This document shows, piece after piece, positions 1 through 38,402 of a stretch of DNA of 38,402 nucleotides (the stretch's first letter is position 1; every line of letters starts with the position of its first letter). The DNA is from a virus: the IMG/VR virus record IMGVR_UViG_3300032285_000718, positions 1-38,402 of that record; one strand, given 5' to 3'. Below the pieces are notes generated by a model. The model ran no database searches. It was not told the origin of the DNA and saw only the letters and a list, made by a program, of their open reading frames with translations. The translations under genes were made by a program, and so were the position numbers.

Positions 1-123
1 CACAATGTCATCCGGCTTAAACAGCGACAATATCCCGTGATAGTCATTAAACCCATCTAGCCCCTGGGGGCTGCTCTCAAACATATCTGCAGGGTCCCAA
101 TTGTAATGGGTCAAGTACCTAGA
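1..123. repeat. Terminal direct repeat, left copy
   Basis: These 123 bases are identical to 38280-38402, so the two ends of the window overlap and the molecule closes into a circle of 38,279 bp. The repeat lies inside the primase gene, whose reading frame continues without a break across the join. It is either the k-mer overlap of a circular assembly or the trace of a terminally redundant, permuted genome; the sequence alone cannot separate these. Confidence 0.97.
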
Positions 124-477
124 CTTGTTCGATTCGGCAATCGTTCCGATCCGGTCAATGATTTCTGCCTCGGCATCCTTCTGGACAGCCAATGTCCTCG
201 GTGCCGTTGTCCCTCCGGACATAATGTTAACCGGCCTGTATAACGGATCATCCAGAATCAACTTGCGAAGTTGCTTGTTGACCAAATCCCTATGCGCAAC
301 GCATGATGTATGCCAGCAAAAGACTGTTGGTACGCTATCAATGAAGACTGTGGTATCCCTCACCCTAGTATGACTGGTGTGGGTATGTTCCCCTGGACAC
401 TTGCACAGCCCGTGATTCTCGGACTGCCAATCCACTTGGCCTACGATCTCTTCAGCTTGCCGTTGTTTGTCGTTCAT
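1..477 (-). CDS. AEP-type DNA primase, N-terminal part (continues at 38279 and ends at 37824)
   Basis: Read across the circle junction, the gene is one open frame of 310 codons from the ATG at 477 to the stop at 37824. This part holds the first ~159 residues. Cys27, His31, Cys54 and Cys59 (CPGEH and CWHTSC) form a zinc-finger pattern like the CHC2 finger of phage primases. The catalytic archaeo-eukaryotic primase-like part lies in the other piece. The ATG overlaps the stop of the preceding gene as ATGA, which supports this start and implies coupled translation. The gene most likely makes RNA or DNA primers for phage replication together with the RepA-like helicase that follows it. The zinc finger and continuity are seen directly; the primase role is a family inference. 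Confidence 0.8.
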   Translation of the reverse strand, partial: MNDKQRQAEEIVGQVDWQSENHGLCKCPGEHTHTSHTRVRDTTVFIDSVPTVFCWHTSCVAHRDLVNKQLRKLILDDPLYRPVNIMSGGTTAPRTLAVQKDAEAEIIDRIGTIAESNKSRYLTHYNWDPADMFESSPQGLDGFNDYHGILSLFKPDDIV

Positions 478-980
478 ATCACAAACTCGCTTGGTACTTT
501 AAGGTATTCAACATAATCCTGAATGTAGGTATTGCTTATGACAATTGCTTGATCGTGTCCGAATTTTTCAAATGGAACAATTAGTTTGAAGGCAACCCCA
601 AGATCACCGCTTAGCCCTACGAGAAACCAGTAATCTGCTGGAAATGTATCTGGATCTGATGACGCTTTAAACTGATACCTATTATTGGTTTTTTGAAATG
701 TGCATGTCTTTATATGGAATCCTCTAAATGTTCCATCATTCATTGCCACTATCCGATCTATCTTTGTGTGCGGATTGATTGACCTCCACGCATTCAGCCC
801 ATTGCTGATTGCCCATATATCAAACTGCAACTCACCTATCTCGCCGACCTTGTGCGAGTAGTGCATTGCATCAATTGACAATGCTGTCGTGCTTAATGTT
901 TCCGTTTCGGCTGCAAAGCCAAACAGATACTGTTCTGGCTGTTCGGCCAAGCCACTAAACATCTTTATCTCTTCACTCAT
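474..980 (-). CDS. PD-(D/E)XK nuclease-like protein
   Basis: This 168-residue protein is not clearly recognisable overall. The segment from residue 44 to about 120 follows the layout of small PD-(D/E)XK nucleases. Glu50 sits in a helix-like GEIGELQFD, Asp75 is in KIDRIV, and His89-Ile-Lys91 is at the place of the usual (E/Q)xK, followed by an aromatic strand and a DYWFLVGL segment. The His at the ExK position is unusual and could mean altered or lost catalysis. Its stop overlaps the primase ATG (ATGA), placing it directly before primase in the early operon. No strong ribosome-binding site is seen, but the start may couple to a short frame upstream. The nuclease assignment is inference from motif order. 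Confidence 0.55.
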   Translation of the reverse strand: MSEEIKMFSGLAEQPEQYLFGFAAETETLSTTALSIDAMHYSHKVGEIGELQFDIWAISNGLNAWRSINPHTKIDRIVAMNDGTFRGFHIKTCTFQKTNNRYQFKASSDPDTFPADYWFLVGLSGDLGVAFKLIVPFEKFGHDQAIVISNTYIQDYVEYLKVPSEFVI

Positions 981-1057
981 AGAAATTCAAACTGGCTCTG
1001 ATTCAAGGGGTAGACACACTGAGGAAACGCCCGATGCAAGATCTCCTTGCATACCAC
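977..1057 (-). CDS. Possible 26-residue peptide between GT9 and the nuclease-like gene
   Basis: A short frame begins at a GTG (1057) and ends in a TGA that overlaps the next ATG as ATGA, the same coupling used by its neighbours. It contains a CVYP segment and ends in QFEFL. The frame is the same as that of the GT9 gene and is open from the codon just after the GT9 TAA stop. It could therefore be a small gene, a readthrough extension or a decayed C-terminus. No ribosome-binding site is visible, so support is weak. Confidence 0.25.
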   Translation of the reverse strand: MVCKEILHRAFPQCVYPLNQSQFEFL

Positions 1058-1069
1058 AACGCCAGTTAG

Positions 1070-2176
1070 TTATTTGGTTTCTAGTTCTATTGCCTTTCTG
1101 GATGCCTCAACAATATCCTCAGCCGTAATGTTGCGGAGCGCATTGCACCACATCTGAGTCTTGGGTGTCTTGTTGGTTGCGTCCTTACACTTGGCCTGTG
1201 GCAATCCTGCATGAGGACGGCAAGGCGAATGCGGACATACTTCCGGCTTAAACACCGACACGTTGAGCGGGTAGTAGGTCATCCGGTCTTGCGGGTCATA
1301 GCTACCCCACAGCGACACGCACGGCGTGTTAAGTCCGGCGGCAATGTGGTTGACCGAACTATCCGGAGCCACCACAAAGTCTGCGTTGGCAACGACAGGG
1401 AACAGCGATCGGATCGCCTTGGTCGTATTAAACAAGTCAATCACTCGGGGATGATCAACAGTAAAGTTGTTGCTGTTGTCCAATCCAATGATCACAGCGT
1501 GATGTTCAGGATATGCTTCCAGCAATGCCAGCACAGCGTCCTGCCCCATCCTGGGTGGATATGTCCTGGTGGGACCAGAGGACGAAACATGGTAGGCAAA
1601 GAACTTCTCCGGCAACGGCCATTTGCCCAACGCCTTGATCTCTTCATGGTCGGGTTCGATCAGGTGAAGCACAGGCTTGGAATACTTCGCCATCGTCTTC
1701 TCATCCCACACGCCCATCCACTCGTAGATCCGCTTGTAGCAGTTCCCACCACCCGTCCCGAGTTTAGTCTCACCAACTTGACCGCTGAACAAGTCATCGG
1801 TTGGAAGGTGGGCATCGTATGAATCCCATGCCTCCAGGGTGCAAGGCAGCGGGAAAAGCTTCGCGCCTAGTCCGGCGTAGAGTGGAAGGTTCCTGGCCGG
1901 TGCGTAAACATCGACCACACCACCGGACTCTTGCACAAGGTAGTTCACAAACGCTGTTGCGATCACGGCATCTCCAATGGCTCCGGCGCGGTAGACAGCA
2001 GTAGCCCCACCAGTTGCCCTGCCCTTGTAGTACGGCTTGATCTTGTGAGGGCATGGGATTGAGTCAGCCCATATCCCGCCCGTCAATTCGTCCGGCAACA
2101 TATAGGTGTTGCGAACGTGAAGAAGATTGTCATCCACCTTGTGGATTGAGTTTGTATTATTTGTCCATAGTTTCAT
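1070..2176 (-). CDS. GT9-family (heptosyltransferase-like) glycosyltransferase
   Basis: This protein of 368 residues has the two-lobed plan of GT-B, family 9 glycosyltransferases. The N-terminal lobe contains the glycine-rich RAGAIGDAVIATAF segment (like RxGxxGD...T of heptosyltransferases). The C-terminal lobe contains APDSSVNHIAAGLNTPCVSL followed by WGSYDPQDRMTYYP, matching the family's nucleotide-sugar binding D(S/T)xxxH...G.P.v.l.G pattern. The family transfers heptose or related sugars to lipopolysaccharide cores. In a phage early operon the acceptor could be host surface glycan, phage DNA or a protein. It starts by ATGA overlap with the small membrane-protein gene upstream. A second, unrelated glycosyltransferase lies at 4387-5052. 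The family call is strong; the acceptor is unknown. Confidence 0.88.
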   Translation of the reverse strand: MKLWTNNTNSIHKVDDNLLHVRNTYMLPDELTGGIWADSIPCPHKIKPYYKGRATGGATAVYRAGAIGDAVIATAFVNYLVQESGGVVDVYAPARNLPLYAGLGAKLFPLPCTLEAWDSYDAHLPTDDLFSGQVGETKLGTGGGNCYKRIYEWMGVWDEKTMAKYSKPVLHLIEPDHEEIKALGKWPLPEKFFAYHVSSSGPTRTYPPRMGQDAVLALLEAYPEHHAVIIGLDNSNNFTVDHPRVIDLFNTTKAIRSLFPVVANADFVVAPDSSVNHIAAGLNTPCVSLWGSYDPQDRMTYYPLNVSVFKPEVCPHSPCRPHAGLPQAKCKDATNKTPKTQMWCNALRNITAEDIVEASRKAIELETK

Positions 2177-2307
2177 TTGGTTTTCTCCTCGTAAATAAAG
2201 AACGCTGCCAGAATTGCGATGCCTATCGTAAAAACAGCAATAGCCACAATAAGTTTACCTATGGCTAGTCCTGCTCCGACAATGATCCAATCCAATAGTG
2301 CGCTCAT
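2173..2307 (-). CDS. 44-residue single-pass membrane peptide
   Basis: A 44-codon frame starts at ATG 2307 after an AAGGAAACC ribosome site and overlaps genes on both sides by ATGA. The product starts MSALLDWIIVGAG, is almost entirely hydrophobic through residue 39, and ends in charged EEKTK, so one long or two short transmembrane helices are expected. It sits immediately before the GT9 gene and might anchor or assist that enzyme, or act on the host membrane. I recognise no family. Confidence 0.7.
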   Translation of the reverse strand: MSALLDWIIVGAGLAIGKLIVAIAVFTIGIAILAAFFIYEEKTK

Positions 2308-2579
2308 TTGGTTTCCTTGTTTATCATGTGAATGAAGATCGGAGTCTGGTCACCTACATACGCGCCTGCAATATTAAAATCGAAGTACTCTAAAGCTTCA
2401 TCGTATTTCATCCCGTCCTTCATGCATTGCTTCAGCACCAGGTCGGTGTCGTAAATCGCGCACAGCTTGCCGCCGAACACATTGCCAACTCCAACGATTG
2501 CGTCATCGAAGCCATCCGCGAACAGCATCGTCTCGGCATCCTCTCCGTAGTCTTGTAATATCTGATCCCGTATGTTCAT
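2304..2579 (-). CDS. Conserved phage protein of unknown function (91 aa)
   Basis: The 91-residue product has the pattern YGEDAETMLFADGFDDAIVG near its start and EALEYFDFNIAGAYVGDQTP further on. From memory this resembles a small protein common in early regions of environmental phages, for which I know no function. It is acidic and soluble, with no signal or membrane segment. It is joined by ATGA overlaps to the 59-residue gene upstream and the membrane-peptide gene downstream, so it is translated as part of the early operon. Confidence 0.8.
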   Translation of the reverse strand: MNIRDQILQDYGEDAETMLFADGFDDAIVGVGNVFGGKLCAIYDTDLVLKQCMKDGMKYDEALEYFDFNIAGAYVGDQTPIFIHMINKETK

Positions 2580-2755
2580 TCACCCTCCGTTATTTCTTTG
2601 CAGATTAAAGCCGCGGCATCCACCTGGGCAATGATCTGAATGATGTCAATTGCATGCCCGTGATCCGCGCGATCCCTCTCTACCGCCAGCTTTTCCCTTG
2701 CAGAGAGAAGGATGTCGCGCGCCCACCGGAGTCGATTCTTTTCCTCAACTTCCAT
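2576..2755 (-). CDS. Small charged helical protein (59 aa)
   Basis: The frame runs from ATG 2755, which shares its A with the stop of the upstream gene (TAATG), to a TGA overlapping the next ATG. The product starts MEVEEKNRLRWARDIL and is rich in Glu, Arg and Ala, predicted to be almost all helix. No domain is recognised. The close coupling on both sides is the main evidence that it is real. Confidence 0.65.
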   Translation of the reverse strand: MEVEEKNRLRWARDILLSAREKLAVERDRADHGHAIDIIQIIAQVDAAALICKEITEGE

Positions 2756-2925
2756 TATTTTTCGGACTTAATTTTGTATTTACTTTTGCCAGCAGCAGAA
2801 AGTGCAATCGCAACCATCTGCTTGTGCGAGCGCGGAACACCATTGGCTCCCCGCTCCTTGCCGCTTTTCTTATTGTCCATCGCCAACTCATGCATGTTCT
2901 TCGATACGTCTTTACCTAGTGGCAT
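2755..2925 (-). CDS. Small basic protein, DUF6496-like (56 aa)
   Basis: The gene starts at ATG 2925 behind TAAGGAGAAT, a clear ribosome site. The product begins MPLGKDVSKNMHELAMDNK and contains KQMVAIALSAAGKSK. The spacing of a helix ending in GK, then a (K/R)QxxAIALSxA segment, is like small basic DUF6496-type proteins found in phages and bacteria. Function is unknown; the basic charge would suit nucleic-acid binding. It overlaps the next gene by TAATG. Family placement is from memory of the pattern. Confidence 0.7.
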   Translation of the reverse strand: MPLGKDVSKNMHELAMDNKKSGKERGANGVPRSHKQMVAIALSAAGKSKYKIKSEK

Positions 2926-2937
2926 ATTGTATTCTCC

Positions 2938-3159
2938 TTATTTGTAATAGGGATTCGGCACCTCCGGTGCTTTTACCCCGAAACTTGGGTTTTCACATCT
3001 ACGACAATCACGAATATCAAAATCAAGTATCTCCCCATTATTAAGCAACACAGTAAAAATCTTATTATGATCCATGCCGTAATCCGTAACCAGGAATGCA
3101 AGCCCCTCACCCTTTGGGGTCATCATCCATAGCTCCGGTTTAAGTTGAATCATCTCCAT
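2938..3159 (-). CDS. Small protein with SH3-like strand pattern (73 aa)
   Basis: I chose ATG 3159, six bases after an AGGA and overlapping the oxygenase gene by ten bases; ATG 3153 (an ATGA overlap) is also possible. The central stretch LVTDYGMDHNKIFTVLLNNG looks like the strands of a small SH3-like or KOW-like barrel (a turn with G, then VLL-N-GE). The C-terminus has CRRC-type cysteines. Function is unknown. The start is the least certain part. Confidence 0.6.
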   Translation of the reverse strand: MEMIQLKPELWMMTPKGEGLAFLVTDYGMDHNKIFTVLLNNGEILDFDIRDCRRCENPSFGVKAPEVPNPYYK

Positions 3160-3716
3160 GCTGGTCCTGTAAACCATCCAACCAACACCCACCTAGTACC
3201 CCATATTGGCGCACGGGCGCGATGCTCCAGGTAGGACGGGAACCAGCATCCGGCTCCCTGCTCCCGAATAAACTGCTTGTTGTCGATGTCGGCCTTAATT
3301 TGCAATCCGCCGCCCAAGTACTCGGTAGGATCGGATAAATTTACAACTGCTGTAAGTTTCCTTTCGCTTCCATTATATGAATCGAAATGCCACCAAAACT
3401 GCTGGAGAGGTGAGTACTTCAATATCTGCAACTGCTGCAGTCCGGTAATGTCAAACTTCCAGTTCTCCGCATTAATCATTGCGGTTAGTTCGGACATGAT
3501 ATTGTAAATCCACTTGTGATGCTGGCTGTTTGGAATCCAACAGGATGAGCAAGACCTGGCAAAAGACTTCTTAACCGAACCATCCTTCTTCATAACTGTG
3601 GCTCGCTTCATGCCAATGATCTGTGCATCATCCCGAAGCATCACGCATTGCGCAGGGGTAAGAACGTAGCGATCCACGCTCGCACCAAGAACCTTCTGAA
3701 CATATTTATTTTCCAT
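3150..3716 (-). CDS. 2-oxoglutarate/Fe(II)-dependent oxygenase (prolyl-hydroxylase-like)
   Basis: The product of 188 residues carries the jelly-roll oxygenase signature. His110 and Asp112 (WWHFDSYNG) bind iron with the distal His165 (SYLEHRARA), and Arg175 (GTRWVLVGWF) binds 2-oxoglutarate. Between them LTAVVNLSDPTEYLGGGLQI matches the conserved (V/L)NLs...eY.GG.L strand of the prolyl 4-hydroxylase group. Start ATG 3716 lies seven bases after GGGAG. Known family members hydroxylate proteins, nucleobases or small molecules. Its position between the two glycosyltransferase genes makes a hydroxylate-then-glycosylate pathway possible, but nothing in the sequence fixes the substrate. Confidence 0.87.
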   Translation of the reverse strand: MENKYVQKVLGASVDRYVLTPAQCVMLRDDAQIIGMKRATVMKKDGSVKKSFARSCSSCWIPNSQHHKWIYNIMSELTAMINAENWKFDITGLQQLQILKYSPLQQFWWHFDSYNGSERKLTAVVNLSDPTEYLGGGLQIKADIDNKQFIREQGAGCWFPSYLEHRARAPIWGTRWVLVGWFTGPAWR

Positions 3717-3855
3717 TATCAATCTCCCTTTTTAACCAGTAGAACAATGCATAAGCACCAAAGAATAGGAAGGCGAGTAAAGATGCCAGGAATGACATGT
3801 AAAGAACAATCCAGCACATTGCCCATGCAAAATCAGCAATTGCCACCAACATCAT
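3706..3855 (-). CDS. 49-residue membrane protein
   Basis: A 49-codon frame starts at ATG 3855 in an ATGA overlap with the upstream gene and ends eleven bases inside the oxygenase gene. The product is hydrophobic from about residue 12 to 42, with segments such as CWIVLYMSFLASLLAFLFFG, and ends in KREIDNGK. One long or two closely spaced membrane helices are likely. It is the second tiny membrane protein in this operon. No family is recognised. Confidence 0.65.
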   Translation of the reverse strand: MMLVAIADFAWAMCWIVLYMSFLASLLAFLFFGAYALFYWLKREIDNGK

Positions 3856-4166
3856 TTTGTAGCCTTGAAGACCCGCCTAATCAGAGTCTTGTTATCAATT
3901 GGAACACCTGATGCTCGGCACCAAAACCCAACTGCGCCTATTTTGAAATCTCGTATTAGCTTCTGGATCTGGTGGACATTCTTATATTCCTCGCAATCAC
4001 CCAAGAAGAATCTTTTCCCAAGGTTACGGCGCATGATCTTCATTCCGTCAATCACACCGCGCCGTTGCAGTAATCTCACATCATCAATCGCTCGCTTGGC
4101 GACTTCTCCGGCAAGTTGCTGAAGCTTCTCATCGTAACATCCCTTTGTAAGATGGCTGGATCGCAT
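3852..4166 (-). CDS. Hypothetical basic protein (104 aa)
   Basis: The 104-residue product is rich in Lys and Arg and looks helical in its first half (KLQQLAGEVAKRAIDDVRLL), followed by MRRNLGKRFFLGDCEEY. It has no clear catalytic motif. It starts by sharing one base with the preceding stop (TGATG) and ends by ATGA overlap, so it is translated within the early operon. A nucleic-acid-binding role is possible from charge alone. Confidence 0.65.
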   Translation of the reverse strand: MRSSHLTKGCYDEKLQQLAGEVAKRAIDDVRLLQRRGVIDGMKIMRRNLGKRFFLGDCEEYKNVHQIQKLIRDFKIGAVGFWCRASGVPIDNKTLIRRVFKATK

Positions 4167-4390
4167 CAGTATCTCCGCTTTGTCTTCTTCTTATGTTGCT
4201 CAATCCATTTGGCATACTCGTTCCATAGGTAGGCAGCGTCCTGCGCTTCCTCCTTTGTATCGAATATATCGGTCAATGGAGGTAGCCCGTTTGTGGGTAC
4301 AGCCCCCCATAGGCGTGGACCAATCGTGTATCCGGCTGTGGTATGTATGCGCCACTTGCCACACTCGGGTACGACCTTGACTGTTGTCAT
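4166..4390 (-). CDS. Hypothetical protein (74 aa)
   Basis: The product starts MTTVKVVPECGKWRIHT, has an aspartate/glutamate stretch TDIFDTKEEAQDAAYLWNEY and a basic end (HKKKTKRRY). The middle looks like the small phage fold with a beta hairpin followed by an FxTKEEAxxAA helix, which also recurs at 5049-5231 and 35389-35577. It begins by ATGA overlap with the glycosyltransferase gene. Function is unknown. Confidence 0.65.
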   Translation of the reverse strand: MTTVKVVPECGKWRIHTTAGYTIGPRLWGAVPTNGLPPLTDIFDTKEEAQDAAYLWNEYAKWIEQHKKKTKRRY

Positions 4391-5052
4391 CGTCCAAGCT
4401 CCACAAGCTTTGCATCGTCAGACTTGATCTGCTCAATCAGCTTTACCATATCTCCAGACTGACCGGCGTAATGGATGCAGTACGCATCTTTGTAACGATC
4501 CAGACCAAAGTGCGACTCAACGCTGGTCATACAGTTGTAGGCTGGATCAAGTTCCTGTAGCGGAACATTCCACAAGTGGATCATAATGTTCATCCAGGTT
4601 TGTTCGGCAAAGTGGTTCGGAAGCAGTCCAAGCGGCGGCATCGACAATACGCCAACAGCCTTGGACGATATGATAAACACTCCGGTGTTGACATAGAATC
4701 TCGGGTCGATCCTGGCACCAAATGCGCCTGCAAGTTTACCCATGTCATACTTGCGATCCAAGAATGCCCCCTCATCGAATGCCTTGAACATCTCGACCTC
4801 TTCACCCATGTCATCGCAATCGTTGGCAATAAGGATGTCGCAATCCACAAATGTGACTTGCTCGTATCCTTTGGTTGCCATGATGTTTCCAATCGCAGAC
4901 TTGCTGTATTGGACCGGCTCGATCAAAGGCTTTTCAAGGGCAATAAAGTCAATCTTGTGCCGCTTGCAATAGGCTTCCATCCTAGGCCTGGTAAGATCCA
5001 GAACCTTCTTCCAATTGTCTCCAAATGCTTGTGTGACTAGCGCGCGCTTCAT
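4387..5052 (-). CDS. GT-A fold glycosyltransferase (GT8-like)
   Basis: This protein of 221 residues has the features of a GT-A retaining glycosyltransferase. KSAIGNIMATKGYEQVTFVD leads to VDCD at residues 69-72, the DxD metal and nucleotide-sugar site. RFYVNTGVFIIS is the typical segment after the acceptor loop, AEQTWMNIM follows, and a C-terminal CIHYAGQSGD histidine closes the site. This order matches small GT8-like enzymes. It could add a sugar to phage DNA, protein or host glycans. It lies in the early operon between small genes with ATGA overlaps, about 0.7 kb from the oxygenase. The enzyme class is well supported; donor and acceptor are unknown. Confidence 0.85.
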   Translation of the reverse strand: MKRALVTQAFGDNWKKVLDLTRPRMEAYCKRHKIDFIALEKPLIEPVQYSKSAIGNIMATKGYEQVTFVDCDILIANDCDDMGEEVEMFKAFDEGAFLDRKYDMGKLAGAFGARIDPRFYVNTGVFIISSKAVGVLSMPPLGLLPNHFAEQTWMNIMIHLWNVPLQELDPAYNCMTSVESHFGLDRYKDAYCIHYAGQSGDMVKLIEQIKSDDAKLVELGR

Positions 5053-5231
5053 TTATCCCTCTTGTCGTAGTCTTCCCAGGTGTAATTCCACGACTCTCTG
5101 ATTGCTTCATCTCTTGTTTCGTATGTATCATAATGGGTCCAATCATCTTTGTTCCCATAGCCAGCTTCGTCTAGATAAACCGACCATTCCGGCTTACCAT
5201 TTTCATCCATTTCTTTTACAATCCATCTCAT
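5049..5231 (-). CDS. Small acidic protein (60 aa)
   Basis: The product begins MRWIVKEMDENGKPEWSVYL and contains THYDTYETRDEAIRES, a hairpin followed by a DEA helix as in the 74-residue gene next door. It is acidic and soluble. It overlaps both neighbours by ATGA. No function is known to me. Confidence 0.65.
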   Translation of the reverse strand: MRWIVKEMDENGKPEWSVYLDEAGYGNKDDWTHYDTYETRDEAIRESWNYTWEDYDKRDK

Positions 5232-5524
5232 AATCTCGGAACCTCCTTTTTGATTTGTGCTAACACGAAGAGCGACCTTACAAGCGCACGCTCCAGGTGG
5301 TCAATACTTGTTTCGCCATTGTTATCCGGACACGGCGTGGATTTGTGAAGTTGCATCTGCGCTGTGGCAAGGTGCCGTATCGCTCTGGCGATGTGGTAAT
5401 CGTGCGTAGGACGATCTTTCTCCAACCAGTCTCCATAAGCAGACTTATCCGATCCCTTACCCATCACACGCCACACGATCTCTTGCGCAGCGTTGCCCAT
5501 CTCTTGGATCGTTGGAGCGTTCAT
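5228..5524 (-). CDS. Hypothetical protein with conserved HLATA...PCPDNNGE region (98 aa)
   Basis: The start at ATG 5524 is fixed by the ATGA overlap with the exonuclease stop; a longer upstream frame only runs inside that gene. The product has the pattern YHIARAIRHLATAQMQL, then PCPDNNGETSIDHLERALVR. This resembles a helical protein recurrent in phage genomes whose function I do not know. Paired His and Asp/Glu residues in helices could bind metal. It lies directly after the exonuclease in the operon. Confidence 0.7.
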   Translation of the reverse strand: MNAPTIQEMGNAAQEIVWRVMGKGSDKSAYGDWLEKDRPTHDYHIARAIRHLATAQMQLHKSTPCPDNNGETSIDHLERALVRSLFVLAQIKKEVPRL

Positions 5525-6339
5525 AACTTCATCCCTGGAGGAGTGTATTGCTTCACCCAAGACCAAATCTTCTGCATAGCGCAAAAGGCTATTCCGGCCT
5601 GGTAAAGCTCATCATCATCCCAAACCTTCGTCATCAATGTGCTTGGATTATTTGAAGCCAAAACAACAGATACACACGCGCATTGTGGATTTTCTGAAGC
5701 AGTCCGGTATGCCCAAAGTTGGGCGCAGTCCGTGTCGTAAAACGGATCGTACTTTGGATTAACCTTCCGGTTCTTTAGGTCGATGATAGCGTCACCCACA
5801 TTGCGTAGCTTGACGTAGGCATCACACCTTCCCGCATAGCCTGCGCCGACAAGACCCTTTTCGCACCAGTAGGTTTTCTCAACGTTTGCATCGGCCCACT
5901 TCTTAAATGTTTCGATGTATGGAGCAAGTGTTTCATCTCCTGATATAGGTCTTCCGAGTAGGATGTTTTCCATTTCGGTATGCATTTTTGTGCCGTGTTC
6001 CGCCGCCTTGCTTGTCGATTCTTTCGAGTCTTTAACGACCCGCTTTGCGTATTCTTCGAGTGTTTCATTTTCCTCCTTTGGCAGCGTCAAGCATGCCATA
6101 ATTGCCTGTTCAATTTTCCAGTTCGTCAACTGCGGTTTATCCAGAATAGATAGAATGCTTGTTACACTAGGGTACAGAAGCATCTTCCTGGCATCTGCCA
6201 CAGTCGTGTTACGGAAGTTTCCATTCTTTCCCATGATCGTATGGGCGGATTCACCTTCAGCCGTATACCAATGACCCGCCTGATCGCTGTGGACCAGACG
6301 GGTATTGGATGGCTCCTTACTCGTAATGGTAAGTGCCAT
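5521..6339 (-). CDS. RecB/Cas4-like PD-(D/E)XK exonuclease
   Basis: The 272-residue product has the motif order of the RecB/Cas4-type phage exonucleases. AAEHGTKMHTEME spans roughly residues 112-123, GYAGRCDAYVK places Asp173, and AIIDLKNRK places Asp187 and Lys189, followed by a TDCAQLWAYR helix at about 203 like the Q-x-x-x-Y motif. Such enzymes trim DNA ends in recombination-dependent replication and usually pair with an annealing or SSB-like protein; the next gene upstream fits that. Five bases separate it from the upstream stop. The fold call is strong; exonuclease direction is unknown. Confidence 0.85.
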   Translation of the reverse strand: MALTITSKEPSNTRLVHSDQAGHWYTAEGESAHTIMGKNGNFRNTTVADARKMLLYPSVTSILSILDKPQLTNWKIEQAIMACLTLPKEENETLEEYAKRVVKDSKESTSKAAEHGTKMHTEMENILLGRPISGDETLAPYIETFKKWADANVEKTYWCEKGLVGAGYAGRCDAYVKLRNVGDAIIDLKNRKVNPKYDPFYDTDCAQLWAYRTASENPQCACVSVVLASNNPSTLMTKVWDDDELYQAGIAFCAMQKIWSWVKQYTPPGMKL

Positions 6340-6344
6340 ATAAC

Positions 6345-6992
6345 TTAGAACGGAACGTTTTCGCCGTTGCCGTCTTTGTCTCCGATTTTAACAGAACCAG
6401 CGGTAGATTCAGTTGCTCCAAATTCTTTAGATGCACGAATCTTATCCTGCAACCATTCCGGCATGTCCTTGAACTGACCGCCTTCCTTCTCCTCAATCTC
6501 GTAATACATGAGATCGTTGGTGGTTTTGGCAGGAGCAGTCATGCCCTTGGGAAGCTTGGAAGCTCCGGCAATGGCGCAGTATTGCCGCCCCTGCTGGCTG
6601 GTCTTGTGGATCAGCGTCAGCATGGCTGGCTTGCCAAGAAGGTTCTTTAAGCTGAATGCCTTTAGCTCTGCTGCCGTGAATGTCTGACCGCGCCATTGTT
6701 CGAGCAACTTCCGCAGGCTGGCTTTCTCGCCAAGGCTACGGGTCTGTTCGATGGATACGACCATCGGCTTGCTGATCTTGGTGCGCTTGCCTTTCTCCTC
6801 AACCTCGAACTCATCCGTTTGATCCGGAAGCTCGAATGTAAGGCGAACCTTGGGGGACCATTTCTCCTGGCCGTCCCAATTCGTTTTCTGGTGACCAAGG
6901 TCGACCAGGCTGTAAAGAACGCCAACTGTTGCTCCGGCTTCGGGCAACTTGCGTTCCGTGTTTTTTGATGTTTCACTTAAGGTTAGTGCCAT
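6345..6992 (-). CDS. Single-stranded DNA-binding-like protein
   Basis: The product of 215 residues starts after AGGAGATAAC, a clear ribosome site. Its first half (GVLYSLVDLGHQKTNWDGQE, then VRLTFELP and strands to about residue 140) resembles the OB-like phage proteins usually placed beside recombination exonucleases. The last residues are acidic and end ENVPF, close to the DD(I/V)PF tip that SSB proteins use to recruit partners. A role in coating or protecting single strands for the exonuclease and primase next to it is likely. No RecT or Erf signature is visible. Confidence 0.68.
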   Translation of the reverse strand: MALTLSETSKNTERKLPEAGATVGVLYSLVDLGHQKTNWDGQEKWSPKVRLTFELPDQTDEFEVEEKGKRTKISKPMVVSIEQTRSLGEKASLRKLLEQWRGQTFTAAELKAFSLKNLLGKPAMLTLIHKTSQQGRQYCAIAGASKLPKGMTAPAKTTNDLMYYEIEEKEGGQFKDMPEWLQDKIRASKEFGATESTAGSVKIGDKDGNGENVPF

Positions 6993-7002
6993 GTTATCTC
7001 CT

Positions 7003-7464
7003 TTATTTATTTGGGTTTTGTATTGGTTGTATGTATGTGGGGTGAAGTTCGTCAGGCTTTTTAACCCAGAATCCTCCGCCTACTGCGGTGTGGGTTAAGG
7101 CATTGGCATGCTCGATCTCCATGCGAGGAGGAGCAATTGTTCGCGCAAGTTCACAAATGTCATCGGCTGTCAAAATGACCAGCCACTTCTTCTCTCCGTT
7201 ACGCCGGAAGAACACCGCTGGGATCTTTCCATTCGGACAATCGCGCATGGCCTGCTGCATCCAGGCTTCCGGCTTTAATTGCTGGCAACGCTTGCCCTCA
7301 ATGTGAAAAGGAAAGTTCTCGCAAACCACATCCCCGCTACCACCCTCTGGATTTCCGGCATACTGCTGGCTACGGCGAGCCTTCTGCCAGCCCTGCTCCC
7401 GCAAGTATCCCGCCAACTCCCGCTCTCCCGCTGCGCCCTTTGCCCTGCTATTGATTTTTCCCAT
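7003..7464 (-). CDS. Holliday-junction-resolvase-like PD-(D/E)XK nuclease
   Basis: The 153-residue protein has a textbook small PD-(D/E)XK core. Glu14 lies in SRAKGAAGERELA, Asp45 in EGGSGDVV, and Glu56-Gly-Lys58 in HIEGKR, followed by a strand and helix with WMQQA and a final hydrophobic strand KKWLVIL. This is the Hjc/VRR-like arrangement used by phage junction resolvases. It would resolve branched DNA during recombination or before packaging. The gene sits directly upstream of the SSB-like and exonuclease genes. The tail after residue 115 is not recognised. Confidence 0.8.
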   Translation of the reverse strand: MGKINSRAKGAAGERELAGYLREQGWQKARRSQQYAGNPEGGSGDVVCENFPFHIEGKRCQQLKPEAWMQQAMRDCPNGKIPAVFFRRNGEKKWLVILTADDICELARTIAPPRMEIEHANALTHTAVGGGFWVKKPDELHPTYIQPIQNPNK

Positions 7465-7509
7465 CCGCTGGTTCTAGCGGAACAAACCATATCGCGTCAA
7501 CAACCAAAT

Positions 7510-7689
7510 TTAATTACGATAATACTTATTAGCTTCCCTAATATCCCTGTTGAATTGGCGCATCATTTCGTAAACAGTAAGACCCTCTTTAACTTCTGGA
7601 TTCTTATTCAACCATGCAATCGCTTCATCGAAGGATTCAACATCCCTCATGGCTTCCTCAAACTTTGCCCATGCTTGCTCTTCGGTCAT
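7510..7689 (-). CDS. Small acidic helical protein (59 aa)
   Basis: The start at ATG 7689 is an ATGA overlap with the upstream nuclease-like gene. The product begins MTEEQAWAKFEEAMRD and is rich in Glu, Asp and Trp, predicted to be helical throughout. No family is recognised. A gap of 45 bases without a gene separates it from the resolvase-like gene. Confidence 0.65.
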   Translation of the reverse strand: MTEEQAWAKFEEAMRDVESFDEAIAWLNKNPEVKEGLTVYEMMRQFNRDIREANKYYRN

Positions 7690-8069
7690 AGGTTCTGAAA
7701 TACACGCCAGCCCTGTCCTGTCGAGGGACAAAGTTTTGTTGTCAAAGTCTTGCACTTTGCAATTGGCAACAACCAGAAAAGATCATCATTCATCGCCCAG
7801 CATGCAACGTAATCCACTCCGGTAATTGGCCGCTTGGGAATGTTAAATCCATTTCCAATTGATGTAGTAAATCTGTATTTGGTTCGCCCATGTTCGATTG
7901 CCTGGGCAGTCTTTACCTGGAGCCGGTGAAACTTTCCATTCTTTTCGGCCACCAAATCATATCCTGAAAAATCCTCATATGGTTCAAGCACATTGTAGCC
8001 ACATCGTAGCAACGCGCCTGTAACGCGAGCCACTCCAATTGCACCAACTTGTCGAGAGCCTAATTTCAT
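7686..8069 (-). CDS. PD-(D/E)XK endonuclease-like protein, first gene of the early operon
   Basis: The 127-residue product resembles the small PD-(D/E)XK group that includes intron-associated homing enzymes and other short phage nucleases. RQVGAIGVARVTGALLRCGY is the first helix, YDLVAEKNGKFHRLQVKTA carries Asp38 and Gln51-Val-Lys53, and DYVACWAMNDDLFWLLPI is the later strand pair. The usual Glu in helix one is replaced, so activity is not certain. It is the first gene of the minus-strand early operon, divergent from the secreted-protein gene with 38 bases between them. No intron is visible nearby, so a free-standing nuclease is more likely than a homing enzyme. Confidence 0.68.
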   Translation of the reverse strand: MKLGSRQVGAIGVARVTGALLRCGYNVLEPYEDFSGYDLVAEKNGKFHRLQVKTAQAIEHGRTKYRFTTSIGNGFNIPKRPITGVDYVACWAMNDDLFWLLPIAKCKTLTTKLCPSTGQGWRVFQNL

Positions 8070-8107
8070 GCTTGACGGATTTAGATTTGTCCTAGAGACT
8101 TTTCACC
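8070..8107. promoter_or_regulatory. Divergent promoter region (weak elements)
   Basis: These 38 bases separate the early minus-strand operon from the plus-strand gene at 8108. On the plus strand TTGACG (8072-8077) and TAGAGA (8093-8098) could act as -35 and -10 boxes, but the 15-base spacing is short. No ribosome-binding site precedes either gene, so one or both transcripts may be leaderless. Any minus-strand promoter must overlap the start of the plus-strand gene. That promoters exist here follows from gene layout; the exact boxes are a guess. Confidence 0.35.
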
Positions 8108-8446
8108 ATGAAAGCAATAATAATGATTTTAGTGACGGCGATGCTGATGGCATCGGCGATGGCGGATGATTTTGATGGCGGTGTATACGATTCTGGATAT
8201 GCCGTGTTCAGCGGAGGAAAAGGTTTAGCCATAACATCGAATGGATTAATAGTAAATGATGGCATTTTAAAGCTTACTCCAAATGGATGCTATTCTTCAT
8301 GCGGCGATGTTTATTATGGTGGTAATGAAATTGTAACAAAAACAGGATATCTTTATTATGGATCTAATGGAACAAAGGTACAGGTTGGGGATTATTATTC
8401 TGGAACAGCAGGATCAACATATGTATTTGAGAATGATACAGAATAA
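8108..8446 (+). CDS. Secreted protein of unknown function, lone plus-strand gene
   Basis: The 112-residue product begins MKAIIMILVTAMLMASAMA, a classical signal peptide with a cleavage site after AMA. The mature part is acidic and rich in Gly, Tyr and Ser, with repeated strand-turn units (VYDSGYAVF, VYYGGNE, LYYGSNG) suggesting an all-beta fold. It has two cysteines close together (CYSSC) that could form a disulfide. The gene is opposite in direction to all genes within many kilobases and its stop directly abuts the lysozyme stop. This is the layout of a 'moron'-type added gene, perhaps altering the host envelope. I recognise no family. Confidence 0.7.
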   Translation: MKAIIMILVTAMLMASAMADDFDGGVYDSGYAVFSGGKGLAITSNGLIVNDGILKLTPNGCYSSCGDVYYGGNEIVTKTGYLYYGSNGTKVQVGDYYSGTAGSTYVFENDTE

Positions 8447-9181
8447 CTAGCCTCCTCCAAATGCTGACAATCTATTGTTAATTCTATTTTCAAGTCCAAC
8501 AATAAACTTCCTTCTTCTTGGATCTGCCGCGGCTCTTGCTCTTTCATCATTTAATTGCGCTTGGCTTGCCGCAATCATAAGGTCTTTGGGATTTACGCTT
8601 CCGATTGCTGACAATGTTTTAGGTCCGATTGCACCATCAACAGCCACATTCTGGCCGAGGCTTCTCAATCCCTCTTGAAGATACTTTGTTGCACCGCCCA
8701 TTCCACGATTAAACGCGAGATCCTGCGCGAATGGCTGGATGGCTTGCGGAAGTTGTGATACGAGTGGGGCTGTGTACTGGCTGATGTATTCGGCTGCTGC
8801 CGCTTCCCTGTCTTGGGCTGGCAATCCAGCGATCTTTCTGAATGCTTCTGGATGGTATCTGTCATTGATTCCAGCTACCTCATAATCTCCACCCATATCC
8901 CCCTCTGGCAAGGCGTATACGGAAAGATTGCCCTTCTTGTCCCGCCTACCCTCCCAATTGACTGTGGTTTTTGCCGCATTCAGTAAATCAAAATTTGATG
9001 CACCTACTGATGGCTTTATTTCCGGTTCAATGACATCAAAGCCAAGATCAATTTTATCCTGTTTCTTTACTGCCATGACCGGTTGTGGCTGTGGTTGTGG
9101 CTGTGGTTGTGGCTGTGGTTGTGGCTGTGGTTGTGGCTGTGGCTGAATATTATCCTGCATCATCTTCTCGTATCGTTCCAT
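8447..9181 (-). CDS. GH108-type lysozyme with peptidoglycan-binding region and N-terminal virion-type tag
   Basis: The 244-residue product has an AAKTTVNWEGRR segment whose Glu77 is at the place of the GH108 catalytic Glu. It is followed by RYHPEAFRKIAGL, an EYISQYTAPLV helix, FAQDLAFNRGMGGATKYLQE and VDGAIGPKTLSAI, which match the GH108 plus PG-binding-3 arrangement. In front are a Gln-Pro tract (13-34) and LGFDVIEPE (46-54), the same motif repeated in the 1382-residue protein upstream. There is no signal peptide. It could be the endolysin, or a virion-carried lysozyme that opens the wall during DNA entry; the shared motif favours the latter or both. The start is set by an AAGGAG six bases upstream. 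Confidence 0.82.
   Translation of the reverse strand: MERYEKMMQDNIQPQPQPQPQPQPQPQPQPQPQPVMAVKKQDKIDLGFDVIEPEIKPSVGASNFDLLNAAKTTVNWEGRRDKKGNLSVYALPEGDMGGDYEVAGINDRYHPEAFRKIAGLPAQDREAAAAEYISQYTAPLVSQLPQAIQPFAQDLAFNRGMGGATKYLQEGLRSLGQNVAVDGAIGPKTLSAIGSVNPKDLMIAASQAQLNDERARAAADPRRRKFIVGLENRINNRLSAFGGG
9081..9145. repeat. 12-bp tandem repeat encoding Gln-Pro tract
   Basis: A 12-base unit (ggttgtggctgt on the plus strand) is repeated about five times with small variation, inside the lysozyme gene. It encodes alternating Gln-Pro, a stiff extended linker between the first ten residues and the LGFDVIEPE motif. Tandem repeats of this type can change copy number by slippage without shifting the frame. 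Confidence 0.9.
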
Positions 9182-9182
9182 T

Positions 9183-12100
9183 TTATTTCTCCTTTGGCTT
9201 CAAATATTCCCTATTATAATTCAAGAATTGTCTTTTTCCGTCTTCGGCTCCGCGTTCGTACGCTCTCTGCAATGCCTTAATTTTAAAGTCTGGCTCCATT
9301 CCATCAAATGTTGGACTTTCAAAAAGCTTATCAACAAGAGCCTTTCTTCTTTGGCCAACATATTCCTGGTAAATTGCATATTGGTTTTCATCAAGCTTAT
9401 ATGTCACTTTTTTATCCATAACATTTCTGGATGGCACAGATGGCAGGGTATCTGGATTATTTGTTTCTTTCCAAAGTTTATATAATGAAAGATTTGTATC
9501 ATCACTTGGAACCATGCGTGACCTTGTGACATCTAGGAAATTATAAAGAAATGGATTTGCCCCTTCAGGAGTTTGCTTGATTGGATTGCCCCACATATCT
9601 CTTTTTAGTGGAAGCTCTTCCGCGCCAACTGCCTCGCGCGCAAACTCTGGCATTTTTGACTTAATAACATTTGCAAATAGTTGCAAGCTATTATCCGTTC
9701 TTGTGTCAATCATATTCTCTCTGCTTGCCTTGTTAAAGGCTTGCAATGTATTCGGGAACGGAATTGATGAAATTGTTCCATACAATGATTCAAGATAGCT
9801 GTCATAATCTTCTTTTGATATTGCATTAAGAAGAGTATTCGTACTTTTTAGGAATGTTTGATTAAGGGTATAGCTTGCAACTGATGGCAAGCCTTTCAAT
9901 GTAACATCCATCATATCTTCAACTAGTCCGGAACCCTCATTTTTGCTCAGAACATTTGAGTAGACATTAAATATTGTTCCAAGATAACCAAAGTTCTCAA
10001 AGCTCCACATTTTATCATTGGGTTGAATTGTTGGATCTTCTCCATTTAATAACCTATTCAATCCAGACATGTTCAGCGTATTAGGTGGTTGTGTTTCATA
10101 TTGCATTCCACGTTCTTTTGCTGATTTAGGTGCAGATCCAACAATAATTCCTGCCCTATAAAGTCCCGCTGCCGCGCCACCAATTACTGTCCCAACAATC
10201 CCGCTGGCAGCCATTTCCAATGCCTTCCTTCTGTCCCCCTTGCTTGCATAATATGCGCTTTTGGTAAATGCCAATCCAGGCACGGCCAAATCTACAACAT
10301 CGGAAACAACATTAACTGGAGTTTTTGTGTACGGCGCAACAATTGATTTAATTAATGGCCCAACTGCTGGTATTCCTTTTACCGCATTCGCCACAACTCC
10401 AATTACAGATGTAAGTTTTGTATCCTGCTGGAATGTTGCCTTGGCAGCCTCATTTGATATTCCCTTTAACTCGCCTTTAGTGGGAAACTTTACACTTGCC
10501 AATACTTCTTCTGGATTCTTACCGGCCAGTATTGCCTGTTCTGCCAACAAACGCCCCTCTGCCACTCCCCTTGCCGGAACGTCACCAAGAGTTAACGCCC
10601 TTCCTACTGGTTCCGTATACAATCCAATTGTTCCTTCTACAAACTTTCTTAATCTATCGACAAGTTGGACATTGCCCTTGGCATTTGTAACCATGTCCTT
10701 CCCTGTGAGTGCTTGGGCAAACGATTTGAATACCCTAAATCCTTTTACACCCTCACCAGCCAAAGCCGAAGAAGCGGGAATACCTTCACCAAAGAATGCG
10801 CGAATAGCTTCTTTTGTTTTTTCAGCACCGCGCATCATTGCTCCTCTTGTTGTAAGTGGAGATTGAACCATTGTTCTGGGTTGCTTTGTCACATAACTGA
10901 TTACTGCATCGCCAGCAGTTGCAAGGGATCTCACTCCTAGCTGGCCAACTGCCCTAGCCACATTGAAGACTGGATTTTTAACAAGAGATAATGGGCTTAA
11001 AAGCGTAAGTTGAATTGCCTGTGGAAGTATTTCGCCAAAAATCTTTTTAGGCAAAAGACTTTCAGAATATCTTTGTAATTGTATCGTTGCTTTGGCTGCT
11101 GCATTTCTTGCATTTTCAGCAATAATAGCTGTTGCATCTGTAGGATTTGATCTATAATTTTTTTCAGCATCAATTAAAATCGCCTTTGCTTTTTTGCTGG
11201 CATTAAACAATTCAATAATCTTGTTTTTTGCATAATCCGGAATAATTCTTTTATTTGCTTCGGCTGTTTTTATAACGGAAGCCAAATATCCAGCTGGGGT
11301 TTTTAGGTATTCCTGTATGTTTCTTAATCCAAGTCCATATGAAGAAGCTGCCTTTACAACCTCATTCCAATTAATTGAGGCAGAATATGGGTCGGAATCA
11401 ATTTGCCTTGCAAATAATAGTGCATTTGCACCATCTATTTCAGATTGATTATTAGATGATGCAATTGGATTACTTCTTGCAATCTTATTTAATTCTTCAT
11501 CAGAAAGCTCTTCAAGGTTTTCACGAATAGCACCTACTGGAACATTTTTCCTTACTGTATTCGGCTGAAGCGCAACCTCTGCTTTGGTTTCCGTGGGAAC
11601 ATTTTCAGATTTTAACACTCGTTCAGCCGTCTTTGCTATTTTAGATCCTTCTGGAACTTCTGGCATCTTAAACTCTGGACGAGTTGTACCTGGTTTAAAT
11701 CCTTCCTCGCCAATGGCCCCGGGGCGAATTGGTTGCTTGCCTTCTGGCGAAACTTCTAGTGCGCCTCTGATTAGCATTGTCTCCGATCCTTCTTTTGAAT
11801 GAGGCAATGTTATTCCCTCAATGCCTTGTTTTTTTAGGGAATCAAATACTGGTTTGTCGAGCAAGCCAGATTCAGGTGGAATTTTGTTTGAGATTGAATT
11901 TCGCAATATATTGGCAAGCCTAACCTCTCCAGATTCCCTCAAGTCAGCCTCAACAGCAGATAAGGTTTTATAAAAATTATCTGGATTTCTCCAGTCAATA
12001 ATTCTGTCTGTCGGTATGTTTATCTCGTAAATTTTCCCCTGCTCTGCCAATGCTTTTTTGTATGCTTCGATTTTTTCAAGCGCAGAACTTGCTTCATCAA

Positions 12101-13331
12101 ATTCTTTTGATGACAAGAATTGATCTGGGTTTGCAGTTGGATCTTCTCGAAGACCCTTTCTATACATATCGTAAGACAATCTCTCTTCACTTGTTAATCC
12201 AACTTTATTTAAGTCAACATCCTTTGTCCTCGATAGCCTATATGAAGATGAAACATCTTTTGATTCAGACACAAAAACAAGTCCTCTTGCATCACTTTTT
12301 ATGTTTTCAATAGATGTTGCTGGAGATCCATGATAAAATGTTTTTGTTGGAACATTCTCGGTTGCCGCAGTAGCAGCTTTTGGAACAATAGTTTCTGGAG
12401 GTTGTGGTTTTACTTGTAAGGAAGGAGTAACCTTCGGTTGCATCAATTGTTGCAATTTATCAATACTCTTTGTAGGACCAGACAATCCAGCACCAACAAC
12501 CATAGGAGTTGCAATCTCAAGCGATTTTGTGGCTATTGGGAATCTTGCAATATCAGCTTCGCGCAATCTCTGATAGTCTGCGTAACCCTTCTCTCCGGCC
12601 AATATCCTTGCAAGCCCAGCCTGCCCCATCTTTCCTGCCTCATATCCAGCAGTTCCCCCAACAAGGCCACCCGCAAGAACTCCAGCAGGACCACCAACTG
12701 TACCAGCCGCGGCACCAACCAATGCTCCTCCAACTGCTGCAGCACCAGGGATGATTTGCTCGCCTACTGATCGCAATGACGCACCAAGAAGAGTTGGAGG
12801 CCTTTCTTCAATGCGAACGATCTGTCCATCCTTTGCCTTACCAACTGCAAAACCAACTCCCTTCTCCTTATCAAATCCTGACGATACAGTAAGCACACCC
12901 TCATCCATCGCCTTCCTTACCGCTGGCAATGCTTCCGGTTGAATTAATCCTTTCTTGATCGCCTCCTCGGTTGGTGCATACCCAGCGGATATAGAACCAT
13001 CTGGCCTTGTCTCTGGAGGCAATGCCTCAAGAGCATCTGTTGCCTTTAGCAATGCATCTTTGGGAGATAATCCAGACTGAATGTTTTTGTTTAATTCATT
13101 ATTAAGAAAATCAGCGCGCTCAGGAGCGTAAACATCAAGTGGATTCCCACCCTGCGCAACATAGTCTCGCTTTATTTGAGACAGGTATTGCCTGTCTGGC
13201 TCAATTACATCAAATGACTCGGAAGGAGTTGGTTGAGTTTTCTCTGGCTCAATTACATCAAAACCAGCATCTTGCTGGTTTTTTCTTGCCTCTGGTTCAA
13301 TAATGTCAAACCCCAAGTCGGGACTTGCCAT
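9183..13331 (-). CDS. Large internal virion/ejection-type polyvalent protein with ADP-ribosyltransferase-like domain
   Basis: The product is 1382 residues, the longest here. Residues 1-48 are three 16-residue units each holding FD(V/I)IEP(E/D). Residues ~195-235 are Gly/Ala-rich and hydrophobic, as in proteins that enter membranes on ejection. Residues ~330-525 resemble ADP-ribosyltransferases of phage polyvalent proteins: FYHGSPATSIENI (His334), a strand-turn GLVFVSESKDVSSSYR, IYEINIPTDRIIDW, and IEGITLP...SETMLIRG near the end. Residues ~755-1380 contain hydrophobic helices and PLIKSIVAPYTKTPVNVV, which recalls the C-terminal region of long podovirus polyvalent proteins. It is likely packed in the head and injected. 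The ART call is a motif-level inference; no activity is shown. Confidence 0.72.
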   Translation of the reverse strand: MASPDLGFDIIEPEARKNQQDAGFDVIEPEKTQPTPSESFDVIEPDRQYLSQIKRDYVAQGGNPLDVYAPERADFLNNELNKNIQSGLSPKDALLKATDALEALPPETRPDGSISAGYAPTEEAIKKGLIQPEALPAVRKAMDEGVLTVSSGFDKEKGVGFAVGKAKDGQIVRIEERPPTLLGASLRSVGEQIIPGAAAVGGALVGAAAGTVGGPAGVLAGGLVGGTAGYEAGKMGQAGLARILAGEKGYADYQRLREADIARFPIATKSLEIATPMVVGAGLSGPTKSIDKLQQLMQPKVTPSLQVKPQPPETIVPKAATAATENVPTKTFYHGSPATSIENIKSDARGLVFVSESKDVSSSYRLSRTKDVDLNKVGLTSEERLSYDMYRKGLREDPTANPDQFLSSKEFDEASSALEKIEAYKKALAEQGKIYEINIPTDRIIDWRNPDNFYKTLSAVEADLRESGEVRLANILRNSISNKIPPESGLLDKPVFDSLKKQGIEGITLPHSKEGSETMLIRGALEVSPEGKQPIRPGAIGEEGFKPGTTRPEFKMPEVPEGSKIAKTAERVLKSENVPTETKAEVALQPNTVRKNVPVGAIRENLEELSDEELNKIARSNPIASSNNQSEIDGANALLFARQIDSDPYSASINWNEVVKAASSYGLGLRNIQEYLKTPAGYLASVIKTAEANKRIIPDYAKNKIIELFNASKKAKAILIDAEKNYRSNPTDATAIIAENARNAAAKATIQLQRYSESLLPKKIFGEILPQAIQLTLLSPLSLVKNPVFNVARAVGQLGVRSLATAGDAVISYVTKQPRTMVQSPLTTRGAMMRGAEKTKEAIRAFFGEGIPASSALAGEGVKGFRVFKSFAQALTGKDMVTNAKGNVQLVDRLRKFVEGTIGLYTEPVGRALTLGDVPARGVAEGRLLAEQAILAGKNPEEVLASVKFPTKGELKGISNEAAKATFQQDTKLTSVIGVVANAVKGIPAVGPLIKSIVAPYTKTPVNVVSDVVDLAVPGLAFTKSAYYASKGDRRKALEMAASGIVGTVIGGAAAGLYRAGIIVGSAPKSAKERGMQYETQPPNTLNMSGLNRLLNGEDPTIQPNDKMWSFENFGYLGTIFNVYSNVLSKNEGSGLVEDMMDVTLKGLPSVASYTLNQTFLKSTNTLLNAISKEDYDSYLESLYGTISSIPFPNTLQAFNKASRENMIDTRTDNSLQLFANVIKSKMPEFAREAVGAEELPLKRDMWGNPIKQTPEGANPFLYNFLDVTRSRMVPSDDTNLSLYKLWKETNNPDTLPSVPSRNVMDKKVTYKLDENQYAIYQEYVGQRRKALVDKLFESPTFDGMEPDFKIKALQRAYERGAEDGKRQFLNYNREYLKPKEK
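13194..13310. repeat. Three 48-bp direct repeats encoding GFDVIEPE units
   Basis: Related 21-base segments begin at 13194, 13242 and 13290, exactly 48 bases apart, at the start of the 1382-residue gene. Each encodes FD(V/I)IEP(E/D) at residues 8-14, 24-30 and 40-46. A fourth copy lies at 9020-9040 in the lysozyme gene. Third-position differences between copies indicate selection on the peptide rather than recent DNA duplication. Confidence 0.88.
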
Positions 13332-13335
13332 TGTA

Positions 13336-14082
13336 TTATCTCATCCTTACTTTGCCGACACCTTGAATGTAAACAATATCTCCAGCTTTTGCGCCAGCAT
13401 TAATTGCCTCGTCTCTTGATTTATATGTAGGAACGGCCTGTTGCGGCTGTACTGCTGGTTGCGTCTGTTGTTGCATTTGTGATGCTGGTTGTGGCTGGGA
13501 TGGACTTACTACAGAAGGAACACCATAGTTTGCTGGCATTTGCTGTGATTGAATTGACTGCAATTTCATTCCAGCAATATTTCTTTTTTCTTCTGTTGAT
13601 GCTATTTTGTTTTCAATATCTTTAGTTTGCTGTGCATATGATTTACCAAACAAAGCACCAGGCAACCAATCTGGACCAGGTTTCTCTCCGCCCATCCAAC
13701 CAGCTTTTGCTGTAGCAATATCATTTTTCTTTTGTAAATTTTGTTCTAGCTCAATCTCTGCTGCAGCTAAATTTGCTTTTGATTTCGTATAATTTGCTTG
13801 CTGTTGAATCTGCCAATCCATTTGTTTCTGCCTTACCCATTCCTCCTTCTGCTCGCGTGGCAACGATGCGAATGGGATTGTGTCGCCATTTGCATCAATC
13901 TTGAAATTTTCATTTGGCAAAACTTGATTCGACCTAATAATATCCTTCTCTTGTTGATTTTGTGTGTATGAATTTAATGTTGCTCTTTGTAGTTGTTCGG
14001 ATAATTCAGCCCTACGCAATGCATCTTTATCCCCAAAAGTTTGGGGAAACATTGCCGCCAAATCCATTGTAATTTTACCCAT
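13336..14082 (-). CDS. Gln-rich coiled-coil internal virion protein candidate
   Basis: The 248-residue product starts behind AAGGAGATTT. It is Gln-rich, with a coiled-coil-like stretch around residues 85-125 (QQQANYTKSKANLAAAEIEL) and another near 165-185. A Gln/Pro-rich linker follows at about 190-215, and the end is compact: AVPTYKSRDEAINAGAKAGD then VYIQGVGKVRMR. That small C-terminal unit is typical of phage structural proteins. It lies between two large ejection candidates and probably works with them. No enzyme motif is visible. Confidence 0.6.
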   Translation of the reverse strand: MGKITMDLAAMFPQTFGDKDALRRAELSEQLQRATLNSYTQNQQEKDIIRSNQVLPNENFKIDANGDTIPFASLPREQKEEWVRQKQMDWQIQQQANYTKSKANLAAAEIELEQNLQKKNDIATAKAGWMGGEKPGPDWLPGALFGKSYAQQTKDIENKIASTEEKRNIAGMKLQSIQSQQMPANYGVPSVVSPSQPQPASQMQQQTQPAVQPQQAVPTYKSRDEAINAGAKAGDIVYIQGVGKVRMR

Positions 14083-14090
14083 AAATCTCC

Positions 14091-15611
14091 TTAAATAGCT
14101 ATATTAGGTATCAAAGATCCAATTCCAGATGCAATTGCACCAAACTGTTGCGCTCCTGAAGGCTGGCTTGCAACAGCGCGAGTATAATCTCCATATGTCT
14201 GAGCCTGGTAATTTGACATTGTATTGTAAATGTTTGCTGCCTGGCCGCTCATCTGAACAGGAATTGCAGGATTGGTTGTCTGGTAGAACTGGCTTGCATA
14301 AGGCTGGGTATTGAACTGACCAGGTTGAGCCTGGTTAGCATTGACATAATTCTGGAATTGTCCCTGCTGGTTTGCAAGACGTGCGTTGCCAAGGTTGTAC
14401 AGCGAAGGTCCTGATGCCACAAAACCAGCAGCCGCTCCCAACCTGTTCTGTAAAAGAGCATCACGGAACGCCAGATCGGAACGTAATGCATCTCCGGTTG
14501 ACTGACCAGAAGCCAAGAATTGCTGTGCCGCACCATAGCGTGCAAGCTTGCGAGCCTCGCCAGCAGCACCGATCTGCGCAGCCTCCTGTACTGCCGGTCC
14601 AAGACCAAAGATGTTTCCACGGGCAGTCTGTGCTGCCCTTGCCGCTTGTTCGTATCCACGCCGTTCTTCTGCTCCAAGCGTGGAGCCAAGTCGAAGCTGA
14701 TTGACTGCTTCCTGTTCAAGCGTATTGCGAAGTGCTTCGGTCTGTGGAGTTGTAGTCGCACCAATATCCTCTGTGGCCATCTTGCGATACTGCTGACCAA
14801 GGCCAACAGCAGTCTTGTAGGCTTCAGGATCAATCTGCTTTAGTTGCTCTCCAGCTCGTTCTTCCGGAAGTTTAACATATTCACGAAATGCCGTGATCTC
14901 TTTTAATCCAGAAGGATCTTGGGCTGTGATAGGCTTGAAATCTTTAATCTGTGTATTAGCCGTAGAAATTGCATCATTGACGCTTTTTAAATCAGACTGC
15001 AATTCGCTGATGTATTGCTCGCTGGTTGTGCGCTGAGGGCTGTCTTTTGGCAATCCCTCTAGAAGCTTATTTGCCGTGTCAATCCTCTGCTGAATTCCGG
15101 CAACCTGTGCATTCCCTCGATCAACAACCGAGTTTAACTTTGCAAGCTTAGTTGTGTTGTAATCGTTGATGATGTCATCATCAGATACTTGGAAATTTAA
15201 TTTAGACGCAAGGTCGGATGCGCCGTAATTGCGATCAGCCGAAAGACCACCAACAATATTTGAGTTTTTAGTTCCATCCATATTTGTTGCTGGTTGTCCT
15301 CTCAATCCCGCAATCTGCTGGGCTAGACTATTGTATCCCCCCTGCGTGTTGACAAAGTTATTTATCTTTTCATCAGCCGAAAGGTTTCCTGCTTTTTGCG
15401 CATCTCCAACAGCCTTTGCCAATGATTCTTGCTCCATGTTGGCATAGCTGTTTAGATAATCTGAAAGAGATTGACTTTTAGTCGATGCAAACATTTCCTC
15501 GCTGGTTGTCTTGTCGCGCGACTGAATATCACCATTTTTATCAACGTAATATTCTTTATACGTAATTGTTCCGCGACCAGCTTTACCTTGTGCTGGATTG
15601 TATGATGGCAT
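14091..15611 (-). CDS. Internal virion/tail-associated structural protein (506 aa)
   Basis: The 506-residue product is helical, rich in Ala, Gln and Asn, with a coiled-coil segment near residues 165-225 and an Ala/Gly-rich helical region (EQAARAAQTARGNIFGLGPA and on) near 315-375. It ends in a Gly/Ile-rich hydrophobic tail (GAIASGIGSLIPNIAI), which could contact membrane. Its place between the nozzle genes and the 1382-residue protein matches the internal-protein block of podoviruses. It has no known catalytic motif. The next gene upstream has a related arginine/glutamine-rich helical style, so the two may form one complex. Confidence 0.6.
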   Translation of the reverse strand: MPSYNPAQGKAGRGTITYKEYYVDKNGDIQSRDKTTSEEMFASTKSQSLSDYLNSYANMEQESLAKAVGDAQKAGNLSADEKINNFVNTQGGYNSLAQQIAGLRGQPATNMDGTKNSNIVGGLSADRNYGASDLASKLNFQVSDDDIINDYNTTKLAKLNSVVDRGNAQVAGIQQRIDTANKLLEGLPKDSPQRTTSEQYISELQSDLKSVNDAISTANTQIKDFKPITAQDPSGLKEITAFREYVKLPEERAGEQLKQIDPEAYKTAVGLGQQYRKMATEDIGATTTPQTEALRNTLEQEAVNQLRLGSTLGAEERRGYEQAARAAQTARGNIFGLGPAVQEAAQIGAAGEARKLARYGAAQQFLASGQSTGDALRSDLAFRDALLQNRLGAAAGFVASGPSLYNLGNARLANQQGQFQNYVNANQAQPGQFNTQPYASQFYQTTNPAIPVQMSGQAANIYNTMSNYQAQTYGDYTRAVASQPSGAQQFGAIASGIGSLIPNIAI

Positions 15612-15613
15612 AA

Positions 15614-16168
15614 TTAAATTTCTCCAGCCCTAAACTTCTGCGTTGTGATCTTCTTGGCTTCTTCGTTTCGAGCAATAAGACCAGCAAGATCCATGTCATA
15701 AGTAGGATTGGCAATGCTCTTTGGATTGATGCTTCCCATGTAATCCACGGGAGCGACAGTACCAGGACGAGCAACATTCTGCTCAACCGATCCATATGGG
15801 CTTGTTCCATAGAGACGCTCAAATTGCCTAGTCATCTGATCACCAAGACCGCGATTCAACGCATAAGCCTGTGGGCTTTGTTCATAGGAACGGCGAAGAT
15901 TTTCAAGTGTGCGCTGACCGCCATATTGACGCTCAAGTTGTAGCCCAGACTGCACCTGTGCCTGCGCATCAGCAGCAGCCATTTGACGTTCCAACTGCCT
16001 TTGTTCCGGCATGTACTTTACGCGAAGCTTATTCTCAAGCTCGGCAAGGTCAGGAGCCTTTTCAATGTAGGTTTCCAAGGAAGAACGATAATTAAGCGCG
16101 TTGGCCTGCGCCGATTTAAGCGGATCGGGAGGAGGCGGAGGTGCAGGAATGGATGGCGAGCCGCCCAT
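15614..16168 (-). CDS. Pro-rich N-terminus virion protein (184 aa)
   Basis: The product begins MGGSPSIPAPPPPPDPLKSA, a head typical of small internal or head-tail proteins of podoviruses. A long amphipathic helix follows (residues ~25-120, with RVKYMPEQRQLERQMAAADA), then a Gly/Pro-rich end. It starts by TAATG overlap with the acetyltransferase-like gene. The role is inferred from position and composition only; it is probably packed in the virion and ejected with the large proteins. Confidence 0.58.
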   Translation of the reverse strand: MGGSPSIPAPPPPPDPLKSAQANALNYRSSLETYIEKAPDLAELENKLRVKYMPEQRQLERQMAAADAQAQVQSGLQLERQYGGQRTLENLRRSYEQSPQAYALNRGLGDQMTRQFERLYGTSPYGSVEQNVARPGTVAPVDYMGSINPKSIANPTYDMDLAGLIARNEEAKKITTQKFRAGEI

Positions 16169-16536
16169 TAGCGTAGTGCCTTTCTCATAAACTTCATGTA
16201 ATCATACTCCTTTGGTTTACCGGAACGATTGAAAATGATCCGCTTGCGAGGACCAAAACGCTCCGCCAGGAGCAACAGCAAGCATCTCAAGGATTTAGCA
16301 CCTTTTGAGGAGATCGTCAAGTCTACAAAGACATTCTCGCCATCTTCGCTATGCACATAATGGTTAGGCTTTTGCCCGTCTTTTACGCACCTAGCCAAGG
16401 CTACTCCGGCAATCTCATCCCCATCCCGTACAATCCCGACCATTCCCTGCTTCTCAAACCATCCAAACCATTCGGCCAGGTTATACCACATACCCTCTGG
16501 AACACCGCTTTGCTCGATGTACTCAATAGCTGTCAT
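16168..16536 (-). CDS. GNAT-acetyltransferase-like phage protein (122 aa)
   Basis: The 122-residue product shows the strand-helix order of a short GNAT fold: MVGIVRDGDEIAGVALARCV, then NVFVDLTISSKGAKSLRCLL and RKRIIFNRSGKPKEYDYMKF. The usual acetyl-CoA loop (Q/RxxGxG/A) is not clear; SSKGAKSL sits in its place. Such proteins are often found among tail genes of podoviruses without a known role. It might be structural rather than enzymatic. Two bases separate it from the upstream stop. Confidence 0.55.
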   Translation of the reverse strand: MTAIEYIEQSGVPEGMWYNLAEWFGWFEKQGMVGIVRDGDEIAGVALARCVKDGQKPNHYVHSEDGENVFVDLTISSKGAKSLRCLLLLLAERFGPRKRIIFNRSGKPKEYDYMKFMRKALR

Positions 16537-16537
16537 G

Positions 16538-16768
16538 TCACCAGTTCTTGCAAGACCAATACCTAGCAGTCATTTTGCTTGGTGGTTTTGAATCGCACCC
16601 GTGCCTAGCCCTAAAGCTACGCCTGCGATCTGGATTGTTTTTCTTAATCTTCATGTCCGGATCGCCGTATCGGATAGTCTTGGACTGACCATTCTGGCAG
16701 GCGCGGACAACAAACTTCTTGCGCTCGCCTGGAGTACGCCTTGGGCTGTTACAGGGCAATTCGCTCAT
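16538..16768 (-). CDS. Small basic phage protein with SFRARHGC...ARYWSCKNW end (76 aa)
   Basis: The product is basic and carries the pattern GDPDMKIKKNNPDRRRSFRA followed by RHGCDSKPPSKMTARYWSCK, which recurs in small proteins of several environmental phages. Two cysteines and a histidine near the C-terminus (RHGC, WSC) could bind zinc. It begins by ATGA overlap with the nozzle gene, so it is made with structural proteins. Function is unknown to me. Confidence 0.68.
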   Translation of the reverse strand: MSELPCNSPRRTPGERKKFVVRACQNGQSKTIRYGDPDMKIKKNNPDRRRSFRARHGCDSKPPSKMTARYWSCKNW

Positions 16769-18672
16769 AGTGATTTCTCAAGCTGGATTGTGTCGGGATT
16801 GGCCGCAGCCGTAATCTGGCGCAGGGACATCTTATTTGCCGAAGAACGAATCTTGATATTAAGCAAACGCCATTTGTCGTAAGAACGCAAATCGCTTGCA
16901 ACTCTCTTCTTGAGGGATGTTGGCAAGGTTGCCGGTAACGTAAATGGAAGTGTCAAAACTGCGCTTGAAATATTAAGGTTGGGCTGAACCTCAATATCAC
17001 CAACATCAATATCCCTTTGAATGGATATGTTTGTATCCGTTGAAAATGAATCTCCAAAAATTATTTCAAAATAGCTTCCATGCTTGTATGCAAATGGATC
17101 GCCAAATTTGTAATCTCTGGTACGAACAACTGATTCGTAATTGTAGGTTCCAGTTGAAGTAGTGGTCGTTGTTCCGGTTGAAATAGTATAAACACCATAA
17201 TCAATATAATCGTTAGCAGTTGTTGCGGACGGTGCTTTATATCCTCCATAGGTAGTAATCTCCCCCGTGGTTGATTTAAGCATCAATCTTAATCCTTGAT
17301 CTTGGAAATTTGCTATTGCAAAACCTATTGCCTTCCAACTCCATCTACCCTCAAAGCATTTTAAAATTGTATTATAAACAAGCACCGAATCATTGAAATC
17401 ATTTGCACCAGTTGGATAGGCCAAGTAATACCTATTATCGTAAAAAGCTCCTTGGCATATATTGATCTTTGCAATATTTATTTCTTGGATTACATCTTTT
17501 ACTGGTTCTGAAAGTGGCAATCCAATGGATGTGAAATCATCTGCCATTGAGCGTACGAGAGAGCGAATGCCATCATCACCAAGAAAGAATATGTCGCTGT
17601 TTACTTGGACTGCTGATGCTTCTGCAATACAACCCACATTATTTGAAATAAGCTGAATAGTCCAATCAGCGGCAGTTGTCATGTCCGGTGGAATTGTGAT
17701 TTGGAATATCCGTCTCTTCTTAAAAACAATAATGCGATTTTGATAGTAAGGAACAATTGCAGTAATTTCATCACCATCATCTGCATTTACAACAACGCTA
17801 TTTTGAGCGTCCCAGATTGATGCATCAAGAATATCAGAGCAATAAAGAGTATTTCTATCATCACCAGAACCAACTCCAAACAATCTATTTCCTGTATTAA
17901 TTAAAAGTCTTAAATTTTGAGGAGGAGGGCTTACTGTTGCTGTAGCGGCTGCGCCATTCCCATCCCCAACAAAAGTAACTGTTGGTGTAGTTGAGTATCC
18001 AGATCCACCATCAACAACGGTTACTCCTGTTACAACCCCTCCGGCAACTGTTGTAATTAATGTTGGAAGTTGACCTCCCCAATCTGGTCCGGTAACAATT
18101 GCAGTTGCACTTGTATATCCTGTGCCGCCGCTTGTAATTGTGATTGCCCTTAGCTTTCCGCCCTGCCGTGTCGCAACAACTCCATCATAATAATATAATG
18201 AACCATCAGCATCCGCCATATACATCTTATTGTTAAATTGAGCCATGCTGACCTTTTGGTCGTACGCAGTATAAAATCCGTCAGCCCATAATTGGTTTTC
18301 ATTATCCCAGGTTCTTGTGGCTCCGGTAAGGCTATTCCAAATGTCATCATTTGCATGCAATTGGGCATTGCCATTTGAATCAATTGTATAAAGTCTTCCC
18401 TGTGTAACCGTTACAAGTCTTTCGTAATCCGGAGTATCATAATATCTAAAACCGCCCAATGATCCCTCTTGGCTTGTGGTTGAAGTACAAAATGATTTAA
18501 TTCCCCTCCTTGTTTCCAGGCTTCCCGCTGGAGACAAGATCATATTGTTTAACTGCTGGACTTGATTTTCTGCCAATAGGTCTGATTGGAGTGCGCTGAC
18601 TTGGCCTCCATCAAATATTCTGGTTGCGTCAAACGCAATCAGATCATCCAAATTATCTGAGTAATAAGGCAT
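16765..18672 (-). CDS. Tail nozzle/stabilisation-like protein with inserted beta domain
   Basis: This 635-residue protein resembles podovirus tail nozzle or stabilisation proteins: an N-terminal NQVQQLNNMILSPAGSLETR segment, a row of propeller-type strands (LVTVTQGRLYTIDSNG, MYMADADGSLYYYDG, RLFGVGSGDDRNTLYCSD, RIIVFKKRRIFQI, DIFFLGDDGIRSLVRS), and a C-terminal strand-rich foot. Residues ~172-250 hold two GG(T/S)GY units that interrupt the propeller pattern and look like an added decorative domain. The ribosome site AAGGAGG lies five bases before ATG 18672. The product would close the tail tube and meet the host surface. The role is inferred from strand pattern and gene order. Confidence 0.72.
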   Translation of the reverse strand: MPYYSDNLDDLIAFDATRIFDGGQVSALQSDLLAENQVQQLNNMILSPAGSLETRRGIKSFCTSTTSQEGSLGGFRYYDTPDYERLVTVTQGRLYTIDSNGNAQLHANDDIWNSLTGATRTWDNENQLWADGFYTAYDQKVSMAQFNNKMYMADADGSLYYYDGVVATRQGGKLRAITITSGGTGYTSATAIVTGPDWGGQLPTLITTVAGGVVTGVTVVDGGSGYSTTPTVTFVGDGNGAAATATVSPPPQNLRLLINTGNRLFGVGSGDDRNTLYCSDILDASIWDAQNSVVVNADDGDEITAIVPYYQNRIIVFKKRRIFQITIPPDMTTAADWTIQLISNNVGCIAEASAVQVNSDIFFLGDDGIRSLVRSMADDFTSIGLPLSEPVKDVIQEINIAKINICQGAFYDNRYYLAYPTGANDFNDSVLVYNTILKCFEGRWSWKAIGFAIANFQDQGLRLMLKSTTGEITTYGGYKAPSATTANDYIDYGVYTISTGTTTTTSTGTYNYESVVRTRDYKFGDPFAYKHGSYFEIIFGDSFSTDTNISIQRDIDVGDIEVQPNLNISSAVLTLPFTLPATLPTSLKKRVASDLRSYDKWRLLNIKIRSSANKMSLRQITAAANPDTIQLEKSL

Positions 18673-18681
18673 AAAGCCTCC

Positions 18682-19380
18682 TTACGAAAGGAACATTTGC
18701 TCTACTGTCAATTCGCCAAGATTGTTGGGTGTAATTTGCTTAATCCCTCCAACCTGGCTTAATTCATAATTTGCCATTGCCGCAAGGTTTGTGCTTGCTT
18801 CTTGGGTAATTGCCTGCGCTTTTGCGTATTGACGCTCACGTTCCAGACCATCGGCATGAGTTAAATCAAGAACAATATTGTGAACATGTGGAAGACGAAG
18901 TTCATCATTCAATGCATCTGTAGATGGAGGAAAATCTACAACAATATTTGTGCGCGTAAGACATTTTAATTTTTCAATAACCCTCAATGGTGTTGTTCCA
19001 GCAGTTTTTAATACCGGATAAACATCCAATTGAGCCACGCCAGAAGTATTTCTTCCCTTGAAATAATATGAGGCAGGATCTCCAGTTCGAGCATCATCAA
19101 GGATTCCTGGGTCTTGGCTTATGATGGTCGCAAAATCAATAGCTTCAATTTCAATGTCATTGTAGGCAATCGAAAGCGGAGTTTCTACATTTGATCCAAG
19201 TGTTACAGTCCGATTTGTACCAAGCGAATATGTTGAGCTAGTAACAGTTTCACGCCAAGGCGCAAAATCCCATACGCGCCTGTAAGCCAAGCTTGCGGCT
19301 TTTTGCAGGAATGTGAGAGTTTCTGTATCTGTCTTTCCGATCTTCTGCCCTGCGTATTGGGCTATTTCAGATAGTGTCAT
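18682..19380 (-). CDS. Head-tail adaptor / tail tubular-like protein (232 aa)
   Basis: The product starts behind GGAGGTGCTAA. Its head (MTLSEIAQYAGQKIGKTDTE, then FLQKAASLAYRRVWDF) is like adaptor proteins that form a ring under the portal. A middle strand region (residues ~50-160) and a C-terminal helical part (HADGLERERQYAKAQAITQE) follow, with the last part fitting a docking tail. The next gene is the nozzle, as in podovirus tail modules. The assignment is by pattern and order. Confidence 0.65.
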   Translation of the reverse strand: MTLSEIAQYAGQKIGKTDTETLTFLQKAASLAYRRVWDFAPWRETVTSSTYSLGTNRTVTLGSNVETPLSIAYNDIEIEAIDFATIISQDPGILDDARTGDPASYYFKGRNTSGVAQLDVYPVLKTAGTTPLRVIEKLKCLTRTNIVVDFPPSTDALNDELRLPHVHNIVLDLTHADGLERERQYAKAQAITQEASTNLAAMANYELSQVGGIKQITPNNLGELTVEQMFLS

Positions 19381-19801
19381 TTAGCACCTCCGGCCAGACA
19401 GACTTGATTTCTTCGGGCGTGGTACCTGGTATTTCGGTTAAAGTTACATCCCTCAACGCCTGTTTTTTGCTGGCGATCTCAGCCTGTTTAGCTTGATCAC
19501 CGGATTCAACAGCGCGCATAAAATCAATGTCGAGCGATGCAAGTTTGGACTTGCGTGCTTCACGCCACTTGTTCTTCCAAATTGCCTTTGCTTTATCTGC
19601 ATTAAATTTAAGTCCACCATTTACTTCTAAAGCCATTGCAAATTCAATGTCTGTTGGAAATTGGGTGTTGTCGATTACAAGGCTTTCAACTCCATTAGGA
19701 ATGTTTAATGCAATAAATTCTTGAATTTTAGAATCATCCTCAAGAAGTGGATTAATAATTTTAATTCCAGAATCGTTATTATGAATGATGATTTTAGCCA
19801 T
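19367..19801 (-). CDS. Tail assembly chaperone-like protein (144 aa)
   Basis: Start ATG 19801 lies just after the fibre stop; a TTG four codons earlier is less likely. The C-terminal half (KAKAIWKNKWREARKSKLAS, LDIDFMRAVESGD, KKQALRDVTLTEIPG, VWPEVLND) closely follows the small chaperone domain attached to or next to phage tail-fibre genes (Phage_tail_APC type). It probably helps fold or trimerise the Ser/Thr-rich fibre encoded immediately upstream. The N-terminal half is not recognised. Confidence 0.72.
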   Translation of the reverse strand: MAKIIIHNNDSGIKIINPLLEDDSKIQEFIALNIPNGVESLVIDNTQFPTDIEFAMALEVNGGLKFNADKAKAIWKNKWREARKSKLASLDIDFMRAVESGDQAKQAEIASKKQALRDVTLTEIPGTTPEEIKSVWPEVLNDTI

Positions 19802-19802
19802 A

Positions 19803-20882
19803 TTATGATCCAAATACTACGACTGAAATATAGGCCAAGTCCGTTTTGATTGCGCCTGTATCAGAAGAATAAATTCTCATTGATGATGCTGTTGTAATTT
19901 CAGCATTTAATACATAATTATATGTTGCACCATTTCCATCAACTGAAAAAGCCATTCCGGTTCCTATTGATGTATTGAAATTTACAGTATAGTCACCAGT
20001 ATTATTTCTTGCTACCGAGAATATATTAAAAGAATTTCTTACAGCAAGTGTTACGTTTCCATTGAAATTAACCCATCCCTTGGCAACTCTGCTTGCAACA
20101 TTCGTTGATTCACTTGTGCTTGTGGAAAGAGATCCGTAGTAAACGCTGTTTGTACCAATCGAGCCACCAACAGCAGATGTGCTTACCGATGTTACTCGGC
20201 CTTTGGCATCAATATTTATGATTGGATATGATGTTGCATCACCATAACTTCCAGATGTTGCACCGCTTGTAGAAAGCGTTCCGGTTCCGCTACTGATTGT
20301 AAAGTCACCGGCAAGTGTAGTTGTAAAATTACCAATTGTCCCTGTCGTGCTTTTTAGCGTTGCAATCGTTCCAGTAGTGCTATTGATTGCACCAGAGTAA
20401 GTGCCAACGCTGATCGTTGCCGTACTCGCCGTAAGCGTCTGGATCGTTCCATTGGTAATGCTGGCTCCGGTGGAATTGGTTGTACCGGCAGTAAGGTTTG
20501 TAATCGTGCCAAGCGTAGAAGTTGTTGTTCCAGCCGTAAGATTTGGAATTGTTCCTGTGGTAATTGTCGCGCCCGTGCTTAAGGTATAATTGCCCGTTCC
20601 ATTTGTATAAAGCAGACTTTGTGCATTTACGTTTGTATATGTACCCGTGCTGAGTCCATCTTGAAACAATTCGCTTACAACAACAGACCTGGGGGCATCA
20701 CTTGCCGTAAGGCTTGAATCTGCAATCAAAAGCTTGTCTGTTTGTTTTACATTTGTAAGGGCAGTTTGATCGGTAATCAAAGCCTGATAAACATCCAAGC
20801 CATCGACAAGGTTGTGCAACCCAGCGGAAGTAACTGTGCCATTGGTGGCGAACGTCTGTGAGCGATTAAATTTGATTGCCAT
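19803..20882 (-). CDS. Tail fibre protein with Thr/Ser/Gly repeats (359 aa)
   Basis: The product begins MAIKFNRSQTFATNGTVTSA, a common virion-attached fibre head. Residues ~95-190 are made of short TGTI-x-NLTAGTT-type repeats predicted to form a triple-stranded beta shaft. The C-terminal 150 residues (from ~AVGGSIGTNS) are less repetitive and end in hydrophobic strands, likely a tip or trimerisation domain. It is followed by the assembly-chaperone gene. It is one of three adhesion-type genes; which contacts the receptor is not known. Confidence 0.68.
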   Translation of the reverse strand: MAIKFNRSQTFATNGTVTSAGLHNLVDGLDVYQALITDQTALTNVKQTDKLLIADSSLTASDAPRSVVVSELFQDGLSTGTYTNVNAQSLLYTNGTGNYTLSTGATITTGTIPNLTAGTTTSTLGTITNLTAGTTNSTGASITNGTIQTLTASTATISVGTYSGAINSTTGTIATLKSTTGTIGNFTTTLAGDFTISSGTGTLSTSGATSGSYGDATSYPIINIDAKGRVTSVSTSAVGGSIGTNSVYYGSLSTSTSESTNVASRVAKGWVNFNGNVTLAVRNSFNIFSVARNNTGDYTVNFNTSIGTGMAFSVDGNGATYNYVLNAEITTASSMRIYSSDTGAIKTDLAYISVVVFGS

Positions 20883-20885
20883 ATA

Positions 20886-21710
20886 TTAAATATATCTAAA
20901 TGCAGATGCGTGTAAAATTCCTGTTCCAATAGTACTTGCTGTATTTGAAGAACAATTAAGAATTGTATATCTGGCAACATTCGTTGCCTCTGTTCTTAGT
21001 GAAAGCAAAAGCCCACCTGGAGTTCCACCACTTGCTCCGGCAAGTGATGTCAAACCACCAAGAATAATATCGCTGTTCCCAATTCCGGTCATTGTAAATG
21101 TTCCTGTTGAAATATTTGAGCCATTTGTAGTTGTGTTAATATCCGAAATTGTCGCACCAGTAAATGCTGTGGTTGTGTAGGTCATTGAAGTAAGAGTTGA
21201 CCCTGATGCACCAACCTTCAATGATCCTGTTGTAAACTGTCCGGAGAAGCTTCCAACTGTTCCAAATACTGTTCCAACGCTTTCTGTACCAATACTAGCT
21301 GTCGAGCATGACAACGTGCCAATTGTTGCAGTTCCGGTGGAAATTGTAACATGCGATCCAAATGTAACTGCGCCGAGTTGGAGCGGAATCGTGGCCGTGC
21401 TAATCGTAGCCGTGCTAATCGTGGCTGTTCCAATGCTCGATGTGCTATTTGAAAGCGTGCCAATAGTAATCGTTCCGGTGGCCGCTGTTATGGTTGATCC
21501 AAAAGTAACAGGCCCAAGAAGACGGCTATTGCTAGAAACTGTGAACGATCCGGTGCTTTGCACCTCGGATGTGGAAAGAGAAAGGGCTGATGTTCCTGAG
21601 CTATCCCCGCTGGTAATTGCTTGAAGAGATCCAGAAATAGGGCTTGTAGACGCAACTTTAAGAAGCTGTGGGTAGCTGGTCGCAATGTTCTGTGTACCAA
21701 GTGTAGGCAT
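20886..21710 (-). CDS. Second Thr/Ser/Gly-rich fibre protein (274 aa)
   Basis: Start ATG 21710 follows AGGAG. The product is a Ser/Thr/Gly/Ile-rich shaft with two longer internal repeats, GPVTFGSTITAATGTITIGT and GAVTFGSHVTISTGTATIGT, about 51 residues apart, and a STATISTATISTATI-like run between them. The C-terminal ~70 residues (ISTGTFTMTGIGNSDIILGG and on) look globular. It is similar in style to the next fibre downstream and may co-assemble with it. No enzyme motif is seen. Confidence 0.62.
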   Translation of the reverse strand: MPTLGTQNIATSYPQLLKVASTSPISGSLQAITSGDSSGTSALSLSTSEVQSTGSFTVSSNSRLLGPVTFGSTITAATGTITIGTLSNSTSSIGTATISTATISTATIPLQLGAVTFGSHVTISTGTATIGTLSCSTASIGTESVGTVFGTVGSFSGQFTTGSLKVGASGSTLTSMTYTTTAFTGATISDINTTTNGSNISTGTFTMTGIGNSDIILGGLTSLAGASGGTPGGLLLSLRTEATNVARYTILNCSSNTASTIGTGILHASAFRYI

Positions 21711-21718
21711 TTAATCTC

Positions 21719-21967
21719 CTATCCGTTAAAGCGGTTTTTAAGGACATCCCAGGCCATTGAACAGATTAGCCCAATCAAGCCAGCAACAGCCAGAAGCCTC
21801 GTCCGGAGGTGTTCCAGCGCAGATAATCTATTAGCAACATCCCCGTGGAAAGCAAGTGACCTTTCAATCATAGAGTATAATTGCATCTGCCTCTCCTCCA
21901 TCCTGGCAAGCCTCTCCGATTGGGTGGCAATACGATCCTTGAGATCGGATATTTCATCAAGACTCAC
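21719..21967 (-). CDS. XhlA-like holin/membrane protein (82 aa)
   Basis: The product starts at GTG 21967, which overlaps the upstream gene by eleven bases and has AAGGG before it. Residues ~1-40 form a charged coiled coil (LDEISDLKDRIATQSERLAR) and residues ~58-77 a membrane helix (LLAVAGLIGLICSMAWDVL) with a basic end. This order is like XhlA-type holins. A lipoprotein gene lies two genes upstream, which supports a lysis role, but a structural role in the tail is also possible. Confidence 0.58.
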   Translation of the reverse strand: MSLDEISDLKDRIATQSERLARMEERQMQLYSMIERSLAFHGDVANRLSALEHLRTRLLAVAGLIGLICSMAWDVLKNRFNG

Positions 21968-22235
21968 GACCCTTACCCTCCAGATACTTTAACGCCACAG
22001 CCAAATGAACAACAGCGTCCACAACCTCGTCCCGATCTCTGCCGTCCTCCACGATACGCTTGATTGAGCGATTCACAGACATGAGGTGCTTTACCTTGCC
22101 AATATACCTGGTTTCCTTGACCATGTTGTTGTTTTCTACCGCAAACTTTAATGCCTCCTTGAAACAGGCATATTCCGTGCGAGTCATCAAGAAACGCAAA
22201 CTCAAATTGGTCAGCCAAATGGCGAGGCATTTCAT
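21957..22235 (-). CDS. Hypothetical protein with hydrophobic start (92 aa)
   Basis: ATG 22235 is in ATGA overlap with the lipoprotein gene and follows GGGGAAAG, so I prefer it to the internal ATG at 22187. The N-terminus MKCLAIWLTNLSLRFL is hydrophobic and may insert in a membrane; the rest (CFKEALKFAVENNN, SVNRSIKRIVEDGRDRDE, VVDAVVHLAVALKYLEG) is helical and charged. The same DNA is open in another frame for much of its length. The family is unknown. Confidence 0.5.
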   Translation of the reverse strand: MKCLAIWLTNLSLRFLMTRTEYACFKEALKFAVENNNMVKETRYIGKVKHLMSVNRSIKRIVEDGRDRDEVVDAVVHLAVALKYLEGKGRES

Positions 22236-22360
22236 TTTACTTTCCCCGCATCTTCGGCTGCACCCATATCGGAATAATTTGGCAGATTATTGTTATCTTG
22301 CAACTTTGATGAGCAAGAGGATAGGCAAATGCAAATTAGTGCTAGTTTAATAAATAGCAT
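22232..22360 (-). CDS. Small lipoprotein (42 aa), o-spanin-like
   Basis: The frame starts inside the end of the LamG gene (ATG 22360, a 14-base overlap) and ends in ATGA overlap with the next gene. The product MLFIKLALICICLSSC has a lipobox ending at Cys16, followed by a short polar tail rich in Asn and Asp. It fits a tiny outer-membrane lipoprotein such as an Rz1-like spanin, or a superinfection-exclusion lipoprotein. It has no ribosome site of its own, so it probably depends on translation of the gene before it. Confidence 0.6.
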   Translation of the reverse strand: MLFIKLALICICLSSCSSKLQDNNNLPNYSDMGAAEDAGKVK

Positions 22361-23675
22361 ATTTTGTGTTTAGGTATGATTCGACTTGCTGGCGTTCTGT
22401 TTCAGTCACAGCACGATTGTACATTATAATTTCGGCTATTTGTCCGTAAAAATACTCTGCCGCATCAAATGATTGATTATATCCACCAATTTGTAAAAGC
22501 CCTGTGCTTGTTGCTATGTTCCCACCAATGCTGAATGTATCTGAAATACTTCCGTTGGAATAAACTAATTGATCTGAACCATTATAGGTCATTGAAAGTA
22601 TTTTAGAAACTGAATCTGTAATATCTATTTGTGTCTGATAGTCAGACCAGCCTTCAATATTTTGAGAAAACGAAACAAACCCTCCATTAGTAGCTACCAA
22701 TCCATACATAGCTTGATCTGTTTGCGATCCAGAATCTGCATTTTTTATATAAACAATGTTATTTCCAGTACCTTGTCCTAGATATTTTAAAACAATAAAC
22801 ACAGACATATTTGAAAAGTCTAAACTATTTGAGTCCGCAATCTGCATTACTTGTCCTTGACCATTAAACTCAATAGCTGGCTTTCCGTTTAGGAAGGAAG
22901 AAACAAATGTTGGCTCTTCACCAGGGTTTAGAATGCTTGCGTTGTTCCCATTTCCACTCTGATCTGCCCAAGATGTTATATAATTGCTTTGAGCTGTTGT
23001 ATTTGTAATTGTTCCAGTTGGAACTGCTGTTGGATTTGAAGTAACTCCTGTAGTTCCTCCGCTTATTGAGGCTGTTTCAGTAGAGTTGCTAACCCATGAT
23101 CCACTTGAAAATACTGCTAAATTTTCAAATAATTCACTTGTATCTGTATTATATGCAGAAAATGCAAATGAACTAGGAGAACCTTGTATATAAAAATTCC
23201 AATTTCCATCTTGCCTTAAAAATTGATAGTCCCAAGGATCATTTATTTGATCATAAAAACCATTAGCACCCGAATAATCGCCAGTTATTCCAGATAAAGT
23301 TGGACCTCCTGTATATACAGCTCTATCTACATTCCAATTTATTCCATCGTATGATGAAATTATTGATCCATCATCCAAATTTAATGTATAATTATTATCA
23401 ACATTAGAATATCCAATACTTCCAATATTATAAGAGTTTGGTAAATTATATCCAAAGTTCCAACCTGGATCGCCAGAGGCATTATATGTACCATTACCAT
23501 TGCTTCCTCCAGCTAGTACTATCCTTGATACATAATTATAAGAAAATTTGCTTATTCCAGCATCAGCTTTTAACCACAAAGATAAACCAGATTGAGGTAT
23601 TGGAGACGCAGTTCCCCTATGTCTAAACATCTTCCTGTTTATAGGAAGTGGGCAAACTGTTGAATACAGAGGCAC
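22347..23675 (-). CDS. Receptor-binding protein with LamG-like lectin domain interrupted by an inserted domain
   Basis: The product is 442 residues from GTG 23675 (AGAGG six bases before it). GLSLWLKADAGI (30-41) is the usual first strand of LamG/concanavalin-like domains, but its normal continuation, SWADQSGNGNNASIL, only comes at 235-249. It then runs to the classic end YGQIAEIIMYNRAVTETERQ (410-429). Residues ~45-225 are an added unit with SNGNGTY and IISSYDGINWNV segments, like small carbohydrate-binding modules. It likely binds surface glycans. The gene lies before the lysis-like trio and fibre genes. Confidence 0.78.
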   Translation of the reverse strand: MPLYSTVCPLPINRKMFRHRGTASPIPQSGLSLWLKADAGISKFSYNYVSRIVLAGGSNGNGTYNASGDPGWNFGYNLPNSYNIGSIGYSNVDNNYTLNLDDGSIISSYDGINWNVDRAVYTGGPTLSGITGDYSGANGFYDQINDPWDYQFLRQDGNWNFYIQGSPSSFAFSAYNTDTSELFENLAVFSSGSWVSNSTETASISGGTTGVTSNPTAVPTGTITNTTAQSNYITSWADQSGNGNNASILNPGEEPTFVSSFLNGKPAIEFNGQGQVMQIADSNSLDFSNMSVFIVLKYLGQGTGNNIVYIKNADSGSQTDQAMYGLVATNGGFVSFSQNIEGWSDYQTQIDITDSVSKILSMTYNGSDQLVYSNGSISDTFSIGGNIATSTGLLQIGGYNQSFDAAEYFYGQIAEIIMYNRAVTETERQQVESYLNTKYAIY

Positions 23676-23684
23676 AACGTACCT

Positions 23685-24089
23685 CTAGCTTAATACTGTA
23701 ACTTTAGCTGTTCCAGCCGAACCAAATATTCCACCAATAAGTCCAGTATAATTCATTGGAATCTCGTAATATTCACCGCTACCAATACTTACTGTATAAG
23801 ATGATGTAGATGTGGTTTGCGTTCCCAGGGTAACGTAAAGTCTTCCAGCACCTTCATTAAAAATAGTGCATCCAAGTCTTCCTGTGGACGATGTGGCAAC
23901 TGTTCCATAGCTAGTAGATGTAAAATCTCGTGGGCCGGTTCCACCAGTTGTAGCATTTGGAAGTCTAATGCCATCGGCAACATCAGCTTGAAGTGTGGTA
24001 AGTAATGCCTCAATGTCAGCTACGTTGACATTGATTGCCATCGTCCCGCCACTAAGGGCATCAATAATAGCATTCCATTGCCGTCCCAT
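23685..24089 (-). CDS. Small virion (decoration-like) protein (134 aa)
   Basis: ATG 24089 follows AAGGAG by seven bases. After a helical N-terminus (IEALLTTLQADVADGI) the product has a compact beta region ending in GAGRLYVTLGTQTTSTSSYT, SIGSGEYYEIPMNYTGLIGG and SAGTAKVTVLS. This hairpin-rich end is common in phage decoration or head-fibre proteins. The Ser/Thr/Gly-rich composition matches neighbours. The exact role is unproven. Confidence 0.6.
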   Translation of the reverse strand: MGRQWNAIIDALSGGTMAINVNVADIEALLTTLQADVADGIRLPNATTGGTGPRDFTSTSYGTVATSSTGRLGCTIFNEGAGRLYVTLGTQTTSTSSYTVSIGSGEYYEIPMNYTGLIGGIFGSAGTAKVTVLS

Positions 24090-24099
24090 TTAGGACTCC

Positions 24100-24336
24100 T
24101 TAATCTTTGCGGACGTAAATTGCCATCGCGCCGCCAGTAAGAGCAACTTGGTCGATGTCACCGTAAACGGTAACTCCGGCATTAAATGTTGCAGTTGTGG
24201 TTGCGTTGCTTATGACAAGGGTTGCGGTAGAAAGCGTAAGAGCAGTCACCGCATCGTAGCTTCCAGTATTAGTGGAAGCTGACGATGCAATGATTGTCCC
24301 ACCATTACCAAGCGTAAGGCGAGATAAGAGGCGCAT
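24100..24336 (-). CDS. Small Thr/Ala-rich virion protein (78 aa)
   Basis: The product is rich in Thr, Ala and Ser (GSYDAVTALTLSTATLVISN) with predicted beta strands, and ends AMAIYVRKD. It starts by TAATG overlap with the upstream stop. Composition and location between capsid and receptor-binding genes suggest a small structural protein. Function is not recognised. Confidence 0.58.
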   Translation of the reverse strand: MRLLSRLTLGNGGTIIASSASTNTGSYDAVTALTLSTATLVISNATTTATFNAGVTVYGDIDQVALTGGAMAIYVRKD

Positions 24337-24527
24337 TAGAACAATGGAATCTTGTAGGTAACGCCGTTGACGATAACGCTCAAGCCGTTAGCAGTCGCAG
24401 CGGCAGAACCGAAGGTTCCGGTGGTAGCAATGGTCGTGATGTCCCAAACAACTGCTTGGGCAGCCGTGTCAAGCTTGAGGGGTTTACCCTTGGCTTTGCG
24501 CGGGCTTCGTGCAAATTCATTGGCCAT
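24336..24527 (-). CDS. Small virion-associated protein (63 aa)
   Basis: The gene starts after AAGGAG. The head is basic (MANEFARSPRKAKGKPLKLD) and the rest is a short beta region (GLSVIVNGVTYKIPLF). It overlaps the upstream gene by eleven bases and the next gene by TAATG. It is probably a minor structural protein; no family is known to me. Confidence 0.58.
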   Translation of the reverse strand: MANEFARSPRKAKGKPLKLDTAAQAVVWDITTIATTGTFGSAAATANGLSVIVNGVTYKIPLF

Positions 24528-24807
24528 ATTTTTTTCTCCTTAAAGTCGCACGTTTGATGCTATCTGGCGTGTATTGACTCTTAAATCTACTGCCAAGCTT
24601 TTGTTCCTGGCGGTAGTACCCCTTCATTAAGTTTGTTTGATTGACTCCCAGCGGGTTGTCGAGGGGTTCGCCAACCCCCACTAGGGCCAATCTTTGCGGG
24701 ACGGTGAATCGTTTAAGATAACGCGGGACAGAGTCCCGTTCGGCTACTGCCTTTTCCAGTTCGACAACATTACCATTTCTGGTGTCTTCGTACTGGTAAA
24801 CTGGCAT
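24517..24807 (-). CDS. Conserved small phage protein, degenerate FmdB-like head (96 aa)
   Basis: The product starts MPVYQYEDTRNGNVVELEKA, like the first strands of FmdB-type zinc ribbons but with no cysteines. It continues with ERDSVPRYLKRFTVPQRLAL and LMKGYYRQEQKLGSRFKSQY. The second half looks like a basic tail that could bind the capsid or DNA. The loss of zinc ligands suggests the fold is kept by other contacts. It lies in the capsid-proximal cluster. Confidence 0.62.
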   Translation of the reverse strand: MPVYQYEDTRNGNVVELEKAVAERDSVPRYLKRFTVPQRLALVGVGEPLDNPLGVNQTNLMKGYYRQEQKLGSRFKSQYTPDSIKRATLRRKKYGQ

Positions 24808-24808
24808 A

Positions 24809-25180
24809 TCAGCTATAGTTCTTCTTGTCTGATTCTCTCGCCAACTTCATCATCTTCTCTTCTTCGGTTGAAGGAGTTTCGCCTTCAGACATATCTTCCG
24901 AATTGTCCTGGGGCTTGTTCTCGCTCATGGCATGCTCCACGCTGACGTGGGCAATACCATTTTCAATCTTGTAAACCGTTCCGGAGAGTTCAACAGAATC
25001 ACCGACTTCAGGGGCAACATTGTCGCTACCATCAGTCATTTCAAACTTAGATAGCGGAAGCATCACCATTCCTGATTTCATCATTTTTTCCATTGGTTTA
25101 TCCGATGAAGGAGAAGACGGGGAGGTTTCACCCTCCCCGCCTTTCCGAGGTCCCATACCAATAACTAGCATGGTTCCCAT
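24809..25180 (-). CDS. Acidic/low-complexity capsid-proximal protein (123 aa)
   Basis: The product has Gly/Ser-rich and Met/Lys-rich stretches (PSSPSSDKPMEKMMKSGMVM), a short central beta segment (VGDSVELSGTVYKIENGIAH) and an acidic tail (SEDMSEGETPSTEEEKMMKL). The central part looks like a small beta barrel. It is encoded directly after the capsid gene, so a head-completion or decoration role is likely. No ribosome site is clear, so ATG 25180 or the ATG three codons later may be used. Confidence 0.55.
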   Translation of the reverse strand: MGTMLVIGMGPRKGGEGETSPSSPSSDKPMEKMMKSGMVMLPLSKFEMTDGSDNVAPEVGDSVELSGTVYKIENGIAHVSVEHAMSENKPQDNSEDMSEGETPSTEEEKMMKLARESDKKNYS

Positions 25181-25187
25181 TTAATTA

Positions 25188-26207
25188 TTAGCTGTAGTTC
25201 GACTTCGAGAAGATCACTCGGAAGAACCGAGGATCAAGCTGTTTAGCCGCGTAGAACGTCTTGAAGGACGCTACGATACGCTGATTGTACGGGTCGCTCT
25301 TGTCTGCTGCATCGAGGATCGACACCTTCGGAGCGAAGGGCGAGCCGGAGGCCGCAAGGGAGGACAGGCTGGGAACGCCGAACGCGCCACCACCGAGGAG
25401 GACGTTAGCATAGCCAGGTGCGCCTGTGCTGGTCGAGTCAGTAACTCCAGCGGCGGCAGTAGCAAAGGTCTGGACGTTGGTCGAAGAAATGACCGACACG
25501 CCGAACAATTTGCCCGTTTCGCCTTTGAAGATTTGTTCCGGAGCGGAATAGCTCGAAACCTTCAACCAATCATCGTCCTGCTGCAGATCGCGAATAACGG
25601 CAGGATGCGCAACAAGCGCGTAGCCGTCCTTGATCTTGGGGGCGCGGGAGATGAACAGCGAGGTGGCACCATCGAGCAAGTCGGTGGCAGTCATCGCGCT
25701 GTTTGCAACGGAGCTAGTAGCCCAGGTCGTTCCGTTGGTGCTGTTCTGAGCATAACGGGAATAGGACTTGGTGGCTACACCGGTTCCGGTGCTGGTCGAG
25801 GAATCCTGCACAATCGCGCGGTGACACAGGGTGTCAGCGTGAAGGGCAGCATCTTCGCCAAGTTGTTTAGTGGCCTGGGCGAGGTGGCTGAACAATTCGG
25901 TGGCCAAAACGACATCGGTCAAGATGATTTTGGAACCGTACTGCACCAGCGTGGCTTCAACCGAGGACAGCGTGAGATCACGTTCGTCACCGGAAGTAGG
26001 AGTCGTTCCTTCAGAGATAGCGGAAATAGCAGTAATGCTAGGATCGCTAAACCGGAAGAATCGGATTGTTTTGTTTCCACCCGTTTTGGTCGGGTAGGGG
26101 GTTTTCTGAGCGAACTGCTCCATCTGGAGCAGGGGGATCGCACGTTCCAGCAACGCCTTCGAGAAGTACGTCTGGAACTGCGAGGTTACTGAGCCTGTAG
26201 TTACCAT
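25188..26207 (-). CDS. Major capsid protein, N4-gp56 family
   Basis: The 339-residue product has the family's head (KALLERAIPLLQMEQFAQKT, then PTKTGGNKTIRFFRFSDPS). ISEGTTPTSGDERDLTLSSV EATLVQYG forms the long strand and turn, SKIILTDVVLATELFSHLAQ the spine helix, and YALVAHPAVIRDLQQD DDWL and GETGKLFGVSVISSTN the P-domain. This is the HK97-type fold of the N4-gp56 capsid group. It lies right after the scaffold gene, as expected. An AAGGAT ribosome site lies ten bases before ATG 26207. Its codon use is GC-richer than that of the tail genes, consistent with high expression or a different history. Confidence 0.92.
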   Translation of the reverse strand: MVTTGSVTSQFQTYFSKALLERAIPLLQMEQFAQKTPYPTKTGGNKTIRFFRFSDPSITAISAISEGTTPTSGDERDLTLSSVEATLVQYGSKIILTDVVLATELFSHLAQATKQLGEDAALHADTLCHRAIVQDSSTSTGTGVATKSYSRYAQNSTNGTTWATSSVANSAMTATDLLDGATSLFISRAPKIKDGYALVAHPAVIRDLQQDDDWLKVSSYSAPEQIFKGETGKLFGVSVISSTNVQTFATAAAGVTDSTSTGAPGYANVLLGGGAFGVPSLSSLAASGSPFAPKVSILDAADKSDPYNQRIVASFKTFYAAKQLDPRFFRVIFSKSNYS

Positions 26208-26238
26208 ATAATTAAATATCCTTGTTTGTTATGACTAC

Positions 26239-27210
26239 TCAGCTTCTGTCAACTTCACTTGCCATCCTCATCAATTCCTGTTCCTGCTCGTCAAGAGACA
26301 GGTCATTAAAAGATTTGACCTTGGATGGACCTTTGGGTTGTCCAGATGCCGGAGTAGTCGCTTTTCTGAGTTGAGAAATTTCTTTCTCATACTCTGCAAC
26401 CTTTTTCTTCAAGTCGGAGGCGGACTCCGCCTGGAGCTTCACTTTTGCAATTCCAACCGCATCCCTAATACCCGCTGGGTAATTACGAAGGATGGCGTGG
26501 TCTTGCAACATCTGCGAAACGGTTTTATAGAGCGAGCTATTGGAATCCTTGAGTTCCGGATTGGCTTCCACCTCATCAAGCAAATTTTTATCCCAAGCAG
26601 ACTTTAATTCCGCTTGAGTCTTTTGCTCAATTTCTTTCCGGTCTTCAGCTTCCGATTCGGCTGCTTTTTGTTCAGCGAGTTTTGCAAGATCATCACGGCC
26701 TTCATCACGGTAGCTCTTTGCCGCTTCCCGATAATCTTCCGCGCTAAACCTGCGATTGCTCGTCCTTGTCTCGCTTTGAGGAGTCTCTGAAGTCTTCCTT
26801 GCTCTTTCGGCCTCGATCTGCTCTCGTTCAGCTTTGATTCTGGCTTTCTCTGCTCGGACATCTTCCCACTCCTTCTCAAGTCGAGACTTAGCCTTTTCGT
26901 AGCGAGTAGGCTTCCTTTCGGAATCCGACTCCGACTTGTTTTCTGAAGGTTGCGTTGTTAAAGAACTTTTGTCTTCTTTGGATTTCTCCTTGGAAGATGA
27001 ATCCTCATCCGAGGATTCTAGTTTTGTTTTTTCGGCTTCTTCAGCAGGCGCGGGGGTCTGCTCGGTATCTCCGCTAGCCTCAACCGGTGCTTCTGTTTCT
27101 ACTTTGGCTTTTTCGTCTTCCTTGGTCCTGGGAGTAAAATCCAGTCCCTCGTCAGCCGCTTGCGCCATTGCCAATACATCCGCCTCGGTCAGGTTGTTTG
27201 AATCTGCCAT
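26239..27210 (-). CDS. Scaffolding protein
   Basis: The product has 323 residues and is highly charged, with Glu/Ser/Lys-rich disorder in the first third. A long coiled coil (YEKAKSRLEKEWEDVRAEKA and on, residues ~103-200) follows, and a helix-rich C-terminus contains LKKKVAEYEKEISQLRKA and FNDLSLDEQEQELMRMASEV. This composition and the place just before the capsid gene are those of phage scaffolds, which shape the procapsid and then leave it. No protease domain is seen. Confidence 0.85.
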   Translation of the reverse strand: MADSNNLTEADVLAMAQAADEGLDFTPRTKEDEKAKVETEAPVEASGDTEQTPAPAEEAEKTKLESSDEDSSSKEKSKEDKSSLTTQPSENKSESDSERKPTRYEKAKSRLEKEWEDVRAEKARIKAEREQIEAERARKTSETPQSETRTSNRRFSAEDYREAAKSYRDEGRDDLAKLAEQKAAESEAEDRKEIEQKTQAELKSAWDKNLLDEVEANPELKDSNSSLYKTVSQMLQDHAILRNYPAGIRDAVGIAKVKLQAESASDLKKKVAEYEKEISQLRKATTPASGQPKGPSKVKSFNDLSLDEQEQELMRMASEVDRS

Positions 27211-27257
27211 TTGACCCTTTCTTACACTTTTCGGTAGGGAGTCATTCTACCTAAAGG

Positions 27258-27581
27258 TTAGTCGACTACTTGTTCATCCGATCCATCCCCGTAGTCTGGA
27301 ATGGCGGAGTTAAAGTGCTGGGATGCCAACGACTCTAAAGTCGCCACACATCCCCTAAAGCCTTTAGCATAGCCACAAGCGTCCGCAAGAGCTTCTGGTT
27401 TTTTCATCACAGCAGTTGAGTTTTGACGCAAAGTTAAGTTTAAAAGGATTAAGCTAAGACGCTTTCCTGTTGGCGTACCCAGGAATGCTGTCCATGTCTT
27501 TTCGTCCTCATCTTCCCATTTGGGTTCGTTAACCCACTCTTGTTCGCGTATAAACGCAAGTGCTGCCTTTAGCTTTCTCAC
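27258..27581 (-). CDS. Hypothetical protein between portal and scaffold (107 aa)
   Basis: GTG 27581 overlaps the upstream stop as GTGA; an earlier TTG at 27620 is less likely. The product starts MRKLKAALAFIREQEWVNEP, has a Trp-rich segment (DEKTWTAFLGTPTGKRL) and a Cys-bearing middle (CGYAKGFRGCVATLESLASQ). Small proteins with this GT(P/D)xGKRL pattern are common beside phage portals. Function is unknown. Confidence 0.62.
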   Translation of the reverse strand: MRKLKAALAFIREQEWVNEPKWEDEDEKTWTAFLGTPTGKRLSLILLNLTLRQNSTAVMKKPEALADACGYAKGFRGCVATLESLASQHFNSAIPDYGDGSDEQVVD

Positions 27582-27709
27582 TCTGAAAACCCACCTTTCT
27601 TGGCTTTCATCATGCGCCAAATCTTGGGTTTAATGGTTGAATCCTTCTTGCTTCGGCTTGTCCCTGCCTTTTTACGGGCATTCATATTTGCATATAAACC
27701 TTTTTTCAT
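27578..27709 (-). CDS. Small basic protein MKKGLYAN-type (43 aa)
   Basis: This short frame begins MKKGLYANMNARKKAGTSRS and is nearly half Lys and Arg. Small basic proteins with the same MKKGLYAN start are common near the portal in phage genomes; none has a known function to my knowledge. It ends in GTGA overlap with the next gene. It could bind DNA or RNA, or an acidic partner such as the scaffold. Confidence 0.72.
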   Translation of the reverse strand: MKKGLYANMNARKKAGTSRSKKDSTIKPKIWRMMKAKKGGFSE

Positions 27710-27713
27710 ATGC

Positions 27714-28268
27714 CTATTTTACCACATCCATATCTTTGGACAGCTTTATCGCCCAGGAGTCACCATTGAATAAGGTGTAATCCTTATCGCCAATCTCTTC
27801 TTTCAGAGCTTTCTTTACAGATTCCCAACTCCAATCGTGACCAGCCATAATACCGCCGTCTTTAAGCTTTTTGCGCCATCCTTTTAGGTCAGCCAATACG
27901 CCTTCGTACCTGTGGTCTCCGTCAATATAAACCAAATCGCATGATGCATCCGGAACAAACTCCAATGCATCCAGGCTTTTACCCCGACTAAACATGACAT
28001 TACCAAGGCCCTTGGTACGTTCTTGGAATGCTTCAAATACAAACTTCATCGGGCATTGTTGACTTGCCCTATCCTTAATATCGTATCCGTTTAACCAAGG
28101 ATCTACGGCAAGGATTTCCTTGAAATACTTGGCTAAAACAATTGTTCCTTCGCCACTATACGCACCAATCTCTATCGCCTTGCCCGTGGCACCTTGCTCA
28201 TTTGCCCACTTGCAAAGATCAGCCAAGCCTTCCTGTTGGAAGGCATCCCGCATTACCGGAACTTTCAA
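27714..28268 (-). CDS. Class I SAM-dependent methyltransferase (Methyltransf_24-like)
   Basis: The product has 184 residues. IEIGAYSGEGTIVLAKYF is the SAM-binding motif I, ILAVDPWL carries the acidic residue of motif II, and CDLVYIDGDHRYEGVLADLK with GGIMAGHDW are typical of the small methyltransferases that act on glycans or small molecules. No DNA-methylase DPPY or PC motif is present. The gene starts by ATGA overlap with the portal, so it is made with virion proteins. The target might be a virion sugar or protein. Confidence 0.85.
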   Translation of the reverse strand: MKVPVMRDAFQQEGLADLCKWANEQGATGKAIEIGAYSGEGTIVLAKYFKEILAVDPWLNGYDIKDRASQQCPMKFVFEAFQERTKGLGNVMFSRGKSLDALEFVPDASCDLVYIDGDHRYEGVLADLKGWRKKLKDGGIMAGHDWSWESVKKALKEEIGDKDYTLFNGDSWAIKLSKDMDVVK

Positions 28269-30154
28269 CCTTGCATCGGACCGGCTTGTTGGCCTTGCAT
28301 TGCACCAGGAGGCAATTGTTGCACCTGCTGTTGCATCTGAGCCTTGCCTGCATCACGAAGCTGTTTCTGGATCGCGCGTGCTGTATTAGGATCAATTTTC
28401 TCAAGAGCAGCCAAATGCTGTTGTAAATGTGCCATCAGAACCTGCATTGCACTCTGATCGACCTGTTGCTGCCGCTGTTGAGCCGCCTGGTTAAATGCGA
28501 ACAAAACCGATATATGCGCCTTGTGATCATCGCTAGGCTTGATTGCGACAGGGAATCCGGTTGCGAGCATTGTCGCAATTTCAGTCGCTTGATCTTCAGA
28601 CTGATCTCCTGATGCCTGATTAGGATCTTGGAATAGTCTGCGTACAAGGCTGGGGTCATCTTGTTCAAGAACAGATTTAACCAGTTCTGCCTGGTTGACA
28701 AAAGGATTATTTTGGAACATCTGCATGCGAGAAACAGATTTCTGCAAAGCAAACTGACGGTTTACAAAATCCAATCCACCCTTGGGTTCAATTGAATATT
28801 CGTCATGGATGCCTTCCGGAGGCATGGAGCCGGTTTCCTCGGCATACCGATACATCAAATCTTTCTTGTTGTACTGCGTGTAAAGCGACCATGCCTGCTT
28901 GAATAGATGGGCAAGACCCATCCGGAACATGCGATTGCGGAGGTCACCGGATGCGGCTGCTTGAGACTGCAATGCTTGAATTTCCGTAGCAGTTTTTCTA
29001 TCGCTGATTTGAAATTGAGATCCAGCACCAAAATCCGGATTGCCCATGCGCTGCTCGGACAGCAAACGTTCTTCAAGCATCAACTTTTGGAAATCAAATG
29101 GTGGCTGACCAAATTGAACTGGCTTTAGTCCTTGGGGCAGAATCTGCCCTGGTTGCATCTTAAGATTCGATGTATTCAGCGAGATCGGATTCTGTGCCTC
29201 GAAAACGGGTCGGTTGGCCAGTTCAACGTAATCGGAGAGGGAGTTCTTTAGTTTATTTAGTAGGTTCTCGTTCGGGAGCAGGATCTCTGCAACGCCTCTC
29301 GGACTGTACCAACCGCCCCCTGTGACCTCATAGGGGAAATCTACAAAAGGTGGCTCGCCGTGATTATACGGCAAAATGAATGGCTTGCGGATGTCTTGAT
29401 CTAGGACAAGCGGACTAAACGTCTCGACCTTCCATCCGTCTTCCGAGGGAGTATGCATCTCCCAAAGAATGATGCGATCATTCTCAGCTTCCTGAGTAAT
29501 GCCTTCCCGTCTATAAATCTCGTTTTGAATTTCACTTCGTAAGCCCACCGATTTGGAGGGTTTACCAGAAATTGTCCGGATAAACTGGTCGTCCTGGTAG
29601 TAAAGCGAATTTGCCTTATAGGAATCGACACTTGTCGAGATGATGTGAACGATGAAATCTGCATCTTTAAACTCCTTTGTCTGAGGAGGAACAATAATGT
29701 GAAATGGGTCAATTGCCTCAAACTGAATTTGTTTCTTATCTTCATTCCAAGTAATCTTGGATACACCGCGGCCATAGAGCAAAATGTGGTCAATTACCGA
29801 AACAATCTCTTTCTGAAAGTTGGTGCGTTCGCGCATGTTGTAATCAAACCAACGCTCGGCGGAAACTGTCAAAGGTGCCAACTGCTGGCGCATCGGGACA
29901 AAGCTGGATAGAATGTCGTTCCCAATTGCGCTGTTTACAAAGGAAGGCTTTAGCTTTTCAATTGCTGTGTCGATTAGCTGAACGTGAAGATCAGCAGCAG
30001 TAGGCCAAGGCTTGACTCGCCTGCGCACGCCAAAGTAACGGGCCTGGTAAAACAACCGTTGCCGGTTCTCCCAGGTCTCGCGCTGGTTCAGCGCATTGAT
30101 AATGCGCGTGTAATACTTTGCCCTGCGCTCGTCTTTGTCTGAAATAGCGGACAT
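28265..30154 (-). CDS. Portal protein
   Basis: The 629-residue product has a head (RETWENRQRLFYQARYFGVR), a DLHVQLIDTAIEKLKPSFVN helix and DHILLYGRGVSKITWNEDKK, then DPFHIIVPP and PYEVTGGGWYSPRGVAEILL with the LLNKLKNSLSDY helix of P22/SPP1-like portals. RKTATEIQALQSQAAASGDL forms the crown-proximal helix. The last ~80 residues are Gln-rich and probably disordered (QQQVQQLPPGAMQGQQAG). Order relative to terminase and capsid fits. The role is to form the twelve-fold DNA gate. Confidence 0.9.
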   Translation of the reverse strand: MSAISDKDERRAKYYTRIINALNQRETWENRQRLFYQARYFGVRRRVKPWPTAADLHVQLIDTAIEKLKPSFVNSAIGNDILSSFVPMRQQLAPLTVSAERWFDYNMRERTNFQKEIVSVIDHILLYGRGVSKITWNEDKKQIQFEAIDPFHIIVPPQTKEFKDADFIVHIISTSVDSYKANSLYYQDDQFIRTISGKPSKSVGLRSEIQNEIYRREGITQEAENDRIILWEMHTPSEDGWKVETFSPLVLDQDIRKPFILPYNHGEPPFVDFPYEVTGGGWYSPRGVAEILLPNENLLNKLKNSLSDYVELANRPVFEAQNPISLNTSNLKMQPGQILPQGLKPVQFGQPPFDFQKLMLEERLLSEQRMGNPDFGAGSQFQISDRKTATEIQALQSQAAASGDLRNRMFRMGLAHLFKQAWSLYTQYNKKDLMYRYAEETGSMPPEGIHDEYSIEPKGGLDFVNRQFALQKSVSRMQMFQNNPFVNQAELVKSVLEQDDPSLVRRLFQDPNQASGDQSEDQATEIATMLATGFPVAIKPSDDHKAHISVLFAFNQAAQQRQQQVDQSAMQVLMAHLQQHLAALEKIDPNTARAIQKQLRDAGKAQMQQQVQQLPPGAMQGQQAGPMQG

Positions 30155-30157
30155 TGA

Positions 30158-30613
30158 TTAAGCCAGGGTGAGAAGATATTTAAGTTGGTTTAGATCGCCC
30201 AAGATTGCATCGCGAATGTTGAGAAGATCAGTTGATTGATCCCCAACAATTTCATTAAACCTTCCGGACAGGAATTTGATCAAGTTGTTTGTAAACGCAA
30301 CGCAAGACTCAAGGTTCATATAGTTTTGAACCTTATAATTAAATCCATTGCTAGGAATAATCCGACCATAACGACCCATGAAGGTTTCAATCAATTCATC
30401 AATGTTGTCATTGAGTGAATCATAAATTTTCATAAACGCCTTGTGCTGGCTGTATGATTTGGTCTGCCAATGAAAAATCCTGTACTGCTGTTGAGCGGTG
30501 ACAAGTACTGTCAGCAATTCCGCGCCGCCCTGTGCATTTGATTTGCCTTCGCTCATGTTCCCGTACAAAGACGAAAATTGTGAATCCATCGGGTTAATTT
30601 CATTTGATGCCAT
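30158..30613 (-). CDS. Dps/ferritin-like phage protein (DUF5856-like)
   Basis: The 151-residue all-helical product has QYRIFHWQTKSYSQHKAFMK followed by IYDSLNDNIDELIETFMGRY. His48, His57, Asp72 and Glu76 lie in the order of Dps ferroxidase ligands; the spacing of the last three (15 and 4 residues) equals that of E. coli Dps His63, Asp78 and Glu82. This resembles the DUF5856 group seen in some large DNA viruses and phages. It may bind iron, protect DNA, or be a repurposed structural helix bundle. It lies just before the portal gene. GAGGAAC precedes ATG 30613. Confidence 0.68.
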   Translation of the reverse strand: MASNEINPMDSQFSSLYGNMSEGKSNAQGGAELLTVLVTAQQQYRIFHWQTKSYSQHKAFMKIYDSLNDNIDELIETFMGRYGRIIPSNGFNYKVQNYMNLESCVAFTNNLIKFLSGRFNEIVGDQSTDLLNIRDAILGDLNQLKYLLTLA

Positions 30614-30614
30614 A

Positions 30615-30827
30615 TTATTTGTTCCTCTCGGTTTGAAGTTCGTATGAAAGATCGTTGACTGCGTTTAATGCTTTCCTAGCCCACTCGCGTGTTCCAGGTG
30701 TCCCTCTTCGGATTTCAATGTAAGTAGGATCTTTCATAAGGTCTTCAACCATTCCCGATGTGTTTGTCACCGGACTTGTTGTCGCGCACCCACCAAGCAT
30801 TAGGACCAAGATCCCGATTAATGGCAT
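30615..30827 (-). CDS. Outer-membrane lipoprotein, o-spanin-like (70 aa)
   Basis: From ATG 30827 the product begins MPLIGILVLMLGGC, a signal with a lipobox ending at Cys14. A polar tail with SGMVEDLMKDPTYIEIRRGT follows, then a helix WARKALNAVNDLSYELQTER. The first 83 bases lie inside the preceding 62-residue gene in another frame, the layout of Rz/Rz1 spanin pairs. A GTG at 30848 is an alternative start. A lysis role fits the holin-like gene just upstream. Confidence 0.66.
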   Translation of the reverse strand: MPLIGILVLMLGGCATTSPVTNTSGMVEDLMKDPTYIEIRRGTPGTREWARKALNAVNDLSYELQTERNK

Positions 30828-30933
30828 CGCGATTATGCCGCCATTCACCTTCAATGTTCTGGACTCGCTTTTCCTTCCAACCTGGAATGATGCGAAACAC
30901 GGCTGCGATGATCTCAAGGATTGCACGCAGCAC
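30745..30933 (-). CDS. Amphipathic small protein, possible i-spanin partner (62 aa)
   Basis: From GTG 30933 the product begins VLRAILEIIAAVFRIIPGW (first residue Met in vivo), a hydrophobic or amphipathic helix, and continues with a charged region RVQNIEGEWRHNRDAINRDL and GPNAWWVRDN. The lipoprotein gene starts inside it in another frame. If this is an i-spanin it is short and its membrane helix is weak, so an alternative membrane-active role is possible. Eight bases separate it from the holin-like stop, and no separate ribosome site is seen. Confidence 0.55.
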   Translation of the reverse strand: MLRAILEIIAAVFRIIPGWKEKRVQNIEGEWRHNRDAINRDLGPNAWWVRDNKSGDKHIGNG

Positions 30934-30941
30934 AAAATCAA

Positions 30942-31112
30942 TTAGTCGATTTTAAGACCAACCGACTTAAGAAAGCTAACAACCTTATCAAGGATAGAGT
31001 CATCAGCCGGAGTAGGCGTAAGTTTAACGATGATGCGAGCAGACAGAACAATGCCACCAACAGCGGCAACGATGCTGGTCCAATTCGCGGTAATCCAATT
31101 CCATACATTCAT
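30942..31112 (-). CDS. Holin-like membrane protein (56 aa)
   Basis: The gene starts at ATG 31112, seven bases after a strong AGGAGG. The product MNVWNWITANWTSIVAAVGG continues through IVLSARIIVKLTPTPADDS to a helical end (VVSFLKSVGLKID). One membrane helix spans about residues 12-30, followed by a polar tail. Small proteins with this LTPTPADD segment are common next to lysis genes in environmental phages. It would form the membrane lesion that lets lysozyme out. Confidence 0.68.
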   Translation of the reverse strand: MNVWNWITANWTSIVAAVGGIVLSARIIVKLTPTPADDSILDKVVSFLKSVGLKID

Positions 31113-31115
31113 TGT

Positions 31116-32540
31116 TTATCCTCCTGGGTCAAATCCGGCCATAACGGGGTCGTGTGCCACCATCATGTCCTGAAGTGACCTCCAAGTTGGACGCTCTATC
31201 TGGAAAGTCAAGTCCATCCCTATGTTTGAAGGGCTAAGGCACAAGGCAAGGGCATCCGCCCTATCCGGTGATGCCAATCCCCTTGCGCGCATGGAGTCCT
31301 TGGATTCCACACCAAGTTTGCCCTTGCTGTTTGTGATTGTCCGCCTGCATGTCAATTGAGCAGTTAAGTCCTCGTCTTCCGGCAAAATGATCTCGGCATC
31401 CTCGATCTTCTTTGCCATGCCGTACCACATCTCGGCTGACCGGTTGGTGTAGGCATTGTTGTCGTATGCCGTGCCACCAAAGTTGACCCTGTTGACTACC
31501 CATCCAGACTCAGCCAGGGCATCGCACATAACCATTCCCATGCCACTTGCGTCAGCGTAGATGTTGCTTGCTTCCAACCCTGCCTTCTTAAATTCCACGA
31601 TAAACCTACCCACAGCCGCCATCGTATCCTTTTCGCGCCATGCAATCATGGGCAGGATCTTGTTGCCATCGCTTATGCAGATCACGTTTTGATCGCCTCC
31701 GGCGGCAAAGTCTACGCCAGCCATCCTTACCCCTGGCTTGAATCTAGGTGGTGAGTTATAGCAGTTCTGAAGTTGGTTTAGGTTAATGACCAGGCTTTCG
31801 GCACCTATGTCCACAAACTCGCCGTAAATCATGGAGCGGGTCAGCGGATGCTTCTCGCCATACCGCTGGATCACCTCGTCAATCTGCGCCTTGGTTATAT
31901 GTGGGCAGTCAAAGGCTGTGACAGCGTGCTTCTGCCACATTGCTGCTTCCTTGGTAAATGCCCTGTAAAACGCACCGCTGGTACCTCCAGGGCTGGATGC
32001 GATTAGTAAGCGGGTTGGTTGACACCGGCTGATCGCCTCAAATAGCGGGTCTGCTACAGTCTTGGCTTCGTCAACGACCATGAGCAATGGGTGGTATTCG
32101 TGGTCTTCTGCATGCCAACCTTCAGCCCTACCAGGATCTGTCGCTGAGTAGCCTATAATGCGTGATGTATTGCCGTTAGGGTGAAGGTAGCGGATTTCGC
32201 CGGATGTGACCTCCCAATTGCCACCAAGCTTCGCAATGTGATTGCGTAGGCTGGGCCAAAGTTGGCTTTCGACCTGGCGGAAAACGCCAGCAGTAGTTAC
32301 AGCGATTGAACGCGGGTAAACCAGCGCGTGCCATATTAGAATTGCTGAAATTACCGTGCTTGTCTTGCCGGAGCCGTTGGCTGCACGCAGGGCTACGCGA
32401 CAGTCTCTTGGCTCTAAATCGCGTAATACCTTTCTTTGCCATTCATAAAGATTAATGCCCAATACGTTAGATGCGAAATTTACTGGCCTGGATAGATCAA
32501 GCAGAATCTCTTCTTGGCTACGTTGGGGAGGCTTTGGCAT
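31116..32540 (-). CDS. Terminase large subunit
   Basis: The product has 474 residues. The ATPase part holds Walker A ANGSGKT (54-60) and Walker B LLMVVDEA (152-159). The RNase H-like nuclease part holds Asp277 in MAGVDFAAGGDQN, Asp330 in IYADASG and Asp426/Asp429 in SPDRADALAL. A C-terminal portal-contacting tail follows. This is the DNA-packaging motor. The gene lies between the small subunit and the holin-like gene, with 61 bases of noncoding DNA before it and no obvious ribosome site close to ATG 32540. Confidence 0.93.
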   Translation of the reverse strand: MPKPPQRSQEEILLDLSRPVNFASNVLGINLYEWQRKVLRDLEPRDCRVALRAANGSGKTSTVISAILIWHALVYPRSIAVTTAGVFRQVESQLWPSLRNHIAKLGGNWEVTSGEIRYLHPNGNTSRIIGYSATDPGRAEGWHAEDHEYHPLLMVVDEAKTVADPLFEAISRCQPTRLLIASSPGGTSGAFYRAFTKEAAMWQKHAVTAFDCPHITKAQIDEVIQRYGEKHPLTRSMIYGEFVDIGAESLVINLNQLQNCYNSPPRFKPGVRMAGVDFAAGGDQNVICISDGNKILPMIAWREKDTMAAVGRFIVEFKKAGLEASNIYADASGMGMVMCDALAESGWVVNRVNFGGTAYDNNAYTNRSAEMWYGMAKKIEDAEIILPEDEDLTAQLTCRRTITNSKGKLGVESKDSMRARGLASPDRADALALCLSPSNIGMDLTFQIERPTWRSLQDMMVAHDPVMAGFDPGG

Positions 32541-32601
32541 TAGTGTAAGTTAAGACCTCTTTTTGTTTTGAGCCAGAATAATTTAGGGGGGTATATGCGT
32601 A

Positions 32602-33243
32602 TTAAATTGCGGCTGGGGGCTGGGCGGTGGGCGTGGTGGTGTATTTGGCTAGGCTCTCTACCCTTGGCTTCCGGCGGCGCATGCTAACTTTTCTAGGCTT
32701 AAGAATCTTAGTTGGCGTTGTAGTGACAGTAGTTTGCGTGCCATTTGTCGCACAATAGCTATTGTCTTGAATTGTAGGTGCCGGATTATGCTTAACTATT
32801 TCCGCATCAATCACTTGTGCTTTTTTCCTGCCTGCAATGCCTGCTAATAATTGCGCAAGGTTTCCGCCTATTTCGTGCGTAACTCCTTGCGTAACATTCA
32901 GCCGCGCAGAGGGTTGCGCGTAATTGTAGACTCTCTCTGCCATCCATGCTTTAGCTTGCCATGATTTCTGGCCGGCAAGCTCTATATCGCGAAGTAAGGA
33001 AAGCTCATGCTTTTTTCTGGCGGTTTCCACTCTTCGCGCGAAGTCCGGCCGCCTACTGACCCAAGTTTTAATCGTGGACGCATTTACGCCAACAAGCCCA
33101 CCGGCTTTTTCTATTGTGAATCCTGAGCCGCAAGCCGCAATTATTTCTTCCGCTATTTTATCCGTGAAAATTGTCTTCCCGTTTGCCGCTTTTTCCACCG
33201 GTGAATCATTCACCAGGCTATTAGAACCGCTGGTTTCATCCAT
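32602..33243 (-). CDS. Terminase small subunit
   Basis: The 213-residue product has a helix-turn-helix (GSGFTIEKAGGLVGVNASTI, then KTWVSRRPDFARRVETARKK), a central helical oligomerisation part with MAERVYNYAQPSARLNV, and a basic C-terminal tail (KILKPRKVSMRRRKPRVESL). This fits a small terminase that recognises phage DNA and feeds the large subunit next to it. It is the first gene of the late minus-strand operon. No ribosome site precedes ATG 33243, whereas an extended -10-like box lies eight bases upstream, so the transcript may be leaderless. Confidence 0.85.
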   Translation of the reverse strand: MDETSGSNSLVNDSPVEKAANGKTIFTDKIAEEIIAACGSGFTIEKAGGLVGVNASTIKTWVSRRPDFARRVETARKKHELSLLRDIELAGQKSWQAKAWMAERVYNYAQPSARLNVTQGVTHEIGGNLAQLLAGIAGRKKAQVIDAEIVKHNPAPTIQDNSYCATNGTQTTVTTTPTKILKPRKVSMRRRKPRVESLAKYTTTPTAQPPAAI

Positions 33244-33376
33244 TAGAAAAGTTTATACCATATTATGAGACAATAAAAAGCATTGCTATGCCTAAGCCGG
33301 TTGAGTATGTTGCCCATGTCGAGGGAGAATCCGCTTGGAACTCCCAAGGCAAAAAATAAAAAGGAGAAAAGACAAC
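33244..33376. promoter_or_regulatory. Divergent control region between late and plus-strand operons
   Basis: This 133-base region separates the late minus-strand operon from the plus-strand operon. On the minus strand TGGTATAAA (around 33252-33260) is a good extended -10 box, only eight bases before the small-terminase ATG. On the plus strand TATTAT (33261-33266) is a possible -10 for the opposite direction. The right half holds a 23-codon frame and the AAGGAG ribosome site (33361-33366). No operator repeats were seen. Promoters here follow from the layout; the boxes are inferred. Confidence 0.45.
33288..33359 (+). CDS. Possible 23-residue leader peptide
   Basis: A 23-codon frame (MPKPVEYVAHVEGESAWNSQ, then GKK and TAA) stands in the leader of the plus-strand operon and stops 17 bases before the next ATG. 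The sequence is not low in complexity and reads like a real peptide, but there is no ribosome-binding site. It may be a leader peptide or chance. Confidence 0.35.
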   Translation: MPKPVEYVAHVEGESAWNSQGKK

Positions 33377-33832
33377 ATGGACAAAAAATTCTACAGACTC
33401 ACAAGGGAGATTGAAAATCCAACCCATGACGGCCGCAGAAATTATGGAATTGAAAAGTATGATACTTTTCCCAAGGGGAAAATTATTGAATTGGTGGACA
33501 TGCAAAAAATGTGGGATTTAAAGACTCCCCGTTTTAAATATAAAATTGTAATGCCCAACCGCGAAAATCACGATATTCATTATTTTGATTTAGATACGTT
33601 TGAAGGGGTAATTTGTGAGACAACTCCAACGCCGGCTGAGGAATTCATTTATGAATTCGACATATATTACGCGCGCGGCTTATTTTTTAAGGCATTAGAA
33701 TGTGGCATTCTTTCCATGGATGCCGTTCGCAAGTTGGATGCGATCATCGAAGAGGAAGAAAGAATAAAGCATGAAAAAAGAATGGCTAAGATGCATGAAA
33801 GCATTGCAAGTCAAAATGAGGTGCAAAAATAA
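33377..33832 (+). CDS. Hypothetical protein, first gene of plus-strand operon (151 aa)
   Basis: ATG 33377 lies ten bases after AAGGAG. The 151-residue product is rich in charged and aromatic residues. It has MDKKFYRLTREIENPTHDGR at the start, strands in FKYKIVMPNRENHDIHYFDL, and a C-terminal helix DAIIEEEERIKHEKRMAKMH that could be a coiled coil. No family is recognised. Being first after a divergent promoter, it may be a host-takeover or regulatory protein, but this is only positional. Confidence 0.68.
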   Translation: MDKKFYRLTREIENPTHDGRRNYGIEKYDTFPKGKIIELVDMQKMWDLKTPRFKYKIVMPNRENHDIHYFDLDTFEGVICETTPTPAEEFIYEFDIYYARGLFFKALECGILSMDAVRKLDAIIEEEERIKHEKRMAKMHESIASQNEVQK

Positions 33833-33833
33833 C

Positions 33834-34028
33834 ATGACAAAAAAATATTTATTACAGATTGCCCTGGACGCGCAGAGGGAGCTTACAAAATCAGAGGACA
33901 TCTTGGAACACGAGTGCGGTTCCCGTGTTTCATCGTGTTCCTTGTCTTATGATGTTGGATATTGGCAAGGCCGCTTGGATTTGCTTAAAGCCCTCACCTT
34001 GTCGAAAAGATTAAGGGGTGAGAAATGA
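33834..34028 (+). CDS. Small helical protein (64 aa)
   Basis: ATG 33834 follows GAGGTG by ten bases, and the TGA overlaps the next ATG. The product MTKKYLLQIALDAQRELTKS has Cys-bearing HECGSRVSSCSLSYDVGYWQ in the middle and a basic helix end. No family is known. A longer frame starts upstream but only inside the previous gene. Confidence 0.62.
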   Translation: MTKKYLLQIALDAQRELTKSEDILEHECGSRVSSCSLSYDVGYWQGRLDLLKALTLSKRLRGEK

Positions 34029-34765
34029 TCGCGCCTAAAATTATCGGTTTTAATGATGCGCCGCCGCTGGTTCATTTTACTGCGAGTAGCGCAAACGTAA
34101 AAATCGGGCCTATGCCAGCCACAACGTCCGGAAGGTCAACTTGCCCTGACGCTTGCCCTTTAAAGCGTAGCAATGGCGGGGGATGTTATGGGGAGTCCGG
34201 CCCCATGATTTTTCACTGGAATGCTGTTGACCGCGCAGAACGTGGGACAACGTTCGAAGGGCTATGCGAGGCAATCGCCAAGCTTCCCGCCGGTCAAATA
34301 TGGCGACATAACCAAGTGGGCGATTTGCCCGGGGAAAATAATCAGGTCAACGGCGGCTTACTCGCCAAGCTTGCCCATTCCAATCGTGGGCGGCGCGGTT
34401 TCACTTACACCCACAAGCCGGTGTTAGATTCGCAGGATAAGGCCGCCGGTAAAAATCGCGATGCCATCGCCAGCGCGAACCGCGAGGGATTCGTGATTAA
34501 CCTATCCGCAAATAGTCTTGCGCACGCTGACAAGTTGGCGGCGTTGAATATCGCGCCGGTTGTCACGATCCTGCCAGCCGGAGTTGAAGACAATACCCAA
34601 ACGCCGGAAGGGCGGCGGGTTGTCGTTTGTCCATCGCAAAAGCGTGACGGCGTGACCTGTTTAACGTGCCGCCTATGCTCTCGCGGCGATCGTTCGGTCA
34701 TTGTGGGATTCATCCCGCATGGAACTTCCAAACGGCGCGTTGCGCAGATTGCGAGCGGGTCATGA
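34025..34765 (+). CDS. Cysteine-rich conserved phage protein (DUF7227-like, 246 aa)
   Basis: The product has an N-terminal cluster STCPDACPLKRSNGGGCYGE followed by GPMIFHW, a middle LPAGQIWRHNQVGDLPGENN with GRRGFTYTHKPV, NREGFVINLSANSLAHADKL, and a C-terminal CPSQKRDGVTCLTCRLCSRG. Three N-terminal and four C-terminal cysteines could hold an iron-sulfur cluster or zinc. The GFTYTHK and FVINLSA strands suggest a barrel-like enzyme core. The pattern resembles a protein family widespread in phages and plasmids, whose function I do not know; I associate it with DUF7227 with some doubt. It overlaps the genes on both sides by ATGA. Confidence 0.78.
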   Translation: MIAPKIIGFNDAPPLVHFTASSANVKIGPMPATTSGRSTCPDACPLKRSNGGGCYGESGPMIFHWNAVDRAERGTTFEGLCEAIAKLPAGQIWRHNQVGDLPGENNQVNGGLLAKLAHSNRGRRGFTYTHKPVLDSQDKAAGKNRDAIASANREGFVINLSANSLAHADKLAALNIAPVVTILPAGVEDNTQTPEGRRVVVCPSQKRDGVTCLTCRLCSRGDRSVIVGFIPHGTSKRRVAQIASGS

Positions 34766-34902
34766 CATCCTACGCCGTTTACAACTCACAAGGCCAATTT
34801 TTCGCGCGGTTCACATCTTACCGGCGTGCGCTCGTGTGGGCGATACGTAACGGGATGGAGTGGACGGCGGAAATAAAAAAAGAAAAGGAGATACAGAAAT
34901 GA
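34762..34902 (+). CDS. Small basic/aromatic protein (46 aa)
   Basis: The gene starts in ATGA overlap with the Cys-rich gene and ends in ATGA overlap with the next. The product MTSYAVYNSQGQFFARFTSY continues RRALVWAIRNGMEWTAEIKK, a short hairpin and helix ending in Lys. No family is recognised; the double coupling supports it. Confidence 0.6.
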   Translation: MTSYAVYNSQGQFFARFTSYRRALVWAIRNGMEWTAEIKKEKEIQK

Positions 34903-35219
34903 ACAAAAAGCAGATACAGAAAAAACTAGAAGAGCGGGTCAAGGCAGAACTTGAACCGGTTGACGTTGATCAAATATACCGCGATATGTTGGACGATTGC
35001 GAACCGGAGGTAAACGTTGCCGGTTTGTCGTTTGTCCCGTCACGAGTTGTTGAGGAATTAGATCCTGTAGCGTTCCGTTGCGGAGTGAATGATTATGTCG
35101 ATTCCTTGGTGGGTGAAAGCCTATCGGAGGAAATTGACGGGAATCATTACAACCTCGAAGAAGTAAATGAGATTCTAGAAGAAATAGAATCGGAAGATGC
35201 GGAAGAGGTGACGAAATGA
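34899..35219 (+). CDS. Acidic hypothetical protein (106 aa)
   Basis: ATG 34899 follows AAAAGGAG. The product starts with a basic helix (MNKKQIQKKLEERVKAELEP) and becomes very acidic toward the end (LEEVNEILEEIESEDAEEVT). The acidic tail could mimic DNA, a feature of some phage inhibitors of host DNA-binding proteins, but there is no direct evidence. It ends in ATGA overlap with a membrane peptide. Confidence 0.64.
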   Translation: MNKKQIQKKLEERVKAELEPVDVDQIYRDMLDDCEPEVNVAGLSFVPSRVVEELDPVAFRCGVNDYVDSLVGESLSEEIDGNHYNLEEVNEILEEIESEDAEEVTK

Positions 35220-35299
35220 ACGTCCCATATATATTTGCAAACGGACTTGTTTGCGGCGTAGTTCTCGCCGCGTTCGTCTTCTTCATGGGAAAGAAGTAG
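35216..35299 (+). CDS. 27-residue membrane peptide
   Basis: The frame starts in ATGA overlap and encodes MNVPYIFANGLVCGVVLAAF followed by VFFMGKK, one short membrane helix with a basic end. Such single-helix peptides are often missed in phages and may act on the host membrane. The next 89 bases are noncoding and contain two hairpins. Confidence 0.55.
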   Translation: MNVPYIFANGLVCGVVLAAFVFFMGKK

Positions 35300-35311
35300 T
35301 TTCCCCTCGCT

Positions 35312-35331
35312 TTCCCCCGTCATGGGGGGAA
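35312..35331 (+). other. GC-rich hairpin after the membrane-peptide gene
   Basis: TTCCCCC (35312-35318) and GGGGGAA (35325-35331) form a perfect 7-bp stem with a six-base loop, and CCTC/GAGG nearby can extend it. No T-run follows, so it is not a classical terminator. It could be an mRNA processing or stability element between two parts of the plus-strand operon. Confidence 0.6.
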
Positions 35332-35340
35332 GGAGAGGTG

Positions 35341-35354
35341 AAGCCGTTCGGCTT
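35341..35354 (+). other. Small hairpin AAGCC-GTTC-GGCTT
   Basis: AAGCC and GGCTT pair around a GTTC tetraloop, ten bases after the first hairpin. There is no T-run. With its neighbour it makes a two-hairpin intergenic element upstream of the 62-residue gene, whose own ribosome site (GGAGG) starts about 20 bases further on. Confidence 0.5.
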
Positions 35355-35388
35355 GCCTAAATAAACAAAGTAAACGGAGGAATAGAAA

Positions 35389-35577
35389 ATGAAATGGAAG
35401 ATTCAAACGGCGGCACCTTGGGGACAATGGGCGGACCTTAAGGACTCGGAAACACTCAAACCGGCCCTATATACCAAGGATGAAGCGGAGCGGGAATTGC
35501 GCGAACTTGGCGGCCGGCGTGCCGGTTATATTGTAGTAAGGGAGGACGTTGAAGAAACGTTTAATATTTATGAATAA
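35389..35577 (+). CDS. Small protein with DEAxxEL helix (62 aa)
   Basis: ATG 35389 follows ACGGAGGAAT. The product is MKWKIQTAAPWGQWADLKDS with YTKDEAERELRELGGRRAGY, a hairpin and helix like the small genes at 4166-4390 and 5049-5231, which suggests a recurrent small fold. Function is unknown. Confidence 0.66.
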   Translation: MKWKIQTAAPWGQWADLKDSETLKPALYTKDEAERELRELGGRRAGYIVVREDVEETFNIYE

Positions 35578-35797
35578 ATCATGGCCTATCTATAAAACCG
35601 GTGACATCGTTCGACATTCAGCGCACTTTTTGCGGTGCGTAGGATGGCATACAAACGTGCCTAAAAATGGCATCGTTCTTTCTATTGATAATTTTAAGGA
35701 CGTTGGGTGTGATTTGGGGCGGCAGGTTTGCAAAGTAAAATGGAGCGATGGAAATGAAGGTTCCATCCTTTCGGTCAACTTAACTAAAAGTAAATAA
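35570..35797 (+). CDS. Small SH3/KOW-like protein (75 aa)
   Basis: ATG 35570 overlaps the upstream stop by eight bases. The product has YKTGDIVRHSAHFLRCVGWH, then GIVLSIDN and VCKVKWSDGNEGSILSVNL, which reads like a small five-strand barrel with a G-x-V start. Such domains bind nucleic acid or protein. It is the last gene before the strong terminator. Confidence 0.62.
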   Translation: MNKSWPIYKTGDIVRHSAHFLRCVGWHTNVPKNGIVLSIDNFKDVGCDLGRQVCKVKWSDGNEGSILSVNLTKSK

Positions 35798-35800
35798 TTA

Positions 35801-35830
35801 AAATCCGGCAGGCTAATCCCTGCCGGATTT
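35801..35830 (+). terminator. Rho-independent terminator of the plus-strand operon
   Basis: AAATCCGGCAGG and CCTGCCGGATTT form a perfect 12-bp stem around a six-base loop (CTAATC), with A-rich and T-rich stem ends. It begins three bases after the stop at 35797. The A/T ends make it able to stop transcription from both directions. Confidence 0.88.
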
Positions 35831-35941
35831 ACATTTAAAAATCTTGCCTAGTAAACGGAAGCGCAGATGCGGGGCGCATAACAAACGGAAGCGTAGGCAT
35901 TTTTATTTACAACAAACGGAGGCATAGTCATAAATAAACAA

Positions 35942-36112
35942 ATGAACAAAAATCAAATCTTAAAAGAATACTTTTCCCAAATCGGGCGTAAAGGCGGGAG
36001 CGTCAAAGGTCCGCAGAAGGTAAGACCAAAAGAACATTATCAGAAGGCGGTAGGAATCCGCTGGGCTAAGTATCGGGAGCGTCAAACGGAAGCGCAGCCA
36101 CCTAAATGGTAG
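35942..36112 (+). CDS. Small basic phage protein, GRKGG type (56 aa)
   Basis: A 56-codon frame begins MNKNQILKEYFSQIGRKGGS and ends in a basic helix (GIRWAKYRERQTEAQPPKW). The (Q/L)GRKGGSxKGPxK segment followed by a WAKYR helix is a pattern of small phage and bacterial proteins of unknown function, probably DNA-binding. It lies after the terminator and inside the repeat region, so it needs its own promoter or readthrough. No clear ribosome site precedes it. Confidence 0.62.
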   Translation: MNKNQILKEYFSQIGRKGGSVKGPQKVRPKEHYQKAVGIRWAKYRERQTEAQPPKW

Positions 36113-36137
36113 GATAGATAGCCCTATAAGGATATAT

Positions 36138-36159
36138 AAAAATAGCCTATAAGGGCTAT
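36138..36159 (-). terminator. Probable terminator of the early minus-strand operon
   Basis: On the minus strand ATAGCC and GGCTAT (36154-36159 and 36142-36147) make a 6-bp stem with a six-base loop, followed by TTTT. It lies 13 bases beyond the stop at 36172, the last possible gene of the early block. The stem is short and AT-rich, so strength is uncertain. A nearly matching second copy (TAGCCCTATAAGG, 36119 onward) lies alongside. Confidence 0.5.
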
Positions 36160-36171
36160 ATAAACGGTAGC

Positions 36172-36372
36172 CTAGCGACCTATCCGGCAACAGCAGGCTC
36201 GGTTACCCAATGGCCTGTTAGGGATAGGTGGTGGCTCAACCTTGAACTTAACGCTATGCTCTGGCTGTCCTCTACTTACCTTGCCACTAAGACGCTTTCT
36301 AGGCCTATCCTGACTCGATTTTAGGCCATCCTGAGGCCTATTCTTGCCTTCCTTTACTGCTTTACGTCTCAT
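36172..36372 (-). CDS. Basic, Pro-rich hypothetical protein (66 aa)
   Basis: ATG 36372 overlaps the upstream gene by eleven bases. The product is very basic at first (MRRKAVKEGKNRPQDGLKSS) and ends with Pro-rich and CCCR segments. Composition is that of a disordered, nucleic-acid-binding tail. No ribosome site is seen, so support rests on the overlap and position before the terminator. Confidence 0.42.
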   Translation of the reverse strand: MRRKAVKEGKNRPQDGLKSSQDRPRKRLSGKVSRGQPEHSVKFKVEPPPIPNRPLGNRACCCRIGR

Positions 36373-36649
36373 CTACCTCATCCCCATCAAAGTCCTTAGG
36401 AATCGAATCCTTGAGCGATTGTAGGTCCTTCTGGTGCTTCCTGAAGAACAACGACAGCCTAGCCACAGCCAAACTAATCTCCGCCCACTCGGTCTCAAAC
36501 ACCTCGAAGCTGCAATTGTTCTCCATGTCATTCACAAGCTGGCACAGCAAACGGAGGACTGCATGCAACTGCGCATTCTCTGCGTGCAGCAGCCGGATAT
36601 ACTGCATCTTCAGCCTATCTGAGTCTTTCACCTGGTTATTGTAGCACAC
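36362..36649 (-). CDS. Coiled-coil hypothetical protein (95 aa or shorter)
   Basis: The product has a leucine-rich amphipathic helix (MQYIRLLHAENAQLHAVLRL), then a second (EISLAVARLSLFFRKHQKDL) and an acidic end (DFDGDEVDET). It likely forms a helical dimer or bundle. The start is unclear: GTG 36649, GTG 36631 or ATG 36607. It lies downstream of the helicase after 164 noncoding bases and could be a replication accessory protein. Confidence 0.58.
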   Translation of the reverse strand: MCYNNQVKDSDRLKMQYIRLLHAENAQLHAVLRLLCQLVNDMENNCSFEVFETEWAEISLAVARLSLFFRKHQKDLQSLKDSIPKDFDGDEVDET

Positions 36650-36813
36650 TGGCTCGCACCCTTTTCAATTAAAAGTGAATCGCACTACGGGAATGAGCGT
36701 AGCGGTAGGGTAGGACGGACTAAGGAGTCCTACCTCTACATTCCCTCCGTGATTTTCTTTCATATATATATATGAGTCTGACTGCTCTATAAATGACAGT
36801 GAAATGACAGGAC
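36650..36813. promoter_or_regulatory. Noncoding region with AT palindrome and direct repeats
   Basis: These 164 bases after the helicase hold no convincing gene. They contain a 9-base direct repeat AAATGACAG at 36791 and 36802, eleven bases apart. They also hold a 14-base palindrome CATATATATATATG at 36761-36774 and an inverted repeat GTAGGAC/GTCCTAC at 36710-36733. Such a set could be an origin, an operator or a termination region. Next to primase and helicase an origin role is reasonable, but it is inferred only. Confidence 0.5.
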
Positions 36814-37827
36814 CTAGAAAGTAACTTGGTTGGCAGTATACAAGCCGTTGTCTGACAATATCTTCTTGGCCTTTGACAGTCTCTTTAAATGTCGATAGAA
36901 GGTTGACTCTGAAACTTCCAGTTTTTCCATGATATGACGGGCCAAATCTCCGGCCAGCCATTCCTTCGATCCCATCTCGCCAAGGAACCTTTTATCGTCA
37001 ACTGCCTTGTGCGCTCCTGGTTTCTTCAGCTTATCCGGATTGAGATTAAAGTTCTGCCGGAACAGCGGGTAAGACCATTGGACTACGAAGGCATCCATAG
37101 GTGAGAAGTTCCGGAGCGTCACCTCACAGGTGAAGGTGCGCTCATCCTCTTCATGCGGTGTCAAGACCACCAAGCTATCTGGGTTTCGCGCAAAAACACC
37201 TGACCCGCTGAACCTATCAATCGCCTCGCTTCCGCTCTTGTTACCCTTGCTGAAGTGATGTGACAGGATGATTGATAGGTTGTGACGGGTGGCAAGGCAC
37301 TCAAACTCGTTCATCAGGCTTGACATGTCTCCGGCTGAGTTCTCATCCCGCTCGCCCATGAGCATGTAGTTAGGGTCAAGGATGATCGCCTGGTACCCGC
37401 GCCCCTCAATCTGCTTCTCGATCATGGGTCGGATTAGGGTTAGGTCAGCGGCATGCCCACGGAGAGTCCAAACATCAAAGTCATCGACCTTACCTTCCAA
37501 TCCCTTAGCCTTGATTACATCCGCCAACCTGTTGCGGAAACTCCACTCTTGGATCTCGAAATTAATAAACAGCACGCGCGCCTGGTGCGTCTGCTGTCCC
37601 CACCAAGGCACACCGGCATGGAGCGACAAGGCTAGGTCAATCAGCGACCATGACTTGTAAGCCTTACTGCCACCGCCCAGGAGCAACTTGCCACCTCGGT
37701 GAAGCATCCCATCAATTAAAACCTCCGGAGCAGGCATGTCTTCACGCACCAACTCTAAATATGATTTGATCGGAGGCCATTCCTCGGTCTTTGGTTTCAG
37801 TCCTAGTGCTACTGCTGGCTCAATCAT
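36814..37827 (-). CDS. RepA-like/AAA_25 replicative helicase-type ATPase
   Basis: Start ATG 37827 is preceded by AAGGAGGGG and overlaps the primase stop as ATGA; an earlier ATG at 37848 lacks these. The 337-residue product has Walker A GGGSKAYKS (51-59) and Walker B AIILDP (147-152), with SIILSHHFSKGNKSGSEAID in the sensor region, as in RepA-type hexameric helicases (AAA_25). The C-terminus (WLAGDLARHIMEKLEVSEST, FYRHLKRLSKAKKI) is a winged-helix-like DNA-binding unit. It would unwind DNA with the primase encoded just before it. ATPase family is clear; helicase role is by family and context. Confidence 0.86.
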   Translation of the reverse strand: MIEPAVALGLKPKTEEWPPIKSYLELVREDMPAPEVLIDGMLHRGGKLLLGGGSKAYKSWSLIDLALSLHAGVPWWGQQTHQARVLFINFEIQEWSFRNRLADVIKAKGLEGKVDDFDVWTLRGHAADLTLIRPMIEKQIEGRGYQAIILDPNYMLMGERDENSAGDMSSLMNEFECLATRHNLSIILSHHFSKGNKSGSEAIDRFSGSGVFARNPDSLVVLTPHEEDERTFTCEVTLRNFSPMDAFVVQWSYPLFRQNFNLNPDKLKKPGAHKAVDDKRFLGEMGSKEWLAGDLARHIMEKLEVSESTFYRHLKRLSKAKKILSDNGLYTANQVTF

Positions 37828-38402
37828 TTCCCCTCCTTGCAGAACCATAGAAGGCTCTGTGTTTTGTCTTCTCTTTTTGCCCCTGCCATCCTCACCGGCT
37901 GGCTAGGCTTGAATGTCGCAGGATCGCATCCGAGCGGAACAAGAAAAGCTTTTAATTGATTCTCCCATTCCTGCTTTACCGGACTCTCAAACCATCCGTG
38001 CAAACTCTTTCCGGCTGTGTCAACGATGGCGTGAAGCTTCATCCGGAACAGGTCACGCATAAGCTGGAACACCGCGCCGATCTCGGGCTTGGTCAAGACA
38101 TCCGACTCTACCACCAGGTACCGGCGCACTTCCACGTTGTCATTAGCTCTGCTAATAGTTCCAGACTTGAATACTGCTCCGGTTGTAAACTGCCCCACCG
38201 GCTGAGTCAGCCTCATCCAATCCTCAACCCGCTGGAAGTTCTTTGGATGGTTACCGCTATCCTTGACCGCCCCAACCCACACAATGTCATCCGGCTTAAA
38301 CAGCGACAATATCCCGTGATAGTCATTAAACCCATCTAGCCCCTGGGGGCTGCTCTCAAACATATCTGCAGGGTCCCAATTGTAATGGGTCAAGTACCTA
38401 GA
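37824..38402 (-). CDS. AEP-type DNA primase, C-terminal part (starts at 477 across the junction)
   Basis: This part carries the catalytic region of the 310-residue primase. YLVVESDVL (about residues 213-221) fits AEP motif I with acidic metal ligands. AGKSLHGWFES (248-258) fits the SxH motif II, and QPVRMAGAKRE fits the basic motif III. DDIVWVGAV and other strands precede them. The frame is open through the 123-base end repeat and joins the zinc-finger part at the window start; the first in-frame TTG near the right end is internal, not the real start. The stop overlaps the helicase ATG (ATGA). Together the two genes make a primase-helicase pair. Confidence 0.83.
   Translation of the reverse strand, partial: SRYLTHYNWDPADMFESSPQGLDGFNDYHGILSLFKPDDIVWVGAVKDSGNHPKNFQRVEDWMRLTQPVGQFTTGAVFKSGTISRANDNVEVRRYLVVESDVLTKPEIGAVFQLMRDLFRMKLHAIVDTAGKSLHGWFESPVKQEWENQLKAFLVPLGCDPATFKPSQPVRMAGAKREDKTQSLLWFCKEGK
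38280..38402. repeat. Terminal direct repeat, right copy
   Basis: This segment is an exact copy of 1-123 and marks the closure point of the circle. See the left copy for interpretation. Confidence 0.97.

Follow-up and report, generated by a model that had tools for sequence, protein, structure and literature searches.

Why should two neighbouring genes of one phage, one for a lysozyme and one for a 1382-residue protein of the ejection type, carry the same short peptide? A preliminary description of virus record IMGVR_UViG_3300032285_000718 (38,402 nucleotides, the whole stretch analysed, called the window here) had proposed that a GFDVIEPE tag common to both is a modular docking signal for loading proteins into the virion. 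The features to which the argument refers are:

9183..13331, (-) strand: 1382-residue large ejection-type protein with three N-terminal tags; no Pfam or PHROG family
8447..9181, (-) strand: 244-residue lysozyme with one tag; PG_binding_3, endolysin PHROG
13336..14082, (-) strand: 248-residue upstream protein bearing the candidate receptor; no Pfam or PHROG family
13339..13434, (-) strand: candidate tag receptor, the C-terminal mini-domain VPTYKSRDEAINAGAKAGDIVYIQGVGKVRMR, residues 217-248 of the 248-residue protein
13290..13313, (-) strand: tag copy 1, GFDIIEPE, residues 7-14 of the 1382-residue protein
13242..13265, (-) strand: tag copy 2, GFDVIEPE, residues 23-30 of the same protein
13194..13217, (-) strand: tag copy 3, SFDVIEPD, residues 39-46 of the same protein
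9020..9043, (-) strand: lone lysozyme tag, GFDVIEPE, residues 47-54, in the linker between N-terminus and catalytic domain

The four copies lie where they had been described. In the large protein, whose N-terminal sequence MASPDLGFDIIEPEARKNQQDAGFDVIEPEKTQPTPSESFDVIEPDRQ holds three of them, FDIIEPE, FDVIEPE and FDVIEPD begin at residues 8, 24 and 40, which confirms the exact period of 16 residues (48 bp), and the lysozyme contains LGFDVIEPE with F as residue 48. A six-frame search of the window for FD(V/I)IEP(D/E) returned no match beyond these copies; estimated from each protein's own composition, the matches due to chance would number ~8e-6 for the large protein and 1e-6 for the lysozyme. 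The DNA copies differ from each other at third positions (GGG/GGT/GGC, GAC/GAT, GAA/GAG, CCA/CCG). Among 16 distinct homologues of the window's own tag class (class 1 below), nonsynonymous differences per site and pair amount to 0.042 in tag codons versus 0.222 in spacers, while the synonymous rates are alike (0.145 and 0.171), and thus the tag peptide is under purifying selection, as the earlier claim of a peptide conserved despite synonymous DNA differences implied. In 11 complete or near-complete genomes the class tag is confined to the large protein and the lysozyme. A DNA scan for tandem tags with TTC as first codon gave nothing; all window copies use TTT. The 16-residue period was set aside as a functional feature, since the spacing differs in other tag classes (9 to 12 residues).

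Viral-contig scans with the large protein and the lysozyme provided the relatives, loci L001-L156 and later L199-L260. The tag word varies among them, yet within each phage it matches between large protein and lysozyme. A third element accompanies it, a mini-domain of ~32 residues (a helix plus a beta-hairpin, called the socket here) at the C-terminus of the gene product just upstream; in the window, the tags near the N-terminus of the large protein are encoded immediately downstream of this mini-domain protein. The six classes are:

Class 1 (window): large protein FDIIEPE..(F/Y)DVIEPE..F(D/E)VIEPD; lysozyme (F/Y)D(V/I)IEP; socket VPTYKSRDEAINAGAKAGDIVYIQGVGKVRMR
Class 2 (L013, L017): large protein LEFVPD..IEFVPD..IEFVPD; lysozyme LQFVPD; socket IPQYNTPEDALKAGVKEGDRVIIGGRAGTFKRPK
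Class 3: large protein LEFVPE..LEF(A/V)PL; lysozyme (D/E)F(V/I)EE; socket ..GVKPGQLIYINGKPGRLQARQ
Class 4: large protein LEFVPE..LEFVPE; lysozyme EF(V/I)PE; socket ..GIKPGQTVIIKGQRGTLQPKR
Class 5 (L116, L193): large protein YEVLEPE..GYEVIEPD; lysozyme GYEIIEG; socket ..GAKTGDVITIQGVGKVRLK
Class 6 (L096-L104, L246): large protein GYEVLEDE..GYEVLP(D/E)E..YE(V/I)(V/I)EE; lysozyme GYEI(I/L)S; socket ..GAKAGDIVILQNAKKADGTVGPARVRLTR

All complete triplets of socket, large protein and lysozyme fall on the diagonal of these six classes save the L014 and L063 rows, which reflect over-strict patterns and no real mixing; mixed classes within one genome never occur. In lineages without a recognised large-protein tag (L079, L105-L115, L121-L156) the mini-domain ending is absent from the gene directly upstream. 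Some of these lineages (L109, L123 and others) belong to a group with the socket on a 392-residue protein, followed by a protein starting MAFRPL. Two observations speak against the pairing: the L278 lysozyme has no tagged extension, and in lineages such as L105 the lysozyme keeps an FVGP motif and no socket is recognisable.

Homologues lacking the motif in close relatives had been named in the preliminary description as evidence that would speak against the docking idea. Taken literally, such relatives exist, since L013 and L017 are 78-80% identical and have no FDVIEPE. In substance the objection does not hold, because their large protein and lysozyme carry a matched new tag, EFVPD and QFVPD respectively; as both proteins share the changed tag, the docking idea is strengthened rather than refuted. 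That the FDVIEPE family is a docking tag is well supported by the sequence comparisons, and we consider it likely that the pair of tag and mini-domain tethers the lysozyme and the large ejection-type protein to the adjacent, probably internal, virion protein.

Matching tags could also be the mere result of common descent, with tag, socket and lysozyme linker as fast-evolving disordered parts of one recombining cassette. The socket and the large-protein tags adjoin in the DNA, and the comparison of L004 (class 1) with L013 (class 2) fits such a cassette: the two are mostly 95-100% identical in DNA on either side of it, that is, up to the last third of the upstream gene and again beyond the lysozyme tag region, and the block between is a mosaic over three genes with ~60-98% identity. 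Identity drops to 42-50% over socket and tag array and to 40-52% over the lysozyme tag. A further trough of 43% lies inside the large gene, a divergent patch with no known relation to the tag. Since this block may have travelled as one unit, linkage is kept as a rival. Moreover, while the lysozyme tag is ~3.5-4 kb away from the socket, socket and first tag are adjacent, so that part of their coupling could be linkage. However, linkage fails to explain why the same peptide occurs on two different proteins, or why tag spelling tracks the socket and not the protein body. The large protein of class 5 is ~31-34% identical to that of the window, yet class 5 is like class 1 in its tag (GYEVIEPD) and socket (..GVGKVRLK); class 2 has bodies near class 1 (similarity of the lysozyme catalytic bodies 0.96), and its socket and tags resemble class 4.

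The p-values and counts for this tracking are guides only, because lineages share ancestry and the tag and socket patterns were partly set after the data had been seen: over the six classes, similar tags go with similar sockets (r=0.65, p=0.035 over 720 permutations) and with similar lysozyme tags (r=0.80, p=0.033), whereas likeness of the large-protein body shows no such correlation (r=-0.15); the cognate pairing of large-protein and lysozyme tags is equalled or beaten by 6 of 720 pairings, the true one included; in 15 lineages found without a tag pattern, tag and socket similarity correlate with r=0.48, reached by 0 of 20000 permutations; and 21 of 21 lineages follow a pairing by type, with sockets of the form ..(K/R)VR.. 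beside type I tags ([FY][DE][VI]-hydrophobic) and sockets of the form ..G(T/I/R)(L/F/W).. beside type II tags (F-x-P-(D/E/L)). The socket of L288 ends in GVSGTLTD, and its apparent KVR assignment came from a pattern match to DRVRIGG.

A further argument against linkage is that the same pairing of socket and tag recurs in unrelated phages and was reached from both search directions. All viral contigs were scanned with a DNA pattern for the socket only (A-G-x-K-x-G-D-x-[VI]-x-I-x-G-x-x-G). Where it matched at a C-terminus, the next gene opens with an F-x-P tag in every distinct lineage but L288, whose next gene starts with the weak variant MGFKADK; matches deep inside other proteins belong to unrelated families. 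The next genes start with MAFVPDAPTKFVPD (L276), MDFVPDEPKKLEFVPD (L289), MAFIPDAPSKFVPD (L298), VAFLPD (L291), MGFLPD (L278), MAFKPL (L272 group) and MAFRP(L/I) (L268 group). In the reciprocal scan with a tag-only pattern (M-A-F-[VI]-P-D .. F-[VI]-P-D), the upstream protein ends in a socket, typically ..KITINGV(S/T)GTW(Q/R/K), at all 13 of 13 new loci, where the tagged proteins reach up to at least 1670 residues. Among 612 non-redundant ORFs of at least 200 residues with an upstream neighbour, socket and tag occur together in 57, neither in 552 and one alone in three, L246 among these being a pattern miss. In tblastn searches of cultured phages, single mini-domain sequences gave no match, or only matches with E near 1 to 10, and scans of genomic contigs returned no relative, mostly chance matches in GC-rich genomes. 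The co-switching of the tags of two genes, together with the recovery of the tag/mini-domain pair in both scan directions, strongly supports the modular docking tag of the preliminary description, and we regard an explanation by linkage only as unlikely.

The tags might instead bind another common partner, such as portal, capsid or scaffold, or else the tag on another copy, with the mini-domain as a parallel adaptation, and repeated tags could indeed pair mutually as strands. In a gene-by-gene comparison, however, classes 1-3 are 84-95% identical in portal, large terminase, capsid and scaffold candidate; since none of these varies with tag class, they were set aside as tag partners. The gene of the 248-residue protein does follow the tag class, the switching part being its last ~32 residues. 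Structure prediction, at modest confidence, also points to the mini-domain. In classes 3-6 the upstream and the large gene are in the same frame, separated by a single stop and a single codon, and the natural read-through DNA, with TAA as Gly, was used as AlphaFold2 input so that socket and tags are in one chain. For class 5 (L116), the model has a helix (20-25), two strands (33-36, 40-45) and an additional strand made by the first tag, AYEVLEP (49-55); mean pLDDT is 66.5, and ~80 over the mini-domain. Because of the short linker in this model a second run was made on class 4 (L041), which gave a helix (18-23), strands at 31-34 and 37-43 and a strand formed by tag copy 2, LEFVP (71-75), ~25 residues away from the socket (mean pLDDT 62.6). 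Both models thus put a tag strand in the same predicted fold as the mini-domain; its place beside the socket hairpin is predicted with modest confidence, and the strand assignments suggest strand addition. Foldseek returned nothing significant for either model. A partner other than the mini-domain is, in our judgement, improbable.

If the tag serves for docking, is the tagged lysozyme a virion protein or an ordinary endolysin, with a tag for lysis or host takeover? By family it is a peptidoglycan hydrolase (PF09374 above its cutoff, E=6.5e-10; endolysin phrog_315, E=4e-11). The second reading agrees with the cultured proteins closest to it, which are short endolysins, and with its being the sole lysozyme recognised in the window, no second muralytic enzyme being found among the ORFs scanned; it may double as lysis enzyme. 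The cultured relatives, however, are too short to have space for the tagged N-terminal extension, the lysozyme gene lies directly 3' of the large ejection-type gene, with a 2-bp gap or a 4-bp overlap at the junction in nearly all tagged lineages, and in other phages the tag is found on proteins that are not lysis proteins. The large protein itself gave no significant solved-structure match in a profile search of the PDB, no PHROG, Pfam or PDB family match as a T7 gp16-type protein, and in tblastn searches of cultured phages no match or only matches with E near 1 to 10. Outside the clade, L276 has a tagged protein with a match to Xanthomonas phage PBR31, namely to its 'putative internal protein C' (E=4e-5, 26% identity along part of the length), which comes after 'putative internal protein B'. 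In L304 the tag sits on a polyvalent DdrB/DarB-like protein of the virion-injected kind, with a ddrB-ParB domain and with matches to DarB-like PHROGs and to those of virion RNA polymerase; proteins of such kinds are reported to be injected with phage DNA (PMC5512222, PMC12810830). These two matches favour an internal, ejected assembly. It is plausible that the tagged proteins are packaged into the virion, and the 248-residue protein is probably an internal virion protein; a role of the tag confined to lysis or host takeover seems quite unlikely. Least probable by far is a T4-type capsid-targeting propeptide cleaved by a prohead protease, which would suit a short N-terminal peptide on a putative internal protein, the T4 sequences having ~10 residues (PMC9026906), but was set aside as no such protease is recognised when the window's main ORFs are compared with Pfam and PHROG, the tag of the lysozyme occupies residues 47-54, the copies are multiple and the tag switches with the C-terminus of a neighbouring protein.

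We propose a short linear docking motif, of which FDVIEPE is one allele and which would bind the helix-hairpin mini-domain of ~32 residues on the 248-residue protein, most likely by strand addition as the models suggest. The 248-residue protein would then act as a hub, its mini-domain on a Q/P-rich tether capturing the tags of both the large protein and the lysozyme. By two or three tags in the former and one in the latter, both would be tethered to the same partner, probably an internal virion assembly, and they may be loaded and ejected together, while motif and socket would co-evolve as matched pairs. Conjecturally, two or three tags let the large protein engage several hub copies, and the single-tag lysozyme would be a satellite of the hub assembly; the further suggestion of the preliminary description, that the number of copies tunes dose or avidity, is likewise speculative.

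We see about an even chance that many unrelated phages share such a plug-and-socket code, in which an N-terminal motif of the F-x-P-D or F-D-V-I-E-P type pairs with the C-terminal helix-hairpin of the adjacent internal protein and thereby insulates the loading of varied cargos. If this is true, lysozyme, giant ejection proteins and DdrB/DarB-like polyvalent proteins use the same attachment, and matched pairs keep the loading of one phage separate from that of another. How head proteins are chosen for injection is known in detail for few phage systems. Here, a code that can be read from sequence, with a named partner on each side and present in unrelated phages, predicts which unannotated proteins join the ejection complex and which phages could swap them. 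In the open-access literature searched, no description of the tag/mini-domain system was found.

Among known systems, the internal core or ejection proteins gp14, gp15 and gp16 of T7, large proteins which together with a peptidoglycan enzyme are delivered before the DNA (PMC8954989), represent the probable functional class of the tagged proteins. The peptidoglycan hydrolase of T7 is a domain of gp16, whereas that of the window is a separate protein joined by the shared tag. The P1 Dar proteins (DarA/Hdf, DdrB, DarB) and polyvalent proteins are injected and loaded through partners, and in the available parts of the two sources no docking tag or mini-domain was found described for them (PMC12810830, PMC5512222); the likeness lies in the tagged ddrB-ParB/DarB-like protein of L304. 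In T4, the internal proteins IPI-IPIII bear a capsid targeting sequence, a short peptide at the N-terminus which brings them into the head so that they can be injected (PMC9026906). As in T4, a short peptide would direct different proteins, but the T4 sequence is single-copy and cleaved by gp21, whereas the window tags are repeated, the lysozyme tag is internal and no protease is recognised. Unlike T4, the window system also has a candidate receptor, a dedicated mini-domain that co-varies with the tag and belongs to the product of the adjacent gene. PKS/NRPS docking domains include a beta-hairpin docking domain with a short linear motif. In these assembly lines, a short peptide at the end of one protein and a small domain at the end of the next gene's product have matched specificities (PMC9113145); by analogy this would be a likeness in form, the setting in the window being phage structural genes. 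While membership in either group is not supported, the tag resembles a capsid-targeting sequence in purpose and the docking domains of assembly lines in form.

The large ejection-type protein of 1382 residues, which carries three FDVIEPE-type tags at its N-terminus, has an insertion of ~210 residues (residues ~320-530, window about 11740-12370) that is absent from most homologues, these being 1171-1193 aa long. Full-length homologues at three viral loci (L001, L002, and L003) share it. A weak match of the insertion, below the cutoff (E=0.06), was to ART-PolyVal, an ADP-ribosyltransferase of polyvalent proteins. In the singly tagged lysozyme, ~11 Pro-Gln dipeptides follow one another at residues 13-34 (window 9080-9145); this run is long in this phage, while relatives have an ordinary Q/P-rich linker instead.

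Genes of the terminase and portal region include:
27714-28268, DNA methyltransferase-like gene, flanked by portal and probable scaffold gene
30158-30613, gene flanked by terminase and portal, its 151-aa product having a match to phrog_858 (starvation-inducible regulator)
31116-32540, terminase
Among the relatives compared, none gave a match to the 151-aa protein. The closest cultured relatives of the terminase are Akkermansia phages (35-37% identity), and the best cultured match of the lysozyme is likewise one of these, so that the nearest matches of both proteins hint at a host within the Verrucomicrobiota.

Further tags are possible on other contigs. A short motif, LSSRLP, LSSRM or FSSRLP, was seen among the N-termini at L272, L105, L106, and L112; it is located on the lysozyme in some lineages and on the large protein in others, and may represent a second tag. 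At L256 (5134-8526), the large protein starts with ELDALFIPDK..ELDKLFVPDK, and the protein upstream of it ends in the unrelated sequence VTVRDPRGRLGYFPKAKWQENSRQLMQQGYVLLP. This locus is a further possible tag/receptor pair, in which the C-terminal end may constitute a second receptor type.

Internal protein C of the Xanthomonas phage PBR31 (L301:5317-6990) exhibits an N-terminal twofold repeat, ELLNDVPPA and DLLSEAPAS. The protein upstream of it lacks the mini-domain, the C-terminal helix-hairpin considered as candidate tag partner. The PBR31 repeat perhaps belongs to a different tag/socket pair, in this case in a cultured phage.
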